Virus record (IMG/VR): IMGVR_UViG_3300021376_000028
Location: 1 to 64,000 of that record
Length of the DNA: 64,000 bases
DNA from: a virus
Direction: 5' to 3' (one strand)
Under the pieces are notes generated by a model that was not told the DNA's origin, did no database searches, and saw only the letters and a program-made list of their open reading frames with translations. Below are positions 1 to 64,000 of the stretch, piece after piece. Each line of letters begins with the position of its first letter. The first letter of the stretch is position 1. The translations under genes and the position numbers were made by a program.

Positions 1-469
1 TGGCTCCGCCACCATTTTCGTAATACCAATATGTGATTGGCTTGGAAACTCCAGCGCTAAAAGAAACGTACTGTGACGGGTTGCCCCAGCCGCCCTTGTC
101 AACCCAGTTGTTGTCTATCAAAACATTATCTATATAGAGTTTGGTTCCGTCATCCGCAGCAGGCAAGAACCTGAACGAGCCTGTCACGGGCAGGGTTATG
201 TGACCTTCATACTTAACAATAAAGTCTTCGGACAGGTTGAACAGCGGTGCACTGTCAAAGTTTTGATTAATCTGAGTGAGGGTGGTGGTTCCAACGACCG
301 GACGACCGGTGACCGTGGGGAGTGGAGGCGAATTGTTGTAGCCAAAATTGTTGTAAACGGTTACAGTAAGTCCTGGTTCGGCTTGGGCAGAGGCAAAAAA
401 AAATGGGAAAAAAACAGATGTAAAGCAAGCAACAATTAAAGGCATTAATTTTCTTTTTAATCCAATCAC
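1..469 (-). CDS. Secreted PA14-domain protein, C-terminus outside window
   Basis: The frame runs leftward out of the window, so only about 156 N-terminal residues are visible. A GTG start gives a basic KRK n-region, a long hydrophobic core and an ASAQA-EPG cleavage-like site, a Sec signal peptide. An ATG 24 bases downstream would lose the charges, so I prefer GTG, although no good ribosome site precedes it and an in-frame TAA lies just upstream. The mature part resembles a PA14 carbohydrate-binding beta-barrel: YNNFGYNNSPP, then FIVKYEGHITLP, then DDGTKLYIDNVLIDNN. PA14 domains occur in adhesins and glycosidases. The neighbours are virion genes, so an adsorption or glycan-binding role is an inference. 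A signal peptide is odd for a virion protein. Confidence 0.7.
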   Translation of the reverse strand, partial: MIGLKRKLMPLIVACFTSVFFPFFFASAQAEPGLTVTVYNNFGYNNSPPLPTVTGRPVVGTTTLTQINQNFDSAPLFNLSEDFIVKYEGHITLPVTGSFRFLPAADDGTKLYIDNVLIDNNWVDKGGWGNPSQYVSFSAGVSKPITYWYYENGGGA

Positions 470-509
470 ACATTTATTTTATATGATCTTGAATTAAATA
501 GAAAATGTA

Positions 510-839
510 TTAAACGAACTCAACTCCACTAATGATATAAGTTATATTTGCAACATTGGCACTTACATATATTGATGATGAAGCGTTCATCACAATAGAT
601 GCATCATAAGAAATTGTTTCATTGCCAGCAACTGTAAAATTAGACATAATTTTATTGTTAGCAGCCGCTGCCCCTCCTGAGGGAACTATGTGAACATTGC
701 ATAGAATAGTTGACGATCCGGTATTGCAAATATTGATATTTCTTACAATAGAGTACGATCCGGTATTGGCGCTTACAGTGTATACATTTGAACCACTGTC
801 GCTTCCTATATATAAATTTTTAGGCGTTAAATTTGGCAT
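510..839 (-). CDS. Small beta-rich virion-type protein
   Basis: A 109-residue protein rich in Ser, Asn, Thr and Val with alternating hydrophobic residues, as in small tail or decoration proteins. It carries the pattern of a surface protein reporting NTGSYSIVRNINICNTGSS and ends IISGVEFV. Its start overlaps the stop of the upstream gene in a TAATG, so they are translated together. It resembles in style the small gene at 5411-5662. No family recognised with certainty; a virion role is inferred from position beside the other structural genes. Confidence 0.6.
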   Translation of the reverse strand: MPNLTPKNLYIGSDSGSNVYTVSANTGSYSIVRNINICNTGSSTILCNVHIVPSGGAAAANNKIMSNFTVAGNETISYDASIVMNASSSIYVSANVANITYIISGVEFV

Positions 840-1186
840 TATATCCCCATCAAAGAAATTATAGCATTATCGTTTGTTGCAGTATTCATATACTGAACCG
901 TTGTCGCATCCAACACATGATCAACTAAATCTCCACTTGAATGAGAGCTGGCCGTAGTGCCATCATACCCCCGCTGTTGAACAGTAAAGGTGTCGGTTGT
1001 TCTAGAGGAACACAGAACCTTTTCTTCCCCAGCTGTGCCCTTGCCAATAACAATAACAAATGGATTTCCAGAACCCCCATTAGGGAATGTTGATCCGTCT
1101 ATTACAGAAAAAGAGTTGGCTGTATTTGATATATTTGCGGCTAATTGTGTTTTTAACACTCCGCCATTAAACTCTCTTCTAAGCAT
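839..1186 (-). CDS. Minor virion protein, probable tail-associated
   Basis: A 115-residue protein containing GEEKVLCSSR and QRGYDGTTASSHSSGD followed by VDHVLDA. The G-EEK-VL / RGYDGT-A-H-G pattern is common in small actinophage structural proteins. Helical segments are few and beta character dominates. It lies in the run of structural genes downstream of the capsid gene and is coupled by TAATG to the next gene. Tail or head-tail location is an inference; the exact function is unknown. Confidence 0.6.
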   Translation of the reverse strand: MLRREFNGGVLKTQLAANISNTANSFSVIDGSTFPNGGSGNPFVIVIGKGTAGEEKVLCSSRTTDTFTVQQRGYDGTTASSHSSGDLVDHVLDATTVQYMNTATNDNAIISLMGI

Positions 1187-1197
1187 AACGACTCCTG

Positions 1198-1581
1198 TTA
1201 ATCAATTGTGATGTCAAGATCTCCGGTTGCAATTCGCAAAATATCACCGCTATCAATCGTTTTGTTTGCGGTAAGTCCGCCGTAGACTAATAGATTTCCA
1301 GATGTAAGGGCATCAAAAACGCCAACGGCAACAACAGTGCAGGCAGGCATCCCGTTGAAATCAACATTGGAATCATTACTGGTTGCTCCACCTGATGCTA
1401 CTGTGAAAGTCACAGTTTTACGCACATAGGAGCCACCAGCAACCTCTGTACCGCCTCCAGCATCGGTTGGAGCAACAGTGTACAGGGCTAAATAAACAGG
1501 GGTTGGCATTGTATAAGATGTCGTTCCTAATATATGATCTAAAATTTTATTTTCTAAATAATTAGATAAATTTCCTGCCAT
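1198..1581 (-). CDS. Phage tail-fiber-like protein (Gp80-like)
   Basis: A 127-residue protein starting MAGNLSNYLENKILDHILG and followed by PTPVYLALYTVAPTDAGGG. This N-terminal signature (SNYLE-K-LDH--G then P-YLALYT--P) is shared by a widespread group of small phage structural proteins usually annotated as tail fiber or Gp80-like. The remainder is glycine- and threonine-rich beta structure. A clear AGGAGGATT-type ribosome site precedes the start. Position among capsid and tail genes supports a virion role; the precise place in the particle is not known from sequence. Confidence 0.7.
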   Translation of the reverse strand: MAGNLSNYLENKILDHILGTTSYTMPTPVYLALYTVAPTDAGGGTEVAGGSYVRKTVTFTVASGGATSNDSNVDFNGMPACTVVAVGVFDALTSGNLLVYGGLTANKTIDSGDILRIATGDLDITID

Positions 1582-1582
1582 T

Positions 1583-1900
1583 TTAATCCTCCTTAGAAGC
1601 TAAATATTCTTCTAATTCCAACTGATCCGGTCTTCTAAAATTATCCAAAGAAAGCAAAAGTTCCGCTTGTTCTGGTGTTACCGCCTGTAGCGGATTATCT
1701 CTTGTGAATCTTAAATTACCTGAATTATAGGCAATTCCGCTTTCAAAAAAAACATAAACTTTATCTTCTGATACTGTTGAAGTTTCTTTTTCTGCTTCTA
1801 CTTTTTTAACTGCAGCTTTTTTTGGAACAGCTTTTTTTGCCGGTTTCTTTTTTGGGTCTTCGGCATCTAACGAAGATGATGTAACAACATTGTCAGTCAT
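1583..1900 (-). CDS. Hypothetical protein with Lys/Ala/Pro-rich N-terminus
   Basis: A 105-residue protein in two parts. Residues about 16-35 are a basic, low-complexity KKPAKKAVPKKAAVKK segment, and the C-terminal half (KVYVFFESGIAYNSGNLRF onward, ending LEEYLASKED) looks folded. The basic tail could bind nucleic acid or an acidic scaffold. It lies between a strong terminator-like hairpin after the capsid gene and the Gp80-like gene, so it may start its own transcript. Head-tail joining or a decoration role is possible, but I do not recognise a family. Confidence 0.6.
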   Translation of the reverse strand: MTDNVVTSSSLDAEDPKKKPAKKAVPKKAAVKKVEAEKETSTVSEDKVYVFFESGIAYNSGNLRFTRDNPLQAVTPEQAELLLSLDNFRRPDQLELEEYLASKED

Positions 1901-1935
1901 AGAAAATATCTTATCACACTTCTATATTAAATGCG

Positions 1936-1970
1936 AAAAAGGGGAGGGGTAATTCCCTCCCCTTTTTGCT
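1936..1970 (-). terminator. Bidirectional terminator-like hairpin after the capsid gene
   Basis: GGGGAGGG and CCCTCCCC form an 8-bp GC stem around a 6-base loop, with A-tracts before and T-tracts after, so either strand ends in a U-run. It lies just downstream of the major capsid gene, where a strong terminator would separate abundant capsid mRNA from the genes beyond. Confidence 0.85.
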
Positions 1971-1980
1971 AAATTGTATA

Positions 1981-3012
1981 TCAGAGCGTTCTAAGCTTGA
2001 TGTTCTTGCCAATCACATATGATTCAGCATTCTCAATGTTGCTTGCAACCCTCATATATTGGGTGTACTCAATCGTGTCAGTCTTTGGCTTAAATTGGCG
2101 ATAGACTGTAATGTCACGGTTAATACCAATAATTCTGTTGTTCGGGAATGTTAATTCAATATGACCATGCGAACCGGTTGCACCAGAGTAGTCGCCAGAG
2201 GCGGTCTCTGGCATCAGAGGCACTTCAACGAGACCGATGCCATAAGGCGACAGTCCCGTAACACCAGCACCACCATTGGCTCTCATTGCACCCTGAAGGA
2301 ATGCAAGTTCACCAACAGTTGACGCAGGAGCAGGAGCACCAGCAGTTGCTGCTGTGGCTGAGTTTGGACTCTGAAGGCTAAAAATTGTGTCTTGAACAAT
2401 TCCTGAACCCGAGAAAAACTTCAGTTCATTTCTGCGCTGTAAATACTTCTTTGGCAGGTTACGAAGAATACGGTCAAATGTCGCTCTAGAAACATTGTTA
2501 CCGGCCTCGTCAACAACCGTGCCGTTAGCTTTAGCAAGCTTGACGAAGCCGTCAAGAGCCTTAAGAAGCGCGTTGCCTGAAGAGGTGTTTCCATTGATGA
2601 AAAGATCGTCAAGATCATTGGCTGTTTGACGAGCCATAATCTGTGCAATATGATCTTCAAGAGAAGCGCCTTCAATGTTGTCTTCCAGTGACTCTGTTGA
2701 CATTGCCCAGTCAAGGCGAAGCTTAACTGTGCTAAGCGAAACTTTGCTGAATGTAACGGCGGCGTTTGTGCCGCTGTCTGTGGCCTCTGTTGCCTTTGCA
2801 AGCAAACGAGTTCCAACCGAGACCTTATCGATCTCCATTTGTGGTGTTCTCATACGAACAACCCTTGCGTTTTGCATAAGAACCGACTGGTCTATGACAT
2901 AATCAAGGAATCGGTTAGACTGGGCTGGCTTGAGAAGGCCACCCGAATCGTTTCCGACAACGCTTGTTGTCACCTCATCGGCCTTAGAAAGAATTTCTTC
3001 TTGTGATGCCAT
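1981..3012 (-). CDS. Major capsid protein (HK97 fold)
   Basis: A 343-residue protein in the position expected of the HK97-type major head protein, directly downstream of scaffold, prohead protease and portal genes. The N-terminal half includes the MRTPQMEIDKVSVGTRLL and DWAMSTESLEDNIEG segments, typical of the N-arm/E-loop to spine-helix region. The C-terminal half (VEVPLMPE, GINRDITVYRQF, YTQYMRVASNIEN) matches the P- and A-domain pattern of this class. Codons are less AT-biased than in neighbours, as expected for a highly expressed gene. A good ribosome site (AGGAGGATAA) precedes the ATG. Confidence 0.9.
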   Translation of the reverse strand: MASQEEILSKADEVTTSVVGNDSGGLLKPAQSNRFLDYVIDQSVLMQNARVVRMRTPQMEIDKVSVGTRLLAKATEATDSGTNAAVTFSKVSLSTVKLRLDWAMSTESLEDNIEGASLEDHIAQIMARQTANDLDDLFINGNTSSGNALLKALDGFVKLAKANGTVVDEAGNNVSRATFDRILRNLPKKYLQRRNELKFFSGSGIVQDTIFSLQSPNSATAATAGAPAPASTVGELAFLQGAMRANGGAGVTGLSPYGIGLVEVPLMPETASGDYSGATGSHGHIELTFPNNRIIGINRDITVYRQFKPKTDTIEYTQYMRVASNIENAESYVIGKNIKLRTL

Positions 3013-3028
3013 TATTTTATCCTCCTAA

Positions 3029-3511
3029 TTATGACTCATATCCCAGGGCGCTTATAAGACCCTGTGGTAAATAAATATTTTCCCAAACTGACTTTGTGGA
3101 GGACTTCTTAAGCTCCTCGCCCTCATTGTCGTCTTCTGGGTCAACACTCTTCTTAACAGCACCGGCTGTAGCGAAGGTCTGAACCTTCTCTTCTTGCTCG
3201 GCCAATGCCTTTTCTGTTGCCTCTAATTTTTCCTGCAGTTCGGCACTCTGCACCTCAAAACTCTTTGTGATGGTGTCAATTTTTTCTTGAACCGCAGCCT
3301 CAACCTCTTCTTTTATGGAAGTAGCGAAGTTAGCAAGTTTTTCATCAACAACAGCACTCAGAGCATCCTTAAGGACTTCAATATCCATTTCTTCCTCCTG
3401 TGTGTTTTCAGTAACTTCAACTATTGTTGTTGAAGCATTTTCTTGAACATCTGGAACAAGCCAATTAACAACCTTTTTTATAAGTGACAATTTTGACTCT
3501 TGTTCATCCAT
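3029..3511 (-). CDS. Probable capsid scaffolding protein
   Basis: About 160 residues, strongly acidic and Glu/Lys/Ala-rich. A long predicted coiled coil covers the middle (KEEVEAAVQEKIDTITKSF, then LQEKLEATEKALAEQEEK). This composition, between protease and capsid genes, is typical of scaffolds that are removed by the protease. An upstream in-frame start exists, but it overlaps the protease gene's end. The ATG at 3511 has AAGG at suitable distance and gives MDEQESKLSL, so I chose it. The C-terminus (WENIYLPQGLISALGYES) could be the capsid-binding end. Function is inferred from composition and position. Confidence 0.7.
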   Translation of the reverse strand: MDEQESKLSLIKKVVNWLVPDVQENASTTIVEVTENTQEEEMDIEVLKDALSAVVDEKLANFATSIKEEVEAAVQEKIDTITKSFEVQSAELQEKLEATEKALAEQEEKVQTFATAGAVKKSVDPEDDNEGEELKKSSTKSVWENIYLPQGLISALGYES

Positions 3512-3570
3512 GCTAAAGACCTTATCATATTTTACTTGATTTAGCAAGAAAATATTAATATTTTTGTATT

Positions 3571-5370
3571 CTACCAATTTTTTGGTGCTGCATCAAATGT
3601 TTTACCAATTAAATTCATTAAATCCCGAATTGTTATTTCCGATTCCGACTCATCCCCATCATTATCTTCTTCAAAATAACCTTCTTCGTAATTTTCATCT
3701 TCCAGTTCTTCGTCTTCCACTAGAATATCTTCAATTTCATCTAATGAAGCATTTAATTGCCAATTCCATTTTTGGTGCATATCAATTCTGTCTGCCAAAT
3801 GGGCTATCACCTCTTGTAATGATTCAACGGGGCTCAGTGTGTCCTCAACACCCTTTTTAATTTTCTTAACTTTCTTTTTTTTGCCCCTCATTTTGCTTGG
3901 TTCAATATAACCCTGTTGTGGATTTTTAATACCAGCACCCATACTGTCGGTTGTCACCTCGTCGGCTTTTTCAACGCGATATTTTCCGCCTCTTTTTTTG
4001 TATTCACGAACTAGCCAAGCATTTGCATATGCCGATGGATAAACATCAAACTTTGCTTTTGCTTCTGCTTTAACTCGTGCATAAAGTTCAGGATTTGTTG
4101 GAACATTTCTTTTTTCCATTTTGTCCGTCGAAACATTAATTGGTTTTTTATCTTGACGGGTCTGAGTTGACTCGGCTCTTCTTTTTCTTCTTACAGCCGA
4201 ATCAATTTCTGCTTGTGACATTCGGGCAGCGCGGGAGGCTGGAACACACTTCGGATACTTTCCACTGCTTGCATCCGATCTTCCGCAGGGTTCAAATCCA
4301 CCCCCCTTCTTGGGTCTTGAAATATCAACCCAATCTTCTCTAAACCATTCTTTTAAAGATTTTAAAATTAACTCTAATTTATTTTCATCAAAAGAATCTT
4401 CAAAAGTATAATCACTTAATGGAGTGTCTTTAATTAATTCCATATAGTCTTCATTATCAAAATAAAACATTTCTTTAATAAGAAGATCTTCATCTTCTAA
4501 TAAAATTTCATCTACGCTTTTCTGTTTAATCTTAGCGTATCGCTCAAGAAGTCGTCTGCCTTTTGCAGCAAGTCGTGCTGCGTCAGATCTATCCTGTGGC
4601 ACTGGTTCGCCCCATGCCGCTGCTGAAAGAGCTAACCTTGTAGGGCGACCTTTTTCATCTTTCATTGGTCCAGAAGGGTTGGTGAAGAAGCGAGTCAAAA
4701 AAGAACCCTTGCGGCGCATTTTTTCAGGGGTGTTTGCTGGTCCTTTAACGCCAGGTTTTAAGTTTGCCCCTTCTGTTTGTTTAAAGTGTCTGCGACCTGC
4801 TGCTGTTAATCCACCCTTTGGATCTCTTATTGGTTGTTTCTTTGCTATTTCAAGAATTTCTTCAAGAACATACTGCAGACTTCCATCTTCATTTCTTTTA
4901 ATGATGTCTACCGTAGCCAATGCATTTGCGGGATTATCAACCAAACTGAGTTCTCCAAGAACATACTGTTTAATTATATTAATTGGTCTACCATTGTGCA
5001 TTTTTTCCGACATGGCTTCTTTTTGAATAATTTTACCCCCAATAGAAAATGCTTTTAATGTACCGTCTAAAATTTTTTGCCAAGTATCCTCGGCCCCTTT
5101 TGATATATATGCATGAACTTTAATTGCATTATATTTTTTACCATCGGGACCTTTAATTTGTGTAGGTTCAATATGAATTGCTTTTCCAACAGCAATTGGT
5201 GCATGCATTTCTCTGATATTGCCACCCCAATTTTTAAATGCGTCAAGAGACGCATTAAAATCTACGACGTCATTGGCTTTATCGATATTATCCGCAGTTG
5301 CAATTCCAATTACAACCCTCTCTTCTTTCTTAATCAAATCAATTGGAAATGATAAATTAAAATCTTCCAT
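3571..5370 (-). CDS. Prohead maturation protease with long C-terminal extension
   Basis: A 599-residue protein. Residues about 1-165 match HK97-type or XkdF-like prohead proteases: VVIGIATADNIDKANDVVD, NIREMHAPIAVGKA (candidate catalytic His) and LKAFSIGGKI (candidate catalytic Ser), then a conserved GELSLVDNPAN. The remaining 430 residues are an unusual extension. They include a Lys/Arg-rich section with CGRSDASSGKYPKC, a module with PSAYANAWLVREYKKRGG, and acidic Glu/Asp-rich segments at the end. The extension may be a built-in scaffold or delivery region. It processes scaffold and capsid precursors during head assembly. Protease assignment is confident; the extension's role is not known. 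Confidence 0.8.
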   Translation of the reverse strand: MEDFNLSFPIDLIKKEERVVIGIATADNIDKANDVVDFNASLDAFKNWGGNIREMHAPIAVGKAIHIEPTQIKGPDGKKYNAIKVHAYISKGAEDTWQKILDGTLKAFSIGGKIIQKEAMSEKMHNGRPINIIKQYVLGELSLVDNPANALATVDIIKRNEDGSLQYVLEEILEIAKKQPIRDPKGGLTAAGRRHFKQTEGANLKPGVKGPANTPEKMRRKGSFLTRFFTNPSGPMKDEKGRPTRLALSAAAWGEPVPQDRSDAARLAAKGRRLLERYAKIKQKSVDEILLEDEDLLIKEMFYFDNEDYMELIKDTPLSDYTFEDSFDENKLELILKSLKEWFREDWVDISRPKKGGGFEPCGRSDASSGKYPKCVPASRAARMSQAEIDSAVRRKRRAESTQTRQDKKPINVSTDKMEKRNVPTNPELYARVKAEAKAKFDVYPSAYANAWLVREYKKRGGKYRVEKADEVTTDSMGAGIKNPQQGYIEPSKMRGKKKKVKKIKKGVEDTLSPVESLQEVIAHLADRIDMHQKWNWQLNASLDEIEDILVEDEELEDENYEEGYFEEDNDGDESESEITIRDLMNLIGKTFDAAPKNW

Positions 5371-5410
5371 AATACCTCATAATGTAAAATTATACCTTAT
5401 ATTTTTTTTG

Positions 5411-5662
5411 TCATCCAATTGCAAAAACAGATAAAGTTACAGACGCAGTGATGACTTGAAATGTTGTATAATCGCCTTCTATTTTATGATAAAAACCAGC
5501 ATCTTTAGGAATAACTATATTATATATACCATTAAGCCTAACTGTTGCATTAGTAGAACTGCTATTATTCCAAAAATATATTTCACTTGTATGATGATTT
5601 ACAGAAACCTCATTTGCAGTGCTGTCAACTGATGTGTTTGCATAAACAATTGATCCATCCAT
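5411..5662 (-). CDS. Small virion-type protein between portal and protease
   Basis: An 83-residue, beta-rich protein with many Ser, Asn, Thr and Val residues (YANTSVDSTANEVSVNHH, NSSSTNATVRLNGIY). It is similar in length and style to the protein at 510-839. An AAGGAGATTAAT ribosome site precedes the ATG. The place between portal and protease suggests a head decoration or neck component, but no family is recognised. Confidence 0.6.
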   Translation of the reverse strand: MDGSIVYANTSVDSTANEVSVNHHTSEIYFWNNSSSTNATVRLNGIYNIVIPKDAGFYHKIEGDYTTFQVITASVTLSVFAIG

Positions 5663-5673
5663 TATTAATCTCC

Positions 5674-7302
5674 TTAATTATCACTTAGCGATGAGTCGCT
5701 AGTGTTATCGCCAGAATCTTGATTCTGACCTCTTTCTGCTTGATCTCCAGAATCTCTCGCCCCGTCAGGCAAAGCCCCGGAATCCGACCTTGATTTTGGC
5801 GGGTTTGAAGAAGCATTGTTAGAATTTCCTACGGGTGCCCCGGGCATCCCCTCTTGTTTTGATCTTGTTGGGTATGGCAACACATTGTCTCCCTCTTCTC
5901 TTTCTGGGAAACCAATCTTTGACCGCACCTCGTTTGGAGTAACAACTTCTGTTCTTAAATATCTATCAAAAATCTTTGATTCAATATCTTCATCCAAAAG
6001 ATCAATTTTTTTTAGTTTTAATTGCAACATATCAGTAAACTCAGAAACAAGTCTGTTTAATTTTTTTTCTATGACAGATTGATCTGGTCCAATTACTTGG
6101 AGTTTGAATGTTTTATCGGCATCTCTTGAAACAGCCAAGTTTGCATTGTCGTATACGCCAACTTTTGGTGCAGGAACTCTGTTTGCAACCAGAATTTCAT
6201 CTCTGTTTGATTTTCTATACTTGTCAAAAGATGCGTCTTGGACACCTGCTTCAAGTTTTTCAAACTTAATATCTGAATCATTACCAAGTCCAGCAGGTAA
6301 TGGAACAATCAAGGTTCCGTGGTTGCGGCCTTTGACCTCGGATCTAAAATAGTTAACAAGTTCCATTTTAGATTTATTACTAAGTTTTGCGCCTTTAAGA
6401 ATAATTGCATATCTAGGAATTGCTTTGTTTTCAAAATAATCAATATTATATTCTTTTGCAAATTTATCTCCAATTATTGCCGCAGCGGCAGAAACGGACG
6501 ATGGTATTCCATAGTATGTATTATTTGGTGAATACATCTTAAAATGTATTATTTCATTTGGACTTGGATCCGCGTTAATGGGGTCTGCCATTTCTAAGTC
6601 TTGAAAATTTCTAAAAAAAACTGCTTGAATTTTGTTTGCTCTGGACAGCTGGACAAAGCCATCTCGCTTTCTTCGCACACGAACCATTGTTGCTGGAATA
6701 TGTCCAATATAACCAATTTTTCCAGAATTGTTTCTACCAACCTCAAGGTAACCATTACCGACAGTCAGGCAGTCTTGCCAAACTCGCACAAGAGTTTCAA
6801 TAAGTGTTTCTTCAATGTTTAAACCTTCAAAAAGGTCATCCATTTCTTCTTTCAAGTCTTGCAAATCTCTTCTAACTTTTTCAAGTTTTGCGGGGTTGCC
6901 GTGTGCTTTTTCTACTTTTCTTCTCGCTTTGAGTGTTTCTGAAAACTCATAACCAAGACCAACAGTATTCATAACCCTAGATTTAATGGCAGCAGAATGT
7001 ATCGCGCTCTGGTCGTATAATTTTGCTAGGTTATCTAAATCATATGGGGGATTCACAATATCCCATAGAGAATAGCCATTAACGACCTCTGGATCTAGGT
7101 ATTTAGATTTAGTTCCATCTTCCCCTTCAAATCTTTTGGCAATTCTTTCTGCCTTCCTCTTCATTCGTGGTGGAAGTGAATTTATTTTTATTGCTGAAAA
7201 CGGATCAACGGTCTCTTCGGCGGAAGCAAATTGATAATACGCAATATCATCAATTTCGTTAAAATCATCACCGGAGTCATCTAGTGACATTCTTGAGTTC
7301 AT
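5674..7302 (-). CDS. Portal protein
   Basis: A 542-residue protein with the features of phage portal proteins: a DLDNLAKLYDQSAIHSAAIK helix, MVRVRRKRDGFVQL, NEIIHFKMYSPNNTYYGIPS and a segment starting VSAAAAIIGDKFAKEYN. These mark the SPP1/PBSX-type portal clip and wing. The portal forms the dodecameric DNA entry ring at one capsid vertex and docks the terminase. The C-terminus is a low-complexity Ser/Asp/Asn/Gly tail. The start overlaps the stop of the upstream small gene by four bases (ATGA), indicating translational coupling. Confidence 0.85.
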   Translation of the reverse strand: MNSRMSLDDSGDDFNEIDDIAYYQFASAEETVDPFSAIKINSLPPRMKRKAERIAKRFEGEDGTKSKYLDPEVVNGYSLWDIVNPPYDLDNLAKLYDQSAIHSAAIKSRVMNTVGLGYEFSETLKARRKVEKAHGNPAKLEKVRRDLQDLKEEMDDLFEGLNIEETLIETLVRVWQDCLTVGNGYLEVGRNNSGKIGYIGHIPATMVRVRRKRDGFVQLSRANKIQAVFFRNFQDLEMADPINADPSPNEIIHFKMYSPNNTYYGIPSSVSAAAAIIGDKFAKEYNIDYFENKAIPRYAIILKGAKLSNKSKMELVNYFRSEVKGRNHGTLIVPLPAGLGNDSDIKFEKLEAGVQDASFDKYRKSNRDEILVANRVPAPKVGVYDNANLAVSRDADKTFKLQVIGPDQSVIEKKLNRLVSEFTDMLQLKLKKIDLLDEDIESKIFDRYLRTEVVTPNEVRSKIGFPEREEGDNVLPYPTRSKQEGMPGAPVGNSNNASSNPPKSRSDSGALPDGARDSGDQAERGQNQDSGDNTSDSSLSDN

Positions 7303-7631
7303 TTTCTTTTACCAAAATAATCATCAAAAAAATCTTCAAATGGGTCAGCAATAAGACCTTCCGAAAGCCTTTCTTTCTGATCTTCTTGTTCTGAGGCGGT
7401 AATTTTTCTTGCCCCAGAAACCCATCGGCATTCACCAGCGTCAGATCCTGTCCAATATTTTGCGGCCTGAGCAACTTGTCTTTCAATATTCTCGTCACCG
7501 ACCAGTCCTTCAGCGCAAAGAACACCATCGCCATCGCTTAAAGGCATTCCGTCTTCCATAATCCAAAGACATACGCCAAAAGCGCGCTCAGGCACCCAAA
7601 TTTGCTTGCTTTTTATCATATCTGATGTCAT
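7299..7631 (-). CDS. Hypothetical protein coupled to the portal gene
   Basis: A 110-residue protein starting MTSDMIKSKQIWVPERAFG with a central LSDGDGVLCAEGLVGDENI and an acidic tail ending DFFDDYFGKRK. Its stop codon overlaps the portal start in an ATGA, so the two are likely made together. Two later Met codons are possible alternative starts. Homologues of unknown function next to portals are common in actinophages; I cannot assign a role. Confidence 0.6.
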   Translation of the reverse strand: MTSDMIKSKQIWVPERAFGVCLWIMEDGMPLSDGDGVLCAEGLVGDENIERQVAQAAKYWTGSDAGECRWVSGARKITASEQEDQKERLSEGLIADPFEDFFDDYFGKRK

Positions 7632-7678
7632 TCTTATTACATTCTACATCATGTTGTGATATAAAAGCGATTTTTTTA

Positions 7679-9700
7679 TTAAGAAAGCTTGATTTCGCAT
7701 GAATCAGTTGTGCAATAGGCCTCTCCTATAGCATCATGGGCTAATCCAGCATAAACTCCAGCAAAATCAATTGGAAAAAGTTCAGATTTTGCTTTTAAAT
7801 ACTCATTTTCATCAATTTGAGTATATGGCATTTGTAGATATGTGTGGTTACCTTGTGGTAAAAACGAAACAGTCTTTAATTGTCCGTCATACATGTGTAA
7901 AACGGTTCCAATATATTGCTTTTCTGTTTGAGAATCAAATGAAATTGTAACTGAAACAGAATTATCTGACCAATATCTTTGGGCAGTTGCGGCAATTGCC
8001 ATTTTTTCAAAGATGGTTACATCTTTTTCACTTCTTCTTGCACCACTTTTAATTGGAAAATATACAACAGAGGTTGTATCAGGAGACTCTGCTGCTGGCT
8101 CAATCCTATAATTTGCCATTTTGAACAAAGGGAGCATAGGATCATCATTGGAAAACCGAATTGTTCTGTTGAAAAATTCTCCGCCCGGTGTCCAATGGAC
8201 ACCTGGGGATTCACCAGCCAGTATTGAAACTGTTCCTGAGGGTTTCACTGTCGTCATCTTGATAGATTCACGGATGCCAAACCACTCAGAGTAAATGTTA
8301 TCGTATCTTTTTACAGTTTCATACCCTTCATTCATCCACTCTTTAAGAACAGGCAAACCTTTTTTATCAGCAAAATTGGCAATACCAGACATTGATGTGC
8401 CAATTCTCCTATTTCTTTGCATAATTGCATTAGTTTTTTCCCAATGAGTTGGTAACAGCGTTACTGTTTTTGCATATAGATATGCAAATTTCAATGTCCT
8501 TTTGTAGTCCTCAATGTTTTCGTGACGATTTAAGTATGTTTCAACCAATGTACAACATTCATATGACTCAAGAGATTGCTCTGCACATGGATTGTATCCA
8601 GCGACTCGCCAATCCTTGTTGTTCGGCGGATCCGAAAGCCGACCATACTTACGAGACATATCAAGCCAAATAACTCCAGGCTCCCCATTTAGAGCAATAT
8701 TGTCTACCAAATGAGATAGATCGTTACCAACATAAGTTTCAACAGAATTGTTACTCATCCAAGCCCAACCTGGATTTTCTGAATCATACGAGTTGCGCTC
8801 TGGAAAAATTTTTGGATTTTTAAGATTTAAAAAATCTTGATCATCAGATCTGCCGATTAAAAGCTCCGCCGATCTGCGGACATTACCCGATACAACACAA
8901 ACTCCAATTAGATTTCCAAGATCTGCAATGTCTTTGCGCGTGAGCAGTTCGCCGTTTCTGTCTGTAAATAATTTTCTGATTGCTTTATGCAGTTTCTCTA
9001 GAGGCTCTGGTCCTGAGGCCGTGCCGCCAAAAGTTTTTATTGGAGTTCCAAATGGTCTAATTAATGAATAATCAAAATTAACTTCGGATTGATCTGGTTT
9101 TAAAAAAGAATTAATTAAAGCAATTGTTGAATCTTTCCAACCCTCTCTGCTGTCTTCAATTGATGTAATATCAGTTGAATGTTTGGGTTGAAAGATAGAA
9201 AACCCTTTGTCGGCACCTTTATCATCAAATCCAACGCCGACTCCTAGCATTGATGCTTCCATTAAAAATGCAAATGGTTCAGCCGGGTTGTCTTTATTCA
9301 TTTCACCAGTGGAGACAAAAGCACAGTTTTGCAAAGCCGCAGAATTTTTTTGCACATTGACAAGATCTGTTCCCATTATCCAAAGTCCTCGCCCGGGTGG
9401 TGTCCATTTAAGATTGAATAAACGATCAAACGCTTCTTTTGCAGAAGCTTGTGCCTTTACTCCATTCCAGGGTAACTTATTATTCTTGCAATGATCTTTT
9501 TGCAATGAATACATGCCGTTAATTACTCTTTCACAAACATCAACCCAAGTTTCTTTTGTGCCGTCTAGTTTTTTTCTAGAGTATGTTCTAAGAAATGTAA
9601 TTTCACCAACAGAGTTCCCCGCTGCATCCCGATAGCCAAAGGGGGGTGTGATTTTTTTATACTGAGAAATAAATTCTTCATTCAGTCTAAAACTAAACAT
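7679..9700 (-). CDS. nrdJ: Adenosylcobalamin-dependent ribonucleoside triphosphate reductase (class II)
   Basis: About 673 residues, similar to the Lactobacillus-type monomeric RTPR (about 739 residues), which makes dNTPs from NTPs using B12 as radical source. Visible family features are LQNCAFVS (first active-site Cys), FGGTASGPEPL, SGNVRRSAEL, NPCAEQSLESYECC (substrate-side Cys), RNRRIGTSMSG, TTVKPSGTVS, and a C-terminal YCTTDSCEI redox cysteine pair. The ATG at 9700 has AAAGGA seven bases upstream and aligns with family N-termini; an ATG at 9754 is also open, with a closely spaced GGAGGT. It fits with ThyX and other nucleotide genes to supply DNA precursors. No cobalamin riboswitch seen upstream. 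Confidence 0.93.
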   Translation of the reverse strand: MFSFRLNEEFISQYKKITPPFGYRDAAGNSVGEITFLRTYSRKKLDGTKETWVDVCERVINGMYSLQKDHCKNNKLPWNGVKAQASAKEAFDRLFNLKWTPPGRGLWIMGTDLVNVQKNSAALQNCAFVSTGEMNKDNPAEPFAFLMEASMLGVGVGFDDKGADKGFSIFQPKHSTDITSIEDSREGWKDSTIALINSFLKPDQSEVNFDYSLIRPFGTPIKTFGGTASGPEPLEKLHKAIRKLFTDRNGELLTRKDIADLGNLIGVCVVSGNVRRSAELLIGRSDDQDFLNLKNPKIFPERNSYDSENPGWAWMSNNSVETYVGNDLSHLVDNIALNGEPGVIWLDMSRKYGRLSDPPNNKDWRVAGYNPCAEQSLESYECCTLVETYLNRHENIEDYKRTLKFAYLYAKTVTLLPTHWEKTNAIMQRNRRIGTSMSGIANFADKKGLPVLKEWMNEGYETVKRYDNIYSEWFGIRESIKMTTVKPSGTVSILAGESPGVHWTPGGEFFNRTIRFSNDDPMLPLFKMANYRIEPAAESPDTTSVVYFPIKSGARRSEKDVTIFEKMAIAATAQRYWSDNSVSVTISFDSQTEKQYIGTVLHMYDGQLKTVSFLPQGNHTYLQMPYTQIDENEYLKAKSELFPIDFAGVYAGLAHDAIGEAYCTTDSCEIKLS

Positions 9701-9824
9701 GGTTTCCTTTTCTGAAAATAAATTTTTTTTAAGAACGGGCAAGTGCGCAATCATCAGACCTCCGAGTGTTAAGAATTCAATAGTATCAACTCAGTGGTTC
9801 ATCTCACAGAGAGAATGCTTAGGT

Positions 9825-10835
9825 CTATTTTTTTTTATCAAATTCCGCTAACCGCGCAAGAATTTTATCAGCGGTCGCGGACCAAGAGTGTTCTTGATGA
9901 ATAATTTTTGCAGAGTGTATAGCCGATTTTTTAAACAAATCGTAGTCACCAGCAACATCTTGCATGTGGATAACTAATTCATCAAAATTTGGTACAGCCC
10001 ATAAACCTGTATCTGTTGAATATTGATGATTATTATATGTAGCTTCACCATACTCAGCCTCTAAAGGAATACCATAGTGTGCAAAATCTGCACAACCAGT
10101 TAGATTTGTGACTATTGTAGGCATTCCTGTTGCCATTGCTTCAAAAGGAATCATCCCAAAACCTTCTCCGCTTGTTGGATAAACCAAGCAATGACATTTA
10201 TGATATAAACGAACAAGGTCTTCTGCAGAAAAAATTTCTGGAATACCAATAATTTGAGGATGCTCAGTGGCTTGTACCAACTTACCATCTAGGTAAATTT
10301 CAGCATAACAAAAATTGTTATATTTCAATATAAGTTGATAATCTTCATTTCCATCAAAAAGTTCTAGAAAAGCATCAACAACAAGTTGAGCATTCTTTCT
10401 TTTTGAGTCTCCCCCTACATGAAGGAAGTTAAACTTATTAAGGAGTTCTCTTTCTACAATTGCAAAATCTTCTGAAACACCGTGTGGTATAACATGTATG
10501 TTATCTCTTACACCATTTTGGATATAAATATCTTTAACAAAACTAGAGGTTGTCCAGATCTCATTACAAACATTCATGTTATATAACCAGCCTGGAGGAA
10601 TCTTTGTAGATTCCCAAGGAGTATAGCCAACATTGTAGGCATTTGTTAATTGATAATAATACGGTTGACAAAAGTTAATATGAAATGGAATATCTGGATT
10701 ATTAAAATATACTGCTGTTTGTTTTTCTTGTAGCGAAACAATCGTATTTAACGCAGCATTTGCATAACCCTGACTTGCCCATAGAGCACCGCTGATGTCT
10801 GTATTTTGGAGGCTAAACCAACTTATTTTTTTCAT
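9825..10835 (-). CDS. GT-B glycosyltransferase (family 4-like)
   Basis: A 336-residue glycosyltransferase. The C-terminal nucleotide-sugar domain is clear: FNFLHVGGDSKRKNAQLVVD, a region of CLVYPTSGEGFGMIPFEA (the EX7E-type donor site) and MATGMPTIVTNLTG. The N-terminal acceptor domain includes YTPWESTKIPPGWL and EIWTTSSFVKDIY. It shares the same plan with the enzymes at 48885-49964 and 56940-57992, so these are paralogues. Likely role is sugar transfer to DNA, virion protein or host glycan; the substrate cannot be read from the sequence. It follows a small gene at 10839-11093 in the same direction. Confidence 0.87.
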   Translation of the reverse strand: MKKISWFSLQNTDISGALWASQGYANAALNTIVSLQEKQTAVYFNNPDIPFHINFCQPYYYQLTNAYNVGYTPWESTKIPPGWLYNMNVCNEIWTTSSFVKDIYIQNGVRDNIHVIPHGVSEDFAIVERELLNKFNFLHVGGDSKRKNAQLVVDAFLELFDGNEDYQLILKYNNFCYAEIYLDGKLVQATEHPQIIGIPEIFSAEDLVRLYHKCHCLVYPTSGEGFGMIPFEAMATGMPTIVTNLTGCADFAHYGIPLEAEYGEATYNNHQYSTDTGLWAVPNFDELVIHMQDVAGDYDLFKKSAIHSAKIIHQEHSWSATADKILARLAEFDKKK

Positions 10836-10838
10836 GAA

Positions 10839-11093
10839 CTATTCTGATTTTTTCTTAGAGGGCCTATTTTGTTTTGGTTGGATCTCTTCATTCCAGCTTA
10901 GACATCTTACACCATTTTCTACTAAATGTTCAGCACAGTCTTGTGAAATTTCACAAGTCAACGGTTTTCCAGTAAAAGCACAGTATGTTGCAGCAAGGTA
11001 AAAATCAGAACATTGAATTACATCAATTGTTTCAGGGTCAATAATTGCAAAGGGTCCGCAATCTTCACTGTCCACAATTGCAATTACTTTCAT
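10839..11093 (-). CDS. Hypothetical protein, first gene of the leftward operon
   Basis: An 84-residue protein starting MKVIAIVDSEDCGPFAIID with five Cys residues and a Lys/Ser-rich tail ending PSKKKSE. It is the first gene read leftward from the divergent promoter region; a TATAAT box on the minus strand lies at 11117-11122. It ends three bases before the glycosyltransferase start. No family recognised. Confidence 0.65.
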   Translation of the reverse strand: MKVIAIVDSEDCGPFAIIDPETIDVIQCSDFYLAATYCAFTGKPLTCEISQDCAEHLVENGVRCLSWNEEIQPKQNRPSKKKSE

Positions 11094-11264
11094 ATACTTA
11101 TTATACTTAATAAACTATTATAAGCATACAAGAATATACAAGTGTACTTGGCATGCTTTGCATGCGAAAGCATAGTGTTTTAGAAATCACCTGTCAAGCC
11201 GGAATTGCGTTTTTTTTATTTTTTTTCCAAAGCGTTTTTTGCGGAGATGCTGTATGATCTCCGC
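11094..11264. promoter_or_regulatory. Divergent promoter region between the left operon and thyX
   Basis: Leftward: TATAAT on the minus strand at 11117-11122, with ATG at 11093. Rightward: TATGAT at 11253-11258, seven bases before the thyX ATG, so the thyX message is probably leaderless. Between them lie ACAAGTGTAC at 11138-11147 (also at 24608-24617) and an ATGCTTT/AAAGCAT inverted repeat around GCATGC at 11155-11175. These are candidate operators; no regulator is identified. Confidence 0.6.
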
Positions 11265-11969
11265 ATGGCCAGTATACCCGACCCAAGTTATTATGAAATT
11301 TTAGATTTTGGTTATGTTGAGTTAATTGACTTTTTTGGTTCTGACTTAGATGTTGTTAATTCAGCCAAAGTGTCATTCGCCTCACAAAAACAAGAAATAG
11401 ACGAGTCTTGCGTTGGTCTTATTAATTATCTTGTTAAGAACAGACATGCAACTCCCTTTGAGCATTGTGTTTTTAAATTCAGAATTAAAGCCCCAATCTT
11501 TGTTACTAGAGAGTGGATGAGACACCGCTGGTCCTCATTTAACGAAATGAGTATGAGATATCATAAACCAAATAAGATTGACTATTATGTACCAGCGTAT
11601 AGCGATATAAGACAGCAAGTTGGCAAACCCGGTGCTTATGTATTTCAAGAAATAGAAGATCCTTTAAAAAAAGAAATATACTATAAAAACATACAAGAGG
11701 TTTACCGAGTGGCTGACACTATATATAATTATCTGATTGAAATTGGTATTGCAAAAGAAATTGCAAGGATAGTTCTTCCTGTTGCTCAGTACACAGAATT
11801 TATTTGGACAGTTAATGCTCGTTCATTAATTAATTTTATTTCATTAAGAAATGAACAAAATGCCCAATATGAAATACAGCAATATGCAATTGCAATTGAA
11901 GAGTTGTTTAAAAAAACAATGCCAATTTCTCATGAAGCGTTTGAAACATCTGGTAGACTTCCAATATGA
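11265..11969 (+). CDS. thyX: FAD-dependent thymidylate synthase ThyX
   Basis: A 234-residue flavin-dependent thymidylate synthase, which methylates dUMP to dTMP using methylene-tetrahydrofolate, NADPH and FAD. The diagnostic RHRxxSxNExSxRY motif is present as RHRWSSFNEMSMRY at residues 86-99. KNRHATPFEH (59-68) and ARIVLPVAQYTE are also typical. Longer in-frame starts exist upstream, but a TATGAT -10 box ends six bases before this ATG and the family N-terminus begins here. Leaderless translation is therefore likely. It belongs with NrdJ in dNTP supply. Confidence 0.95.
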   Translation: MASIPDPSYYEILDFGYVELIDFFGSDLDVVNSAKVSFASQKQEIDESCVGLINYLVKNRHATPFEHCVFKFRIKAPIFVTREWMRHRWSSFNEMSMRYHKPNKIDYYVPAYSDIRQQVGKPGAYVFQEIEDPLKKEIYYKNIQEVYRVADTIYNYLIEIGIAKEIARIVLPVAQYTEFIWTVNARSLINFISLRNEQNAQYEIQQYAIAIEELFKKTMPISHEAFETSGRLPI

Positions 11970-12136
11970 TTGCATTAGCATTTTATTTACTGTGGATGTT
12001 CGCCAATGCAGCTTTAATCAATATAGCTGTTAAAACAGGCTGGAACCACGATCCCGGCTTTGTCGGTCCATTTCTGATTGTTTTGGTTGCAAATTTAACT
12101 TTAATTCTTTTAAATGCAACAAAAAAAGCTCAGTAA
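11966..12136 (+). CDS. Small two-helix membrane protein
   Basis: A 56-residue protein, MIALAFYLLWMFANAALINI at the N-terminus and FLIVLVANLTLILLNA near the C-terminus, giving two hydrophobic helices joined by a short polar loop. The ATG overlaps the thyX stop (ATGA), so it is coupled to thyX. It also overlaps the next gene by 23 bases. Such proteins are often annotated as phage membrane proteins of unknown function. Holin-like action is possible but unsupported. Confidence 0.6.
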   Translation: MIALAFYLLWMFANAALINIAVKTGWNHDPGFVGPFLIVLVANLTLILLNATKKAQ

Positions 12137-12521
12137 AGAACTTTTTAATAATAAAAAAGTTCTTGCATTGTCTGATACTGGATTCCCCTATTCCTATATT
12201 AGAGAATTTTGTAATTTAATTGAAAATGCTGTTGTTGATGTTTATGTTTCACCGGCCACAACATCTAGATTTTTAAAATTATACATTTCATCTACTGGAA
12301 ACCGCAGGTGCCGTATTCTAAAAGATAAAAATTATAGTCTATTTGATAAAATTAAAAAAGATGATTATATTTTTATTGTTTTCTTTGGTAAAAAGAAAGA
12401 TAAAGAAACAAAAGGACTGACAATTCTTTGTCAGAACTTGGTAATTCTGGGGTATGATTTAATTACCGTTACCGAGGAGGGTGTTGATTATGACGACAAT
12501 AGTTCCATTTTCAGGTTATGA
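12114..12521 (+). CDS. Hypothetical protein
   Basis: A 135-residue, Lys-rich protein with alternating hydrophobic segments (KKVLALSDTGFPYSYIREF, DDYIFIVFFGKKKD) and a C-terminal NLVILGYDLITVTEEGVDYD. It overlaps the genes on both sides, so it belongs to the thyX operon. The alternating alpha/beta pattern suggests a compact domain of Rossmann type, but I recognise no motif and propose no function. Confidence 0.6.
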   Translation: MQQKKLSKELFNNKKVLALSDTGFPYSYIREFCNLIENAVVDVYVSPATTSRFLKLYISSTGNRRCRILKDKNYSLFDKIKKDDYIFIVFFGKKKDKETKGLTILCQNLVILGYDLITVTEEGVDYDDNSSIFRL

Positions 12522-12729
12522 AGATGTCGATGAATATGAGTCTTTAGAAATAACAATAAAGACAGTGCCTTTCCAAGATATAAGAATCCCAATTTTTTAT
12601 ATCTCTAGCCCATCAGAAGATTACGAGATGACGCTTGAGGAACTTAATGCTCTCATGGACGGTGTTGAAATTGCACAAAAAAATATAAGTGATATAATTA
12701 ATTTTCTAATTAGGCCAAGAGATGAATAA
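12490..12729 (+). CDS. Hypothetical acidic protein
   Basis: A 79-residue acidic protein (MTTIVPFSGYEDVDEYESLE onward) with a helical C-terminal half (LEELNALMDGVEIAQKNISD). A GTG nine bases upstream is in frame, but GAGGAGG ends nine bases before this ATG, so I chose the ATG. It overlaps the upstream gene by 32 bases and the next gene by 8. Function unknown. Confidence 0.6.
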   Translation: MTTIVPFSGYEDVDEYESLEITIKTVPFQDIRIPIFYISSPSEDYEMTLEELNALMDGVEIAQKNISDIINFLIRPRDE

Positions 12730-13060
12730 TAATTACATATCCTCATTAACAAACCCATATGATGTTCAAGAGGTAATTGTTGGGAAAGTGCAAGAAAACT
12801 TCCCATATCCAGATAGAACATGTCCATACTGTAACAGTCTTTTAAAAGTTGTAAACGCAATTCATTGGCAAAAAGATATTTATCAATATAAAGCTTTATA
12901 TTTAGATCCGAACCCGGAGTGCCCAGTATACGACGAAGGGGCTAGAAAAGCCTATGCCAGGATTGTCTATTCCTCTGAAGACGCTTTTAATTACTTTAAA
13001 GATATTGGAATTCCAGTTCAAAGATGGGGTCGGCAAGATTTATACAGCTATTACAAATAA
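12722..13060 (+). CDS. Hypothetical protein with CPYC motif
   Basis: A 112-residue protein with an RTCPYCNSLLKVV knuckle near residue 33 and a single further Cys in NPECPVYDEGARKAYARI. The CxxC pair plus NPECPVYDE suggests a metal-binding or structural site, although a complete four-ligand zinc finger is not visible. It is the last gene of the overlapping thyX-proximal group. Function unknown. Confidence 0.6.
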   Translation: MNNNYISSLTNPYDVQEVIVGKVQENFPYPDRTCPYCNSLLKVVNAIHWQKDIYQYKALYLDPNPECPVYDEGARKAYARIVYSSEDAFNYFKDIGIPVQRWGRQDLYSYYK

Positions 13061-13082
13061 AAAGTGGTAGAATGTAAACACT

Positions 13083-13628
13083 ATGCCTGTTAATTCTTGT
13101 TCTGAAAACGGTAGGCCCGGTTTCAAATGGGGCAATGCTGGCAAGTGTTATCTATATACGGCAAACGATGAAAACTCCAAGCGCGAAGCCAGAAAAAAAG
13201 CTTTGGCTCAAGGTTTGGCAATTGGAGACATTGGTAAAGGAGTTACAATGAAAACCAATTTGGACAAAATGATTCAAGATCATGACGCAATGAAGGCTTG
13301 GCACGAAGAAATGGCTAAGTTTTCAGCAGAAAAAATGCAGGACCACATTAAGGCCGCCAACTGGCACGCCTCGCAGGGTGAATTAATTAAAGGAATAATG
13401 AACGAGGTTCCTCTTGATCCCGAGAAGAAGGTTGTTTCTATCCCCACCCCAGGCGGAGCCCCAACCCCAACATCTGGTGCAGGCAAGACAGCGCCCACCA
13501 ATGATCTACCCCTTGACCCAGAGGTGAAGAAGGCAGACCTTGTTTCTCTTCTTAAGACATATGAAGAGCAATTTGGAAAATTTGATGTTGATGTTGAGTC
13601 AATTGCAAGTTTTTTAATTAACGATTGA
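13083..13628 (+). CDS. Hypothetical two-domain protein with short Cys module
   Basis: A 181-residue protein. Residues 1-45 form a compact module with SCSENGRPGFKWGNAGKCYLY followed by a basic helix (SKREARKKALAQG). This module is found at the start or inside many phage structural or accessory proteins and recalls the CGRSDASSGKYPKC segment in the prohead protease. The middle is an amphipathic helix (HEEMAKFSAEKMQDHIKAA) and a Pro/Gly/Thr linker precedes a C-terminal helical tail. A TAGAAT box ends ten bases before the ATG, so a very short leader is possible. Function unknown. Confidence 0.6.
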   Translation: MPVNSCSENGRPGFKWGNAGKCYLYTANDENSKREARKKALAQGLAIGDIGKGVTMKTNLDKMIQDHDAMKAWHEEMAKFSAEKMQDHIKAANWHASQGELIKGIMNEVPLDPEKKVVSIPTPGGAPTPTSGAGKTAPTNDLPLDPEVKKADLVSLLKTYEEQFGKFDVDVESIASFLIND

Positions 13629-13629
13629 A

Positions 13630-13821
13630 ATGACAGAACTTTTATGGGCAACTCTTATTACTGGAGTATTTTCAGTTTTAGTTGCCTTAATTCAAAAGTC
13701 TAGAAAAGAAAATAAAGAAGATCATAATTTAGTTTATACTTCAATTAATGAACTTAAAGATGATATGAAAAATGTTGAAGTTAAATTAGATAATCATATT
13801 GATTGGCATTTGAAAAAATAA
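13630..13821 (+). CDS. Single-pass membrane protein with coiled coil (holin-like)
   Basis: A 63-residue protein: one N-terminal transmembrane helix (LLWATLITGVFSVLVALIQ), a basic stop-transfer region (KSRKENK), then an acidic and amphipathic coiled coil. This plan matches small phage proteins annotated as holins or as membrane-anchored accessory proteins. No endolysin lies next to it, so lysis function is only a guess. It is the last gene before a strong terminator. Confidence 0.6.
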   Translation: MTELLWATLITGVFSVLVALIQKSRKENKEDHNLVYTSINELKDDMKNVEVKLDNHIDWHLKK

Positions 13822-13828
13822 TTTCTGT

Positions 13829-13890
13829 GGGGCACCCCGTCAGTAATATTTCGTAAGATTATTATTGAAACGGAGGTGCCCCATTTTTTT
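13829..13890 (+). terminator. Intrinsic terminator ending the thyX operon
   Basis: GGGGCACC and GGTGCCCC close a long hairpin whose inner part can pair further (AGTAATA with TATTATT), followed by a run of T. It separates the thyX operon from the next promoter. Confidence 0.85.
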
Positions 13891-13897
13891 TAAAAAA

Positions 13898-13927
13898 TTG
13901 CAACACGACGCGCCATCTAGTGATAAA
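13898..13927 (+). promoter_or_regulatory. Probable promoter for the helix-turn-helix/Ntn-hydrolase operon
   Basis: TTGCAA at 13898-13903 and GATAAA at 13922-13927 lie 18 bases apart, just after the terminator and about 30 bases before the next ATG, which has GAAAGGA as ribosome site. Assignment is by pattern only. Confidence 0.45.
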
Positions 13928-13957
13928 CTGTGAACCGCCTGAGTAGAAAGGATTTAT

Positions 13958-14374
13958 ATGATTACTGAACAGGTTGTAGCAAAATTAGAAAAGAAAATCC
14001 CGAGCGATTGTCAAGGGGAGGAACGGAGAGCGGCCTACTGTGTGATTATAGGATGTCGTGACGGTAAGACCTTAAATGAAATTTCTCGGTATTATAGTAT
14101 TGACATGGATCTTGTTAACTACTGGCTTGATTTCTTAGATATAAGAAATATCAACCCTGTTGTTAAGACAAAGAGAAGCCCTAAGGCTCAAAAGATTCAG
14201 GGGTATCTTTCGGCAAATGTTGGAAAGATTATTACGCCAAAAGAATTGGCTGATGAAATTGGAATGTCTTTACCAACATTTTATAATTTCTATAATGCGA
14301 ACAGATCTTATTTCAAGAAAGTCAAGAGAGGCGAATTCCAGATTCTTGATCCCAAAGAGGAAAGAAATAAGTAA
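13958..14374 (+). CDS. Helix-turn-helix DNA-binding protein
   Basis: A 138-residue protein with two DNA-binding-like regions. The N-terminal half contains GKTLNEISRYYSIDMDLVNY, a helix-turn-helix pattern. The C-terminal half has IITPKELADEIGMSLPTFYN, a second and stronger one, followed by a Lys/Arg-rich wing (YFKKVKRGEF). A promoter lies directly upstream and a proteasome-like gene follows nine bases after its stop. It is probably a phage transcription regulator; its target sites are unknown. Confidence 0.75.
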   Translation: MITEQVVAKLEKKIPSDCQGEERRAAYCVIIGCRDGKTLNEISRYYSIDMDLVNYWLDFLDIRNINPVVKTKRSPKAQKIQGYLSANVGKIITPKELADEIGMSLPTFYNFYNANRSYFKKVKRGEFQILDPKEERNK

Positions 14375-14382
14375 GTTAAACA

Positions 14383-14994
14383 ATGACCACTATTGTTGCC
14401 GTTCAAGGACCAGATTATTGTGTAGTTGGTACTGACTCTAGGATTTCATCCTTTGATGAATCTGGGTTGGCTTATCAAATAACCACTTTAGGTACAGGGT
14501 CTTGTAAAATTGCACAAAAGGGTCGTTATTTGCTGGGCGCGGCGGGTGATGTTCGTGCAATAAACATACTGCACCATGCATTCACCCCGCCGATCCCGGC
14601 GTTTAGGGGCAGCGGAGAACTGCTGGATCAATTTATAACAACGAAGTTTATACCCAACTTGCAAGTTTGTTTTGAAAACACAGGATACGCAATGCCAGAC
14701 CTTGCTGAAGAGAAGACTCACATGACTGAGCAAGCTTCTACAATCTTGGTTGCTATAAATGGTGCGGTTTATATTATTGAAGGCGATTATTCTTGGACTT
14801 CAGATAGAACTGGAATTTATGCAATAGGTACTGGTTCATCATATGCGCTGGGAGCAATGCAAGCACTTAGCGGAGGAAAGGTTTTAACTGTTCAAAAAGC
14901 CAAACTGATTGCTCAAAAGTCTTTATCAATTACATCCAGATTTGATCCATACACAGGATCGCCGTTTCAGATGTTTGTTCAGGAGCAGTTTTGA
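14383..14994 (+). CDS. Proteasome beta/HslV-like Ntn hydrolase
   Basis: A 203-residue protein whose N-terminus MTTIVAVQGP is followed by CVVGTDSR. After Met removal Thr becomes residue 1, as in HslV and proteasome beta subunits, and Asp falls at position 17 of the mature chain. A Lys follows at about mature residue 41 (SCKIAQKGRYLLGAAGD), later than usual, suggesting a short insertion. GIYAIGTGSSYALGAMQAL matches the conserved HslV IGSGGxYALAAxxAL helix. These features indicate a threonine-nucleophile hydrolase, possibly a self-compartmentalised protease. No ATPase partner is encoded nearby. The fold call is strong; proteolytic activity and substrate are inferred. Confidence 0.8.
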   Translation: MTTIVAVQGPDYCVVGTDSRISSFDESGLAYQITTLGTGSCKIAQKGRYLLGAAGDVRAINILHHAFTPPIPAFRGSGELLDQFITTKFIPNLQVCFENTGYAMPDLAEEKTHMTEQASTILVAINGAVYIIEGDYSWTSDRTGIYAIGTGSSYALGAMQALSGGKVLTVQKAKLIAQKSLSITSRFDPYTGSPFQMFVQEQF

Positions 14995-15046
14995 TAAAAA
15001 AATATTTTAAAAAAATACATAATTTTTATTATAAATGTTTAGTGGC

Positions 15047-15052
15047 TATTGT
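15047..15052 (+). promoter_or_regulatory. Possible promoter of the structured RNA upstream of the tRNAs
   Basis: TATTGT preceded by TGGC resembles the extended -10 box of the cassette promoters (TGC-TATTGT). It lies about 35 bases before the three-way-junction RNA. No good -35 box is evident, so this is tentative. Confidence 0.35.
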
Positions 15053-15057
15053 TTATT

Positions 15058-15215
15058 ACACAACAACTAGCGAAAGTAAAGACAAAGAGGTATAGTGAAT
15101 CTGACACCCAATGTGTCATGGTGCGCTTCGTGCCGTTATACCTGGGATCGTTATAGTACAGCCAAAAGCCCCAGAACCGTCACTGCAAATGCAAACGACT
15201 GGGGCTTAGGTTGTT
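15058..15215 (+). ncRNA. Candidate structured small RNA (three-way junction plus terminator)
   Basis: This gap holds no gene but strong pairing. AGGTATA (15088-15094) pairs TATACCT (15137-15143), enclosing two hairpins: TGACAC/GTGTCA with a 5-base loop and GGTGCG/CGTGCC with a 3-base loop, a compact three-way junction. A second hairpin, AGCCCCAG (15167-15174) with CTGGGGCT (15199-15206), is followed by TAGGTTGTTT and could terminate. It lies between the Ntn hydrolase and tRNA-Thr. It could be a small regulatory RNA, a riboswitch-like element or a processing signal. No known RNA family was recognised. Confidence 0.45.
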
Positions 15216-15220
15216 TACTC

Positions 15221-15296
15221 GCCGGATTAGCTCAGTTGGCAGAGCAACGCACTTGTAATGCGTAGGTCGCAGGTTCAACTCCTGCATCCGGCTCCA
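15221..15296 (+). tRNA. tRNA-Thr (UGU)
   Basis: Cloverleaf: acceptor GCCGGAT with ATCCGGC, D-arm GCTC/GAGC, anticodon stem ACGCA/TGCGT around CTTGTAA (anticodon TGT), T-arm GCAGG-TTCAACT-CCTGC, with encoded CCA. It reads ACA, an A-ending codon common in this AT-rich phage. Confidence 0.96.
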
Positions 15297-15305
15297 CAGA
15301 TTTAT

Positions 15306-15539
15306 ATGACAGAATTACAATGGTCTTGGCTGCTTGCATGCATGGGTGTTTCTGGTATGTACTTTGTTGGCAAAAAACGATGGGAAGCATTTCTATGGTT
15401 AATTGTTATGGAATGTCTATGGATCATCTTTGCTTTACAAACGAAAACATATGGTTTTATCTTGGGATCATTGGCCTACATGGCTGTATATTCAAAAAAT
15501 TTAAGATTATGGAAACAAGATAAAAACAATCAGAAATAG
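15306..15539 (+). CDS. Small multi-pass membrane protein
   Basis: A 77-residue hydrophobic protein with three likely helices (WSWLLACMGVSGMYFVG, FLWLIVMECLWIIFALQ, YGFILGSLAYMAVYS) and a polar Lys/Asn-rich tail. It starts ten bases after tRNA-Thr. A longer frame through the tRNA is an artefact. Function unknown. Confidence 0.65.
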   Translation: MTELQWSWLLACMGVSGMYFVGKKRWEAFLWLIVMECLWIIFALQTKTYGFILGSLAYMAVYSKNLRLWKQDKNNQK

Positions 15540-15584
15540 ACTAATAGGTAGTTCCACAGACTGTTAATATGTGTTTGAACATAA

Positions 15585-15656
15585 CCGAGCGTAACTCAGT
15601 GGTAGAGTATCTCCTTTACACGGAGGCGGTCGTAGGTTCAAATCCTACCGTTCGGA
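15585..15656 (+). tRNA. tRNA-Val (UAC)
   Basis: Cloverleaf: acceptor CCGAGCG with CGTTCGG (one G-U), anticodon stem TCTCC/GGAGG around TTTACAC (anticodon TAC), T-arm GTAGG-TTCAAAT-CCTAC. CCA is not encoded. It reads GUA. Confidence 0.94.
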
Positions 15657-15660
15657 CAAT

Positions 15661-15948
15661 ATGAAAAAATTATTTAATAATATCGTTAGTGCAATTAAAA
15701 CGATGATTTCATCAAACTACTGGACGGCGGCAAATAAGGTGGAGGCCTGGGGCTTTGCAACTAAAATAACGATCATCTTTCCAGGCCTTTTGTTTGGCAA
15801 GCAGTTTTGGTGGCTATATATCTTTGCAATAATTTCAAGTTTGGCTTTGATATGGTCCTCTACAGTAAAGACACTGCCTACGATTATTCTTTTTAATGTT
15901 TTATGGGTGATGTTGGGAACTGCATCAATTATTAAACATTTTATTTAA
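15661..15948 (+). CDS. Small membrane protein
   Basis: A 95-residue protein with an amphipathic N-terminal part and three hydrophobic segments (ITIIFPGLLFGKQFWWLYIF, FAIISSLALIWSS, TIILFNVLWVMLGTAS). It starts four bases after tRNA-Val, so tRNA and gene share a transcript and no normal ribosome site is seen. Function unknown. Confidence 0.6.
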   Translation: MKKLFNNIVSAIKTMISSNYWTAANKVEAWGFATKITIIFPGLLFGKQFWWLYIFAIISSLALIWSSTVKTLPTIILFNVLWVMLGTASIIKHFI

Positions 15949-15966
15949 ATACAGAAAGACAATACT

Positions 15967-16212
15967 ATGAAAAAGAAAATAAGTTATCTTGGCTGGAAAG
16001 CAGCCCAGAAATTCTCAGCAGAATGTTATTTATATAAGGTTAAATATCAGATGTCAGAATCTCATAACAAGCTCTTAAGAGAGGAATATGATCGCCTTCT
16101 TAACTGTCGTTATAAATTGATAACCGCAGAAGAAAAAATTAAATCTATGGAATCCCAAATTGATTCTTTAAAAGCTGAAATTCAAAGATTGCAACAGGTT
16201 GCGCAATATTAA
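15967..16212 (+). CDS. Coiled-coil hypothetical protein
   Basis: An 81-residue protein with a basic start (MKKKISYLGWKAAQKFSAEC) and a heptad-like C-terminal half (AEEKIKSMESQIDSLKAEIQ), probably a parallel coiled coil. It lies between two tRNA genes. Function unknown. Confidence 0.6.
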   Translation: MKKKISYLGWKAAQKFSAECYLYKVKYQMSESHNKLLREEYDRLLNCRYKLITAEEKIKSMESQIDSLKAEIQRLQQVAQY

Positions 16213-16217
16213 AACAA

Positions 16218-16292
16218 TCGGGGATGGTGTAGTTGGCAACACATCAGGTTTTGGTCCTGAGATTGAGGGTTCAAGTCCTTCTCCCCGAACCA
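16218..16292 (+). tRNA. tRNA-Gln (UUG)
   Basis: Cloverleaf: acceptor TCGGGGA with TCCCCGA, anticodon stem TCAGG/CCTGA around TTTTGGT (anticodon TTG), T-arm GAGGG-TTCAAGT-CCTTC (one wobble), with encoded CCA. It reads CAA. Confidence 0.95.
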
Positions 16293-16313
16293 ATCTTGAT
16301 ATAAAATATTGAT

Positions 16314-16955
16314 ATGCCAGAATTAAATGCAAATATTCCGCCGATTGAATGTTATGTTCGGGGAAATTATTTAAGAAACCAAAAGGACTCTCATGACATA
16401 TATTTGCCATGCATGCTCTTCGGTGTCGCCTCCATCCAGGGCAGGAGCCCCTTATTTCATTTTCTAATGGAAGACGGGGGTGTTTGGTGGAGAATGCCAA
16501 TAAGTGCCTTCTGTGACCAGCCAGAAGTACCAGAGGTGGACATCCATGAACTGGTCCTATGGAACTCTTTTAGCCCCCATATCACCGTGACTGAATTTCA
16601 GGCAATGCGGAATATGAGAATGGAATATGTCTCAAGAAGTGGAAACTTTATAAAAGGAAAATATCTATTTACCCTGGATTGGCATGCTCCTGACGACAAC
16701 ACAACAAATCTCGGGTTTAGCACTAATCCCGGTCAGCATAAATGTGGTCATGTAATCATAAGGGATGATGGTAATTTTGCCATCCAGCCAAACAATCGGG
16801 TTCGGCTATATGATCCTTCATATACAACCAAGAAAACCAATTTAATTCATCGCCTTATTAATACTCAGCAATGGGATGTTGAAGATGCGGCCAAATGGGT
16901 AACATCAGATGATGACAGCTACCATTACGGCATTGTCACCGGAAATGAAGAATAA
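16314..16955 (+). CDS. Conserved hypothetical protein
   Basis: A 213-residue soluble protein. Residues 15-75 hold YLPCMLFGVASIQGRSPLFH and a Trp-rich DGGVWWRMPISAF, followed by LFTLDWHAPDDNTTNLGFS and an apparent second beta domain (GHVIIRDDGNFAIQPNNRV). Homologues of this type occur in many large phages without a known function. The C-terminal third includes NTQQWDVEDAAKWVTSDDDS. I cannot assign a role. Confidence 0.65.
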   Translation: MPELNANIPPIECYVRGNYLRNQKDSHDIYLPCMLFGVASIQGRSPLFHFLMEDGGVWWRMPISAFCDQPEVPEVDIHELVLWNSFSPHITVTEFQAMRNMRMEYVSRSGNFIKGKYLFTLDWHAPDDNTTNLGFSTNPGQHKCGHVIIRDDGNFAIQPNNRVRLYDPSYTTKKTNLIHRLINTQQWDVEDAAKWVTSDDDSYHYGIVTGNEE

Positions 16956-17125
16956 GTTCGGTTAAAAGATAGTTCATAAATATATAAAACCACAACATAC
17001 ATTATTTTGTTTCAATGTCCGGTCGTGTTTATTTTCACATGCTATTATAATCCCGTTGCGAACGAAGACCAGCCGTGGCGCGGAAATGATACTATCCCCC
17101 AAAGCGCATGAAGAGGAGATTAAAA

Positions 17126-17518
17126 ATGCAATTATCATTGAAAACAATTAAATACATTTTTCCCCGAAGGGTTTACCATTACCTTTTAAAAAGAAGGATG
17201 TATTCAATTCTTTATAAGAATGGAGATTCTTCCATTGCTTTCTCTAATAAGATAAATATGTATAAGAATTATCTAGAAGAAGATAAGAAAGCCCCGCAGA
17301 AATATGAAGATATTGGTCTGCATTTTCTATCCCCGATTCCAAGACACGACCTTTCAAACTTTAATAAGTTGACGACGAGAGAAGACTTGAACAAATACGG
17401 CCATTCTCATACAAACTCAAAAATGCAAGGTTTGCCCGTCTATACAAAAATCTTTGGCAATCTTATGAAAAATCCTCCCCGCAAAAATGATCCAAAAGAC
17501 CCGCCCTCCATGGCGTGA
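17126..17518 (+). CDS. Hypothetical basic protein
   Basis: About 130 residues, basic and Tyr/Lys-rich (TIKYIFPRRVYHYLLKRRMY near the start). The ATG follows GAGGAGATTAAAA, a good ribosome site; an upstream in-frame ATG lacks one. The tail is low complexity (NPPRKNDPKDPPSMA). A TATAAT box at 17046-17051 may drive it. It is the last AT-rich gene before the GC-rich array. Function unknown. Confidence 0.55.
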   Translation: MQLSLKTIKYIFPRRVYHYLLKRRMYSILYKNGDSSIAFSNKINMYKNYLEEDKKAPQKYEDIGLHFLSPIPRHDLSNFNKLTTREDLNKYGHSHTNSKMQGLPVYTKIFGNLMKNPPRKNDPKDPPSMA

Positions 17519-17521
17519 TGT

Positions 17522-17538
17522 GGTGTATGACATACACC
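17522..17538 (+). terminator. Weak terminator-like hairpin before the cassette array
   Basis: GGTGTAT and ATACACC form a 7-bp stem with a 3-base loop, followed by an A-run and then T-rich DNA. It could end transcription from the tRNA operon before the array. Confidence 0.4.
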
Positions 17539-17636
17539 AAAAAATTTTAATATTTTTGCAAAATTGAGTACATATCCGTGAAGTGTTACTTTATATATTA
17601 ATACTTACAACAAAGGGTCTGATTACCGAGTCAATC

Positions 17637-17777
17637 AGCTGGAGTGCATGTTTGTTTACAAACTTGTACTCCAGTCTGTTAGGGTGACCTAACATGGGAT
17701 TGAGTGCGTTTCTGTGCCCGTGTGCTATTGTAAGTGTGTCGGGGCAACCGCTCCGCACTACCGAAAGGACACACACG
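17637..17777 (+). promoter_or_regulatory. Cassette 1 control region
   Basis: Inverted repeat at 17637-17674, palindrome GTTAGGGTGACCTAAC at 17678-17693, GAGTGC at 17702, TATTGT at 17726-17731. The predicted transcript starts at GTCGG, seven bases after the -10 box. In the leader, GTGTGTC can pair with GACACAC beside the GAAAGGAC ribosome site, so the site may be partly hidden. Confidence 0.8.
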
Positions 17778-18137
17778 ATGGCTACGCCACGCCCATTCAA
17801 CGACGAGCAGCGAGAGCGGTTCGCAACACTATCAGCAGGCTTCATCGCCATCCTGCTGTGGACGCCCATTATCATGAGCCTCACCGCCACCGCGCAAGCG
17901 GGGGGCGATTTCTGGGACTTCTGGTGGGCTTTCATCCTGTCCGGTCTGTTCGGGATCGTCTTTGCCCTGTTCGGGTGGATGGCTTGCGACATCCGCATGG
18001 ACTACCGGCACGAGATGGCAGACCAGTACGAGAGAGATCGTGTCTGCTCCCAATGCCACAACGCATCGCTGGACCGAACATGGCGTCGCCAGCCCAAGAC
18101 CGGACTCCTGTTCAAGACAAAGATCAAGAACCGGTGA
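17778..18137 (+). CDS. Cassette 1: two-helix membrane protein with Cys pair
   Basis: A 119-residue protein. Two transmembrane helices are clear (FIAILLWTPIIMSLTAT and FWDFWWAFILSGLFGIVFAL), followed by a cytosolic tail with VCSQCHNASLD and a basic end (KTKIKNR). The CxxCH motif could bind metal. Longer in-frame starts run back through the promoter and are artefacts; the ATG chosen follows GAAAGGACACACAC. GC-rich codons contrast with neighbouring phage genes. Function unknown; an effect on the host envelope is possible. Confidence 0.7.
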   Translation: MATPRPFNDEQRERFATLSAGFIAILLWTPIIMSLTATAQAGGDFWDFWWAFILSGLFGIVFALFGWMACDIRMDYRHEMADQYERDRVCSQCHNASLDRTWRRQPKTGLLFKTKIKNR

Positions 18138-18145
18138 CCAAATCT

Positions 18146-18181
18146 CCCCCCCTCGCCCGAACCCCCTCGGGCGAGGGGGGG
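18146..18181 (+). terminator. Cassette 1 terminator hairpin
   Basis: A 15-bp stem of CCCCCCCTCGCCCGA with TCGGGCGAGGGGGGG around ACCCCC. No U-run follows, so termination may depend on stem strength or factors. Closely related stems follow cassettes 2-7. Confidence 0.75.
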
Positions 18182-18245
18182 AACCCCCGCCGTTCTATTC
18201 AGACTGTCTAAGATATTGAATATGCAGTCTCTCTCTCCCCGTCGG

Positions 18246-18389
18246 TTGGTGTGCACGTTTGTTTACAAACTTAAGCGCCAATCTGTTAGGTATGCCTAAC
18301 GGGTCTCTTTGAGTGCGTTTCTGTGCCGGTGTGCTATTGTGAGTGTGTCGGGGAGAAACACAAGTACCCTCGGCAGGAAGGACAACACC
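18246..18389 (+). promoter_or_regulatory. Cassette 2 control region
   Basis: Boundary TTGAATATGC at 18216-18225, inverted repeat 18246-18281, palindrome GTTAGGTATGCCTAAC at 18285-18300, GAGTGC at 18311, TATTGT at 18335-18340, transcript start predicted at GTCGG (18347). Leader pairing is weaker here. Ribosome site AGGAAGGA. Confidence 0.8.
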
Positions 18390-18758
18390 ATGACCACGAA
18401 CCAGCCGACCGCCGATGCGGAGGCAATGGATGAGGGCGAGATCAAGCAAGCGTTCAGGGACGGGCGGGAAATCATCTCCGCACTCACGGACTGCATGACC
18501 AAGATCTGCTTCCACGATGGCGACCCGTACAACCAGCGCACCACGATGCTCTCCATTGCGGTGGGCAGGAACATCATCAACGAGATCCGCAGGACACACG
18601 AGATCCTCCACGATCTCGCAATGCTGATCGACGAGGACGACTACACTCTCTGGTCGCATGGCATCGCCGGGGAACTCCTCCGAGCCGGAAGGATCAGCCG
18701 AAAGGATTACTGGGACCTCTACTGCCAGGGTTGGCTCATCGACAACTGCAACTGCTGA
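18390..18758 (+). CDS. Cassette 2: hypothetical acidic protein
   Basis: A 122-residue acidic, mainly helical protein (MDEGEIKQAFRDGREIISAL, NIINEIRRTHEILHDLAMLI) with a Cys-containing DCMTKICFHDGD segment and a terminal DNCNC. Longer frames through the promoter are artefacts. GC-rich codon use. No family recognised. Confidence 0.65.
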   Translation: MTTNQPTADAEAMDEGEIKQAFRDGREIISALTDCMTKICFHDGDPYNQRTTMLSIAVGRNIINEIRRTHEILHDLAMLIDEDDYTLWSHGIAGELLRAGRISRKDYWDLYCQGWLIDNCNC

Positions 18759-18767
18759 CAACAATCT

Positions 18768-18803
18768 CCCCCCCTCGCCCCCTCCCCCTCGGGCGAGGGG
18801 GGG
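18768..18803 (+). terminator. Cassette 2 terminator hairpin
   Basis: Thirteen-bp stem CCCCCCCTCGCCC with GGGCGAGGGGGGG around a 10-base C-rich loop; no U-run. Confidence 0.75.
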
Positions 18804-18866
18804 AACCCCCACCGTTCTGACGGTGCTTCCTTATAGATTGAGTATACACAAGGATCACTTCACATC

Positions 18867-19007
18867 GGTTGGTGTGCAAGTTGGTTCACTGACTTAAACA
18901 CCAACCTTGTTAGGTATGCCTAACGGTCTCTTTGAGTGCGTTTCTATGGCGATGTGCTATTGTAAGAGTGTCGGGAGAACCCCAAGTACCTCGACGGAAA
19001 GGAAATC
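18867..19007 (+). promoter_or_regulatory. Cassette 3 control region
   Basis: Boundary TTGAGTATAC at 18838-18847, inverted repeat 18867-18906, palindrome GTTAGGTATGCCTAAC at 18909-18924, GAGTGC at 18934, TATTGT at 18958-18963. The leader begins GTCGG at 18970 and can pair with CTCGAC near the ribosome site GGAAAGGAAA. Confidence 0.8.
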
Positions 19008-19403
19008 ATGGGCGTCGTCATTGAGCCGGACTACCAGCGTCAACGCAGGGACAAGGTGATCGTGCCTTGCGAGTGCGGTGCCTCCGTGGAGGTCAACTAC
19101 GAAGACTGGTATGCAGACCAGTCGGCATGGTGCCAGGCAGGACAGCACTACTTCTACATCAGCGAGGACGAGTGGTACATCAATCCGCATGGAGTGGAGT
19201 GGCATGAGGTCCACATCACGATGGGGCGCTGGGACTGGATTCACCGGGCAATGGGGCTCGGACCCGGCAGTTGGGTTGGGTTCATGCACCCCGACATCCT
19301 CGGCGCTCTCCTGCCCCGTGCCAGCAGCGACCCGTTCTACGATGCTCTGATGAGTGTCGTGGACACCGCCCAGACTCTGAACGTCATGGTCAAGTGGTCC
19401 TGA
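19008..19403 (+). CDS. Cassette 3: hypothetical protein with zinc-ribbon-like start
   Basis: A 131-residue acidic, Trp- and His-rich protein. VIVPCECGASVEV near residue 20 and WCQAGQHYFY near residue 41 give a CxC...C...H set that could hold zinc. The later part has HEVHITMGRWDWIHRAMGLG and a Leu-rich tail. The ATG follows GGAAAGGAAATC. GC-rich codons. Function unknown. Confidence 0.65.
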   Translation: MGVVIEPDYQRQRRDKVIVPCECGASVEVNYEDWYADQSAWCQAGQHYFYISEDEWYINPHGVEWHEVHITMGRWDWIHRAMGLGPGSWVGFMHPDILGALLPRASSDPFYDALMSVVDTAQTLNVMVKWS

Positions 19404-19409
19404 AAATCT

Positions 19410-19439
19410 CCCCCCGCCCGAACCCCCTCGGGCGGGGGG
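19410..19439 (+). terminator. Cassette 3 terminator hairpin
   Basis: Twelve-bp stem CCCCCCGCCCGA with TCGGGCGGGGGG; a shorter variant without the CTCG block of cassette 1. Confidence 0.75.
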
Positions 19440-19497
19440 AACCCCCACCGATCTATACATACTGTCTGTGATATTTAATACGCAGTCTCTCTCTATC

Positions 19498-19635
19498 AGC
19501 TGGCGTGCAAGTTGGTTCACTGACTTAAACGCCAGCGTATTAGGTATGCCTAACTGGTCTCTTTGAGTGCGTTTTCGTGCTCGTGTGCTATTGTAAGTCT
19601 GTCGGGGGGACGGTCCCCACGACGGAAAGGAAAGC
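19498..19635 (+). promoter_or_regulatory. Cassette 4 control region
   Basis: Boundary TTTAATACGC at 19474-19483, inverted repeat 19498-19536, palindrome with A instead of outer G (ATTAGGTATGCCTAAC, 19539-19554), GAGTGC at 19565, TATTGT at 19589-19594. Leader hairpin 19601-19623: GTCGGGGGGAC against GTCCCCACGAC with one mismatch. Confidence 0.8.
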
Positions 19636-19947
19636 ATGGGCAAGCGCTACAACTCAACGGCGGTCATGGAGGTGTTGGTGGTGATCACCAGTAGGCTCTA
19701 CTTCACCGGCACACCATTCTCGGAGGAGGACTTCGACGAGTGGCAGTCCCGCCTGCTCGGTCTCGTCCGCGAGATGAGCGACCAACTGGACAAGGAGGAT
19801 GTCGCGGACGCCATCAATGCCGAGATCGTCCTCAAGAACGGAATGCGGTCCTACGAGGACTTGCTGCACGAGTTCAGCGAGCTCGTCAGGACTGGCATTC
19901 CCACCTGGAGAGTCGGGCTGCGTCAGATGTCTCGCTCCCCCAACTGA
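19636..19947 (+). CDS. Cassette 4: hypothetical helical protein
   Basis: A 103-residue protein, mostly helical and acidic (EEDFDEWQSRLLGLVREMSD, EDVADAINAEIVLKNGMRS) with a basic C-terminus ending RQMSRSPN. The ATG follows GGAAAGGAAAGC. Codons are GC-rich. No family recognised. Confidence 0.65.
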   Translation: MGKRYNSTAVMEVLVVITSRLYFTGTPFSEEDFDEWQSRLLGLVREMSDQLDKEDVADAINAEIVLKNGMRSYEDLLHEFSELVRTGIPTWRVGLRQMSRSPN

Positions 19948-19972
19948 CCGAATGAGCCATCACTCTCCCCCG

Positions 19973-19998
19973 CCCCCCTCGCCCTCGGGCGAGGGGGG
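19973..19998 (+). terminator. Cassette 4 terminator hairpin
   Basis: Twelve-bp stem CCCCCCTCGCCC with GGGCGAGGGGGG around a 2-base gap, so the inner pairs probably open into the loop. Confidence 0.7.
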
Positions 19999-20056
19999 AA
20001 CCCCCACCGGTTCAGGCAGACATCCATGTTGATTTAATATACGTTTTCTCCCTGTA

Positions 20057-20192
20057 AGCTGGTGTGCAAGTTGGTTTACAAACTGAAACACCAGTTCGTT
20101 AGGGCAACCTAACATGAAATTGAGTGCGTTTCCACGGTCTTATGCTATTGTAAGTGTGTCGGAGGGACGGTCTCTCCGACAGGAAGGAAACC
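20057..20192 (+). promoter_or_regulatory. Cassette 5 control region
   Basis: Boundary TTTAATATAC at 20033-20042, inverted repeat 20057-20096, palindrome GTTAGGGCAACCTAAC at 20098-20113, GAGTGC at 20122, TATTGT at 20146-20151. Leader hairpin 20158-20180 (GTCGGAGGGAC against GTCTCTCCGAC, one G-U). Ribosome site AGGAAGGAAA. Confidence 0.82.
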
Positions 20193-20375
20193 ATGCCAAT
20201 ACAATTGACCTGTCCGTACTGCGACAGGACATTCACATACGACACCGTGACATTCATCGGTGCGAGCAAGAAGATGTCCACGCACAAGGCTCGTTGCCCG
20301 AAGAAACGATACCTCGGCGGTGACTTGGAGATCGGAACAGCCGAGGATGCCCGTGAACTGCTGGAGGGGGAGTGA
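20193..20375 (+). CDS. Cassette 5a: zinc-finger protein
   Basis: A 60-residue protein with LTCPYCDRTFTYD and, about 20 residues on, THKARCPKK: a C-x2-C...H-x3-C zinc-binding pattern, probably nucleic-acid or protein binding. The tail is acidic (TAEDARELLEGE). Its stop overlaps the start of the second gene of this cassette (TGATG). This is the only cassette with two genes. Confidence 0.7.
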   Translation: MPIQLTCPYCDRTFTYDTVTFIGASKKMSTHKARCPKKRYLGGDLEIGTAEDARELLEGE

Positions 20376-20605
20376 TGACCTACGAAGACTTTGAGAGGCT
20401 CGTCCAGTCATCGTTCCCCAATGACGGCAACATCCGGTACGGACAGCATTGGTTCAACACCCTGTATTCGGTGAGGCCCGGGGTGGCTAACCTCATCAGG
20501 GGGACACTCCACGATCCTTTCCACCGAGAGAAGGTTTCAGAGCAGACGCAAGGCTATGCCCGTGCGCTCTGGAGCGACCTTCGTGCTCACGACACGGTGA
20601 ACTGA
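20375..20605 (+). CDS. Cassette 5b: hypothetical protein
   Basis: A 76-residue protein (MTYEDFERLVQSSF, then RYGQHWFNTLYSVRPGVANL and ARALWSDLRAHD). The pattern of a short N-terminal helix followed by RYGQ-WFN-L resembles small conserved phage proteins of unknown function. A GTG three bases upstream is an alternative start. It is translationally coupled to the zinc-finger gene. Confidence 0.65.
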   Translation: MTYEDFERLVQSSFPNDGNIRYGQHWFNTLYSVRPGVANLIRGTLHDPFHREKVSEQTQGYARALWSDLRAHDTVN

Positions 20606-20610
20606 ATCCT

Positions 20611-20632
20611 CCCCCCGCCCTCGGGCGGGGGG
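20611..20632 (+). terminator. Cassette 5 terminator hairpin
   Basis: Ten-bp arms CCCCCCGCCC and GGGCGGGGGG around TC; lacks the CTCG block. Confidence 0.7.
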
Positions 20633-20696
20633 AACCCCCATCCGTTCAGACAGACATCTATACTTATTTAATATATATATCTCTCTGTCTACACGC

Positions 20697-20830
20697 AGCT
20701 GGCGTGCGGGTGAGTTTACAAACTTAAACGCCAGTCCGTTAGGTTAGCCTAACAGTCTCTTTGAGTGCGTTTCTGTGCTCGTGTGCTATTGTAAAGATGT
20801 CGGGGAGACTCCCCGACGGAAAGGAAAGCA
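20697..20830 (+). promoter_or_regulatory. Cassette 6 control region
   Basis: Boundary TTTAATATAT at 20667-20676, inverted repeat 20697-20735, palindrome GTTAGGTTAGCCTAAC at 20738-20753, GAGTGC at 20763, TATTGT at 20787-20792. Leader hairpin 20799-20817 (GTCGGGGA against TCCCCGAC). Ribosome site GGAAAGGAAA. Confidence 0.82.
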
Positions 20831-21007
20831 ATGAGTAACAGACTGAGAAACGTACTCGCTAGGGTGTATTGGTACCTAACGACATTCAGGGCGCTGAAAG
20901 GATCGCACCAACCGTGTCGCCACTGCTACTTCCGTTGGCTGAACGAGAAGCGCAACCGTTGGTTGTGGTTGTGGTGCGACAACGACTGCAACTGGGGCAA
21001 CGAGTAG
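20831..21007 (+). CDS. Cassette 6: small basic protein with Cys/His and Trp
   Basis: A 58-residue gene. The start MSNRLRNVLARVYWYL gives a basic amphipathic helix, then PCRHCYFRWLNEKRNRWLWL and WCDNDCNWGNE. CxxC plus a later C-x3-C could form a zinc knuckle. Promoter, leader hairpin, ribosome site and terminator are all in place as in the other cassettes, which supports it despite its length. Function unknown. Confidence 0.7.
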   Translation: MSNRLRNVLARVYWYLTTFRALKGSHQPCRHCYFRWLNEKRNRWLWLWCDNDCNWGNE

Positions 21008-21030
21008 CCCCAACACTCGGACCAAGATCT

Positions 21031-21067
21031 CCCCCCCTCGCCCCCCTCTCCCTCGGGCGAGGGGGGG
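21031..21067 (+). terminator. Cassette 6 terminator hairpin
   Basis: Thirteen-bp stem CCCCCCCTCGCCC with GGGCGAGGGGGGG around an 11-base pyrimidine loop. Confidence 0.75.
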
Positions 21068-21125
21068 AACCCCGACCGGTCTAGGCAGTCTGTCTATAAT
21101 GTTTAATATACAGCCTTCCTTCATC

Positions 21126-21261
21126 AGCTGGCGTGCGAGTTAGTTCACTGACTTAAACGCCAGCCTGTTAGGGGCACCTAACGGTCTCTTTGAGTGCGTT
21201 TCTGTGCCGGTGTGCTATTGTAAGTGTGTCGGCGGGACGGTCCCGCCGACAGAAAGGCACC
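21126..21261 (+). promoter_or_regulatory. Cassette 7 control region
   Basis: Boundary TTTAATATAC at 21102-21111, inverted repeat 21126-21164, palindrome GTTAGGGGCACCTAAC at 21167-21182, GAGTGC at 21192, TATTGT at 21216-21221. Leader hairpin 21228-21250, a perfect GTCGGCGGG/CCCGCCGAC stem. Ribosome site GAAAGG. Confidence 0.82.
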
Positions 21262-21597
21262 ATGAACAAGGTGAAAATCAACGGGCGATGGGTGAGCGCA
21301 AGCAACCCTCCCACAATAAGCGAAGTGTGGCACCTAGTGCTACCGGCGAAGCACGATGCGATCCGGACACTTACCAACCTCATCGCCGGACTGGAGACCC
21401 TGGTGGTGGCGTTGGAAGCCCTGCTCGCTGAACACCCATACGAGATCCAGGACCCCAGGACAGCCTTGCTATGGGAGAAGCACCACGCCCGGATCACTCG
21501 GGAAATCGGCAAGAACCAACGAGAGCGGAACGCCGCCAAGTTGCGCTACCGGCAGATGGTCCAAGTGCTGGAGTGGTACGACAACAGCGTGTCCTGA
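21262..21597 (+). CDS. Cassette 7: helical hypothetical protein
   Basis: A 111-residue, mainly alpha-helical protein with a Leu-rich core (TLTNLIAGLETLVVALEALL) and a basic helix (HHARITREIGKNQRERNAAK). The heptad-like spacing suggests a coiled-coil dimer; basic residues could bind nucleic acid. GC-rich codons. No family recognised. Confidence 0.65.
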   Translation: MNKVKINGRWVSASNPPTISEVWHLVLPAKHDAIRTLTNLIAGLETLVVALEALLAEHPYEIQDPRTALLWEKHHARITREIGKNQRERNAAKLRYRQMVQVLEWYDNSVS

Positions 21598-21610
21598 ACA
21601 CGCCCCCTGC

Positions 21611-21638
21611 CCCCCCCTCGCCTTCGGGCGAGGGGGGG
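21611..21638 (+). terminator. Cassette 7 terminator hairpin
   Basis: Twelve-bp stem CCCCCCCTCGCC with GGCGAGGGGGGG closed by a very stable TTCG tetraloop; no U-run. Confidence 0.75.
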
Positions 21639-21673
21639 AACCCCCACCGATCCAGTCACATCAACACATTAAA

Positions 21674-21766
21674 TTGAATATACGGTTTCTCTCACTTCAT
21701 CAGCTGGCGTGCAGGTCGGCTTACTGACTTAAACGCCAACTCATACAGACAGGCCAGACTCTTATA
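21674..21766 (+). repeat. Orphan boundary and inverted repeat with no gene
   Basis: TTGAATATAC at 21674-21683 and the inverted repeat at 21702-21740 are as in other cassettes, but palindrome, promoter and gene are missing. The following ACAGACAGGCCAGACT resembles the tail that normally follows a cassette terminator (CAGACAGACATC in cassette 5). The next boundary motif starts at 21767. This looks like a cassette whose centre was deleted. Confidence 0.7.
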
Positions 21767-21789
21767 TTTAATATACACTTTCTCCCTGT

Positions 21790-21892
21790 AAGCTGGTGTG
21801 TACGAGCTTTAGCGAAGTTAAACACCAGCTTTGTTAGGTTCACCTAATAAAAAAAAGAGTGCGTTTTTGTGACGGTGTGCTATTGTAAGGGC
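21790..21892 (+). promoter_or_regulatory. Cassette 8 control region (leaderless type)
   Basis: Boundary TTTAATATAC at 21767-21776, inverted repeat 21790-21831, half-palindrome GTTAGGTTCACCTAAT at 21833-21848, GAGTGC at 21857, TATTGT at 21881-21886. The ATG begins exactly seven bases after the -10 box, where the other cassettes begin their transcript, so the mRNA is predicted to be leaderless. Confidence 0.8.
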
Positions 21893-22276
21893 ATGGCAAA
21901 CAAGCCGGAGCCGACCGCTAAGGCGGAGGACAACAACAACAACCACAGCAAGCCGAGGAAGATCAACCTCTCCGAACTGAAAGGCACGGTGTCCCCACGG
22001 GGGCGCAAGCCCTACACGGACGAGGCGTTGGTCCAGTACCTCACGGAGATGGTGCAGGACGGAGAGGGCTTCGGACTGGACGCTCCCTACGAGGTCACCG
22101 ACGACATGCGCAAGGGCACCCCACGGGGCGTGAAGGCGCAGAACCGCGAGCGTGCCAAGTGGCGCAACCGCATCGTGTCGGTGTGGACCTCCACGCTCGG
22201 CAGGGACAAGGGCGAGATCACCGTCGGGTGGACCTCGGAGCACGAGGTCACCGTCTCCCTCAGGAACAAGGCGTAG
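21893..22276 (+). CDS. Cassette 8: hypothetical protein, paralogue of cassette 9
   Basis: A 127-residue protein with a charged, Asn-rich N-terminus, then KPRKINLSELKGTVSPRGRK, EGFGLDAPYEV, a basic AQNRERAKWRNRIVSVW helix and ITVGWTSEHEVTVSL. Cassette 9 shares the same order of KINLS-LKG, RGRK-Y, YL-EMV, EGFG, AKWRNRIVS and SWT-AHE, so the two arose by duplication. The basic RGRK and KWRNR segments suggest nucleic-acid binding. No known family recognised. Confidence 0.7.
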   Translation: MANKPEPTAKAEDNNNNHSKPRKINLSELKGTVSPRGRKPYTDEALVQYLTEMVQDGEGFGLDAPYEVTDDMRKGTPRGVKAQNRERAKWRNRIVSVWTSTLGRDKGEITVGWTSEHEVTVSLRNKA

Positions 22277-22286
22277 AAAGGCGCTG

Positions 22287-22333
22287 AAAAACCGCAAGGT
22301 TTTTACCCTCCCCTTCGGGGGAGGTTTTTTTTT
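22287..22333 (+). terminator. Cassette 8 double terminator
   Basis: AAAAACC-GCAA-GGTTTTT is followed by CCTCCCC-TTCG-GGGGAGG and nine T. Unlike cassettes 1-7, this is a classical U-run terminator. Confidence 0.9.
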
Positions 22334-22344
22334 GTCCAAAATCG

Positions 22345-22380
22345 TTGGCGTTCAAGATGCTGAAGCATCTTGAACGCCAA
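22345..22380 (+). repeat. Perfect inverted repeat after cassette 8
   Basis: TTGGCGTTCAAGATGC and its exact complement surround TGAA (16-bp arms). The same 36 bases, with the preceding T-run and TGTCCAAAATCG, recur at 22954-22989. Confidence 0.92.
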
Positions 22381-22434
22381 TCCGTACAAGGCAACGCTCT
22401 CTTCCCTTGAATACATTTTCCTAACTTACTTGAG

Positions 22435-22538
22435 AAGCTGGTGTTCAATAGCTTTAGCTAAATTGAACACCAGCGATGTTAGGCTGACCTAATAAGAAAA
22501 TGAGTGCGTTTTCGTGCCGGTGTGCTATTGTAGGAGTC
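22435..22538 (+). promoter_or_regulatory. Cassette 9 control region (leaderless type)
   Basis: Boundary TTGAATACAT at 22407-22416, inverted repeat 22435-22474, half-palindrome GTTAGGCTGACCTAAT at 22478-22493, GAGTGC at 22502, TATTGT at 22526-22531. The ATG lies eight bases after the -10 box; AGGAG lies in between, but little or no leader would exist. Confidence 0.8.
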
Positions 22539-22886
22539 ATGGCAACCAATGCCGGTGACCGCAATAGCGGAACCAACCCAAAGAAAATCAACCTGTCCGA
22601 CCTGAAAGGTAAGACTTCCCAACGGGGGCGCAAGCGGTACGCAAACGCCACCCTCACGGAATACCTGAGGGAAATGGTGAGCACACGGGAAGGCTTCGGT
22701 GTTCCCGAACTCTTGACCGTGACTCCCAAGACAACGGAGAAGCAAATCCAGACCCAAAAAGCAAAGTGGCGCAACCGCATTGTGTCATTGTTTGAGGAAC
22801 TGAACTTCCCGGGACACCGCATCAGTATTTCGTGGACGGACGCTCACGAAATGGTCGTGGAAATGGTTGAGACCACCGAAGGCTGA
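22539..22886 (+). CDS. Cassette 9: hypothetical protein, paralogue of cassette 8
   Basis: A 115-residue protein with KKINLSDLKGKTSQRGRKRY, EYLREMVSTREGFGVPELL, KAKWRNRIVSLFEEL and SISWTDAHEMVVEM. It follows the cassette 8 protein segment by segment. Basic motifs again suggest nucleic-acid binding. Codons are slightly less GC-rich than in cassette 8. Function unknown. Confidence 0.7.
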   Translation: MATNAGDRNSGTNPKKINLSDLKGKTSQRGRKRYANATLTEYLREMVSTREGFGVPELLTVTPKTTEKQIQTQKAKWRNRIVSLFEELNFPGHRISISWTDAHEMVVEMVETTEG

Positions 22887-22897
22887 GGAACCTTCAT

Positions 22898-22942
22898 AAA
22901 AAACGAAAGTTTTTTGACTCCGCTTCGGCGGAGTTTTTTTTT
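22898..22942 (+). terminator. Cassette 9 double terminator
   Basis: AAAAAAC-GAAA-GTTTTTT is followed by ACTCCGC-TTCG-GCGGAGT and a T-run, the same two-hairpin plan as cassette 8 with different stem bases. Confidence 0.9.
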
Positions 22943-22953
22943 GTCCAAAATCG

Positions 22954-22989
22954 TTGGCGTTCAAGATGCTGAAGCATCTTGAACGCCAA
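22954..22989 (+). repeat. Perfect inverted repeat after cassette 9
   Basis: Identical to the one at 22345-22380. A boundary motif TTGAGTATAC follows at 23016-23025, but no cassette. Confidence 0.92.
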
Positions 22990-23068
22990 TACTTTTATCC
23001 TTATATTCATACTAATTGAGTATACTTACTTGGCAAGGTTAGACCCTCCTTATATATTCTCTTTTTTT

Positions 23069-23112
23069 AATTGGTGGTCGTTTAAGAAATGCATTTCTTA
23101 AACACACCAATT
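23069..23112 (+). repeat. AT-rich inverted repeat at the right edge of the array
   Basis: AATTGGTG...GTTTAAGAAATG pairs with CATTTCTTAAAC...CACCAATT, with a 2-base bulge. It shares TTGGTG and GTTTAAG with the other array repeats but uses AT-rich arms. It marks the array's right end. Confidence 0.75.
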
Positions 23113-23721
23113 AAATTAAATTTATTCTTTCCATTATGTTTAGTATTTTCTAATCGCATAGTCATCGCGTTGTCCTTTCAATTGCATTTCCTAATTGATT
23201 TGCGGGTGCCAATGGCTCACCAGTTCCCTTGGTAAATTCCCTCCTAATAGCCTGGGTGAATAGGTCACTCAAACCCCCCCTCAATTTACTCAACAAGAAT
23301 AAAATTCATGGATCTGGATATAGATAGGGTTAGGAGCATAGGAATAGTCTCTTCATATAGCCGCCTTCCCCAAATTCATATTAAAAATCGGGTTAAAAGC
23401 CCTCTATTCAACCTATATAAGAGGTATAAGAATAAACTTAATGGAAAATAGGCAAAATTTTTTTGTTTTTAATTAAAAGTTGACTATTTTAATCAACTTT
23501 TATTAAGTTTTAGAATAAAATTAACCGCTTTTTGGCACAAAAAAAAGCCTTAAAAATAAGATTTCTCTTACTTCTAAGGCTTTCTTTGCTTAATTACAAT
23601 GGATTCGGGGGTACACCATAGTAATTAATAAATATTGACGCAAATTGTCGTGCGTGTCGTCTCTTTATAATACTTTTGAAGCATATATCTTTTAAATATT
23701 TGCTTCTTGTTTTAGGGCTTC
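23113..23721. other. Non-coding convergent region
   Basis: About 600 bases without a credible gene on either strand, where the rightward array meets the long leftward gene cluster. It holds the inverted repeat AAAGTTGA/TCAACTTT near 23477-23504 and the terminator at 23537-23583. Otherwise only scattered AT-rich DNA is seen. Confidence 0.7.
23537..23583 (-). terminator. Terminator of the long leftward gene cluster
   Basis: On the minus strand AAAGCCTTA pairs with TAAGGCTTT around an inner GTAAGAG/CTCTTAT-like region, followed by eight or more U. It ends the leftward transcript facing the array. Confidence 0.8.
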
Positions 23722-23883
23722 CTAAGACTCCTGGAGATCTTCCTCTATATCTCTAAAGAACTCTTCATTAGCCCAATCCCATTTTTCTTTTTCCCGCTCA
23801 TACCAAACAACATAACAACCCCAGCACATTGGGTTTGCCATATCTGATATATCACAGCATAAATCTTGCTTATTATCTATCAT
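23722..23883 (-). CDS. Small Cys-containing hypothetical protein
   Basis: A 53-residue protein with LCCDISDMANPMCWGCYVVW, giving four Cys residues that may bind metal, and an acidic tail. Its ATG overlaps the stop of the upstream gene (ATGA), which supports it. Last gene of the long leftward cluster. Function unknown. Confidence 0.6.
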   Translation of the reverse strand: MIDNKQDLCCDISDMANPMCWGCYVVWYEREKEKWDWANEEFFRDIEEDLQES

Positions 23884-24086
23884 TCCTTGTCTTCCTTTAA
23901 ATAAGGGAATTCGTATTCAAAATTGTCAATCACTTGGCGGATTACATCCAATTCCATTTCCAGCCATGTAACATCATTTTGATCCATATAGGGAATGTCC
24001 TGAGAGATCTTATTATAATAGTATTTTAAAGCGGCCACCGTATATTTGACCTCTTTGCCACTATAAAAAGTAACGCTCCCGCTCAT
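23880..24086 (-). CDS. Hypothetical protein
   Basis: A 68-residue protein (MSGSVTFYSGKEVKYTVAAL onward) with an acidic helical C-terminal half. AGAGGAAATT precedes this ATG, which is preferred over an in-frame start 33 bases upstream. Coupled to the next gene by ATGA. Function unknown. Confidence 0.6.
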   Translation of the reverse strand: MSGSVTFYSGKEVKYTVAALKYYYNKISQDIPYMDQNDVTWLEMELDVIRQVIDNFEYEFPYLKEDKE

Positions 24087-24105
24087 AATTTCCTCTTTTT
24101 TTCTA

Positions 24106-24216
24106 TTATTCACAGTCATGCCCGTATTGATATTCCTCTAAGGGAATATCCTTATTACACTCAGGGCAAGTAACAAGCCAACCAATATTCTCTAGAATTT
24201 CTTCTTCCTCATCCAT
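24106..24216 (-). CDS. 36-residue zinc-ribbon microprotein
   Basis: MDEEEEILENIGWLVTCPEC, then a GHDC end: a C-x2-C...H-x2-C set that could hold zinc. Its ATG overlaps the upstream stop (TGATG), as between other genes here. Small size lowers confidence. Confidence 0.5.
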   Translation of the reverse strand: MDEEEEILENIGWLVTCPECNKDIPLEEYQYGHDCE

Positions 24217-24590
24217 CACGTAAGCCTGTAACTTCTATCTTTTGAATAGTTTCCATCACCGTCAAATACCATCATAGCAAGATACTTTTCCCATTCCTCT
24301 GGAAAATAGGAATCATGAAGGAATTGCAAATCCCCAAGCATTTTAAAAGAAGTAGGACCCATGTCCCACTCAGGATTACTCTTCTGGATAGCTTCTACAA
24401 TGTAATCTCTATCATAAGGCTCCCCCTCAAAAAATGCCCTGTAATTATTATCGTGTATAAGAACACCTACGGCACACTTTTTATTTTTGCTACCGCGATA
24501 ACCGCACCCCCATTCATCATTCAGGCACTTTTCATTCTGCTGCAAGAGGTGATCTTTCACAATTTTAAAGATGTCTTGATCGTTCATCAT
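24216..24590 (-). CDS. CAVG/CAIG-family protein, copy 1
   Basis: A 124-residue protein with CGYRGSKNKKCAVGVLIHD, EAIQKSNPEWD and LQFLHDSYFPEEWEKYL. The order CxYRG-xNxKCAIG-LI-D, I-xSNPxW and LQ-LHD-W is shared with proteins at 27536-28126 and 40520-40918, so these are paralogues of one phage family of unknown function. The ATG ATG start follows GGAAAGAAAAC. A palindromic site sits just upstream. Confidence 0.7.
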   Translation of the reverse strand: MMNDQDIFKIVKDHLLQQNEKCLNDEWGCGYRGSKNKKCAVGVLIHDNNYRAFFEGEPYDRDYIVEAIQKSNPEWDMGPTSFKMLGDLQFLHDSYFPEEWEKYLAMMVFDGDGNYSKDRSYRLT

Positions 24591-24601
24591 GTTTTCTTTC
24601 C

Positions 24602-24619
24602 GTGTACACAAGTGTACAC
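24602..24619 (-). promoter_or_regulatory. Palindromic operator-like site
   Basis: GTGTACAC-AA-GTGTACAC, a near-perfect 18-base dyad, lies 12 bases before the copy 1 start. ACAAGTGTAC within it also occurs in the divergent region at 11138-11147. On the minus strand a TACAAT box lies shortly upstream. Confidence 0.5.
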
Positions 24620-24714
24620 ATTTGATATATTGTACTTAGGATAATTGGTATTAAATATTAGGTTTATTTTACAAGCCACCAAGCTTGTAAATCTTAATTT
24701 CTTTTTTAAATAAC

Positions 24715-24975
24715 TTATAAAATTGGATAACCAGTGTTGTCATGGCAAGTATCAATATCGTTAAAGTTAATCTTTTTAACCAAGATTGCACCATCATCGT
24801 CCTTTATGTCAGAAATAAAAAGTTGTAAGGTATCAATAAAATCATCAAGATCACCCTCACGGAATGTACCGTTTGTTATGGCAAAATCATGCAATTTTTG
24901 GTCATTTGCAAAACAAGCCAAACCGACAATGATAGTCCCAATATTTTGTTTACTTAAAAAAATGTTGTCAATCAT
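24715..24975 (-). CDS. Hypothetical protein
   Basis: An 86-residue acidic protein (NIFLSKQNIGTIIVGLACF, DLDDFIDTLQLFISDIKDDD). It overlaps the upstream gene's stop by 8 bases. A hairpin with TTACAAGC/GCTTGTAA arms follows its end and may terminate. Function unknown. Confidence 0.6.
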   Translation of the reverse strand: MIDNIFLSKQNIGTIIVGLACFANDQKLHDFAITNGTFREGDLDDFIDTLQLFISDIKDDDGAILVKKINFNDIDTCHDNTGYPIL

Positions 24976-25189
24976 TAATTACTCCAAGTCTTGATGCTTT
25001 TTCGTATAAAAAATTGTATTTATTTCTAAAGTGTGTGATCTTTGCGCTAAAAAGATTGCGCTCTTCTTCGCTCAAAAGATTTATTGATTCCTCCAGGGTA
25101 CTGTCTAGTTGTTTAAGACTAGCTTGAAAAAGCTTAAGTTGTTGTCTTGCCTCTGTTTTTAAATTTTCTTGAGCATCACCCTTCTCCAT
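24968..25189 (-). CDS. Coiled-coil hypothetical protein
   Basis: A 73-residue helical, charged protein (QQLKLFQASLKQLDSTLEES onward). A longer frame exists but runs through the upstream gene in another frame; the start MEKGDAQENL lies at that gene's end with AGGA upstream. Function unknown. Confidence 0.55.
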   Translation of the reverse strand: MEKGDAQENLKTEARQQLKLFQASLKQLDSTLEESINLLSEEERNLFSAKITHFRNKYNFLYEKASRLGVIND

Positions 25190-25445
25190 CAGCAAGCATT
25201 CCTTCCTCAAGAGGAGTAATACTGATAGCGTTTCCCGTTTTGGTAATTCCAAACAAAGAGCCTGGACCATTACCCTCAGGATCACAAGAAGCATAAACTT
25301 TGCTACCATCACTAAATTCTAATACTGCTGTATTATTCCAACGAATATCATCCCAGCCTTCGTTTAGTGCTTCTTCTTCTGAAAGCCATCTCACATTCGT
25401 ACACTTAAGGCCAACTGGATGCGCTACCTTTTTACTTTTCATCAT
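25176..25445 (-). CDS. Hypothetical protein
   Basis: An 89-residue protein, probably beta-rich (TAVLEFSDGSKVYASCDPEG, SLFGITKTGNAISITPLEEG). It starts with two Met codons. The WNNTAVLEFSDGSKVY block looks like a small barrel fold. Function unknown. Confidence 0.6.
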   Translation of the reverse strand: MMKSKKVAHPVGLKCTNVRWLSEEEALNEGWDDIRWNNTAVLEFSDGSKVYASCDPEGNGPGSLFGITKTGNAISITPLEEGMLADGEG

Positions 25446-25452
25446 ATTTTAC

Positions 25453-25623
25453 TCAATTCTTAAATGTTTCTTCAAATTTATTTATTAAAACTTCTATTGT
25501 ATTTCTTGCATTATCATTCTTAGACAACCAATAATCTAACAATTGGTCGTCAAGTATAAGATTATGCAACCCAGACAATAAAATCTTGACTTCTTCTTTG
25601 TTTAAATCAACAACACTTCTCAC
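25453..25623 (-). CDS. Small helical protein, GTG start
   Basis: A 56-residue acidic, Leu-rich protein (MRSVVDLNKEEVKILLSGLH onward). The GTG overlaps the upstream stop (GTGA) and AAGGA lies six bases before. It fills a gap in an otherwise gapless cluster. Function unknown. Confidence 0.6.
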   Translation of the reverse strand: MRSVVDLNKEEVKILLSGLHNLILDDQLLDYWLSKNDNARNTIEVLINKFEETFKN

Positions 25624-25832
25624 AGAGATTCCTTTGGAATACAGCGCCTAGTGCAGTATCCCAAATTATTTTCTTCGTAAAAGATACCGCGAATAAAACT
25701 TTTGTTACACATTGCACAAACAAAAGGATTCGCCCCCTTAGACCCATAAAATAAAGCTGCCTTACCAAGCAACTTTGGTCCTTTATCCCTATTTTGTCCA
25801 GCAATGGGTTTTGCTGGCTTCTTACTAGCCAT
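25620..25832 (-). CDS. Zinc-finger-like hypothetical protein
   Basis: A 70-residue basic protein with FVCAMCNKSF and, later, GYCTRRCIPKE: C-x2-C and C-x3-C pairs likely bind zinc. A Lys-rich start may bind nucleic acid. It overlaps both neighbours by a few bases. Function unknown. Confidence 0.65.
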   Translation of the reverse strand: MASKKPAKPIAGQNRDKGPKLLGKAALFYGSKGANPFVCAMCNKSFIRGIFYEENNLGYCTRRCIPKESL

Positions 25833-26313
25833 TTATTTCCTCTTTCTTTTTAATTGATAGCAATGACTCTTCAAATTCATTAGAAAACTGCTTATGAAAT
25901 TTTCCAAGATTTGCTGGGGTCAAGTGCTTTAGGTCTTCTATATTTTTCCAACTACGGATCATTGAATTTATCCAGTCTGTCTTTTTACGCTCGGAAGCGT
26001 TTGTTGTAAGACCAAGATGTTGCATAACAACTTCAGGTGTCAAATACACATAAACCAAATCTGAATCTTTCACTTTGTAATAAAGATAAGTGTTTTCAAA
26101 CTTTTCTAAAATCTTCCAACGAGCATAAAAATCTGCTGCAGTAGAAAACTTAATATTACCAATACAAACAGCCATACTGCCGAATACTAAAGATTTAGTT
26201 ATAGCATTTAAATCTGAGTATTCTTCGGGTGTATCTTGATTGTAGATTGTGAACAATTCGTTGGGGTTATCGTTAAAATATTTAACCCTTTCGGCATTCC
26301 AAACTAGCGGCAT
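25825..26313 (-). CDS. Hypothetical protein
   Basis: A 162-residue soluble protein starting MPLVWNAERVKYFNDNPNEL, with DLVYVYLTPEVVMQHLGL in the middle and a charged helical tail (EESLLSIKKKEEING). A ribosome site AGAAAGGAAAATC precedes the start. No family recognised. Confidence 0.65.
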   Translation of the reverse strand: MPLVWNAERVKYFNDNPNELFTIYNQDTPEEYSDLNAITKSLVFGSMAVCIGNIKFSTAADFYARWKILEKFENTYLYYKVKDSDLVYVYLTPEVVMQHLGLTTNASERKKTDWINSMIRSWKNIEDLKHLTPANLGKFHKQFSNEFEESLLSIKKKEEING

Positions 26314-26335
26314 TGATTTTCCTTTCTATTTTTAA

Positions 26336-26539
26336 TTATTCCTTGGGTTCTTCATAAAGGATATTATCAGAACGATACATTCTTTCAGCTGCGTCCATAA
26401 CAGGCTTGTAATAATACCAAATTTCTTCGTCTCCATTTGCAACACTCGGAGGAATAAGACCTTCCTCGTACAAATCATCATATGCCATTTGTAGATAAAG
26501 CATTTGTGTTGCCTCGTCAGCATCGTCAAAGCGATTCAT
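26336..26539 (-). CDS. Hypothetical acidic protein
   Basis: A 67-residue acidic, Met/Tyr-rich helical protein (DDADEATQMLYLQMAYDDLY). AAGGAAAC precedes the ATG. A different, overlapping frame is open but lacks a ribosome site. Function unknown. Confidence 0.6.
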   Translation of the reverse strand: MNRFDDADEATQMLYLQMAYDDLYEEGLIPPSVANGDEEIWYYYKPVMDAAERMYRSDNILYEEPKE

Positions 26540-26548
26540 ATTGTTTCC

Positions 26549-26905
26549 TTACAGTTTTAATTTTTCTTTATATTGTAAAATAAGTTGTATCAAAGTATTT
26601 GGAACAGAAGTATCATAACCCTCTTCATCAACATCACCAATAAAAACCACATCACCGGCAATATAATCCCCAAGAAGAATTTTTTCCCCTGAGTCATACC
26701 ACAAAGCTGTTGCAATTTTATTTTCTGGCAAATCGATTAATTTACCCTCATCATTTATATATGCAACAAATCGGAGATTTCCAAAACGCACAACATCAAA
26801 GAATCCACCTACTGCTTCATTCATTTCCTGTGAAGTCCAAGTGCTTGTTATTTCTTCAATATCACCGCTTGCTGATACAGTGATTGCTTTTTTATTTATT
26901 AACAT
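26549..26905 (-). CDS. DUF3846-like protein
   Basis: A 118-residue protein with the order of the DUF3846 family: an N-terminal beta strand, EMNEAVGGFFDVVRF, then VAYINDEGKLIDLPENKIAT and ILLGDYIAGDVVFIGD. The NDEGKL-LPEN--AT motif is diagnostic. The family is common in phages and plasmids and has no assigned biochemical function. Confidence 0.8.
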   Translation of the reverse strand: MLINKKAITVSASGDIEEITSTWTSQEMNEAVGGFFDVVRFGNLRFVAYINDEGKLIDLPENKIATALWYDSGEKILLGDYIAGDVVFIGDVDEEGYDTSVPNTLIQLILQYKEKLKL

Positions 26906-26911
26906 AGTTAA

Positions 26912-27325
26912 TTAGTACAACCCGTACTCTTCTCTTTCTTCTTCTGTGACTATAGTAACAGTGCTATTGCTTCCCATTGGAGCATCATGATGACTAAGAG
27001 AATAAGTGATTCTATCTTCTTCAATAAATCCCCGCATTATCCACTCGCTTTTGACACTCATTCCCCTGATCAAATCAATAGGTTTGCGTGCATGAACAAA
27101 ACCACTATGATTTCCATCCCATAAACGCAAATTAGAGATTTTCCAAAAACCTGTCTCGTTTTTGTCAAAAAGTTGAGAAGTAATATCAGTAAAAGCAAAT
27201 ATTGCTTCTTCCCAGCAACCAAAACAATCTTCTGAAGGAACAGATTCGTCTGTTTCTTCATCAAATGTAGTACATGTACATACATTTGTAATCTCAAATG
27301 GAACTATTACGCTAAACATTGACAT
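26912..27325 (-). CDS. Hypothetical Cys-containing protein
   Basis: About 137 residues (MSMFSVIVPFEITNVCTC onward). An upstream start is open but overlaps the previous gene's end; this start fits better. Cys residues in VCTCTTFDE and DCFGCWEEAI could form a metal site. Later parts include LRLWDGNHSGFVH and an acidic tail. The SVIVPFEI start resembles FSIIVTATY of the upstream protein. Confidence 0.6.
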   Translation of the reverse strand: MSMFSVIVPFEITNVCTCTTFDEETDESVPSEDCFGCWEEAIFAFTDITSQLFDKNETGFWKISNLRLWDGNHSGFVHARKPIDLIRGMSVKSEWIMRGFIEEDRITYSLSHHDAPMGSNSTVTIVTEEEREEYGLY

Positions 27326-27344
27326 ATCTAATAATCTTTCTTTT

Positions 27345-27530
27345 CTAATCGTCTTGAATTGTTCTATGATGCCCATTAATGGGAATTAAAGATGCAACTT
27401 CACCAGTACCAAGAATGTCTGAAAATTTCTTATTGCCGAGAGCTGCTTCGTAAACTTGATCTATAGCATCAGTTACATCTTTTCCAATAACAAAATAAGT
27501 TGCTGTAACTATTATGCTAAACTTTGGCAT
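27345..27530 (-). CDS. Hypothetical protein
   Basis: A 61-residue protein, MPKFSIIVTATYFVIGKDV followed by an acidic amphipathic helix. An AAGGAAAGAG ribosome site precedes it. Function unknown. Confidence 0.55.
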   Translation of the reverse strand: MPKFSIIVTATYFVIGKDVTDAIDQVYEAALGNKKFSDILGTGEVASLIPINGHHRTIQDD

Positions 27531-27535
27531 ATATG

Positions 27536-28126
27536 TTACTCTTTCCTTTCTAAAGTTTCATCTATTAATTCATTCAAAGTTTCATCATGGGCTACGACGA
27601 ATGAACCATTATCATCAAATCTATCTTGCAGTGCAGCAAATTTCATTGGCCAATCTTCAACCTGATAGGTATCGTGAACAAGTTGCATTAACCTAAGAAA
27701 CATTAAAGAGTTTCTACTAATTTTCCAATTAGGATTTGATTTCTGAATTACCTCAATAATTTCAACACTACCAACACTTTCTCCTTCTATTTCCTGGGTA
27801 TAGTGAGTAGAATCAATAAGATGACCAATTGCACATTTCAAATTATAAGGAACGCTAAGGCACAAATCTCTGTAAATATCAGAGATTACTGCGTATTTTT
27901 CTTCCTCATCTGAATAAAAATGATCTTTTTCACATTGTTTCTCAGCTTCGTTATAACAATTTTCAAACACAGAATTGTTTCCACCTCTGTATCTGCATTC
28001 GCCATTTTCATCTGTTGACCTTGCGGCTTGCTCAGTCAAAGATTTAACTATGTGTTGATACGCATCTTTATCTGTTTCGATATGGTAATCTTTCATGTTT
28101 TCCTTATAAGAATCTGTGCTTGACAT
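27536..28126 (-). CDS. CAIG-family protein, copy 2 (extended)
   Basis: A 196-residue protein with CRYRGGNN, then an insertion with CYNEAEKQCEKDH, then KCAIGHLIDSTHY, EVIQKSNPNWK and LMQLVHDTYQVEDWPMKF. Same order of motifs as copy 1 and copy 3, but with an extra region of about 50 residues between YRG and CAIG. It lies directly downstream of a member of a second duplicated family. Function unknown. Confidence 0.7.
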   Translation of the reverse strand: MSSTDSYKENMKDYHIETDKDAYQHIVKSLTEQAARSTDENGECRYRGGNNSVFENCYNEAEKQCEKDHFYSDEEEKYAVISDIYRDLCLSVPYNLKCAIGHLIDSTHYTQEIEGESVGSVEIIEVIQKSNPNWKISRNSLMFLRLMQLVHDTYQVEDWPMKFAALQDRFDDNGSFVVAHDETLNELIDETLERKE

Positions 28127-28749
28127 TATTCCTCGTCCGAAGCCTCATGTATTCTATTTAAAACAATTTCTCCGTTAACAATTCTTCTCAATACATCTGC
28201 TACAACTTTGGGATGAATTGACCAAGTTGCGTTCAAAGTTGAATTAAAATTCAAACCATACTCAAGTTTAACCCGATCCCAAACGGAACGATCTGTACAA
28301 TAGAATAAATCCTGTGCTTCTGCTTCAGCCAAACCAAGATAATCTTTAGCCCAATTTCTCATCCAGCCAGAGTTAATAATTGAATTAAGTTCTCCTAAAT
28401 CATCAGCCAATGGTGCTTCTGCATAATAGTAACCATTCCATTTTGTGCGAGGCTCAACAATTTTATCTGTTGATTGTGAAAAATATGCATCAAGCACAGC
28501 CCAACCTGCAAGGCAAGCAGTTGTGCCACAATTCAATTTTTCTAAATTAGCGTCACAAATTTCGTCTAAAGTATCAGCCAATGATGCTTCTGCATAAATT
28601 TGATCAGCATTGATTGGAAATTCTTCTTGAAGTTCATATGTTTCGTCTTCTTCAAGAACTCTTCCAAACCAAGCACCCATGTGAAAATTTTCTGGGCTTG
28701 CGTTTTCAATTCTATTTGCTAATTGCAGCATTCTTTCTTTATTCATCAT
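28126..28749 (-). CDS. Duplicated family with TTACLAGWAV motif, copy 1
   Basis: About 207 residues. FHMGAWFGR near the start, CGTTACLAGWAVLDAYF in the middle, LFYCTDRSVWDRVKLEYGL and VVADVLRRIVNGEIVLN near the end. The same series recurs in the protein at 39866-40441. GAGG lies before an ATG ATG pair. It is next to CAIG-family copy 2, as the other copy is next to CAIG-family copy 3. Function unknown. Confidence 0.7.
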   Translation of the reverse strand: MMNKERMLQLANRIENASPENFHMGAWFGRVLEEDETYELQEEFPINADQIYAEASLADTLDEICDANLEKLNCGTTACLAGWAVLDAYFSQSTDKIVEPRTKWNGYYYAEAPLADDLGELNSIINSGWMRNWAKDYLGLAEAEAQDLFYCTDRSVWDRVKLEYGLNFNSTLNATWSIHPKVVADVLRRIVNGEIVLNRIHEASDEE

Positions 28750-28912
28750 TATCCTCAATTTCTTCAATATCTGTGCTTCTACCGGACCATTGAACTATTT
28801 TCATTATCAATGCCCAGTCTTCATTATCTATTTCTTCTTGTCTAAGAATTTGTGCTATCCAATCCATTGCTCCTTTGTCGTCTAAATTATCTGTACGATG
28901 AAACATTGCCAT
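28739..28912 (-). CDS. Small acidic helical protein
   Basis: A 57-residue protein starting MAMFHRTDNLDDKGAMDWI and ending in an acidic run. AGGAAATC precedes the ATG and its end overlaps the next gene by 11 bases. It closes a gap in the overlapping cluster. Function unknown. Confidence 0.6.
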   Translation of the reverse strand: MAMFHRTDNLDDKGAMDWIAQILRQEEIDNEDWALIMKIVQWSGRSTDIEEIEDNDE

Positions 28913-28920
28913 ATGATTTC

Positions 28921-29328
28921 CTATATCTGTCTTGTATCAAAAGTATTTGATAAGGAAAAATTTAAGGTGAATGTATATAAACTGTCATCAATTGGTTTTT
29001 GACATTGAGTTATATTCAACCACCAACCTTTGTCTTGAACAGTAATTTGCGTACTATCAGGAAGATCTGCAATCACCTTTTTTAATTCTCCAACAGTGAT
29101 TGTTGGACTATATCTAGTTATTCCACATATCCATTTTTCATAAAGATTGTTTTTCCATGTTAAAAACTCTTCAAACCATTCATCATAGCTTATACCAAAA
29201 GGATATTTTTCAGATGTATCTAAGTTAGAATCAAAATCTAATTCTTCATAAGTTTTTAAAAGTTGCGATAAAGGATTTGTTAAATCCTCAACACATTGAT
29301 AAAACTTTTTTTGTTTCTCTGTTGTCAT
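28921..29328 (-). CDS. Hypothetical protein with TVGELKKVI-LPD motif
   Basis: A 135-residue protein. The C-terminal half carries TVGELKKVIADLPDSTQITV followed by KGWWLNI, a pattern seen in many small phage proteins that organise a TVGEL-ALL--LPDD motif; its function is unknown. The N-terminal half is acidic and aromatic (YDEWFEEFLTWKNNLYEKW). Confidence 0.65.
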   Translation of the reverse strand: MTTEKQKKFYQCVEDLTNPLSQLLKTYEELDFDSNLDTSEKYPFGISYDEWFEEFLTWKNNLYEKWICGITRYSPTITVGELKKVIADLPDSTQITVQDKGWWLNITQCQKPIDDSLYTFTLNFSLSNTFDTRQI

Positions 29329-29346
29329 TTTTTCTCTTTCTGAAAT

Positions 29347-29634
29347 TTATTCAGTTGTGATTATTCCTGTCAGTTCGCTTAGCTTTTCAGTCCAATACCT
29401 ACGAAATCCGTCAGGTACCGATTTGCTATAAAAACTTTGAGATGTAATATTGAAAAATGCGGTTAGCAATTTATTATAATTTATTTCATTCCATTCATAT
29501 TGCTGAATCATTTCTACTGTTTGTTTAACCTGCTTCTCTCCATTTAGAAAAACACGATAGTCGTCGCTTTGATGATATTGCCAGTCTGTTTTGTTAATTA
29601 TTATTGCTAACTCTATAATTTCTTCATTATTCAT
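29347..29634 (-). CDS. Hypothetical protein
   Basis: A 95-residue protein (MNNEEIIELAIIINKTDWQY onward), acidic and Tyr/Asn-rich, with a C-terminal FRRYWTEKLSELTGIITTE. AGGAGAGCAA precedes this ATG; an upstream start runs into the tRNA-like gene. Function unknown. Confidence 0.6.
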   Translation of the reverse strand: MNNEEIIELAIIINKTDWQYHQSDDYRVFLNGEKQVKQTVEMIQQYEWNEINYNKLLTAFFNITSQSFYSKSVPDGFRRYWTEKLSELTGIITTE

Positions 29635-29651
29635 TTGCTCTCCTTGTTTAG

Positions 29652-29765
29652 TGGGAATGGTGAGAGTCGAACTCACTATACAGTCTTTAGACTAACAGTT
29701 ATCAACTTACCCTAGACAACAAAAGAAGACTGATAGTCGTACTATATACTCCGGCATACATTCCC
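29652..29765 (-). tRNA. tRNA-like RNA with long central helix
   Basis: On the minus strand GGGAATG pairs with CATTCCC, and GTGAG-TTCGACT-CTCAC is a normal T-arm. No normal D-arm or anticodon arm is seen. Instead CTAT-CAGTCTT pairs with AAGACTG-TATAG (11 bp with one bulge) around about 37 bases. This is 114 bases in total. It could be a tRNA with an insertion in the anticodon loop, or a tmRNA-like tRNA domain. A joined loop would read TTCTAAA or TTCTTAA (anticodon CTA or CTT), depending on the cut. Function not decided. Confidence 0.45.
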
Positions 29766-29867
29766 GTGGTGCATATTAATTAGACTTTGCTCATACATAT
29801 GCAAGATATGAGATAACCTCAACCGGTAAGGTTTATTAATTAACAGGCTCTAATCAAACCTGTATCA

Positions 29868-30569
29868 TTATGGCGTTTCAATAGAAGGTATTTGGAAAGG
29901 ATTATACTTTCTATATTCAGCCATAATAACATGTCGATATTTAGTGAAAAACTTGTTATAGTATTTATCAGTGACCGGTCCAAAATAACCGTCAACACCT
30001 ACGCCTATAATTTTCTGTATTTGATAAACGTATTTGTTTTTATCTCCAAGTTTATATTCTCTAAATAAGATCTTTGTAGGAAATTTCTTAAAAAGAACTG
30101 GGTTCCCTACATTCTTTTTACATCCCCAGCCACCAAAACCAACAGCATCTCTAAAGAAAGGTTTTTTAGTTAACTTGTCTTTAAGAGTTATAAATTCATT
30201 TTTAGTTTGATATCCCTGAGTTGATATCCTGTTTGCAACAGTAATTTGCTCTTCAACCGTTGCTAATTCTGGCTTTTTAGCGAACTCTAATCCGCCAAAG
30301 TTAATCCATGTCTGAGTATATATGCCCAATCCACCGGACCATTTTCCTTTGTCTTTCCAGTCACCACCTGTTTCGCATTGGGCCATCCTATGCCAATACA
30401 AATTCAATGCTCTGGGTTTTCCCCGCTCACTAAAAGCAGGGACGTTATTATTAATTTTAATTTCCTGTGTATTTGTTTCAGCCTCAACAGGAACTGGCTG
30501 ATAATAAAAATAGCCGTTCGTGAGAACGGTTAAAAGTAAAAATCTTAATATAAGATGTTTAGTTTTCAT
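29868..30569 (-). CDS. Secreted Rpf-like muralytic protein
   Basis: A 233-residue protein. A signal peptide covers residues 1-30 (basic MKTK, then a long hydrophobic core). The transglycosylase-like Rpf domain follows at about 58-120: WHRMAQCETGGDW with the likely catalytic Glu66, GGLGIYTQTWINFGG, and ELATVEEQITVANRI. The C-terminal part (KYVYQIQKIIGVGVDGYFGP) resembles a peptidoglycan-binding repeat. Rpf domains cleave peptidoglycan glycan strands, mainly in Actinobacteria, so this points to such a host. It may act in lysis or in host wall loosening. The ATG follows AAGGAGCGAAAA; an upstream start at 30605 is less likely. Confidence 0.85.
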   Translation of the reverse strand: MKTKHLILRFLLLTVLTNGYFYYQPVPVEAETNTQEIKINNNVPAFSERGKPRALNLYWHRMAQCETGGDWKDKGKWSGGLGIYTQTWINFGGLEFAKKPELATVEEQITVANRISTQGYQTKNEFITLKDKLTKKPFFRDAVGFGGWGCKKNVGNPVLFKKFPTKILFREYKLGDKNKYVYQIQKIIGVGVDGYFGPVTDKYYNKFFTKYRHVIMAEYRKYNPFQIPSIETP

Positions 30570-30763
30570 TTTTCGCTCCTTAAAACTATTGGTTTTACGG
30601 AACATTAATATAGCCTACAAACTACATAACATTTCCGTATTAGCATACTGCTAAGGTTGCGAAACAAGATCACTGCACATTAATAATGCTACTTGTTCCA
30701 CAAGATTACTCTTATAGGCATCACCTCCAAATACATAATTATAATTATATCAGATCTTAACTG

Positions 30764-30839
30764 GTACCGCATATGGGAATTGAACCCATCAATGGATGTT
30801 TATAAGACATCTGTGTTCAACCAGCTCACCCATGCGGCT
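30764..30839 (-). tRNA. tRNA-Ile (UAU)
   Basis: Acceptor GCCGCAT with ATGCGGT (one G-U), anticodon stem GATGT/ACATC around CTTATAA (anticodon TAT), T-arm ATGGG-TTCAATT-CCCAT and encoded CCA. It reads AUA, a codon rare in GC-rich bacteria that usually use a lysidine-modified tRNA for it. Confidence 0.92.
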
Positions 30840-30845
30840 AGTTTA

Positions 30846-31208
30846 TTAGAACTCTAAATCTTCCTCTGGAAGACTAGCAATCAGATCACTAGCATATTCA
30901 GGTCTATTGCCAAGCATCTTCGCCAAGTTGATTCTTTTTTCGCTGTACTTTGAAACATACTCATCTATTGCTTCTCCCATCGGAACACCTTTTTCTTGTG
31001 CAATTTCTTGCATCATTAAAAACATATGAATCATACTTCCATAAACCAAACCTGGCAGGAAAACCGGATTTTTAGCGTCATCTTCTAGGGATGAGATAAG
31101 GAAAGTTATCATCTCTTGACTGTTTTCGGAACAGTGAGCATTGAAAAGTTGCATTATATAATCTGTAAAAAGAACATCTTGATACTCTTTGAATGGCCGG
31201 ATTTCCAT
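30846..31208 (-). CDS. Hypothetical protein
   Basis: A 120-residue helical, acidic and Met-rich protein (VYGSMIHMFLMMQEIAQEKG, EYVSKYSEKRINLAKMLG). It lies between tRNA genes. Function unknown. Confidence 0.6.
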   Translation of the reverse strand: MEIRPFKEYQDVLFTDYIMQLFNAHCSENSQEMITFLISSLEDDAKNPVFLPGLVYGSMIHMFLMMQEIAQEKGVPMGEAIDEYVSKYSEKRINLAKMLGNRPEYASDLIASLPEEDLEF

Positions 31209-31220
31209 GATCCAATTATA

Positions 31221-31289
31221 TCACCCGTTCAGGTATAATAAAAGTAAACCTATCGCAGATAATACAGTTATCAAGAATAATTCTCTCAT
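31221..31289 (-). CDS. 22-residue membrane peptide
   Basis: MRELFLITVLSAIGLLLLYL and a short NG end form one hydrophobic helix. The ATG follows GAGGTGAGTGAAA and lies just after a similar peptide gene. Too short for certainty. Confidence 0.35.
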   Translation of the reverse strand: MRELFLITVLSAIGLLLLYLNG

Positions 31290-31291
31290 TT

Positions 31292-31375
31292 TCACTCACC
31301 TCTTTGGGCAAGCAAGTGAGAGGCGATAATCGTTATTATTGTAATTGCTCCATAACCCATTATAAATTTGATCAT
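31292..31375 (-). CDS. 27-residue membrane peptide
   Basis: MIKFIMGYGAITIITIIASH, then LLAQRGE: a single hydrophobic helix. GAGG lies 11 bases before the ATG. Its end and the next ATG are two bases apart. Short; tentative. Confidence 0.35.
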   Translation of the reverse strand: MIKFIMGYGAITIITIIASHLLAQRGE

Positions 31376-31437
31376 TATGATTAACCTCACGCCCGTTGAT
31401 TTATTTTTATTCTTAGCGCATTTTGAATACGCAATAG

Positions 31438-31509
31438 TAGGCCTATAGGGAATCGAACCCTACTCCACAGATTAAAAGTCTGTTGCTTCACCATCAAAGC
31501 TTTAGGCCT
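31438..31509 (-). tRNA. tRNA-Lys (UUU)
   Basis: Acceptor AGGCCTA with TAGGCCT, D-arm GCTT/AAGC, anticodon stem ACAGA/TCTGT around CTTTTAA (anticodon TTT), T-arm TAGGG-TTCGATT-CCCTA. CCA is not encoded. It reads AAA. Confidence 0.94.
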
Positions 31510-31512
31510 TTA

Positions 31513-31797
31513 GACACGCATTCCCCTACAAAAAGATCTAACTGGACAATATATACTACTTGTAAGAACCGTCGTATATATTGTCGGATTAATATAATTT
31601 CTTATATTACGGGTTCACAGTCATCTACCGTATAAGCCAAAATCTTATACACAAGTCAAAGCTACAGGCTATTAGCTAGTTGTGTATTGCAGTTAGTTTT
31701 TACAAATAGTGTTTCTATGGACTGAAAGCAGTCCGTTCTGGGATCTCCCCAGACACTCATGCTATTTGTGAGATAACTAACAACTTAGACTTTCCCC
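31513..31797 (-). ncRNA. Candidate large structured RNA upstream of tRNA-Lys
   Basis: A gene-free stretch of about 285 bases with many stable helices on the minus strand. From its 5' side: GTTAGTT/AACTAAC, then ACAAATAG/CTATTTGT enclosing CTGGG/CCCAG and GGACTG-CTTT-CAGTCC hairpins. Next come GTATAAG/CTTATAC, TAATATAA-GAAA-TTATATTA (a GNRA-type loop) and GACAATATATAC/GTATATATTGTC. No gene fits on either strand. No known RNA family was recognised; a phage-specific RNA is possible. Confidence 0.5.
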
Positions 31798-31800
31798 TAA

Positions 31801-31998
31801 CTACTCTTCTCGCCAGATTGGATTTTGCAAGATAATAGGTTTATTTTGAACAGGTACAGGTTCAGAATTATTGGAAAATAAACAAGGTTCAGACTCCATC
31901 ATTAGTTTAATTAAAAGAGCTGGTTGAATATTTGTACCTTTAAGTTCTTCAGCCAGTTCTTTCTCATAAGCCTCTATATCGTGAGTGTCTCTATTCAT
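31801..31998 (-). CDS. Hypothetical protein
   Basis: A 65-residue protein with an acidic helical N-terminal half (DIEAYEKELAEEL) and a Pro/Asn-rich end (VPVQNKPIILQNPIWREE). It lies immediately upstream of the structured RNA. Function unknown. Confidence 0.55.
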   Translation of the reverse strand: MNRDTHDIEAYEKELAEELKGTNIQPALLIKLMMESEPCLFSNNSEPVPVQNKPIILQNPIWREE

Positions 31999-32032
31999 TT
32001 AGTGTTCCTCATAATTGTGAAAATTTGCATAA

Positions 32033-32410
32033 CTAATCATGAATAATTTTCCATCTGTCAACGCCTGGAATGAGACCTAATTTAGATCCATCATCCCAGG
32101 TGACAAATACTGTACCAGTATCATCTATATAATCTATTGTACCAAGATCACCATACTGAAGTTTGGTATATTCATCATTGGTGCTAATAAGTTGAATTCT
32201 TTTACTAAGACAATGAAAAGATTGTTTTTCAATTTCAAATGGGTCCATTGTTACTCTTGCATCATTAAGAATCATTTGATCAGTTAATTCAGAGTATTTA
32301 AGAATCTGCAGACCACCATAGTTCTCATCCATGAATTGCTTGCAATTTTCAAGCGATCCAGAATAAAGAACAAACTGATCTCCTATGTCAACTACGTAAT
32401 AAATGCTCAT
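32033..32410 (-). CDS. DUF4314-domain protein
   Basis: A 125-residue protein. The C-terminal half matches the DUF4314 order: KRIQLISTND, LQYGDLGTIDYIDDTGTV, FVTWDDGSKLGLIPGVDRWK. The GD-GT-DYIDDTG--V-WDDGS-L motif forms a small SH3-like barrel. The N-terminal half looks like a separate alpha/beta region. Function of this family in phages is unknown. Confidence 0.75.
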   Translation of the reverse strand: MSIYYVVDIGDQFVLYSGSLENCKQFMDENYGGLQILKYSELTDQMILNDARVTMDPFEIEKQSFHCLSKRIQLISTNDEYTKLQYGDLGTIDYIDDTGTVFVTWDDGSKLGLIPGVDRWKIIHD

Positions 32411-32604
32411 TTCGTGCTAGCTTTATCTGAATTTGTAATCATTCCATTTAAAGAAACTTGCCAAGCCTTTTTGGTTTGTGGTTTTGTTTGCTTTAAATAT
32501 TCCTGTTCAGTAGCGGACATTCCATATAAGATTGCTCCTGTGAACGCAATAAGAAAAATTACCGCTCCAAGGCAAAACAAAGTTGTTTCAGACACAATCA
32601 CCAA
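32407..32604 (-). CDS. Single-pass membrane protein
   Basis: A 65-residue protein with one hydrophobic helix (LFCLGAVIFLIAFTGAILYG) and a polar, Lys/Gln-rich tail. It overlaps both neighbours by a few bases. Function unknown. Confidence 0.6.
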   Translation of the reverse strand: MVIVSETTLFCLGAVIFLIAFTGAILYGMSATEQEYLKQTKPQTKKAWQVSLNGMITNSDKASTK

Positions 32605-32789
32605 TCTCTATCTTTAAGCGCTATCATAAAAGAGCCAAGAGCAAGAATAGAAGGTACCCAAATACCAACATATATTCCATTGAGCTTGTCTAATTCAGTA
32701 TCACCGCCAAAGAAAAGCGAGATGCTAAGAACAAGACCAATAAAGGCTGATAGGATTGTTGTTGATTTAAGAATTTTTAATGGTTTCAT
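32598..32789 (-). CDS. Two-helix membrane protein
   Basis: A 63-residue protein with TILSAFIGLVLSISLFFGG and GIWVPSILALGSFMIAL helices and a charged KDRDW end. It is coupled to the next membrane gene by overlap; the pair may act together. Function unknown. Confidence 0.6.
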   Translation of the reverse strand: MKPLKILKSTTILSAFIGLVLSISLFFGGDTELDKLNGIYVGIWVPSILALGSFMIALKDRDW

Positions 32790-32837
32790 AGTTGTATCTT
32801 TTCTGTTATTGATTTTATAGGACAGGACACGGAAATA

Positions 32838-33401
32838 TTACTCAGCAGTTTCGTCAATTTCCCCCTCTAAATAGATTTTTAAATTTTCAATTTCTTGTTG
32901 AAGAAGTGTATCAACCGGAGATGGTTTTCCAAACTCATGAGTGTACTCATCAACAAAATTAACTTCAACATAACCGTTCTGATAAACCATATCTTTGTCA
33001 GTAAAGACATATCTCCAGTAAGTGCCATCTTCACCTTGGTAAGTAATGTAAGAGCCAGGTTCAATGTACCCCGAAAAACAAGTCAAAAAATAATCTTCGT
33101 TACCGATTTTGTCAGAATATATAAGATCAACAAGATTGCCATCTATATCAAGACGATACTCAAATCCAAGCGCAGTAAGGATTGCAAACATATCGCTACA
33201 AGTTTCTGGGTAGTTATAATCCATCCAAGAGAACCAAACATTTGGATTATAGCGAGTAGTATACTCTTCAGTTTTAGGATGCCTACCACCTCGCTTTAAA
33301 TCATCATGATCGTTCAGTTCACACATTCTTTCGTAGACAGAATTAAAATGCTTTTTATCCAAAAAGATTTTAGTTTCAGCTGTGTTGACATAGTAACCCA
33401 T
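32838..33401 (-). CDS. Conserved hypothetical protein
   Basis: A 187-residue protein starting MGYYVNTAETKIFLDKKHF, with YERMCELNDHDDLKRGG and NPNVWFSWMDYNYPETC. This N-terminal pattern (YYV...K-F...A-ELN-D-LKRGG) recurs in many large phages. The C-terminal half has IEPGSYITYQGEDGTYWRY. Function unknown. Confidence 0.7.
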   Translation of the reverse strand: MGYYVNTAETKIFLDKKHFNSVYERMCELNDHDDLKRGGRHPKTEEYTTRYNPNVWFSWMDYNYPETCSDMFAILTALGFEYRLDIDGNLVDLIYSDKIGNEDYFLTCFSGYIEPGSYITYQGEDGTYWRYVFTDKDMVYQNGYVEVNFVDEYTHEFGKPSPVDTLLQQEIENLKIYLEGEIDETAE

Positions 33402-33431
33402 ATTTTTACCTTTCTGTTGTTACTTATGTTG

Positions 33432-33504
33432 TGGGTATAATGGGATTCGAACCCATACTTTAAAGATTTTAAGTCTTTTGCCTCTGCCGTTGGGCTACAT
33501 ACCC
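33432..33504 (-). tRNA. tRNA-Leu (UAA), short variable arm
   Basis: Acceptor GGGTATG with TATACCC (one G-U), anticodon stem AAAGA/TCTTT around CTTAAAA (anticodon TAA), T-arm ATGGG-TTCGAAT-CCCAT. The anticodon reads UUA (Leu), but the variable region is only about 5 bases, while bacterial tRNA-Leu normally has a long variable arm. Charging by host LeuRS is uncertain. Confidence 0.88.
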
Positions 33505-33518
33505 GTTTTAACTTTTAC

Positions 33519-33953
33519 TTACAAGATTGTATCCCGGCCAGTATAGTTAAAAAATTGTTCTGTGTAGTTTTCCCATCCAGTTTGATGGACTTTGTTATGA
33601 CAATTCATACAAAGCAAAATTAGGTTTGAATCATCATCATCGCCACCATTTGCAACAGGTATTATGTGATGAACTTGAAACCTAGAATAACCAGATTTAG
33701 TCAAGCAACTTTGACAAACATTATTGTCACGAACCTTGATTCTTTCTCTGGTTATTGGATCAACACCATGTCTAAAAGTACCCTTTTTGATTTTCTTTTG
33801 TGCTTTTTTATAATTGGAATGTTTAACTTTATTATCAATTGTAATTTTGCACAAGTCATTACCACACCATCTTTTATTTCTATAAAAAACTGTTTTGTTA
33901 GCAAAAAACTTGTTATTACAACCAGCACAAATTACTTTACGCTGAATCTCCAT
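33519..33953 (-). CDS. HNH endonuclease
   Basis: About 144 residues. KVICAGCNNKFF and a later WCGNDLCKI make a zinc-binding N-terminal part. The HNH core is NVCQSCLTKSGYSRFQVHHI, then PVANGGDDDDSNLILLCMNC and HNKVH: the expected H-H...N...H order with paired Cys. HNH nucleases in phages serve in homing or in DNA packaging; here no split gene is nearby. Starts at 33986 or 33959 are also possible; I chose MEIQRKV after the upstream stop region. Confidence 0.85.
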   Translation of the reverse strand: MEIQRKVICAGCNNKFFANKTVFYRNKRWCGNDLCKITIDNKVKHSNYKKAQKKIKKGTFRHGVDPITRERIKVRDNNVCQSCLTKSGYSRFQVHHIIPVANGGDDDDSNLILLCMNCHNKVHQTGWENYTEQFFNYTGRDTIL

Positions 33954-34320
33954 GTTCATTCTTGTTGATGTCAATTTTGTACTCATCGCCTATGCTGACT
34001 TTACTAATCAAAGTTTCATAATCATGAAGATCCTCAATAGATAAATTGTGATGATTTAATTCATTAAATAAATTAATATTCTTTACAATTTCTCTATAGG
34101 TAGAAGAGTTTGGATTATAAAAATATTCTTTTGATAACCCTGGTGATTTGCTTCTTGTTGAATATTCAAAAATTCTTGCAAACCAGTTTGTTGGCTTAAA
34201 ACCGTGAACTCTTTCACATATTCTATTAGCTTTAGAAACTGCCTCTGCTACAGATGAAACATCTTCTATTATTACTGGAAAACGAAACTCCACTACAAAA
34301 TAATTTTCATATTTTGGCAT
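33937..34320 (-). CDS. Hypothetical protein
   Basis: A 127-residue protein (MPKYENYFVVEFRFPVIIED onward) with a central FKPTNWFARIFEYSTRSKS and an acidic tail. Its ATG overlaps the upstream peptide's stop (TAATG). The first strand-helix region resembles small phage proteins with a ferredoxin-like fold. Function unknown. Confidence 0.6.
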   Translation of the reverse strand: MPKYENYFVVEFRFPVIIEDVSSVAEAVSKANRICERVHGFKPTNWFARIFEYSTRSKSPGLSKEYFYNPNSSTYREIVKNINLFNELNHHNLSIEDLHDYETLISKVSIGDEYKIDINKNEHGDSA

Positions 34321-34436
34321 TATTTACCGCTTATCGCAAACATAAATAAAGCAAGGAATACAATAATTGCTATTGGGAACAATATTATTATTGCACAAAC
34401 AGTAAAAATTTTGCTTAGCGTTGATACTTGTAGCAT
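34320..34436 (-). CDS. 38-residue membrane peptide
   Basis: MLQVSTLSKIF, then a hydrophobic helix TVCAIIILFPIAIIVFLALF and a short end (MFAISGK). A strong AAGGAGGTTGAAA ribosome site precedes the ATG, and the stop overlaps the next start, which supports it. Confidence 0.6.
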   Translation of the reverse strand: MLQVSTLSKIFTVCAIIILFPIAIIVFLALFMFAISGK

Positions 34437-34510
34437 TTTCAACCTCCTTATAGGTTGTGAAATGCTACCATAGTTGAGTCTTATTAACTTTGATTCCTGA
34501 GTAAAATTTG

Positions 34511-35995
34511 TCAGTTTCCTTCCTTGTTAGAGAGCCAAAGTCTGTAGATCAATTCACCAATTCTATCGTCTGCTAAATTTCTAAACATCCTGCCCTCGTA
34601 ATTTCCATCACCAATGCTGGATGTAAAATGATCCCATTCGTGGACAATAACTGCAATAATTTCTTGGATAGAAGAATTCTCAACATCTGTGTTGAGAAAA
34701 ATTAACTTCTCTTTCTTTCCAGTTTCATCATTTTGAATACAGGTTGTCATACCTAGAGCCATAGACTCTTGTTCTTCATCTACAAAGGTGCAAATAGAAG
34801 GAAGAATTGTTTCAAACTGCTCTCCGTAAATTTCTTGTAAAATATTTGCAGCCTGTGCAATTTGTGGATAAGAAGCAAAACCTTTTGACCACTTATAAAT
34901 AAAGCTTTCGTCAAAAAGATTTTTTGCTGTTGGAATGCCAGTCTTTTCCAAGAAGTTATATGCAGATTCTGTATAAACAACCGCTGGGGAGTAGCCTTTT
35001 GACCTAATAAACTCACAATGGTTAATTGTAGCCAACTCTTCTGAGGTTATGACAGATTTGCCATGAGTGCTTTCAAAACAACTATTCCAAATATTGCTTT
35101 TGGAGTCATTAAAACCATTCCAAACTGCACTACCCGCAACAACAACATAGTTTGGAATATTGACTAATTCGTAATAAGTCTCCACATCATCTGGATTCTC
35201 AACAAACAAATCAAGGACTCTCTGAATATGCTCAGAATCTTTAAGATTGGCGAGAGTTCTCATAATTGAAACATTCATGTCATACTCAGAGTTGACTTTG
35301 CGCTCTTCATTAAGTTTAAGATTATCTAATTCGTAATCAAAAATACCTTGTAATGGAGCACCTGACCAAGCAGCAGCTGTATTTGCAGAAGAATAAACCA
35401 ACATGCCCTTACAATAAACTCTTATTGAATCATCCAATGGTTCATAGAGTTTAATTTTATGACCTTGCCAGTAATCTTCGTAAATAGGCGTTCTATTCAC
35501 CGAAAAATAACGGTCAAAATTATGGTGGATTTCCAGCATTTCAAGTGTTGCTCCAATAAAAACAGAAAACTCACCAGGAATTGAATTAATTTGATCATCA
35601 TTAACCAAACAAACTGTCCAATCAGTATTGGACAATTTGGATTCGTCTATTGCATTGGCGATAACTTCTCGGTAAATCTGATATTCAGTTTCCCAAGAAA
35701 GAGAACCCGCTTCCACAGTAAAAGAAGAAGGCTTTTCATAATTTTCATATTCATAGTAAATAGACGGGATACCATCCTCGTCTTTTACTGTATAGCGCAA
35801 AATATACGGCCCCTTATCATCAGAGCCAGTAAAGACAAAAGGAATGCCTTTCCTAAGTGCTGAAATTGGAGCAAACTTAATACCTGAACCAAATTGACCA
35901 ATTGTTGAGGCATCATCTCTTTTAGTAGAAAAACCAAGTTTCTCCAACTTCAAACGATTAACATTTTGACATTGATTTGTAATTTTAATATACAT
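34511..35995 (-). CDS. GHKL ATPase-like protein with C-terminal HExxH
   Basis: A 494-residue protein. Residues about 26-50 (STKRDDASTIGQFGSGIKFA, then PISALRKG) resemble the Hsp90/GHKL G2 motif IGQFGxGF. EVIANAIDES at 109-118 recalls an N-box, but in the reverse order. The C-terminus carries VIVHEWDHF (His452, Glu453, His456), an HExxH zinc-metallopeptidase-like motif, in a helix before a GDGNYEGR segment. The middle is unassigned. An ATP-driven or ATP-gated metalloprotease is a possible reading; either site may be non-functional. It is the largest gene of the small-gene cluster. Confidence 0.65.
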   Translation of the reverse strand: MYIKITNQCQNVNRLKLEKLGFSTKRDDASTIGQFGSGIKFAPISALRKGIPFVFTGSDDKGPYILRYTVKDEDGIPSIYYEYENYEKPSSFTVEAGSLSWETEYQIYREVIANAIDESKLSNTDWTVCLVNDDQINSIPGEFSVFIGATLEMLEIHHNFDRYFSVNRTPIYEDYWQGHKIKLYEPLDDSIRVYCKGMLVYSSANTAAAWSGAPLQGIFDYELDNLKLNEERKVNSEYDMNVSIMRTLANLKDSEHIQRVLDLFVENPDDVETYYELVNIPNYVVVAGSAVWNGFNDSKSNIWNSCFESTHGKSVITSEELATINHCEFIRSKGYSPAVVYTESAYNFLEKTGIPTAKNLFDESFIYKWSKGFASYPQIAQAANILQEIYGEQFETILPSICTFVDEEQESMALGMTTCIQNDETGKKEKLIFLNTDVENSSIQEIIAVIVHEWDHFTSSIGDGNYEGRMFRNLADDRIGELIYRLWLSNKEGN

Positions 35996-36013
35996 ATGAT
36001 ATTACCTTTCATT

Positions 36014-36047
36014 ACGACGCGGGGAGGCAGTTTCCTGCCTCCCCGCA
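36014..36047 (-). other. Stable hairpin between two genes
   Basis: CGGGGAGGCAG and CTGCCTCCCCG form an 11-bp stem closed by GAAA on the minus strand. No U-run follows, and a ribosome site lies about 15 bases downstream. It may stabilise or process the mRNA rather than terminate it. Confidence 0.6.
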
Positions 36048-36067
36048 TCATTGTTATTGTTTGTAAA

Positions 36068-36589
36068 TTAAATTATTGCTTCTGGATTATTGCCAAGAGC
36101 AGGATTATTTGCAGGAACAGCGAGACCAAAAGACTCCGCGATCATCTCTTGTAAAATTGGCTTGATCTTATCCTTCAAGTTTTTGAACTCTTGATCAAGA
36201 ACAAGTTTAACCGAATCACTGATTTCTGTTTTGACAAGATAAGACAACTCCGCCTTAGTAAGCGAGGTCAAGTTTATCCTTGATTCATCAACGAGATATT
36301 TGAAACCCGACTCAATAGCCTCAGTAAAAGCTTCGCCAGTACGACAAGCATTTCCTGGGCTATACATTTCCAACAGCCTCCGTGCTTCGTAAAGATAATC
36401 AACATCAAGATCGTTTGAATAATCTGATATATCAAAATTATTACGGAACCAAGACTCAATGTAACTGTCAAGGTTTGATTCAACCCAGTTTTCAATTTCG
36501 CTGTGGTTGCTATCTGTTTCAAAGATCTTGGTAGCAAGATCATCAATGTCAACATCAATAGTTAACTTTGCGTTGGTTGTAATTTCCAT
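36068..36589 (-). CDS. Hypothetical acidic protein
   Basis: A 173-residue, acidic protein (TIDVDIDDLATKIFETD, NWVESNLDSYIESWF, LTSLTKAELSYLVK). The start shows a repetitive beta strand followed by helical regions. A short low-complexity end (NNPALGNNPEAII) follows. It precedes a strong hairpin. Function unknown. Confidence 0.6.
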   Translation of the reverse strand: MEITTNAKLTIDVDIDDLATKIFETDSNHSEIENWVESNLDSYIESWFRNNFDISDYSNDLDVDYLYEARRLLEMYSPGNACRTGEAFTEAIESGFKYLVDESRINLTSLTKAELSYLVKTEISDSVKLVLDQEFKNLKDKIKPILQEMIAESFGLAVPANNPALGNNPEAII

Positions 36590-36939
36590 TACAGGTATCC
36601 TTGTTCTAATAATGATTCACACCAGTTATAGAGAGGTGATGTTTCTGATATTTTTCTTTTAGCATGATCAAACCAATCTGAAAAATGATAGTACATTTCT
36701 AAAATTTCTGAATCATCACACCAAACTTCTACCCAATCTGCTGGGCCACCAGTTGACAATAGAATTGTAATTACTTTTTTTGAATTAATATCTAGTGGCA
36801 AACTGTTAAGTTCATCCAAAGCATCTTCATCATCTTTTTTTAGCCAGCGCTCAGATAACTCTTCAATTTGAGTTTCTCTTTCAGCAAGCTCATCGTAAAT
36901 ACGAGCAGCACAACTTGCTTTTTCTTCAGTCACGATCAT
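36589..36939 (-). CDS. Hypothetical acidic protein
   Basis: A 116-residue helical protein with AERETQIEELSERWLKKDDE, a conserved-looking LLSTGGPADWVEVWCDDSEI and an aromatic YHFSDWFDHAKRK. The STGGPADWV-V motif recurs in phage hypothetical proteins. Overlaps both neighbours. Function unknown. Confidence 0.65.
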   Translation of the reverse strand: MIVTEEKASCAARIYDELAERETQIEELSERWLKKDDEDALDELNSLPLDINSKKVITILLSTGGPADWVEVWCDDSEILEMYYHFSDWFDHAKRKISETSPLYNWCESLLEQGYL

Positions 36940-37303
36940 CTATCCAATCTTGATATTCTTCACCACATTGATCACACTGCCACCAGATTTCTCCACGATA
37001 AGATTGTTTTTCTGCACCAATGTTATTGCAAGTATATGAAATAATAGTTGGCTCTCCTTTGGTTGCATTAATAATCTCATTTCTTAATCTAGCTAAATGA
37101 GAAGCGAGATTTTTAGATATAATTTCATATCTAACTTCATCTGTATATGATGATAGAAAGTATTCAATCTTTTTAAAAACATCCAATGGCAATTGTACTT
37201 CCTGAATTTGATTTTTACAAATCCAACTGTCGTCATACCATTCTGCATCGGGTCCAGCAATCTCATATTCATTGCCAGTAACACCTGGCGGATAGTTACT
37301 CAT
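36926..37303 (-). CDS. Hypothetical protein with C-terminal zinc ribbon
   Basis: A 125-residue protein starting MSNYPPGVTGNEYEIAGPDA, a start shared by many small phage proteins (YPPG--G-E--IAGPD). The C-terminus has WQCDQCGEEYQDW, a likely half zinc-binding site with SYTC upstream. A start nine bases upstream is possible. Function unknown. Confidence 0.65.
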   Translation of the reverse strand: MSNYPPGVTGNEYEIAGPDAEWYDDSWICKNQIQEVQLPLDVFKKIEYFLSSYTDEVRYEIISKNLASHLARLRNEIINATKGEPTIISYTCNNIGAEKQSYRGEIWWQCDQCGEEYQDWIDDRD

Positions 37304-37305
37304 AT

Positions 37306-38223
37306 TCACCACAAAATCTTTTCATCAAGGCGATTGGTCTTTAACTTCTTGTTGTAATCACGAATTGCAACGATTGCCATTCCAATAGAACGATCTTTCA
37401 CCTTAAGCTGATTTGAAACAATAGAGCCACTGTTTGACCAATGACTAATGCTTCCAAACAACTTCAAAGCATTAATCAGTCTATTCCTATCCATATTGGG
37501 ATAAATGCTAACCATATTGGAAACAGAAACAAGAGCAAAATCAGTAAACGATGAGGAATGATTGCCAAAAGCAAGTTTTAGAATTTCAATTGTCTTATCA
37601 ACATTTGTAGAGCCGTTTTTCTTATACAAATTACTGACAGTGCCAACTGCTCTAATAAGGTTAGCACCTGCCTGATTTGAAGTAGAAAGATTGTGCTTTT
37701 TGAAAATCTTATCAATTTCAACTGCGCTTGAATCATGTGCAACAACTTTTGCCTTAAACAAATCTTGTGTCTTTGGCTTGGTCCGATTGTCATTGATCAA
37801 GTTAAAAAGATTTGCTTCCTCAGGGATAGTGAGTCCGAAATAAACTAGGCAATCAACAAATTGGTCGTCAAGCTTCATCATTCTCATTGCAGCAATGCGA
37901 TGGCCACCGTCAAGAATAACGATAGTGCCATCTTCTCTAGCTGAGCAAATGATAACACCAAGGGCACCCTTATCAAAATTCTTGACAATCTTGTTAACTT
38001 TTGTTTCATTGGGATATCTCTGGTATGAAAGATCCAAAACAAGATCTTTCACCAAAATCTCTGAAGAGAGAGTGGACTCATTTCCAATAGATTTGCTCCG
38101 GTTAATGACAGTATTGGTTTTTTGTCTGATAACCGGAACAATGAGGTTTGCATTCACTTCTTTCGGTGTTGTTGTGTTGTCAAAGGACAACTCTTGGTTT
38201 TTATTTGCCTTTTTGGTAGCCAT
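37306..38223 (-). CDS. ParB/Srx-like DGGHR protein
   Basis: A 305-residue protein. The ParB-like domain at about 57-140 is marked by LVLDLSYQRYPNETKVNKIV, then ICSAREDGTIVILDGGHRIA. The DGGHR motif is typical of ParB-type nucleotide-binding folds. The C-terminal half is helical and Asn/Lys/Ser-rich, perhaps a DNA- or protein-binding region. In phages such proteins act as nucleases, methyltransferase partners or regulators. The specific role here is not defined. Confidence 0.75.
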   Translation of the reverse strand: MATKKANKNQELSFDNTTTPKEVNANLIVPVIRQKTNTVINRSKSIGNESTLSSEILVKDLVLDLSYQRYPNETKVNKIVKNFDKGALGVIICSAREDGTIVILDGGHRIAAMRMMKLDDQFVDCLVYFGLTIPEEANLFNLINDNRTKPKTQDLFKAKVVAHDSSAVEIDKIFKKHNLSTSNQAGANLIRAVGTVSNLYKKNGSTNVDKTIEILKLAFGNHSSSFTDFALVSVSNMVSIYPNMDRNRLINALKLFGSISHWSNSGSIVSNQLKVKDRSIGMAIVAIRDYNKKLKTNRLDEKILW

Positions 38224-38224
38224 A

Positions 38225-38569
38225 TTAGCCTCCGTGATTTTTGATTAGGATTTGTGCTTTGATTGATTTGATTTCTTTATTCACCAGCATTTTGCAGAGA
38301 TCAATGCTGAACTCTTCTACTGGATAAAGATTTGTTAATGCGTAGCGTTCTTTAGTAGAGAATGAACCCCAAATACCGAATGCCTCATCGTTCTCAATTG
38401 CATAATGCAAACACTCTGCAGCAACTTGACACTTACTACAAAACATTTTTGCCATTGCTTCATTCTTTCGGTTCAGTTTGCTGTCGCCAGTTTCTGAATA
38501 GAAAAAAAGAATATTAGTGCTTTTACATTCTGCTCTATCTTGCCATTGGTCAGTCAATATTGTCTCCAA
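38225..38569 (-). CDS. WhiB-family transcription regulator
   Basis: A 114-residue protein with four Cys at 15, 44, 47 and 53 in the WhiB order C...CxxC...C (MFCSKCQVAAECL), followed by GIWGS as the G[VI]WGG-type turn and KERYAL. WhiB proteins hold a 4Fe-4S cluster and bind the primary sigma factor to modify transcription. They are restricted to Actinobacteria and their phages, which gives strong host evidence. Phage WhiBs can repress host genes. The basic C-terminus (KNHGG end) may touch DNA. The gene's end is just before the ParB-like gene. Confidence 0.9.
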   Translation of the reverse strand: METILTDQWQDRAECKSTNILFFYSETGDSKLNRKNEAMAKMFCSKCQVAAECLHYAIENDEAFGIWGSFSTKERYALTNLYPVEEFSIDLCKMLVNKEIKSIKAQILIKNHGG

Positions 38570-38897
38570 TCATTGGTCTAATTATTACATTGTCAAAATA
38601 ATTAAAATACGATTCTTTGTTATCACAGGTCATAAGCAAAGCAAAAACATGTGAAACAAGACCCATAATGATATTCAATGCCTCCTCGTTTGAATCGTTA
38701 AACTCAAGACCAGTCATGTTGAAAATTTTCATCATCAGATGATGACCACCTTTTAGAGTGGAATCATAATCAATATTTTTCAACGCATTAGTGATCATCA
38801 TAAGCGATGAGGGAAAATTACCCATATCCACTTTTTCGTCAAAGAACCTGTTTTGATAAAATAAACCGTCTTCCTCAAAATCTTCAAAATTAAACAT
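38550..38897 (-). CDS. Hypothetical acidic protein
   Basis: A 115-residue protein (MFNFEDFEEDGLFYQNRFFD onward), acidic at the start and helical at the end (NIIMGLVSHVFALLMTCDN). A longer frame exists upstream but overlaps the previous gene; this ATG lies one base after that gene's stop. Function unknown. Confidence 0.6.
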   Translation of the reverse strand: MFNFEDFEEDGLFYQNRFFDEKVDMGNFPSSLMMITNALKNIDYDSTLKGGHHLMMKIFNMTGLEFNDSNEEALNIIMGLVSHVFALLMTCDNKESYFNYFDNVIIRPMIGDNID

Positions 38898-38898
38898 T

Positions 38899-39333
38899 TT
38901 ATAAAAGCAAATTTCTAATAGCATCCTTAAGAGGACCAGTTGCATTATCATGATCAAAAAGAAGATTGTCGGGGTCGTCAGAAAACTCAATAACACTCGC
39001 AATATCTTTATCATTCACATCAACAGTTATAATCAATCTGACCCTTCGTCTTTGAGGGTCAACAGATGGTCTATTTTTAACCTCACCATTTTCATCTAAA
39101 GGTGCTGCCCAACCAGTTGTGATAACTGCATAATAATCATAATTACTGATATTCATAATTCGATCTTGTTGGAGGTTATCAATCATTGAATAAATGTCAG
39201 GATGTTGAGCCAATTTTTTAAATGTAAGTCCATCATCAAGATACGTAATGCCGTAAAATTCAGCTGCTTCCATTTTTTCTTTACTTGGCAAAACGCCATG
39301 GATTTCTGTAAGAATTTTTTCATTAATAGTCAT
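38899..39333 (-). CDS. Hypothetical protein
   Basis: A 144-residue protein with a central YYAVITTGWAAPLDENGEVK and RRRVRLIITVDVNDKDIASV. The TGWAAP--ENG motif followed by RRRVRL is common in actinophage proteins of unknown function. Acidic overall, with a helical start. Confidence 0.65.
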   Translation of the reverse strand: MTINEKILTEIHGVLPSKEKMEAAEFYGITYLDDGLTFKKLAQHPDIYSMIDNLQQDRIMNISNYDYYAVITTGWAAPLDENGEVKNRPSVDPQRRRVRLIITVDVNDKDIASVIEFSDDPDNLLFDHDNATGPLKDAIRNLLL

Positions 39334-39345
39334 TGTTTTATTTCC

Positions 39346-39882
39346 TTAGTTGTTTCCAATGTACTCTTCATATAGATGTTGTTCATCAAAATACTTGCTT
39401 ATTAGATCTCCCGACTCTGATTGTTGCTTTTCTCCTTTTGCCCAAACATCTGAACCACAAAACCCCATACCTGGCTCTTCGTAATAAAGGCAAAACAATA
39501 AATTTGGATAGTCTTGGCTAATTTTATCAAATGCTTCAATAGGCGGTGCCCAAGGAGTATCAAAATTAAAAGCAATTACTGATGTTCCATCACCATTGTT
39601 GGTATAATCTTGACCTACAGATAAATCAGATTCTGGCCACTTACAGCCCCATTTAGCAATTCTCCAGTCATACCAGCTTTTGTATCCATAATTTGTTAGA
39701 TTGTCAAGTTGTTTTTCGTCTGGAATTATTGAGGCATCACCTATCATCAATTCTATAGGGGTCGGATAAAGGGATTCTAAAAGCATATAGTCATCTTCCC
39801 CAATCCTAATGACATCCAAAATATTTTGCATATCATCATCTGGTCCATAAATGGACAAGTGATTTTCACACCAATTCGGCAT
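39346..39882 (-). CDS. DUF1281/YubB-like protein
   Basis: About 178 residues starting MPNWCENHLSIYG, the family's diagnostic start (PNWC-N-L-I-G). Then ESLYPTPIEL, YDWRIAKWGCKWPESDL, FDTPWAPPIEAFDKISQDYP and EEPGMGFCG, which match the api/YubB ferredoxin-like domain. The family is common in phages and plasmids; function unknown. The longer frame upstream overlaps another gene. Confidence 0.85.
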   Translation of the reverse strand: MPNWCENHLSIYGPDDDMQNILDVIRIGEDDYMLLESLYPTPIELMIGDASIIPDEKQLDNLTNYGYKSWYDWRIAKWGCKWPESDLSVGQDYTNNGDGTSVIAFNFDTPWAPPIEAFDKISQDYPNLLFCLYYEEPGMGFCGSDVWAKGEKQQSESGDLISKYFDEQHLYEEYIGNN

Positions 39883-40441
39883 CGTCATCCTCACACTCTT
39901 CGTCATCCACATACTCTTCATGAAGTTTTAGGTCACCATTTGCAATTCTTCTCAGAACGCTAGCCACCATAATATTAGGCAAATCCCAAGTTTCTGGATG
40001 ATCTCTGTCATAATCAAATTCATATTCATGTGCAACTTCATCCCAAATTGAACCCTCTTCGCAAAAGAAAAGTCTTTTTGATTCAAGCCAGGATAGATCA
40101 AGAATTTCTGATGCTTCAGTCTGAACCTGACCAAATTTCCTATCCTTGTCTTGCAGCCAAGCATTAAACACAGCCCAACCAGCAATACATGCCGTAGTAT
40201 CACACTTCAAGCTATTCTGGAAATCTTGATCAACAATATCCTCCATGTTTAGCCAAGAAGAATAAGTGGAGACATTTACTTTATCACCTGGACCGAAACC
40301 TAAACCTTCCATTTCATATTGAGCATCATCGTCAAGATCGTCAAATTCAGTATTTCTACCAAACCAACTTCCCATATGAAAACTCTTTGCATCTGATCTT
40401 TGAATCAGATCTGCAATTTCAAGCATTGCTTTTTTGTTCAT
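39866..40441 (-). CDS. Duplicated family with TTACIAGWAV motif, copy 2
   Basis: A 191-residue protein with FHMGSWFGR, then CDTTACIAGWAVFNAWL, LFFCEEGSIWDEVAHEYEF and MVASVLRRIANGDLKLHEEY. These match the protein at 28126-28749 in order and spacing. An acidic tail (DDEECEDDDAELV) is added. CAIG-family copy 3 is next upstream. Function unknown. Confidence 0.72.
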   Translation of the reverse strand: MNKKAMLEIADLIQRSDAKSFHMGSWFGRNTEFDDLDDDAQYEMEGLGFGPGDKVNVSTYSSWLNMEDIVDQDFQNSLKCDTTACIAGWAVFNAWLQDKDRKFGQVQTEASEILDLSWLESKRLFFCEEGSIWDEVAHEYEFDYDRDHPETWDLPNIMVASVLRRIANGDLKLHEEYVDDEECEDDDAELV

Positions 40442-40519
40442 TGTTTTTTCTTTCTTTGATAATTATTTTTATAAGTTAAATTATTTTTTAATTGTAAGTA
40501 TGTTTATTTATTTTTGATC

Positions 40520-40918
40520 TTAATATCTCCAGATGTTATTTAAAAAATGGCCTTCTGCAGAAAATTTAAATCTGCCAAGAAAATATTCCCAAGAAAAAGG
40601 AAGTTCTGAATCATGCAGATTTTGAAGTTCAGATAAAAGACGGTGTGATGAATTACTCACTTCCCAGTCTGGATTGCTCAACAATATTGCATTAAAAATA
40701 TCCGCATCATCACAACCTTTGCGCTCAAAAGATGAATCATAAAATTGATCAGATATGATAGCACCTATAGCACATTTTGTATTTTCTTTACCGCGATAGG
40801 CACAACTTAATGCTTTTTTCCCGTCAAGATAAAAGTATTCCTGCATTGATCTACACCTTTGTCTCAACAAATGATTTGCGACAACTTCAAAGATGTCTCT
40901 GTCTGTTTTAATTATCAT
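40520..40918 (-). CDS. CAIG-family protein, copy 3
   Basis: A 132-residue protein with CAYRGKENTKCAIGAIISD, LLSNPDWEVSNSSHRLLSEL and QNLHDSELPFSWEYFL. Third member of the phage's CAIG family. GAGGAAAGCA precedes the ATG; an earlier start overlaps the upstream gene. Function unknown. Confidence 0.72.
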   Translation of the reverse strand: MIIKTDRDIFEVVANHLLRQRCRSMQEYFYLDGKKALSCAYRGKENTKCAIGAIISDQFYDSSFERKGCDDADIFNAILLSNPDWEVSNSSHRLLSELQNLHDSELPFSWEYFLGRFKFSAEGHFLNNIWRY

Positions 40919-41615
40919 TGCTTTCCTCAAATAGTTTAAGTTGGTTTAGATTGTTATTGATTTTTTTAAATTTGATTGTTGCCCAATTTCTATCATTGCA
41001 CCACTTATCCCACTCCTCTGTTTTTTCTTCATTAAACAGGTTTGCATGATAAACGGCTTCTAAGATTTCTCCATCTTTTGGCCACAAATCTGCGTCTGGT
41101 ACAATTTCAACATTCATATAATTAACAAGTTCACTATAAACTTTGAACACCCACTCTGGGTCAGAAGTATCAATCATTTCCAATAAATACGCTGGTAATT
41201 GATTAAAACTTTCTTGAATTGCTTCAAATTCTATATCATAATAATGCGACTCATCTGCAATTGGATACATTAATAGATTATTATGCCAATCTATTACAGC
41301 CTTAAAAGCTTCGGTAATGTTTTCATTAACAAAACCATTTCGTTCACTATGTAGAATATGACAAACTAAACGATTAACATGACCAACAGCCCAATGACGA
41401 TAGCACTCTATTCTAAAATCATCAGGAAAACGATCCATTAAATCTTTGCTGATGACTTCAAAATTAGAAAGGTCAACTAAACTAGAATTTCCGTAACGAT
41501 CAATTCCGGTAAAACCCCAAGTGACAAACATATCGTCAGAACCCCAATAAGAAAAATAGTCAGGCTTTTGTAAAGCATGACGAGCGTAATCTGGGATTTT
41601 CTCTATTTCAATCAT
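40908..41615 (-). CDS. Hypothetical protein
   Basis: A 235-residue protein (MIEIEKIPDYARHALQKPDY onward) with WGFTGIDRYGNSSLVDLSNF, GHVNRLVCHILHSERNG and a long C-terminal region rich in Glu and aromatic residues. Start chosen at MIEIEK, which overlaps the upstream stop, rather than a longer in-frame start. Function unknown. Confidence 0.6.
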   Translation of the reverse strand: MIEIEKIPDYARHALQKPDYFSYWGSDDMFVTWGFTGIDRYGNSSLVDLSNFEVISKDLMDRFPDDFRIECYRHWAVGHVNRLVCHILHSERNGFVNENITEAFKAVIDWHNNLLMYPIADESHYYDIEFEAIQESFNQLPAYLLEMIDTSDPEWVFKVYSELVNYMNVEIVPDADLWPKDGEILEAVYHANLFNEEKTEEWDKWCNDRNWATIKFKKINNNLNQLKLFEESNDN

Positions 41616-41844
41616 TATCTTTTTCCCAATCCAAGAAGTATTGCGGATCTCCAAGCCAAAACGCACCGGTTCCGTTTGCGTTGTCCAACCACTCATCCAA
41701 AGCAGCATGCAAAAACTCTCTGTAATTGCTGCTCATCTCCTTATTCGGATCTGATTTCGGATTGCAATTGTGACAGATATCGGAATGCACCAAGTCTTCG
41801 TTATCCAATCCCTTATTGTAGAGGATTTCTCCACAGAATCTCAT
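41608..41844 (-). CDS. Hypothetical protein with CH..C residues
   Basis: A 78-residue protein with SDICHNCNPKSDP and a C-terminal WLGDPQYFLDWEKDND. The CHNC core could be a metal site with the N-terminal MRFCG. Acidic. It overlaps both neighbours. Function unknown. Confidence 0.6.
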   Translation of the reverse strand: MRFCGEILYNKGLDNEDLVHSDICHNCNPKSDPNKEMSSNYREFLHAALDEWLDNANGTGAFWLGDPQYFLDWEKDND

Positions 41845-42167
41845 TGATTTTCCTTTCCTATTTCTTTTAGAGCTTCATCATCCCATTTTTCAGGGAGTCG
41901 CCATTCAATGTCTAAAGCTTTTCTTGTTGATTCTTGATCTGCAGCATCATAAACAGCAATCACTTCTCCATAGGTTCCAAAATCATGGGTTTCCCATTTA
42001 ATTTTAAAACTAACATTGAATTGATCAACATCAGCAAATGTCCGATACAGTTGAGCAATATAAGCATTCATTTCTTTTATTGCTAATGATCTATAACCAT
42101 CTTGTCCAACTTGAGCACAAGTTTCATCACAAGGCGTTGGACCAAGATACATATAATCTATTTCCAT
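41841..42167 (-). CDS. Hypothetical protein
   Basis: A 108-residue protein (MEIDYMYLGPTPCDETCAQV onward) with LGPTPCDE-CAQVGQDGY and a helical C-terminus. The start YLGPTP--E-CAQ-G is shared by small actinophage proteins. GGGAAAG lies before this ATG. Function unknown. Confidence 0.62.
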   Translation of the reverse strand: MEIDYMYLGPTPCDETCAQVGQDGYRSLAIKEMNAYIAQLYRTFADVDQFNVSFKIKWETHDFGTYGEVIAVYDAADQESTRKALDIEWRLPEKWDDEALKEIGKENQ

Positions 42168-42300
42168 TGTCACTTTCCCATTTTGCAGTTAGAAAATTTA
42201 CATTTACCCATTTGTCTTCCGGCATAGTTCTAAAACAATCATCACAAAATGAAATGTCATCTTCTAAAACAGCACAGCACATTTCACAAAGAAATGTCAT
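42127..42300 (-). CDS. 57-residue zinc-finger protein
   Basis: MTFLCEMCCAVLEDDISFCD, then DCFRTMPEDKW: C-x2-CC and C-x2-C, a likely zinc site. The ATG overlaps the upstream TAA (TAATG). It overlaps the next gene by about 40 bases, which lowers confidence. Confidence 0.55.
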   Translation of the reverse strand: MTFLCEMCCAVLEDDISFCDDCFRTMPEDKWVNVNFLTAKWESDNGNRLYVSWSNAL

Positions 42301-42416
42301 TAGTTAACCCTTTCATCTCTTTCTTTTACAACACTTTGCTCATAGCAAATTGTACAGATTCTTTCTTCCGGTTCTTCATCATAAACCGCTTCACAATTTA
42401 TACACTTATACGCCAC
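42300..42416 (-). CDS. 38-residue zinc-ribbon protein, GTG start
   Basis: MAYKCINCEAVYDEEPEERI, then CTICYEQ: CxxC...CxxC in rubredoxin-like spacing. The GTG lies inside the upstream gene's last codons and its stop overlaps the next start. Small; tentative but fits the pattern. Confidence 0.5.
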   Translation of the reverse strand: MAYKCINCEAVYDEEPEERICTICYEQSVVKERDERVN

Positions 42417-42723
42417 GATCAAGCATATCCGTCCAGAAAAGAAGAAAATTAATTTCATTCAGATTTGCGTTCATTTCATCAACTCTTTCGTGACTAATAA
42501 GTCCTTTATTCATAAGAGATTTCAAGTATTTTTGGATATCTCTAACTGAACGCCTTGCTTTGACACAAAGCATTTCAGTTTCATCCCGAAATCTTTCTCC
42601 GTTCTCATCTACGACAGAATTCATTAACCATTCAAATTCTGATTTGAATTCATCAAAACAAAAATCACAGATGAACTTTTCTTTGTGATCTCTTTCACAA
42701 GTGCATTCTTCAGTTGCGTACAT
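42406..42723 (-). CDS. Hypothetical protein with N-terminal Cys cluster
   Basis: A 105-residue protein starting MYATEECTCERDHKEKFICD with CDFCFDEF, a likely zinc site, then a helical acidic region (VRDIQKYLKSLMNKG). AAGGAATGAC precedes the ATG. Function unknown. Confidence 0.62.
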   Translation of the reverse strand: MYATEECTCERDHKEKFICDFCFDEFKSEFEWLMNSVVDENGERFRDETEMLCVKARRSVRDIQKYLKSLMNKGLISHERVDEMNANLNEINFLLFWTDMLDRGV

Positions 42724-42735
42724 TGTCATTCCTTT

Positions 42736-42930
42736 CTAAAGTTTTCCTAAATATTCCAATTCCCAAATGGCAAAATCTTGGTTATGCTCTATATCTAAAG
42801 CCCAATCATAAACCACTATATTTTCTCTTTTTGGATAATCCAAGAGAAAATGAACTTGTTTTATGCACAATTCTTTAATTGTGTCATTGATCAAATTATT
42901 AAGATTCATCTGATCTTCTGGCGCGATCAT
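42736..42930 (-). CDS. Hypothetical protein
   Basis: About 64 residues (MIAPEDQMNLNNLINDTIKE onward), acidic and helical. Several Met starts are possible; the first overlaps the upstream gene. Function unknown. Confidence 0.5.
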   Translation of the reverse strand: MIAPEDQMNLNNLINDTIKELCIKQVHFLLDYPKRENIVVYDWALDIEHNQDFAIWELEYLGKL

Positions 42931-43102
42931 TGAAGACTGCCCAGCCCAATTCATAAGTCAGCTTCTTGCTGAGTTGAACAATTTGATCAATTTCATCTTT
43001 TTTAAGCAACTCGGAACTTCCATTTTCACGGATTTGATCAATCAATCTTTCAAGTGTTAATGAAAGAACGGCTGCTTCTTGTAAGGTTGGTTTTTTACTC
43101 AT
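42899..43102 (-). CDS. Small helical protein
   Basis: A 67-residue helical protein (MSKKPTLQEAAVLSLTLERL onward), with AAGGAAAACA before this ATG. An upstream start lies inside the previous gene. Function unknown. Confidence 0.55.
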   Translation of the reverse strand: MSKKPTLQEAAVLSLTLERLIDQIRENGSSELLKKDEIDQIVQLSKKLTYELGWAVFNDRARRSDES

Positions 43103-43382
43103 TGTTGTTGTTTTCCTTTTTGCAAGGGTCTTTTCTAATATCATTTATATCACCATGCCCAGCCAATAAATCAGACCGAACATTAAGTAATTGCAATTGA
43201 TCTCGTCTAGTCCAAAAGTAATTACACTTATGAAGTAAAGCTGGAATGTAGATTTTTCTGAACTCTGCTGTCTTTTCAGCAAGTCCTTTGTTAGCACAAT
43301 CTCCAACCATACAATAATCGTAACCAGCTTCTAAACGCTCATCTGAAAATTCAGAGTTACAATATTTGCAAATTGCCATTGT
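43095..43382 (-). CDS. Hypothetical protein with zinc-ribbon start
   Basis: A 95-residue protein starting MAICKYCNSEFSDERLEAGY with DYCMVGDCANKG: C-x2-C and C-x4-C, a likely zinc site in a knuckle. The C-terminus is helical and charged. AAAGGAAAAAC precedes the ATG. Function unknown. Confidence 0.62.
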   Translation of the reverse strand, partial: TMAICKYCNSEFSDERLEAGYDYCMVGDCANKGLAEKTAEFRKIYIPALLHKCNYFWTRRDQLQLLNVRSDLLAGHGDINDIRKDPCKKENNNNE

Positions 43383-43390
43383 TTTTCCTT

Positions 43391-43585
43391 TCAGAAACAA
43401 GTATCGCAAGTGCAATGATTTCTACCACCCGGATAAGACCTACAAAAAGAAAAAGCTTCGTGCGACGGAAATACTATGTTTCCTTTTGCCCTTTCTCGGT
43501 CGCAATAAATACATTCTCCAACCGGAGCAATTTGTCCACGCTTTTCCATTTCGTAGTAAATTTCTTCTATTGTCTTCGCTGTCAT
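43391..43585 (-). CDS. Hypothetical protein with Cys pairs
   Basis: A 64-residue protein with VGECIYCDRERAKG and a C-terminal NHCTCDTCF, giving paired cysteines likely to bind zinc. Coupled to neighbouring zinc-ribbon genes. Function unknown. Confidence 0.58.
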   Translation of the reverse strand: MTAKTIEEIYYEMEKRGQIAPVGECIYCDRERAKGNIVFPSHEAFSFCRSYPGGRNHCTCDTCF

Positions 43586-43601
43586 TGTTATTTCCTTATA
43601 A

Positions 43602-43841
43602 TTAGTAATCTATTTTAACTTTAATTTTTGTTTTGTCGTCTAACTTTGTTACTTTTGCATCATTAATGCAATTATAAAAAAGAGATTTTTTAATTGCTTT
43701 TAAAATTTCTTTGATATCAGTATCGACATCAATGATAATTTCTTCACCATATTTTATTGTAGATATGATACGGTGAATCTTTTTTTCTAATTCCGTATTA
43801 AAACGGAGGTTTGCTTTTTTTGAATTAATCATAATATCCAT
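43602..43841 (-). CDS. Hypothetical protein
   Basis: A 79-residue, Lys/Ile-rich basic protein (MINSKKANLRFN near the start) with an apparent alpha/beta fold (EEIIIDVDTDIKEILKAIKK, DKTKIKVKIDY). AAGG lies before the ATG. Function unknown. Confidence 0.55.
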   Translation of the reverse strand: MDIMINSKKANLRFNTELEKKIHRIISTIKYGEEIIIDVDTDIKEILKAIKKSLFYNCINDAKVTKLDDKTKIKVKIDY

Positions 43842-43865
43842 ATAGTTACCTTACTTTTTTAGTTA

Positions 43866-43893
43866 ACAAAAAAGGTCAAGGCATTGCCTTGAC
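43866..43893 (-). terminator. Terminator
   Basis: On the minus strand AAGGTCAAGGCA and TGCCTTGACCTT form a 12-bp stem with a small loop, followed by TTTTTTG. It lies after the gene at 43926-44330 and before the next downstream gene. Confidence 0.8.
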
Positions 43894-43925
43894 CTTATTC
43901 ATTGTTTTGTTTTGTCTTGCTCTAA

Positions 43926-44330
43926 TCAGATTAGAGTAAAAGTATATTTGGCTGCTGTTTCGTCAAAATCTACGACCATAAAATGCTCAGTATCAGGAGT
44001 CATAAATTCTTTGATTCCATCTGTTGCGAATAAGATAGTCATATAATGGAACTCATACTCACGGAGATTATCACGGTCTGCCTTTGACAATTTTGAAACT
44101 CTATCGTCAGATAGAAAATCATACATATGGCCAAGGTTCAGAGAAAATCTAATGTCTGGTCTAACTTGACCCTTAATGATTTCACTACCTGGATCATTAC
44201 CCCAATAGGTTTTTTCAACAGATGGCGCATCATAAAGAGATGGAGTCATCTTTCTTTTTGTATTACGCCGCGAAACTAATCTTGTCTTAGCTTTATTGTA
44301 TTCCGCAGCACTTAGTTTTCTAATTTCCAT
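43926..44330 (-). CDS. Hypothetical protein
   Basis: A 134-residue protein starting MEIRKLSAAEYNKAKTRLV with a basic RRNTKRKMTPS segment and PSVEKTYWGNDPGSEII. The C-terminal half is beta-rich (FHYMTILFATDGIKEFMT). It is followed by a terminator. Function unknown. Confidence 0.62.
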   Translation of the reverse strand: MEIRKLSAAEYNKAKTRLVSRRNTKRKMTPSLYDAPSVEKTYWGNDPGSEIIKGQVRPDIRFSLNLGHMYDFLSDDRVSKLSKADRDNLREYEFHYMTILFATDGIKEFMTPDTEHFMVVDFDETAAKYTFTLI

Positions 44331-44755
44331 TACTGAATCCTTTCCGGGAAACTATCATTGCTAGTTACAGTTGTTGTAATATTAATTGATTCGTTATTGA
44401 TTCTGGCAATCGTATCAATACGGCCAGTCATTTGTGCTGACTTACTGTGAGCTTTTGGTCTAGCACGAACCTGAGTATTTGAGAAATTGTTTTCGGGATC
44501 CAAAATCTCAATGTTTGGATCATTGTTGCTATTACGCTGATCTTGAGCTTTAGTCATACGATTTACCGCAGCTACAAGATTAAGAAGAAGACCAGCATTA
44601 AACTGAAAGCCTTTGGTTGTGTAACAGATAAAGTTAGAATCAACTTGCTCAATACGGCAAACCACGCCATAATCGTTATCTTCATCCTCAATCTCCAAGC
44701 CCATCAATTTATCATCAATAAGCTCTGCCTTTGACTTGTTGTCAGGTATGAACAT
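44330..44755 (-). CDS. Hypothetical protein
   Basis: A 141-residue protein (MFIPDNKSKAELIDDKLMG onward), acidic at the start, Asn/Ser/Thr-rich later (NDPNIEILDPENNFSNTQVR). AGGTGATTAGT precedes the ATG. It is the first gene of the small-gene cluster downstream of the repeat-bearing gap. Function unknown. Confidence 0.6.
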   Translation of the reverse strand: MFIPDNKSKAELIDDKLMGLEIEDEDNDYGVVCRIEQVDSNFICYTTKGFQFNAGLLLNLVAAVNRMTKAQDQRNSNNDPNIEILDPENNFSNTQVRARPKAHSKSAQMTGRIDTIARINNESINITTTVTSNDSFPERIQ

Positions 44756-45112
44756 ACTAATCACCTATCGCTTTCATTAAACTTATCATTAGACTTATTC
44801 GCTGACTCATGGGGTCACCCATTGGGACAGCCTATCAGACAGAAAATTCATACACTACACATAGAACACATTTTTTTTTGGCTGACGGAATCGGCCGCTA
44901 AACAGCGAATTCTTTATGAAAGCCTAAAAAGAAGAGATCGCACAAAGCTGCCGCAAAGCCTGCCGCGAAGCTTGCACAAAGACTGCGATCAAGCCGGGAA
45001 TAAATCATCAATTAAATAATTAACGCCCCGTGATTTTATTTAAAATTATCCTAAAATTGAGTATGCGTTTCTTGGGGTATCGCAGCGTTTTGCTTTTTTC
45101 CCGATTTCCAAA
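44756..45112. other. Non-coding gap with tandem repeats, candidate origin
   Basis: Some 350 bases without a believable gene. At 44941-44987 four copies of a C-AAAG-CTGC-like block lie in tandem (CACAAAGCTGC, CGCAAAGCCTGC, CGCGAAGCTTGC, ACAAAGACTGC), flanked by GATCGCA and TGCGATC. ATGGGGTCACCCAT is another palindrome (44808-44821). TTGAGTATGC, the boundary motif of the cassette array, occurs at 45057-45066. The gap separates two leftward operons. Such repeats may be a replication origin or operator; neither is proven. Confidence 0.5.
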
Positions 45113-45931
45113 CTAATCTGGCTTAACGATATTGCGCTCTAGCCAGTTAGCCATTACGCCTTCATATCTCATACGACCCCAATGAGTCATTTCAATAGAT
45201 GGATCTGTCCAAACTTTACCGCCAATTTCTTGCCAGTATCTACAGAATCCATAATCCTCTGATAAGAATCTGTGCTTGACATCATCAACATAAGAATTAA
45301 AGAAAGCGTATGTCCATTCACCTTCTTCTTTTGTAAGACCGCCTGTATCATCAACATATTTCAAATGGGGGTATGCTTCTATAAGTTTGAAAATAGTTTC
45401 TCTTTTTATGAGCATAAAACCAGTACCGGCATCATAAACAGAAATAGCACCCTTATCAACCTCAACACGGTTATTGACAGGATCTGCAATAGCATTAACA
45501 ACATATCTCAAACCGTGCTCTAATAACTTATCTGGCTCCACGCCATTTTTTGCAGCCAAAGCAACAGCTTCCCAGTTTACATTTTTAATTGGATAAGACC
45601 CGGTAACAACATCTTTATCATGCCATAAAAGTTTTATAATGTCATCAGGAATAAAAGCAAGGTCACAGTCAATAAACATGATATGAGTGAACTCTTCATT
45701 GGCCATAAACTTGGCAACCATCTGGTTTCTTGATCTAGAAATTAAAGAGTCAGAAAGCGTGCAAACTGAAAATTTTAAGCCGACTTCTTTAAAAGCCATG
45801 GCTGTTCTAATTAAAGACATAACAGTAGGCTCAGATATTAATTGGTCATAACATGGTAAAGCTAACATTGGATACCACTCAGCAATTTGCTCAGCGTTAA
45901 TCTCAATGGTTTCTTCTTGGAAAATTGTCAT
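45113..45931 (-). CDS. GT-A-type glycosyltransferase
   Basis: A 272-residue protein with a Rossmann-like start (TVMSLIRTAMAFKEVGLKFS), SLISRSRNQMVAKFM and a DxD-type site (MFIDCDLAF, Asp88/Asp90), followed by DVVTGSYPIKN and DAGTGFMLIKRETIF. These features mark a GT-A (family 2-like or Anp1-like) enzyme that uses a metal and a nucleotide sugar. Partner glycosyltransferases elsewhere suggest a multi-step glycan pathway. Substrate unknown. Confidence 0.82.
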   Translation of the reverse strand: MTIFQEETIEINAEQIAEWYPMLALPCYDQLISEPTVMSLIRTAMAFKEVGLKFSVCTLSDSLISRSRNQMVAKFMANEEFTHIMFIDCDLAFIPDDIIKLLWHDKDVVTGSYPIKNVNWEAVALAAKNGVEPDKLLEHGLRYVVNAIADPVNNRVEVDKGAISVYDAGTGFMLIKRETIFKLIEAYPHLKYVDDTGGLTKEEGEWTYAFFNSYVDDVKHRFLSEDYGFCRYWQEIGGKVWTDPSIEMTHWGRMRYEGVMANWLERNIVKPD

Positions 45932-45945
45932 ATAGAAAATTATAC

Positions 45946-45990
45946 AAAAAAAAATGGGCCTGGGAGTTACCCAAGCCCATTTTTTTTAAT
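45946..45990 (-). terminator. Bidirectional terminator
   Basis: ATGGGCC-TGGG with CCCA-AGCCCAT forms a long stem with a 5-base loop, with A-run before and T-run after on either strand. It lies after the gene at 46007. Confidence 0.85.
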
Positions 45991-46006
45991 TTTGTTTACA
46001 AATTAA

Positions 46007-46357
46007 TTAGGCATTATTCCTGGAAGAAGTCTTGACAGACTTAACATCCTTAGCCGTAACACTGCTCTTTGCATTCTCTGAGTTATTTTCAGCAACAGTT
46101 GGGCAGCGGTAGAACAGTTTGTTTTCGTTCCGATCAAAGTGAATCGTAACTTTCATGTCAAGTTTCTTGGCTTGAGCACGAATTCTCTGCTGTAAAGAAT
46201 TAAACTTCTTACCAGGCTCAACATTTGCGATCATCTTAACCGCTCCCGTCTTGCTGGAATCAATCAAAGAATCAATGATTGACTGAAGTTCTGCCGATGT
46301 TCTACCCGACCGAGTGATCTGGGGAAAACTATCAACATTCTGGATACTGATGTTCAT
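46007..46357 (-). CDS. Hypothetical basic protein
   Basis: About 116 residues (MNISIQNVDSFPQITRSGRT onward): a compact region with KFNSLQQRIRAQAKKLDM, then KLFYRCPTV and a Ser/Lys/Asn-rich tail. The ISRSGR-S---Q--ID start and basic RIRAQAKKL helix suggest a small nucleic-acid-binding protein. An AAGGAAATGACA ribosome site decides this start. Function unknown. Confidence 0.6.
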   Translation of the reverse strand: MNISIQNVDSFPQITRSGRTSAELQSIIDSLIDSSKTGAVKMIANVEPGKKFNSLQQRIRAQAKKLDMKVTIHFDRNENKLFYRCPTVAENNSENAKSSVTAKDVKSVKTSSRNNA

Positions 46358-46507
46358 TGTCATTTCCTTATTTTTGCGAGAGCACCTTGCTCTCTGTTGA
46401 ACGTCATCGTAGCAGTCACCCAACTGAATTGTCGGTTGTTTCTCAATGAATTATAAAATTCTTTGTTTGCCCAAAAGACTGGTGCCGGTTGGTTTCGGAA
46501 AAGACCG

Positions 46508-48253
46508 TTAGATAATCTCTAACCATTTTTTATTTTCTTCACTATTTAATTCATGCTTGCTATACCCATCAACAAAGGTTTTAATATCAGAGTTATAAAC
46601 TGTCACAGTTCCATAATCTTCCATGTCTTCTAAATCCTCAACCGCTCTTGGATCTTCAACACCATATATTTCAACTTCAAGTTCTAACTCTACGGCCATG
46701 TTGTCAATAGAATTAAAAACAGAACCGGCCAAAGCATCAGCCAAATCCTTACTTCCAGAATTGGGATGGTCAATTTTATTATTGGAAAAAAGTCTTAATT
46801 TCAACAATTCTTCCTCAACAAGAAGTTCATTCCAATACCCCCTCAGTCTTGTGTCATAAATTGAAGTCATCAAGGTGTCATAGTCTGTCTTCTTAACGCT
46901 ATGGAAATCTGCATTAATGCCTTGAGCCCTTAAGCTTTGGATCATTTCAATTGATTGCCAACGGTCAAAAGTCACCTTAGCAACATCAAATTTTCTACAC
47001 AAATCTATAATCATTTGTCGCACAGAAGCAAAGTTAATTTCGGCACCGGGGCTTGCTTCCCAAGCATGAACAAAATCAACATTAATGATCGGCAACTTTT
47101 CAATCCCCATTGAAGTTTTGACTTCTTTAAAGCCAGAACAGTGAGTCATACATAAAGCCGATCTGTCTCGTTTTAATCCAAGGTCAACATGGATAAATCT
47201 CCTGTGTCCATCTTTATTGTTGAACCAGGGCTTATAAACTCCGTCTTCATCAACAGGGTTATCGCTGTGCATAAAAGCTTTTCTTACAAGATCTGCATCT
47301 CTAAAGTAAGCATCTTCCATGTTAGGTGGCTCACACTCAAAGCGAGCCTTTGCCTCAATTGGATTTCTGATGTATTCGGACTCAAGTTGCTCTCTTTGGA
47401 TAGTAGGGTTAACTTCCCAAGTTGCAGCTTTAATTGACCAAGTTTTAGGTTCTCCTTTCTCAATTGAGCCGAAGTACCTTTGCTGAATAAAGTCTCCTTT
47501 ATATCTTGGGAACGAAAGTAGAATAACTTTGCCGACTTCGGGGAAACGAGACATAACGGATAACTTACTCATGTTATAAATCGCTGAGGCTGAGCCTTTT
47601 GCTCGGATTTCACCTTTAACTTCTGCGTCCGTCTTAAAAGCTGATATTTCATCCAACACAACGGTTAAAACTTCATAACCTTCCCAACCTTCACTTTCAG
47701 AGTGACCAGAGAAACATCTTACAGGTCTGCTAAAGAAAAAAATCTCAGAGACTCTGGGTTCAAAACCAACTTGATTAAAAAACGGAGAACTCAACAAAAG
47801 GTTTTTGAGAGGTTCAAAGAAAACACGCTGAGCTTGTTGCGCATTAACGGCCAGGTTGAGCAAATCTATATACACACCGTTGGCTTTACCGTAATAACCA
47901 AGCGGGTCCTTTAAGCAATGTAATAAATAAGAAGTATATGCAATTGAGATCCTTGAGCAGTGGTCTTTTCCGCTACCCTTACCCAACATGCAAATCACTT
48001 CATTATCTGTATATTTCTTATAATAATCACTACCAGCTTTTGTACCCATTATCTTTTGTAATGTTTTTTCTTTAAAAATTTGCGTACTATGACGGACAAT
48101 TTCTGATTGAATTGGCGACAAATTAGGGAGACCAAGATATTTTTTATCAGTAACAAAAACGTCAATAGAAACTGGTTCTTCAACCAGTTCATCTTGATTC
48201 AACAATTTATCAAAATCTTCATAATTAAGATTGACACCAATAAAGTCAGACAT
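46508..48253 (-). CDS. terL: Terminase large subunit
   Basis: About 581 residues. The ATPase domain has a Walker A-type GKGSGKD at residues 91-97 and a Walker B-type TVVLDEISAF. The nuclease domain has FIHVDLGLKRDRSAL, FDRWQSIEMIQSL and HPNSGSKDLADALAG, giving the acidic residues of an RNase H-like fold. The enzyme cuts concatemeric DNA and pumps it into the prohead through the portal. A small-subunit-like gene lies upstream. The ATG follows an AGGTGTTT; a GTG six bases earlier is an alternative. Confidence 0.92.
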   Translation of the reverse strand: MSDFIGVNLNYEDFDKLLNQDELVEEPVSIDVFVTDKKYLGLPNLSPIQSEIVRHSTQIFKEKTLQKIMGTKAGSDYYKKYTDNEVICMLGKGSGKDHCSRISIAYTSYLLHCLKDPLGYYGKANGVYIDLLNLAVNAQQAQRVFFEPLKNLLLSSPFFNQVGFEPRVSEIFFFSRPVRCFSGHSESEGWEGYEVLTVVLDEISAFKTDAEVKGEIRAKGSASAIYNMSKLSVMSRFPEVGKVILLSFPRYKGDFIQQRYFGSIEKGEPKTWSIKAATWEVNPTIQREQLESEYIRNPIEAKARFECEPPNMEDAYFRDADLVRKAFMHSDNPVDEDGVYKPWFNNKDGHRRFIHVDLGLKRDRSALCMTHCSGFKEVKTSMGIEKLPIINVDFVHAWEASPGAEINFASVRQMIIDLCRKFDVAKVTFDRWQSIEMIQSLRAQGINADFHSVKKTDYDTLMTSIYDTRLRGYWNELLVEEELLKLRLFSNNKIDHPNSGSKDLADALAGSVFNSIDNMAVELELEVEIYGVEDPRAVEDLEDMEDYGTVTVYNSDIKTFVDGYSKHELNSEENKKWLEII

Positions 48254-48330
48254 AAACACCTGGGTTGGGGCAGTTTGAAGGGTCTCTTTGTATAAGCGTA
48301 ATGTCTAAAATTACAGTCTCTTGGTATAAA

Positions 48331-48921
48331 TTATTTTTCAATTTCAGCCTCTTCAATTTCTTCTGTATCAATAACATCTTCTTTGTCCATAATCTCAAAT
48401 GCTATTGCAAGTTCCTTCCTAACAGCGTCTGCAATCTCTGGATATTTTGAAATAACATCTCTGAGAACTCTTGATAAGATTTGGTTCACACTTTCTGCCT
48501 TCTGCATTCTTGAAATATAATCACTATCAGAAGTGTTCATGCCCAATAGTTTATGCAACTGTGCTTTTTTGGTAGCTAACTCACCCGCTAATTTGATTGC
48601 CTGAATTCTCGCTGGCACCATGCCATGATCTGTAGCAATATTGATTGTTTCCCATGCTTCTTTGCTTAACTGGTCAAACTCTTGTAAAGCTTTGATTGTA
48701 TTAAACTGAACTCTTTCAAGAAAGTAAGGGTCTTCGTCCACCTGTTTAGAAAGTATTTTTTTATACTCTTCTATGTAGTCTTTGACTTCGCCGGGTTTTA
48801 ATGACATTAAAGATGATATTTCATGTATAGAATAACCTTTTACATGAAGTTGGCCTACATCTTCAACATCTTTTAATTTTTCAATTAAAGTTTGACTTTT
48901 TGCTCTTTCAATATCTGGCAT
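48331..48921 (-). CDS. Probable terminase small subunit
   Basis: A 196-residue protein with an N-terminal HTH-like YSIHEISSLMSLKPGEVKDY, followed by a long acidic helical region ending in a coiled coil. It is the gene immediately upstream of terL on the same strand, the expected place for the small subunit that binds packaging-start DNA. The length and HTH-then-helix plan fit. Assignment rests mainly on context. Confidence 0.65.
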   Translation of the reverse strand: MPDIERAKSQTLIEKLKDVEDVGQLHVKGYSIHEISSLMSLKPGEVKDYIEEYKKILSKQVDEDPYFLERVQFNTIKALQEFDQLSKEAWETINIATDHGMVPARIQAIKLAGELATKKAQLHKLLGMNTSDSDYISRMQKAESVNQILSRVLRDVISKYPEIADAVRKELAIAFEIMDKEDVIDTEEIEEAEIEK

Positions 48922-49964
48922 ATTCTATTACCGTAATCTTTCACTGCAGACTCCCAAATCATTTCATCATATACTTTTACAACATTTTGGTATGTCTTGG
49001 CAGAAACTTCTTCATAAGAAGAAATTACATATAACATTTTATCACATAAATCTTGGAAATTTGGCTCTGCCCATTGCCCATGCCCTTCATATATACCATT
49101 CATGTTGGCTGTTCCCATTTTATAATCCAAAGCAACTGACAGCTCTGCATACTCCGTACATGCCGTAGCGTTAGTGCATATTGTTGGAATTGCTTTTGCC
49201 AAAGATTGATAAGGCAATAAACCCCAACCCTCCCCGCTTGTTGGATATATTAAGCAGTCAACTTGATCGTAAATTAAACTTAATTCGTTTGCTGGCAAAT
49301 CTACATCAACAACTGTTATGTTAGGCTGATTGTATACACTCTTCATTTCTCCATTTTTAAAAATTCTTGCATCTGGAGAATCAACGCTTTTATAAAGAAG
49401 ATGAACATCGTCTCTCTCGCCAAACAATTTTAAAAAAGCATTGACAGCAATCTGACTGTTTTTTCTTATTGAAGGAGAACCTATGCTTAAAAATGTAAAA
49501 GGTCGGTGTGGATACTTTTTCAAACTTGGGCTGTACAGGTTTTTATCTACCCCCAGTTTAAAATTGAATACAGGCACTTCTACGCCCGAATCAATAAACA
49601 CATTCTTTGCCCACCGCGAAGTCGTCCAAATCTCATCCATTTTGTTCATGTGCTCAACCCATTCTTTAGGCAAAGCATTTGTTTCCCAATACGAAAATCC
49701 GATATTGTACCCATTGCAATAAGAATAATCATTTGGAAGACGATTATTAATTAAAATATCACAATCAACATTTATACCTTGTGATTGATATTGAATACCA
49801 ATACCAGATGTAGTTAAAATTTGGACATCACTTGGTATTAAACATGTTTTTTCTATTTCAAACTCAAAAGAAGCAAGATGGTTGAAAATATTATCTTCGG
49901 CGTTCTTATATCCTTCATTTCTTTCTTGAGCTAAACTTGTTCCATTCCAAACAATTTTTGTCAT
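48885..49964 (-). CDS. GT-B glycosyltransferase, paralogue
   Basis: A 359-residue glycosyltransferase. The N-terminal half has NGYNIGFSYWETNALPKEW and MDEIWTTSRWAKNVFIDSG. The C-terminal donor domain has FTFLSIGSPSIRKNSQIAV, VDCLIYPTSGEGWGLLPYQS and AIPTICTNATACTEYAEL. Same plan and key positions as the proteins at 9825-10835 and 56940-57992. It overlaps the terminase small-subunit gene by about 40 bases and the YkgJ-like gene lies directly upstream. Confidence 0.87.
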   Translation of the reverse strand: MTKIVWNGTSLAQERNEGYKNAEDNIFNHLASFEFEIEKTCLIPSDVQILTTSGIGIQYQSQGINVDCDILINNRLPNDYSYCNGYNIGFSYWETNALPKEWVEHMNKMDEIWTTSRWAKNVFIDSGVEVPVFNFKLGVDKNLYSPSLKKYPHRPFTFLSIGSPSIRKNSQIAVNAFLKLFGERDDVHLLYKSVDSPDARIFKNGEMKSVYNQPNITVVDVDLPANELSLIYDQVDCLIYPTSGEGWGLLPYQSLAKAIPTICTNATACTEYAELSVALDYKMGTANMNGIYEGHGQWAEPNFQDLCDKMLYVISSYEEVSAKTYQNVVKVYDEMIWESAVKDYGNRICQILKEQKVKL

Positions 49965-49965
49965 A

Positions 49966-50721
49966 TTATTCTTCTGGGTCAAATGCAAGTTCTCTACCAG
50001 AATTGTTAGCGGCTTTCTTTAATTCTACAAGCGAATAACCGTGTAGTTTTGTATATTGCACCCTGTAGTTGTACCAGCCAGATGTTCCTACCCAAAACTT
50101 TGGGTCTGTATCTTTTGCTAATTTTTCTAGTTCCTCTGCTTCAAGTAAGAAACTTAAAACACCCAAAGGCATATACACTGTCATGTCGTAATTTTCATGT
50201 TTTTCTTTTGCATATTCAGCCAAAAGGTCTTGGTACATTTTAATAATTCGCTTTACCGGCTCACCAGTAAAATGATCAATCTCTCCATTGGCATTTCTAA
50301 TTCTGGGGCAGTAACTGTCTACAGTTGTAATGGTTCCAAAAGTTCTACACACCATCGGGCGGTATTTATAAATAGTGCATCCGTTTTTGTAGAAAGCACA
50401 AAGCCTTTTGGATTCACCACCTGGTTGCCAACTTTCATCATACATGGCATCAATCAGGGCATTTTTAATACCATCAAACCATTCATCAGCAGCTTCTTGT
50501 CCCTTATCCTCTAATACCAAATAATAATTTTGATTTAAATTATAAGCTATATTGGCACACTCAGTCATTGGAATAACAAGACCAATGTGACAGCACTTAC
50601 CAGAGCCTAAGCACTTGTATTCGGTTGTGTTCTGCTTTGCCTCAATTACTCTAATTTGGTTATACACCATATCTAATTTTGCAAAAGTTGTAATATCTCT
50701 TGCTGTTACACTTCTTTTCAT
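49966..50721 (-). CDS. YkgJ-like Cys-cluster protein
   Basis: A 251-residue protein with KCLGSGKCCHIGLVIPMTEC, then RLCAFYKNGCTIYKYRPMVC, then RTFGTITTVDSYCP. This C-x5-CC...C...C...C arrangement is the YkgJ/CxxCxxCC domain, thought to bind zinc or an iron-sulfur cluster. Phage copies are often near sugar transferases or methyltransferases. The metal and function here are unknown. It directly precedes a glycosyltransferase gene. Confidence 0.78.
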   Translation of the reverse strand: MKRSVTARDITTFAKLDMVYNQIRVIEAKQNTTEYKCLGSGKCCHIGLVIPMTECANIAYNLNQNYYLVLEDKGQEAADEWFDGIKNALIDAMYDESWQPGGESKRLCAFYKNGCTIYKYRPMVCRTFGTITTVDSYCPRIRNANGEIDHFTGEPVKRIIKMYQDLLAEYAKEKHENYDMTVYMPLGVLSFLLEAEELEKLAKDTDPKFWVGTSGWYNYRVQYTKLHGYSLVELKKAANNSGRELAFDPEE

Positions 50722-51014
50722 TTTCCTAATCCCTTTCTTCTTTTTCTATTCTCTTTTGCTCTTTGTCTTCTTCTTCTTTCAACCTCTAACTGCATTGCTG
50801 ATTTTGGTTTTCTTAAAGAAGTGGCGGCCAGGTTTCTTCCTTTGCCTCTAAATTTAAGCAAATCATATTTTTTTACCCAGTTATATAAGGCCTGGGGAGT
50901 TATAGTTATACCATAACTTTGCTTTAAAATTTTGCAAATATCCGTCAAGTTCATTCTTTTTTTGACATAATGTTCGTAAAGCCAAGTTTGATCTTTGTAG
51001 GGTTCGTTTGCCAT
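50718..51014 (-). CDS. Helix-turn-helix DNA-binding protein
   Basis: A 98-residue basic protein with MNLTDICKILKQSYGITITP and QALYNWVKKYDLLKF, a helix-turn-helix of resolvase/invertase or terminase type, then a very basic tail (ERRRRQRAKENRKRRKGLG). The start overlaps the RuvC-like gene's stop (TAATG). It may bind packaging or recombination sites, but no function is proved. Confidence 0.7.
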   Translation of the reverse strand: MANEPYKDQTWLYEHYVKKRMNLTDICKILKQSYGITITPQALYNWVKKYDLLKFRGKGRNLAATSLRKPKSAMQLEVERRRRQRAKENRKRRKGLGK

Positions 51015-51580
51015 TATTTGACTTTCCAATACCAAAGGGAAATTCCCATTGCATCAACAATGTCATCGTCTTCTAAATTTGGAGTTTGTAAACCAAAACT
51101 TACACCGACAATTTCACGAACTCTTTGCTTTCTTTCATTTTTCATTTTAACCTGCAGAGATCCTTTTTGACCATTCTTTGCTAAATTTGCAGAGTCTTGC
51201 TTTGACAAATTTTTATAGCCGATGGCTGGCTTCCAAACAAGAGGGCTTACATCCTCTATCGTGGAACATTTGTCTGACAGCACCCCCCAAACAAACCCAA
51301 TGATATACGAAAGAATCCTGCTGGTCTGAAAATTTTGAATATAGACAGACTGTTCTATAACAGCACAATCTGGCTTGTATTCTTCAACAACCAACAGGAG
51401 TTCTTTTTTAATTTTTCTGAATTTATCTGACTGATCTTTATCTTTTACTAGATCAATTTTTCCATTTGCGATAAAGTTTTTTTCTCTGTCAACTATAGCC
51501 CAAGCAAGAGAATGAGAAGCTGGGTCAAGGGCAATAACCCTTGACCACTCATGTTTGCCAACTATATTTTTTAAACTCAC
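51014..51580 (-). CDS. RuvC-like Holliday junction resolvase
   Basis: About 188 residues. The RNase H-like active site shows VIALDPASHSLAWAIVD (Asp19), CAVIEQSVYIQNFQTSRIL (Glu76) and DDDIVDAMGISLWY near the C-terminus. The spacing matches RuvC, which cuts Holliday junctions at a conserved tetrahedral-metal site. GTG at 51580 fits the family N-terminus and lies just after the upstream gene's stop; a longer open frame overlaps that gene. With RecA-like and Cas4-like genes, it supports phage recombination and DNA branch clearing before packaging. Confidence 0.85.
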   Translation of the reverse strand: MSLKNIVGKHEWSRVIALDPASHSLAWAIVDREKNFIANGKIDLVKDKDQSDKFRKIKKELLLVVEEYKPDCAVIEQSVYIQNFQTSRILSYIIGFVWGVLSDKCSTIEDVSPLVWKPAIGYKNLSKQDSANLAKNGQKGSLQVKMKNERKQRVREIVGVSFGLQTPNLEDDDIVDAMGISLWYWKVK

Positions 51581-51587
51581 ACAAATA

Positions 51588-51896
51588 TTATAACTCTTTT
51601 CTGAGCTTTTCTTCGTCCCAACCCCAAGAAACAAGTCGTTGTATAAATCTTTCTATTTTGCATTGTTCACAAAGATTTTCTTTATTATATTTTGACAATA
51701 CAGTTGTACAAGTTTTTGTTTTACAAATTCTTTTGTTGTTTTTATTTTTTTTATTTTCGTGATATTTTGCTAAAGTTTTTTGATTAGTTACAATTTTTCT
51801 ACACTCACTGGAACAATAAGTTGCATTGTATACTTTAGCAATAAAAATTTTTAAACAATCTTGGTTTGTGCATACCCGCTCTTCTTCTCCGAACAT
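51588..51896 (-). CDS. Hypothetical protein with zinc-ribbon repeats
   Basis: A 102-residue basic protein with VCTNQDCLKIFIAK, TYCSSECRKI, RICKTKTC and LCEQCKIERF: several C-x(2-4)-C pairs, likely two zinc sites. A GGAGGACG ribosome site decides the ATG. The gene lies between the Cas4-like nuclease and RuvC, so it may bind DNA in the same pathway. Function unknown. Confidence 0.65.
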   Translation of the reverse strand: MFGEEERVCTNQDCLKIFIAKVYNATYCSSECRKIVTNQKTLAKYHENKKNKNNKRICKTKTCTTVLSKYNKENLCEQCKIERFIQRLVSWGWDEEKLRKEL

Positions 51897-51906
51897 CGTC
51901 CTCCGG

Positions 51907-52647
51907 TTAAAAGGGGTCTTCAACCCCCGGCGCATCCTCTGACCAGCACATCTTGGCTAAATCGCAGTTTTGACAATTTGCCGAGGTTCTCTTGTAAGGG
52001 TGCTTTGGCTTATTACCATCAACAAAATCTTGGTAGATCTTGTTGTATTTTTTAAATAACTTGTCAATAAAATCATCATCTTTTTCTATAAATATTGGCA
52101 AGATCTCTTGGTTATTTTTATTTTCGTAAATTACATATCCACTATTTAAATTCAAACATTTCATATATATTTGAGCTTGCCTGTAGTGTTCATCTTTTGG
52201 CTTGTTGTAGAGTTGTCTGTAGTGGAAGCCTTCTGAACTTATTGACTTTAGCTCAATTAATTTATGACCGTACCAGTCAATTATACCATCGGCAGTGCCT
52301 TCAATCGAAGGATTAGAATAACTTACAGGAATCTCCTCTGCAACTAAGATCCCAATATTATTAAAATATTTATAAAGACGATCATGCACAGCATGCCCAT
52401 TGTCAAATATCCTATGCGTTTGTGCGCTGAAGGATGTCTCCAAAACAACGCCCTCAAATAAATAATACCAATATCTAGCGCACTGGTTGGTATAACTGGG
52501 GTGGAAGCCACCTACTTTTTTAAATTCAGGTTTGTTCCTCTCATTTAAACTGCTGTCTATCTTTAATAACAACTCTTCGGTTATTTCAGCATCAGTCCTT
52601 GGAGCCTTTACCTCTTTGGGTGCCTTTAATACTTTTAAAGATTTCAA
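51907..52647 (-). CDS. Cas4/RecB-like PD-(D/E)XK nuclease
   Basis: A 246-residue protein. The active site shows EGTADGIIDW (Asp120), LIELKSIS (Glu132, Lys134) and a QxxxY-type RQAQIYM (157-161), in the order of Cas4/RecB-family nucleases. Cys56 in NQCARYW and a C-terminal NCQNCDLAKMC give the four Cys residues of the usual iron-sulfur site. Phage Cas4-like enzymes process DNA ends during recombination. No CRISPR genes are near, so recombination is the likelier setting. Confidence 0.82.
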   Translation of the reverse strand: MKSLKVLKAPKEVKAPRTDAEITEELLLKIDSSLNERNKPEFKKVGGFHPSYTNQCARYWYYLFEGVVLETSFSAQTHRIFDNGHAVHDRLYKYFNNIGILVAEEIPVSYSNPSIEGTADGIIDWYGHKLIELKSISSEGFHYRQLYNKPKDEHYRQAQIYMKCLNLNSGYVIYENKNNQEILPIFIEKDDDFIDKLFKKYNKIYQDFVDGNKPKHPYKRTSANCQNCDLAKMCWSEDAPGVEDPF

Positions 52648-52964
52648 TTATTCGCTCCTTTTGCAGCAATTTTTAGTACATTTATATTTTCAGATAAAGC
52701 TTCATACATTGTTTTCCAAATGTCATTTACAAGTTTGTCTTGTTCACTCATCATAGTAGACTTTCTTTTAAAAGCCTGCGACTTAATAATCATTTGAGTT
52801 CTATAGGCAGCCAAAACATTGGCATATTTAATTGCTTGGACACCATGATAATCACTAGGATTATCAACAATATCTTGCACTACCCTCATACACTCTAAAA
52901 ACTCACGAGCTCTATCTCCCATAAGTTTTCCAATTAATTCTACATCGACAACAATGTCCGTCAC
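52644..52964 (-). CDS. Hypothetical protein
   Basis: A 106-residue helical protein (LIGKLMGDRAREFLECMRVV, then ANVLAAYRTQMIIKSQAFKR). It overlaps the Cas4-like gene's start and the deoxyribosyltransferase's end by four bases each. This plan recalls small helper proteins next to phage Cas4 or RecT genes, but no function is shown. Confidence 0.6.
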   Translation of the reverse strand: MTDIVVDVELIGKLMGDRAREFLECMRVVQDIVDNPSDYHGVQAIKYANVLAAYRTQMIIKSQAFKRKSTMMSEQDKLVNDIWKTMYEALSENINVLKIAAKGANN

Positions 52965-53494
52965 AGCAATTTGTCTCTTTCAGTTTTGTCAGCCCAGCCA
53001 GACGCTCGGGAGATTGCACCCAGTATATCGGGTAAAATTTCTGTGCAACTGTTTATTATCATGAGATTATCCATTATGTTGAAATCTTCAATTTTGGGAT
53101 ACAGTTCAGATCTAAGCCATTCTGGTCTATCATGGTAAACCTTCTGTAGATACTCGTTCACTCGGTCAATATATTCACCTGGTAAATAACCGTTGTAATG
53201 CCCGTACACTTTTTTATTTAAGGCTCTAGCGTACCCAACCTCAACACAAACACCAGGGTCGGCAGAAGGTCCACGGAAAGGTTGTAAGTTTGCCACAATG
53301 CAATCTGCCATATTAATTTTTGCAAGATTGATTTCATATATCTCTTCGTGTTTTACAACTTTTTCGCCCTGGTATCCGTTGTCTATGGGTAAAATTGGTT
53401 CAACATTATAGTTTTCACAAATAGATGCTATGAAATCAAACCAGCCCTGATCGTATTTTCTTAACACATCAGGTCCAGCAAAATAAATTTTCAT
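52961..53494 (-). CDS. Nucleoside 2-deoxyribosyltransferase
   Basis: A 177-residue enzyme with IYFAGPDVLRK at the start, the DCIVANLQPFRGPSADPGVC block and EVGYARALNKKVYGHY. The FAGP, D--ivA-l-PF-G-----G-a-E-GyA-A--K-v series is typical of nucleoside 2-deoxyribosyltransferases, which move deoxyribose between bases. It may help to salvage nucleosides or to make modified ones. It lies just after the cytosine methyltransferase gene in the direction of transcription. Confidence 0.88.
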   Translation of the reverse strand: MKIYFAGPDVLRKYDQGWFDFIASICENYNVEPILPIDNGYQGEKVVKHEEIYEINLAKINMADCIVANLQPFRGPSADPGVCVEVGYARALNKKVYGHYNGYLPGEYIDRVNEYLQKVYHDRPEWLRSELYPKIEDFNIMDNLMIINSCTEILPDILGAISRASGWADKTERDKLL

Positions 53495-53495
53495 T

Positions 53496-54818
53496 TTAAC
53501 TCCTAATTAATTTATGAAGTTCGTTGCCAATCCATTCGGCAACTGGTGAGGCTATTGCATTGCCACACATTTTATACCGATTGGTATCGGCAATTTTTTT
53601 ACCATTAGAATCAAGTTGAGTGTGGTTATCAGGAAAGCCCATTAATCTTTCACATTCTAAAGGTGTTAATCTTCTTAAGACAAGCTCTGGTGTGCATACA
53701 GCATGTTGAGATGTTGTATCAATAGTATAACTAGGATCACCAACATCACCAAATCCTTTTCCAGCTGGCCCTGCCGTGTCTGAGCGACCAATCAACGTGC
53801 CCTGTATTGGAATAGCAATTTGTTCACCAACCAAGGGTACTTGCCCTCCGCCTGTGCCCATCCTATGTTTCAAGGTTGGGAAGATTTCATCTTCATATAT
53901 GCGCACATCGTTGACTCTAGTACCGTCAACAATTAAAACAGTAGCCCTGCTCTCACCACTATTATCAAAAGAATTTAAAGTAGGACTGGTTTCCTCGCTA
54001 CGCCACACTTCGGCTGGCAGGTTACCTTCATCATCTCTAGCGCCCGACCTAACCACCTTGACATACGGTTCAGGAACGGAATTCATATCAGGTCGTTCAT
54101 GATTGTAGAAAGATGTGCTCACCCCTCCTTGACCGTATTTACTATATCCTGTTTTTCTACACCAGATAGGTTCACTAATGCCTGCCTCAAGGGCTCGGGC
54201 AGCCTGTTTCCTTTTCTTTCTGCCCTTTTTAATATCCCCATCGCTGTCTTTGGGGACAGATAATATTTGACCTCCACTTCGCTCAATGGCTGTAGGATCC
54301 CAACAAGCGACGAGAAAAACCCTTCTTCTTCTCTGGGCGACTCCGAACCACTGTGCATCCAACACATGCCATTCAATTGCCAATGCCCCGATGTTTGCCA
54401 TTTGGTTGATGACTTCACCGAAATCTTCTCCTTTATTGCTTGTGAGGGCACCAGCGACATTTTCCCAGATTGCCCATTTTGGATATTCTCCGTTTGTTGC
54501 ATCTCGCATCTCCTTTATTATTCTTACACCTTCAAAAAATAAACCAGATCTTTCTCCTCCTAGACCTGATCTTTTACCAGCAACCGATAAATCCTGGCAT
54601 GGCGACCCAAAAGAAATTAGATCAACAGCAGGAAGCATCTTTGCGCTTACAGTTCTCACATCTTCGTATTTGATTACACCAGGCCAATGTCTTTTTAAAA
54701 TTTCTTGACAATTTTTATCCCATTCAACTTGGAATTTACAATCCCAACCTGCTGCATCAAAACCTAAGTCAAATCCACCGACACCGGCAAATAAACTTCC
54801 ATAAGTTAATTGTTTCAT
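53496..54818 (-). CDS. DNA cytosine-C5 methyltransferase
   Basis: A 440-residue enzyme. Motif I FAGVGGFDLGF (10-20), motif IV GSPCQDLSVAG (catalytic Cys74), the ENV motif (WAIWENVAGAL), motif VIII QRRRRVFLVA and C-terminal GNAIASPVAEW are all present. The 200-residue target-recognition region is larger than in small Dcm enzymes and carries RKKRKQAARAL. It modifies phage DNA to resist host restriction; the target site cannot be read. An adenine methyltransferase lies upstream. Confidence 0.93.
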   Translation of the reverse strand: MKQLTYGSLFAGVGGFDLGFDAAGWDCKFQVEWDKNCQEILKRHWPGVIKYEDVRTVSAKMLPAVDLISFGSPCQDLSVAGKRSGLGGERSGLFFEGVRIIKEMRDATNGEYPKWAIWENVAGALTSNKGEDFGEVINQMANIGALAIEWHVLDAQWFGVAQRRRRVFLVACWDPTAIERSGGQILSVPKDSDGDIKKGRKKRKQAARALEAGISEPIWCRKTGYSKYGQGGVSTSFYNHERPDMNSVPEPYVKVVRSGARDDEGNLPAEVWRSEETSPTLNSFDNSGESRATVLIVDGTRVNDVRIYEDEIFPTLKHRMGTGGGQVPLVGEQIAIPIQGTLIGRSDTAGPAGKGFGDVGDPSYTIDTTSQHAVCTPELVLRRLTPLECERLMGFPDNHTQLDSNGKKIADTNRYKMCGNAIASPVAEWIGNELHKLIRS

Positions 54819-54819
54819 T

Positions 54820-55215
54820 TTATTTTCCTTTAAATATAATTAGAGCAGAAGGGAATGGTGCGGGGTTCTTCTGGTCGTCAAACTTTAGTCTACCCTTGAT
54901 AAAACGAATTTCATCAGAATTCATGACAAAGTTATGCCACCACCGAGTATCGGTACGACTAGGAATAAGAAAAACTGAAGTCTTCCCTTTTGCCTGTTCC
55001 TCAACAGCTTTTTCTAACCACTTGGCAATAACATTGCCATAAGGAGGGTTAACGAAATTACAGTTACCCCATTCAACTTCCAAACCATCAAACTGAGGAT
55101 TAGGAGGACAAGGATCAAAATCAAAATTAAATTCTTCATTAAGTTTCTCATAAAATGCCTTTGGTGTTTTCCAGTTATCTCTTGCAGCAGTAAAATGTAC
55201 TTTACTCTTATTCAT
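54820..55215 (-). CDS. DNA N6-adenine methyltransferase
   Basis: A 131-residue phage-type adenine methyltransferase with NWKTPKAFYEKLNEEFNFDF, DPCPPNP, the catalytic NPPYGN (56-61) and SVFLIPSRTDTRWWHNFV. Length and motifs match the small phage Dam family. It probably protects DNA from restriction. Coupled by two bases to the cytosine methyltransferase. Confidence 0.92.
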   Translation of the reverse strand: MNKSKVHFTAARDNWKTPKAFYEKLNEEFNFDFDPCPPNPQFDGLEVEWGNCNFVNPPYGNVIAKWLEKAVEEQAKGKTSVFLIPSRTDTRWWHNFVMNSDEIRFIKGRLKFDDQKNPAPFPSALIIFKGK

Positions 55216-55369
55216 CCCATTTTTTCCCTATAATAATTTTTGGTGTTTCATGGCATATTCCACATCTACCCCAACTACCATTGCCCCAGTGAGTTTTCCA
55301 CTCACGACAGCATTTAATTACTATTTCAGGACCGTACCGCTGCACTAATTTTTTTCTACCTTCATTCAT
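55208..55369 (-). CDS. 53-residue zinc-knuckle protein
   Basis: MNEGRKKLVQRYGPEIVIKC, then CREWKTHWGNGSW and GRCGICHE: CC...CxxCH residues may bind zinc. The ATG overlaps the upstream stop, and its end overlaps the adenine methyltransferase start by 8 bases. Basic; may bind DNA. Function unknown. Confidence 0.62.
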   Translation of the reverse strand: MNEGRKKLVQRYGPEIVIKCCREWKTHWGNGSWGRCGICHETPKIIIGKKWDE

Positions 55370-55661
55370 AATCACTGTCTCGTATTAATTCTTTAAAGAC
55401 ATGCCATTCAACTATTGCAACTTTTACATCTGAATCTTCTCCAAATACAACCGAGATACAAGGATGTTTATGATTTTGCTTCCAAGCATCTCGACGCATT
55501 TTAATCCAGGCTGTTCTGGATAAAGTGAATGACGCGCCATTATGTTTATAGTCAACGAGGAATTCATGAAATTCAGCATCCCCTTTTTTAAAACCCCTGC
55601 CAGAGTTTTTAACTGGTTTTGCACCATCTCTTTTCGCTTCTTGTTTTTCATTTCTTTTCAT
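55362..55661 (-). CDS. Possible PD-(D/E)XK-type nuclease
   Basis: A 99-residue, basic protein with NSGRGFKKGDAEFHEFLVDY, then KHNGASFTLSRTAWIKMRRD and PCISVVFGEDSDVKVAIVEW. The GD...FLVDyK and later beta strands recall small phage Holliday-junction or PD-(D/E)XK endonucleases. All catalytic residues cannot be verified by eye. Coupled to neighbouring zinc-knuckle genes on both sides. Confidence 0.58.
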   Translation of the reverse strand: MKRNEKQEAKRDGAKPVKNSGRGFKKGDAEFHEFLVDYKHNGASFTLSRTAWIKMRRDAWKQNHKHPCISVVFGEDSDVKVAIVEWHVFKELIRDSDYE

Positions 55662-55812
55662 CTAAAGCCTCCTTACATAAACGACATGTAAATTTTTCTT
55701 TATTTTTTGTTACATAATACTTTCCACCAGTTAAACCGCAAGGAGTTTCGTAAAAATCCTGACCGTATTTACCGATTGAGTAATGAATTGTTATGTCGTC
55801 TTCAATTTTCAT
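55648..55812 (-). CDS. 54-residue zinc-ribbon protein
   Basis: MKIEDDITIHYSIGKYGQDF, then TPCGLTGGKYYV and FTCRLCKEALDEKK. Cys in TPCGLT plus the CRLC pair suggest a treble-clef-type zinc site. It overlaps the next start by 14 bases. Function unknown. Confidence 0.6.
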   Translation of the reverse strand: MKIEDDITIHYSIGKYGQDFYETPCGLTGGKYYVTKNKEKFTCRLCKEALDEKK

Positions 55813-55821
55813 ATTACTATT

Positions 55822-55917
55822 CTACTGGTTTGGAAGGCACAGCATAGTCGTCACCACGGCATGCACACGGGCATTTGGATTGATTTTAAAATTACTCCCA
55901 AGGTCTTGATTTGTCAT
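55822..55917 (-). CDS. 31-residue hypothetical peptide
   Basis: MTNQDLGSNFKINPNARVHA and an AVV-rich end. GGAAGAC lies four bases before the ATG. Small; included because the surrounding genes are packed without gaps. Confidence 0.35.
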   Translation of the reverse strand: MTNQDLGSNFKINPNARVHAVVTTMLCLPNQ

Positions 55918-56017
55918 GTTTGTCTTCCATCCTTTGCACAGCAGCCATAAAGAAAACAATACACAATCCCAAAGCAAAACCAACAGGATCACAAATAAAA
56001 GTTTTAATCTTGTTCAT
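55892..56017 (-). CDS. 41-residue single-pass membrane protein
   Basis: MNKIKTFICDPVGFALGLCI, then VFFMAAVQRMEDKHD: one hydrophobic helix and a charged tail. Start overlaps the end of the RecA-like gene. Function unknown. Confidence 0.5.
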   Translation of the reverse strand: MNKIKTFICDPVGFALGLCIVFFMAAVQRMEDKHDKSRPWE

Positions 56018-56930
56018 TAGATATAATCCTAGCAGATATATCGGCTATCTGCTTTTCATCTAGTTCAATCTTACTAATTCCGTTCCACTTTTCTTCTTTA
56101 TAAAAGAACCAAGCTCCCCTCCTTTCAATAATGTTCATCTCAACAGCAATATCAAGGAGTTCACGATACTTGTCCAAGATACCTTCTTGGGGAAGGACAT
56201 AGTAATGACCACTTGTCCCGATGCTTGGAATTTGCTTTGTCTTTTCAATTGTCCAAGTGACTCGCTGTGAAGTAATCATGTTTGTGTCATCCCTTTCCAT
56301 TTCCTTAGAAGACATTGACAAAAACAGTTTAACAATATTGTGCATGTTGTGATGAACAGTGTTGCCCATTTTTGCTTTTGTAACTGCATACATACCAGAA
56401 AGATCAATAGTTTGATGAGCAATAAACATCATCATATTTCTTTCTTTATGTAGATAGTTGACTAATTTTTGAAGCAGGAAACCTTGAGATCTAGACTGCA
56501 GACCCATTGCTTTGCCACCTTCAGGCTTGTCGTAAAACTCTTCCTTAATAATATTTGAGAGAGAGTCAAATAAAAAAATATGTTTTTCTTCTTCATGAGT
56601 CAAATACGGATAGACATTCTTAAGAATATCTTCTGCAACTGTTGATTGAATGACAACAATGTCATCAATATCAATACCACACTTGGCAGCATACCCTTCG
56701 TTAAAAGAATATTCAGAATCAACAATAACTGGTCGGAATCCTCTTGCTTGTGCCTCGGATAAAATCCTAAAGGCCATCGTGGACTTGCCCACTGATGGCG
56801 TACCCCAAAATAAATGTGTTGCACCTGTGTTCAAACCTCCACCCAATGCTCTATTTAATCCAACGCTGGGCGTAGGAATAACCTCATGAACTGGCATGGT
56901 GTCACCCTTGCGCTTATCAACTATTAACAT
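56004..56930 (-). CDS. RecA/UvsX-like recombinase
   Basis: A 308-residue RecA-fold ATPase. Walker A GTPSVGKST lies at residues 43-51, an IFLFDSLSNI Walker B follows, and LQSRSQGFLLQKLVNYLHKE and MMMFIAHQTIDL match UvsX/RecA loops. N-terminal domain short; the C-terminal region carries a helical tail. It catalyses strand exchange in phage recombination and repair. It is the single large gene in this part between the small genes and a glycosyltransferase. Confidence 0.87.
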   Translation of the reverse strand: MLIVDKRKGDTMPVHEVIPTPSVGLNRALGGGLNTGATHLFWGTPSVGKSTMAFRILSEAQARGFRPVIVDSEYSFNEGYAAKCGIDIDDIVVIQSTVAEDILKNVYPYLTHEEEKHIFLFDSLSNIIKEEFYDKPEGGKAMGLQSRSQGFLLQKLVNYLHKERNMMMFIAHQTIDLSGMYAVTKAKMGNTVHHNMHNIVKLFLSMSSKEMERDDTNMITSQRVTWTIEKTKQIPSIGTSGHYYVLPQEGILDKYRELLDIAVEMNIIERRGAWFFYKEEKWNGISKIELDEKQIADISARIISNEQD

Positions 56931-56939
56931 TTTTTATTC

Positions 56940-57992
56940 CTATCTAAAAAAATCTGTTCCGAGTCTTTTTACAACTGATTTCAAGAACTCATCACAGCGA
57001 GTTTTCCAATTATAGTTGGCGTAAACAGCCGGTGCCTGACCAAAATAGTATTTTATTTCGGTATCAAAGTTGTCTACAACTTTTCGCATAAGATACACTA
57101 ATGAATCAACATTTGGCAGAACAACTTCTCCCTGGGTGTATCCTGTGTGTTGTGTCGGCCCAATTGTTGATTCAACAACATTTGACCCCAAATAATTTTC
57201 ATAAGAACACCATACACCTGTTGATATCACAGGCATCCCTGTCGCAAGAGCTTGAAGCGGTATAAAACCAAATCCTTCACCTTCACTTGGGTATACCAAA
57301 ACATCATGATCATAGTAAAGTTGCACCATTTTTTCTTTGGTATACGTTTCATAAATATATTTAATACCTTCGTGTGGCGACACCAAGAATGATGAGTGAC
57401 CAAAGCCCTTTGCTTCTTCATGACCGTGATATTTCAATGTCAAAGAAACATCCGCTCTATGACGAAAAGCCTTTAAAAAAGCCTCCTGAGCCAGATCAGC
57501 ACGCTTACGGGGGCTTCCAGAATCAATATGCAGGAATTTTATTTGACGATTGTTGCCTCTTTTTTTAGGTTTCCACACATCATCAATACCCATCTCAAAA
57601 ACATATGTTGGAGTTTTAATATTAGAATTTAATACAGATTGTTGAGCAAAAAAGTTGCCAACCCAAATTTCATTAACAGAATTCATAGCATCAATCCAAT
57701 GATCCCAAACTTTAGTTGCTTCTAAATGCACCCCTTGTATTTTGTATTGATGATCGTAAAATTTTTTAAAATCTGGAGAGCGCAAATTTTGCATGTTATG
57801 CAAGTTATACCACTCTGGTTCCATATAGAATAATTGAGTATTTGCATCTGGTGAATTTTCCAAAACTTGCATTTTTTTGTTTCTATATGAAAATTTTGGA
57901 AAATGTTCCAAAAATTTATAATAACTGTATGAGTAACCCGAAGCGCCATTTGCATCTTTAATATGCTGGTCTGTATGCAGAGATATTTTCAT
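56940..57992 (-). CDS. GT-B glycosyltransferase, paralogue
   Basis: A 350-residue glycosyltransferase with AMNSVNEIWVGNFFAQQSV, KFLHIDSGSPRKRADLAQE and DVLVYPSEGEGFGFIPLQAL, then ATGMPVISTGVWCSYENY. The EGEGFGFIPLQA site and GMP-ISTG match the other two GT-B enzymes. It follows two methyltransferase-like genes in the direction of transcription, a typical arrangement for a glycan-decorating set. Substrate unknown. Confidence 0.87.
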   Translation of the reverse strand: MKISLHTDQHIKDANGASGYSYSYYKFLEHFPKFSYRNKKMQVLENSPDANTQLFYMEPEWYNLHNMQNLRSPDFKKFYDHQYKIQGVHLEATKVWDHWIDAMNSVNEIWVGNFFAQQSVLNSNIKTPTYVFEMGIDDVWKPKKRGNNRQIKFLHIDSGSPRKRADLAQEAFLKAFRHRADVSLTLKYHGHEEAKGFGHSSFLVSPHEGIKYIYETYTKEKMVQLYYDHDVLVYPSEGEGFGFIPLQALATGMPVISTGVWCSYENYLGSNVVESTIGPTQHTGYTQGEVVLPNVDSLVYLMRKVVDNFDTEIKYYFGQAPAVYANYNWKTRCDEFLKSVVKRLGTDFFR

Positions 57993-58516
57993 TGTAAAAC
58001 AACAAGTCTTCTTGTTGAATGAGGAATGAACCCGGGGGTATCAACATGACAAAACTTCATATCTATTGATGCAACAAGAGTCTTTTTTGTATTTTTCATT
58101 ATTAATTCAAATTGATCAACACTCGGTTGATGTTCTATTGAGTGTTCAATTATGGTAATTTTTGATTCCTCAACAATCTTAAAAAATGAATCCCATTCAT
58201 CTTTCTCGCCTTCAATTTCCAGACCGAGCGCCATGACACCAAAATTATCATCCAACAAATCACCATGTTCGTTAACCCATGCTGAAACTGTTCCATGATA
58301 GGAATCAACCATTGTTTTTAAAGGATCAATTGGTATTACATTATATGGGTACGCGCCCCCAATTGTTCTTTTATAAGCACCAACATCAATAATAAAACTT
58401 ACATCAGATAAAAAATATTCTGCAATGTGATGTCTCAAAAGATACTCTTTTGATATTAAATATTCCCATCTGTCCACTACTTGCCAACTCTCGGCATTAT
58501 TAAAGCAGTTCCACAC
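57989..58516 (-). CDS. FkbM/SAM-methyltransferase-like protein
   Basis: A 175-residue protein with VSFIIDVGAYKRTIGGAYPY (a motif I-like strand-turn-helix), VIPIDPLKTMVDSYHG and TKKTLVASIDMKFCHVDTPG. The order recalls an FkbM or small Rossmann methyltransferase with motif I and an acidic residue on the next strand, but the glycine-rich loop is weak. The start MWNCFNN overlaps the next gene by 40 bases; a GTG at 58477 is possible. Function tentative. Confidence 0.55.
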   Translation of the reverse strand: MWNCFNNAESWQVVDRWEYLISKEYLLRHHIAEYFLSDVSFIIDVGAYKRTIGGAYPYNVIPIDPLKTMVDSYHGTVSAWVNEHGDLLDDNFGVMALGLEIEGEKDEWDSFFKIVEESKITIIEHSIEHQPSVDQFELIMKNTKKTLVASIDMKFCHVDTPGFIPHSTRRLVVLQ

Positions 58517-59082
58517 CCAACCGCAAAATTCACCATATCATGACCGTTTTCTTTTGCCCAATCAACAGCGGCGTAGTAAGAGCCAATGGTCGGATGATCC
58601 CCATCAGAGCTATTGTTTGTATCATGAACAGTTATAGCCCAAACCTTATGTTTGTTCATATTTCCACCATAATTATTTAAATCTTTATATACCTGTTCGT
58701 ATGAATGGTCTGCATCAACATGTAAATAATCAATTGAAGGGAATAAACCGTAACACTCATCTGTTGTATTGACAATCAGATTTATTTCTGGATAGCCCTC
58801 TATGCCTGTCTCTGTGTACACGGGCAACCCCCAGGGACCAATATTTGCATCAATTAAATTAATATTAAACTGGCCGAGAAGACCTTCTTCAATTAATGTT
58901 CTTTGCGCCTCTACCATTAACTTTGGAACAAAGCCAGCCCCCGAACCCAAGCACACAACACTACTGGCTCTTAACGAGTAGGGTAATGTGTAATAAAAAG
59001 ATCCCATGCCTAAATGATTACCAACAGAACCGTGTGATTCTGACCATTTAGATGTTTTGATTATCTCCTCAAACCTTGACAT
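58477..59082 (-). CDS. SAM-dependent methyltransferase (class I)
   Basis: A 201-residue protein with VVCLGSGAGFVPKLM (motif I), NLIDANIG (acidic motif II) and DYLHVDADHSYEQVYKDLNN, the Asp-rich Methyltransf_24-like block. The end WAITVHDTN follows the pattern of sugar or macrocin O-methyltransferases. With a second methyltransferase-like and a GT gene downstream, it probably modifies a sugar. DnaE gene end overlaps its start. Confidence 0.82.
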   Translation of the reverse strand: MSRFEEIIKTSKWSESHGSVGNHLGMGSFYYTLPYSLRASSVVCLGSGAGFVPKLMVEAQRTLIEEGLLGQFNINLIDANIGPWGLPVYTETGIEGYPEINLIVNTTDECYGLFPSIDYLHVDADHSYEQVYKDLNNYGGNMNKHKVWAITVHDTNNSSDGDHPTIGSYYAAVDWAKENGHDMVNFAVGCGTALIMPRVGK

Positions 59083-62000
59083 AATCTTCCTTTTTAAGAG
59101 ATTTTCTTTCTATGTAATTGTCAATAGAAATTATACCATTCTCGTTTTCAATTTTGTATGAATCTAAGCGAGTTAATGTTTTTTGGTCCTCAATTTTATT
59201 GAGTCTAACAGCATACCAATTTCCAACCGAGACAACATGTCTAAGTTTTTTAAAAATTACAGGGAAAATAACAACCTTGAAGATTGAGTCTCCGTCCCAG
59301 CAGTAAAGGTTGGACATGTCTGTGCCTTTTGATGTGGTAAATGTCCTCTGATGGAATACATACATCAATGTCTTTTCATCATTTACCAAACCCAAACCAG
59401 TGTTATACAACCACTCTTGTTCATGTTGCTTGCCTTTTGATATTTTCATCATTAGGTTGTATAAAGGAGTGCCGTGGTATTCATATGCATCACAAAAAGC
59501 ATGCAGTGTCCTGTCACCTATTAATGCATAAACAAAATCTCTTGTTGCAAGTTCAGTATTTCTTTCTGCAAAAACTGTTGTTGAGCCTGAATGATCTTCA
59601 AATTCAATCCGCAAATACTGAGGTGTCTTTTTTGTAGACCGGACCACCGCTTTTACAAGAGTGAGAGGAGAATTTGTTTCATGGAAATCAACAATCTCTC
59701 CCACAAGAGTGTCAATTTCGTTTGCCCCTCCAGTTTGCTTGAGAGAGAAACCCAAGATGGGCAAGTAATACTTTTCATGGTCATACTGAGAAGCATGACC
59801 GATTTCAGAAAACGCACCAACCTTGTCAAAGTTTTCTCTCAGTGTGCTCTTAACAGCTGTCTTGCGACATTTATTTGTGAACTCTTCATAAGAATTAAAA
59901 GGTCTCTTTGCAAAAATTTCTTCAATAGCAGCTTTACCACAAGAAGCAACATTTGAAAGACCAAAACGAATTGCGTCACGATCAATTGTGAACAACTCAC
60001 CTGAGATATTAATATCTGGAGGTAATATCGTGATACCCATTCTCTGCGCTTCCATCAAGTATGCAGTAATCTTGTCAGTCGCAGTTTCGTTATACAGCAA
60101 AGCCCAAACAAACTCAACAGGGTAATGTATTTTTAACCACATCGTTTGGTATGAAAGCATTGAATAAGAAACCGCATGAGATTTATTAAACATGTACAAG
60201 GCTGCCAGTTCAAACTCAGACCAAATTTTCTTTGCTGCAGTCTTTGTAATATAAGGATTGTTAATAAACTTCTCCTTAAACTCATCAAAACCGGCAACAT
60301 CCCTTTTCTTACCAATGATCTTCCTCAACTTGTCTGCTTCGGCCCATGTAAAACCAGCAATAAGCACCGCCATCTGCATCAGTTGCTCTTGGAAAATAAC
60401 TGTTCCATAAGTTTCTGCAAGGACTTCTTTCACAACCTCATGAGGGTATGAAGGTTTAGCGTTGCCCTTCTTGCAGTCAATGTATTTCTGCCCCTGCGAA
60501 AGAAGAGCGCCTGGCCTAACAAGGGCGTTGGAAACAACTAGGTCATTGAAATTGTCAATGCCCATTCTTTCAATTAAATTTCTATAAGCAGCGGCATCTG
60601 CTTGGAATACACCTACAGTATTACCAGAATTAAAATTCTCAAAAATTAAAGGGTCGTCTAGGGTTAGCGATGCCTTTCGTGTATCAATTCCCCTTGTTTC
60701 CTTAATCTTGTTTATGCAATCTTTAATCACAGAAACAGTCTTGAGACCAAGAATATCAATTTTAATTAGACCGACAGCCTCGGCATCTTCCATATCAAAA
60801 GCCGTAACAACCGATCTTTCACCGGTTGCCGAATCTTTACGGGTTTCAACAGGGCAAACTTCACTTAACGGTAACGAGGAAACCACCATGCCAGCAGCGT
60901 GGACTCCAGCATTTCTAATCCGACCTTCAAGCATCCTTGCAGTTGTCGGAATATCTGGATATTTCCGACAGAAGATTTTACCCTTCTCTGTTGCAACCAG
61001 TTCATCAATGGTTTCAAAGTATGGGGTAATAGCATTGATTTCTTGATACGGAACCTGAAAGACTCTAGCAACATCCTTAACTGCTGACTTTGGTTTGAAC
61101 TCTCCATATGTCGTGATAGCTGCAACATTATCTGCACCCCAACGCTCTCTTAAATAATTACGGACCTCACCACGGCGCTTGTCCTCAAAATCAAGGTCAA
61201 TATCTGGGTAGTCGTTTCTTTCCGGATTGATGAATCTAGAGAACAGAAGCCCATACTTAATGGGGTCTACAAGAGTAATATCCAAAAGGAATGCCAAAAC
61301 AGAACCACCGACAGAACCACGACCAGGGCCGCGACCAATACCGTTATTGTCTGCCCATTTAACAAGATCCCAAACAATCAAGAAATAATCAGAGAACCCA
61401 AGATTGTTGATAATTGACAATTCTTCTTCAAGCCGAACCTTGTATTGTTCACCAAGACTCCTGTTCTTGATTGCAAACTCTGCAATTTCACGCAGATAAT
61501 TGTTTGATTCAAGAACCTTGGAATATTTGGGAAGAAGATTGCGTTTTGTGACAACCTCGGCTGAACACTTCTCAGCAATCTCCATTGTATTTTCAAGGTA
61601 TAGCACATTATCATAGCCAACCTCTCTAAACCAAGAATGAACCGTTTGGGCATCTGCAATATAAGGATTAATCTCATCAAATCTTAAAAACCTCTGAGGA
61701 TACATTGCATTTATCTTGTCCACAAGGTCATGCTTGTGGTCGCTTACTGAGGTAATATTGGCTTGGGCAATTCTAATATCTGCAGCACTTAATGAAGGGT
61801 ACTGAGACACCATTAGAAGAACCTCTTCGGCTCCACGGTGGCTGTGCGTTGGAAAATGGCAGTCAGCCGTAGCAACAACCTTTTTGTTATAGGTGTTGGC
61901 CAGTTTGATTAGATTGTCATTGAGGTTTTTTGAGTTCCATGCTTGGATTTCGTAATAAAAGTCATCTCCAAAGATTTTGATAAATCTCTCGGACAATTCT

Positions 62001-62464
62001 TCAGCCCTGGCATAATTACCAGCCTCAATTGCCTTTGAAATTGCACTGGCCATACAACCAGAAAGGGCAACAATATCGCCCCTGACCATCTGCTCTAGAA
62101 GAGCAAAATCAATGCGTGGTTTATAATAAAAGTTTTTGGTCCAACCCAATTGAGACATTTTGAAAAGTTTGTTTAAGCCCTCATTATTCTTTGCAAGAAG
62201 GATGAGATGAAAACGCTCGTACTTTGTTTGTTCGTCTTGACCAATTGAGGGGACAAAATAAGCTTCAATGCCAAAAAGGGGTTTTACATTATTCTTACGA
62301 CACGCATCCTGAAATTTAAGAACTCCACCCATCGTGCCGTGGTCTGTAATTGCCGAAGCAAATTGACCGTTTGTACTTGTAATCTGTGCAATTTCATTTG
62401 GCGTAGACATACCATCTAGCAATGAATATTCGCTGTGACAGTGCAAATGCACAAAGTCAATCAT
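59069..62464 (-). CDS. dnaE: DNA polymerase III alpha-type (DnaE-like) replicative polymerase
   Basis: A 1131-residue polymerase. The PHP domain starts FVHLHCHSEYSLLDG, with SAITDHGTMGGVLKFQDAC and YYEIQAWNS further on. The palm carries GRGPGRGSVGGSVLAFLLDI and DYPDIDLDFEDKRR, the catalytic Asp pair. Finger and tau/clamp-like regions follow: KIIGKKRDVAGFDEF, AVSYSMLSYQTMW and an OB-like tail. Length is typical of DnaE-type C-family enzymes. It replicates phage DNA with the nearby primase and recombinases. Confidence 0.95.
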   Translation of the reverse strand: MIDFVHLHCHSEYSLLDGMSTPNEIAQITSTNGQFASAITDHGTMGGVLKFQDACRKNNVKPLFGIEAYFVPSIGQDEQTKYERFHLILLAKNNEGLNKLFKMSQLGWTKNFYYKPRIDFALLEQMVRGDIVALSGCMASAISKAIEAGNYARAEELSERFIKIFGDDFYYEIQAWNSKNLNDNLIKLANTYNKKVVATADCHFPTHSHRGAEEVLLMVSQYPSLSAADIRIAQANITSVSDHKHDLVDKINAMYPQRFLRFDEINPYIADAQTVHSWFREVGYDNVLYLENTMEIAEKCSAEVVTKRNLLPKYSKVLESNNYLREIAEFAIKNRSLGEQYKVRLEEELSIINNLGFSDYFLIVWDLVKWADNNGIGRGPGRGSVGGSVLAFLLDITLVDPIKYGLLFSRFINPERNDYPDIDLDFEDKRRGEVRNYLRERWGADNVAAITTYGEFKPKSAVKDVARVFQVPYQEINAITPYFETIDELVATEKGKIFCRKYPDIPTTARMLEGRIRNAGVHAAGMVVSSLPLSEVCPVETRKDSATGERSVVTAFDMEDAEAVGLIKIDILGLKTVSVIKDCINKIKETRGIDTRKASLTLDDPLIFENFNSGNTVGVFQADAAAYRNLIERMGIDNFNDLVVSNALVRPGALLSQGQKYIDCKKGNAKPSYPHEVVKEVLAETYGTVIFQEQLMQMAVLIAGFTWAEADKLRKIIGKKRDVAGFDEFKEKFINNPYITKTAAKKIWSEFELAALYMFNKSHAVSYSMLSYQTMWLKIHYPVEFVWALLYNETATDKITAYLMEAQRMGITILPPDINISGELFTIDRDAIRFGLSNVASCGKAAIEEIFAKRPFNSYEEFTNKCRKTAVKSTLRENFDKVGAFSEIGHASQYDHEKYYLPILGFSLKQTGGANEIDTLVGEIVDFHETNSPLTLVKAVVRSTKKTPQYLRIEFEDHSGSTTVFAERNTELATRDFVYALIGDRTLHAFCDAYEYHGTPLYNLMMKISKGKQHEQEWLYNTGLGLVNDEKTLMYVFHQRTFTTSKGTDMSNLYCWDGDSIFKVVIFPVIFKKLRHVVSVGNWYAVRLNKIEDQKTLTRLDSYKIENENGIISIDNYIERKSLKKEDYVKV

Positions 62465-62989
62465 TTAGTTCCAATCTAAATCGTAAAGTGTTTCTATTGT
62501 TGGAAATTCGTTCCAGTGCGGCTCATTGTACCACTGCTTTCTCAGGTAAGCATTTACACCTTCATTCAAAAGAATTCTTACTTCGTTCGGATTATCTTCA
62601 ACAACAAAAGCCGGATTCAATTTTTCAATCACGCCGTGCTTCTCATGTATGTTTGTAAAAGAAACACTGGATGCTCCAACTCTCCATGTGTCCAGCCATT
62701 CATGAGTCGTCTTCATTGCAGCACTACAGCGCCTTGCTGTCACAATATGTATATCAATATTTTGGCTAAACCAGTAGTTGATCTGGTGCCATGCGTCCGC
62801 GTATGGCTTTAAATTTTTCCAAAATATTGTGTTGTTGAATACGTTCATTGCCTCTGGATCATTTGAATCACTAATCAACCAATGTGAATAGTCATAATCG
62901 GCCACGCCTTTTGCCATGAATATCTGGGATATGGGCGTATCAATGTCGGCAATAACGCCATCTAAATCTAAAACAATATTTTTCTTCAT
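62465..62989 (-). CDS. HAD-like 5'(3')-deoxyribonucleotidase
   Basis: A 174-residue protein starting MKKNIVLDLDGVIADIDTP with the HAD catalytic DxD (Asp8, Asp10), DIHIVTARR (motif II) and PAFVVEDNPNEVRILL (motif IV). The length and motifs resemble NT5C-type nucleotidases. It could clear dUMP or non-canonical nucleotides. The upstream longer start reads through the terminator region and is unlikely. Directly before dnaE. Confidence 0.75.
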   Translation of the reverse strand: MKKNIVLDLDGVIADIDTPISQIFMAKGVADYDYSHWLISDSNDPEAMNVFNNTIFWKNLKPYADAWHQINYWFSQNIDIHIVTARRCSAAMKTTHEWLDTWRVGASSVSFTNIHEKHGVIEKLNPAFVVEDNPNEVRILLNEGVNAYLRKQWYNEPHWNEFPTIETLYDLDWN

Positions 62990-63007
62990 AATTTTGGACA
63001 AGCAAAT

Positions 63008-63032
63008 AGGGAGCCCCGAAGGGCTCCCCATC
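63008..63032 (-). terminator. Terminator after the SSB-like gene
   Basis: GGGGAGCCC-TTCG-GGGCTCCC forms an eight-to-nine-bp stem with a TTCG loop, followed by a short U-rich run. It lies after the gene at 63043. Confidence 0.7.
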
Positions 63033-63042
63033 GCCATTCACC

Positions 63043-63687
63043 TCACCAAGTGTCTTTTTCAATTTCTCCGGTTGTATAAAACTTCTCCTGCTTCTCATAA
63101 GGAAGAGTTAAATACATATTTGTAAGATCATGATATGGCAAATTCTTAATTGAATCTGGCATTTCAGAAACCTCAAGAGGGATCAGGCTGTAGTTTGTAT
63201 CTGATGCACCTGAGCCAGTTCTAGAAATCTTATAGAACCGGTCTGTGATCGTACCAAACTCCTTGGCATACTCAATCAGAGTAAGACCAACATGGCGCTG
63301 ATTAAAAGTCGTGTCAAGAACTCTCGGCTCCCAAACACCCGGCTCTGTCTCAACAGCAATGTTGATCAGAAGATGAGGCTTTGGTCTCCAAGCTTTATCA
63401 ACAGTAGACTTCTCAGCAGCCCAGCAACGATAGTTGTACTTTTCTAAACCGGCAGTAGAGGCAGCCCTCCACTTCCAATTAATTGGCGATGTAACAACCG
63501 GCACATTAATTGCAGTACCAGACTCATCGTCATAATTCTTAGCGTCCTCCGTCATTTCCTGACGGAATCTGATCCGGTACGACTCTCCTGCCGACACCGT
63601 GAAATATTTCTTAACAGATGATTTTCCACCTTGTGGTGTGACCACCTGCTTTTCTAATTCATTTAAAGTTTTCATTGATTTAAACAT
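63043..63687 (-). CDS. Possible single-stranded DNA-binding protein
   Basis: A 214-residue protein with a Lys/Ser-rich start (KSSVKKYFTVSAGESYRIRF), INWKWRAASTAGLEKYNYRC, WRPKPHLLINIAV and a Tyr-rich end. The plan is of OB-fold-like beta strands, with NHR-like aromatic residues, and an acidic C-terminal end (TTGEIEKDTW). It lies between the primase and the polymerase group, as expected for a phage SSB. No firm family hit by eye. Confidence 0.55.
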   Translation of the reverse strand: MFKSMKTLNELEKQVVTPQGGKSSVKKYFTVSAGESYRIRFRQEMTEDAKNYDDESGTAINVPVVTSPINWKWRAASTAGLEKYNYRCWAAEKSTVDKAWRPKPHLLINIAVETEPGVWEPRVLDTTFNQRHVGLTLIEYAKEFGTITDRFYKISRTGSGASDTNYSLIPLEVSEMPDSIKNLPYHDLTNMYLTLPYEKQEKFYTTGEIEKDTW

Positions 63688-63696
63688 GTTGTTCTC

Positions 63697-64000
63697 CTAT
63701 ATTGTAAGTTTTTTGTTTTCAATTATGTTTTGTATTTGTTGTTTGTTCATCTCACCTGGGTCTTTAAGCCCAGTTGAGTTTTCCACCGTGTAAATCTCTT
63801 TACCACGGCAGAGATCTATTATAGCACATTTCATTGCCTCCCCTGCCTCGTCGTTATCAGAAAAAATTATGATTGAATCAAAATACCTTTTCATCATCTT
63901 GACTTGGCTGGATGTTACTTGTGCTCCAAGAGTTGACACAACATTTGGATAACCGGATTGATGAATTGCCATAGCATCAACACTGCCTTCTGTAATTATA
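63697..64000 (-). CDS. DNA primase, TOPRIM part; N-terminus outside window
   Basis: The visible C-terminal 100 residues include ITEGSVDAMAIHQSGYPNVV, then STLGAQVTSSQVKMM and DSIIIFSDNDEAGEAM. EG..DA and DNDEAG are TOPRIM motifs of DnaG-type or phage primase. It probably primes lagging-strand DNA for the polymerase in this cluster. The frame runs out of the right end, and the zinc-binding and catalytic core are not seen. Confidence 0.88.
   Translation of the reverse strand, partial: IITEGSVDAMAIHQSGYPNVVSTLGAQVTSSQVKMMKRYFDSIIIFSDNDEAGEAMKCAIIDLCRGKEIYTVENSTGLKDPGEMNKQQIQNIIENKKLTI

Follow-up and report, generated by a model that had tools for sequence, protein, structure and literature searches.

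Predicted 5' leader hairpins in an array of individually promoted small-gene cassettes of a freshwater phage

The mRNAs of a phage array of small-gene cassettes are predicted to carry hairpins in their leaders, variable in sequence and constant in placement, between the predicted transcription start (+1) and the ribosome site (SD). Judged from sequence, it is very probable that these hairpins are real RNA structures. The fuller statement, that real hairpins stand in the leaders of the cassette mRNAs and that they form a constitutive protective leader module, we hold at a probability of roughly 0.55. RNA structure is well supported by comparison with shuffled sequences, by the positions at which stems start and end, by compensatory changes, and by a polymorphism that converts a G-U pair to G-C.

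The cassette array, its promoters and its phage

The window (the 64,000-nt stretch of DNA analysed here) is contained in an 85,677-base virus record of a freshwater phage. Because the phage's DNA polymerase finds its closest counterparts in Streptomyces phages (~37% identity) and the phage encodes both a proteasome-family protein (PF00227, 14383–14994; relatives of at least 49% identity in 39 IMG/VR loci) and a PF06737 transglycosylase, the host is likely an actinobacterium. The GC content is 55–58% at 17.6–22.95 kb compared with mostly 33–43% in the rest of the genome, and this GC-rich segment comprises nine small-gene cassettes with one promoter each. It is an array of individually promoted and terminated cassettes giving short mRNAs. 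Three further IMG/VR contigs carry the array at ~99.9% identity, and it is therefore not an assembly artefact. Exact matches to the promoter, GAGTGCGTTT-n10-TGCTATTGT, number nine against 0 expected from shuffles; every one lies within 17702–22531, and the rest of the 85.7-kb record has none.

17702–17731, + strand: promoter 1 (GAGTGCGTTT ... TGC TATTGT), exact match
18311–18340, 18934–18963, 19565–19594 and 20122–20151: promoters 2–5, same element, exact match
20763–20792, 21192–21221, 21857–21886 and 22502–22531: promoters 6–9, same element, exact match
17778–18137, + strand: cassette 1 gene, 119 aa, with hydrophobic segments and a weak holin-like match in Pfam, below threshold (E 0.0044)
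18390–18758, + strand: cassette 2 gene, 122 aa, no family
19008–19403, + strand: cassette 3 gene, 131 aa, no family
19636–19947, + strand: cassette 4 gene, 103 aa, no family
20193–20605, + strand: cassette 5, two overlapping genes of 60 aa (CxxC...H..C zinc-finger-like pattern) and 76 aa
20831–21007, + strand: cassette 6 gene, 58 aa, no family
21262–21597, + strand: cassette 7 gene, 111 aa, no family
21893–22276, + strand: cassette 8 gene, predicted leaderless, family A1, ATG at the 7th base after the −10
22539–22886, + strand: cassette 9 gene, predicted leaderless, family A1, ATG at the 8th base after the −10

A diverged but collinear relative, IMGVR_UViG_3300047564_004285 (L049, L085), was found through the proteasome-like gene at 14383–14994. 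It matches the order of the window on both flanks of the array and carries 12 cassettes in the same genomic slot, eight with hairpin leaders and four with leaderless starts. Its promoter, in which AGTACCCATTTT is separated by roughly ten bases from TTATAGT or a close variant, is entirely unlike that of the window, although the promoters of both phages have a TGN extended −10. Family A1 unites the genes of cassettes 8 and 9 with three from the relative; apart from A1, the cassette genes have no clear similarity between the two phages.

The leaderless cassettes indirectly fix the predicted +1. Their ATG stands at the common predicted +1 in five of six cases, and the position of +1 is consistent in 19 of 21 cassettes across both phages. 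A sequence-only reading of this DNA, whose quoted sequences are all present, had placed a GTCGG start seven bases after the −10 in cassettes 1–7, and the G is indeed exactly the seventh base after TATTGT. As the ATG of cassette 8 begins at that same base and that of cassette 9 one base later, +1 at this G is supported, and start sites that would exclude the hairpin were not found.

Annotated phages searched at the nucleotide level gave no match, and the exact promoter-pattern search recovered near-identical contigs as the only relatives; one match (L007) was put down to chance, and those in L008–L010, L044 and L045 were taken as isolated single matches. Protein searches with the leaderless gene family matched the two phages only. 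More distant relatives of the proteasome gene (L059, L063, L069, L073, L082) contain repeats, not such arrays. The related-phage contigs closest to the relative (L048, L050–L052), together with L100, break off on reaching the array slot or shortly before it, which would fit an array that is strain-variable or hard to assemble.

The leader hairpins and the evidence for RNA structure

A stem begins at the predicted +1 in all seven window leaders (W1–W7, cassettes 1–7). In six of the seven, the stem end is followed by one base and then GAAAGG or GGAAGG, with 4–9 bases between this motif and the ATG in the window leaders.

17738–17758, + strand: leader hairpin W1 (GTCGGGGCAACCGCTCCGCAC; GT-CGGGGC/GCTCCG-C-AC), shuffle p 0.017
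18347–18374, + strand: leader hairpin W2 (GTCGGGG/CCTCGGC, 7 bp; 14-nt A-rich loop), shuffle p 0.023
18970–18995, + strand: leader hairpin W3 (GTCGGG/CTCGAC, 6 bp), shuffle p 0.10, alone not significant
19601–19623, + strand: leader hairpin W4 (stem of 4 bp and 5 bp on either side of a G.A mismatch; CGG loop), shuffle p 0.049
20158–20180, + strand: leader hairpin W5 (10 bp; CGG loop), shuffle p 0.001
20799–20817, + strand: leader hairpin W6 (8 bp; GAC loop), shuffle p 0.003
21228–21250, + strand: leader hairpin W7 (10 bp; CGG loop), shuffle p 0.0005

For cassettes 4–7 these folds bear out the stem-loop proposed earlier, which opens at +1 and ends just before the ribosome site, and the differing stems of cassettes 5, 6 and 7 and the ACGGT loop of cassettes 4, 5 and 7 had been read correctly. 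The restriction of hairpins to those four cassettes was too narrow, as cassettes 1–3 fold from +1 too, with stems that contain G-U pairs or a bulge. In the relative, leaders Mc and Mf start with GTCGGG as in the window, and Mi starts with GTTGAGATAATCCCGTCTCAAC and forms a perfect stem of different sequence. Leaders Ma, Mb, Me and Mh represent another type, in which a 4–5-bp stem begins about eight bases in and encloses a conserved GAACAAACGA-like loop.

The fold energy of each leader was compared with 2000 dinucleotide shuffles, and the per-leader p values were combined by Fisher's method. The hairpins are stronger than the shuffles in the window (P 7e-9), in the relative (2e-4) and in the combined set of 15 leaders, seven from the window and eight from the relative (~3e-11). 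Several single leaders are not significant, and Mh (p 0.39) and Mb (p 0.19) are weak alone. As to position, 10 of the 15 leaders pair +1 with one of the last six bases preceding the SD, versus 2.4 expected (P 1.6e-6), a pairing present in all seven window leaders and absent from Ma, Mb, Me, Mh and Ml. All stems end 1–5 nt before the SD, and 11 of 15 end exactly 1 nt before it versus 2.8 expected (P ~3.4e-6).

Arms swapped between leaders pair worse than a leader's own, with the observed value reached in 24 of 5040 permutations for the window set and in 5 of 200000 over ten leaders. Compensatory changes affect four of seven stem pairs in an alignment of W2–W7 with Mi (arms only, with a constant linker between them), where the covariation score was reached by 0 of 500 shuffles, and three of four stem pairs in Ma, Mb, Me and Mh, where it was reached by 10 of 500. 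The earlier argument from covariation thus holds in a larger alignment that includes the relative. These scores carry a bias that survives the controls, since the stems were first inferred from the very sequences on which they were then scored; it is eased by the second phage and by slid registers, every one of which the covariation exceeds in both leader types. The leaders compared are paralogues from only two phage lineages and are too dissimilar in sequence for a covariance model. Among the near-identical contigs the sole leader polymorphism, T18991C in W3 (IMGVR_UViG_3300021093_000148), turns a G-U pair into G-C.

Two explanations that would dispense with RNA structure have to be set against these results. 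Hairpins might arise by chance in so GC-rich a stretch (55–58%), and GC-rich shuffles of the leaders do fold as well; however, the shuffle comparison, the arm swaps and the positional tests all lie above chance, as do the hairpins of the relative, which is AT-richer than the window array. Chance is, in our estimation, an extremely improbable source of the stems. Alternatively, the inverted repeats could be DNA operators for a repressor acting at +1, as their dyad symmetry and location at the start site would suit. Yet the seven copies vary in stem sequence and in arm spacing (3 to 14 nt), more variation than a single DNA-binding protein would be expected to accept, and what is conserved is pairing rather than sequence. 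Operators at these positions therefore strike us as highly improbable.

Protection, translation and other possible roles

As to function, we tentatively propose, with somewhat less than even confidence, a constitutive 5' leader whose role is to protect the mRNA without closing off the ribosome site. The stem starts at the fixed, predicted +1, or eight bases after it in one leader type, and ends 1–5 bases before the SD. A 5' end paired in this way would hinder 5'-end-dependent decay (RppH/RNase E or RNase J), the ribosome would be offered an exposed site directly 3' of the stem, and any gene placed in a cassette would be robustly expressed. In Escherichia coli, 5'-terminal stem-loops stabilise mRNA, and hairpins near the 5' end do likewise in Bacillus (reviewed in PMC3997798). 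In Mycobacterium smegmatis, a 5' UTR with two hairpins gave a reporter no stabilisation, and 5' UTR hairpins were uncorrelated with half-life (PMC11728522); whether the stabilisation analogy holds may thus depend on the host. Furthermore, Ma, Mb, Me and Mh have about eight unpaired 5' bases, so capping of the 5' end is not the job of every leader.

This last point brings in a serious competitor, as the feature that the leaders share is the SD junction and not the paired 5' end. The hairpin could act in translation initiation, as a fixed structural stop directly upstream of the SD that either shields this site from the differing coding sequences or serves as a dock for the 30S subunit. The junction, exactly 1 nt in 11 of 15 leaders, is common to both leader types even where the 5' end is free, and an insulator would suit genes that are mutually unrelated, as those behind the hairpins are. 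Insulation is nonetheless weakly supported by prediction: mean SD accessibility is 0.67 for native leaders, 0.71 without the hairpin and 0.63 for shuffled leaders, and the native values are not clearly above the shuffled ones (Wilcoxon P 0.39; Fisher 0.035, a value due to W4 and W6). We consider a role in initiation possible, if rather doubtful.

The loops raise the question of a phage or host RNA-binding protein that would control the cassettes jointly. CGG recurs in W4, W5 and W7, and a GAAC-A-rich loop in Ma, Mb, Me and Mh; W2, W3 and Mc, from both phages, have related A-rich loops that contain AAGTA. Loop length nevertheless ranges from 3 to 14 nt, no one loop is common to all leaders of one phage, the SD is not overlapped, and no Rfam match was found; recognition by such a protein is unlikely.

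A regulatory switch, thermometer or attenuator is also unlikely, given that the SD is uncovered and its predicted accessibility hardly changed. No Rfam family scored above its gathering score for the leaders, and with the SD not sequestered a riboswitch or RNA thermometer was rejected. The stems are followed by purine-rich GGAAAGG with no U-run, for which reason an intrinsic terminator or attenuator was rejected, and the leader hairpins are absent from the terminator scan. This leaves a constitutive leader as the most likely role.

Known systems and further features of the array

Stem-loops in 5' leaders are already known; here they form a repeated module interleaved with predicted leaderless genes. 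The phage T7 gene 10 mRNA, made by the phage polymerase, has a small 5' hairpin followed by the ribosome site, and the array leaders are like it in layout. The 5' stem-loops of ompA and papA of E. coli, also when appended to bla, similarly place a stem at the extreme 5' end with an exposed ribosome site downstream (PMC3997798). By that comparison, 10 of 15 leaders, including all window ones, have a stem at or near the predicted mRNA 5' end, and the ribosome site lies outside the stem. Unlike the ompA type, the device is repeated here with differing sequence throughout a single phage array, ahead of many unrelated genes, and about eight 5' bases stay free in one of the leader types.

Among actinobacterial phages, cluster K mycobacteriophages likewise have repeated elements with inverted repeats (SAS/ESAS) just upstream of many small genes (PMC3203893). 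The SAS is a fixed 13-bp sequence, GGGATAGGAGCCC, beside the start codon (PMC3203893), for which we found 0 matches allowing up to two mismatches. Pope et al. saw little evidence that the ESAS repeats pair as RNA (PMC3203893), whereas the leader inverted repeats here do support pairing. Actinobacterial leaderless mRNAs (PMC4633059) would be matched by cassettes 8 and 9 together with four of the relative's cassettes, which have ATG at the predicted +1; what differs is that predicted leaderless starts and hairpin leaders occur under a single promoter type within one array. No published description of such an array was found in a literature search that took in few of the subscription journals.

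The host-takeover module of phage SPO1 is a cluster of small early genes. Modules of this type likewise hold many small genes of uncharacterised function, but the present array has one promoter and one terminator per cassette.

Some 15 small leader hairpins thus come as a natural library, and the leaderless cassettes behind the same promoter can serve as its controls. It makes mRNA protection and translation help by 5' hairpins directly testable in actinobacteria, where published evidence on 5' hairpins is negative for one host gene. The leader parts could be usable as compact expression leaders.

Terminators and inter-cassette repeats complete the picture of the array.

18153–18181, + strand: terminator-like hairpin downstream of cassette 1, GC-rich and lacking a U-run
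17639–17674, 18246–18281, 18869–18904, 19500–19535, 20059–20094 and 20699–20734: 36-nt inverted repeats
21128–21163, 21793–21828, 22345–22380, 22438–22473 and 22954–22989: 36-nt inverted repeats, continued

Similar very GC-rich hairpins, also lacking a U-run, follow cassettes 2–7, and in cassettes 1–7 AACCCC comes after the hairpin; cassettes 8 and 9, unlike these, have ordinary U-run terminators. The 36-nt inverted repeat (CTGGYGT...ACRCCAG; 37 nt in the relative, L049 and L085) is located in the spaces separating cassettes and forms no part of the predicted transcripts. In 10 of 10 tested window copies the 7-bp outer arm is paired, and compensatory changes occur among them; two positions further in are unpaired for the most part. 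The repeat is possibly a folded single-stranded DNA site or a cassette boundary. It is an unlikely thought that the arrays are exchangeable cassette platforms, each unit made of a phage-specific promoter, a structure-conserved leader hairpin or leaderless start, a small unrelated gene and a terminator, with the covarying 36/37-nt repeats as sites of exchange or of folded-ssDNA handling; it would then be the leader hairpin that allows any newly arrived gene to be expressed.

Promoters are uniform within each phage and entirely different between the two, though the arrays occupy the same slot (17702–22531; 15800–20080 in L049). This suggests concerted change or a phage-specific regulator. A palindrome, TTAGGNNNNCCTAA, lies upstream of nine of nine window promoters (for example, 20738–20753), and none was seen upstream of the relative's promoters. 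It resembles DtxR/IdeR iron boxes and is possibly a phage-specific operator.

Finally, codon usage sets the cassette genes apart. GC3 is 0.79 in the cassette genes (17778–22886) versus 0.31 in ten other window genes, and 0.53 versus 0.27 in the relative. The six phage tRNAs read mostly A/T-ending codons. The array may follow the codon usage of the host so as to be expressed before the phage tRNAs come into play, or it may be foreign in origin.
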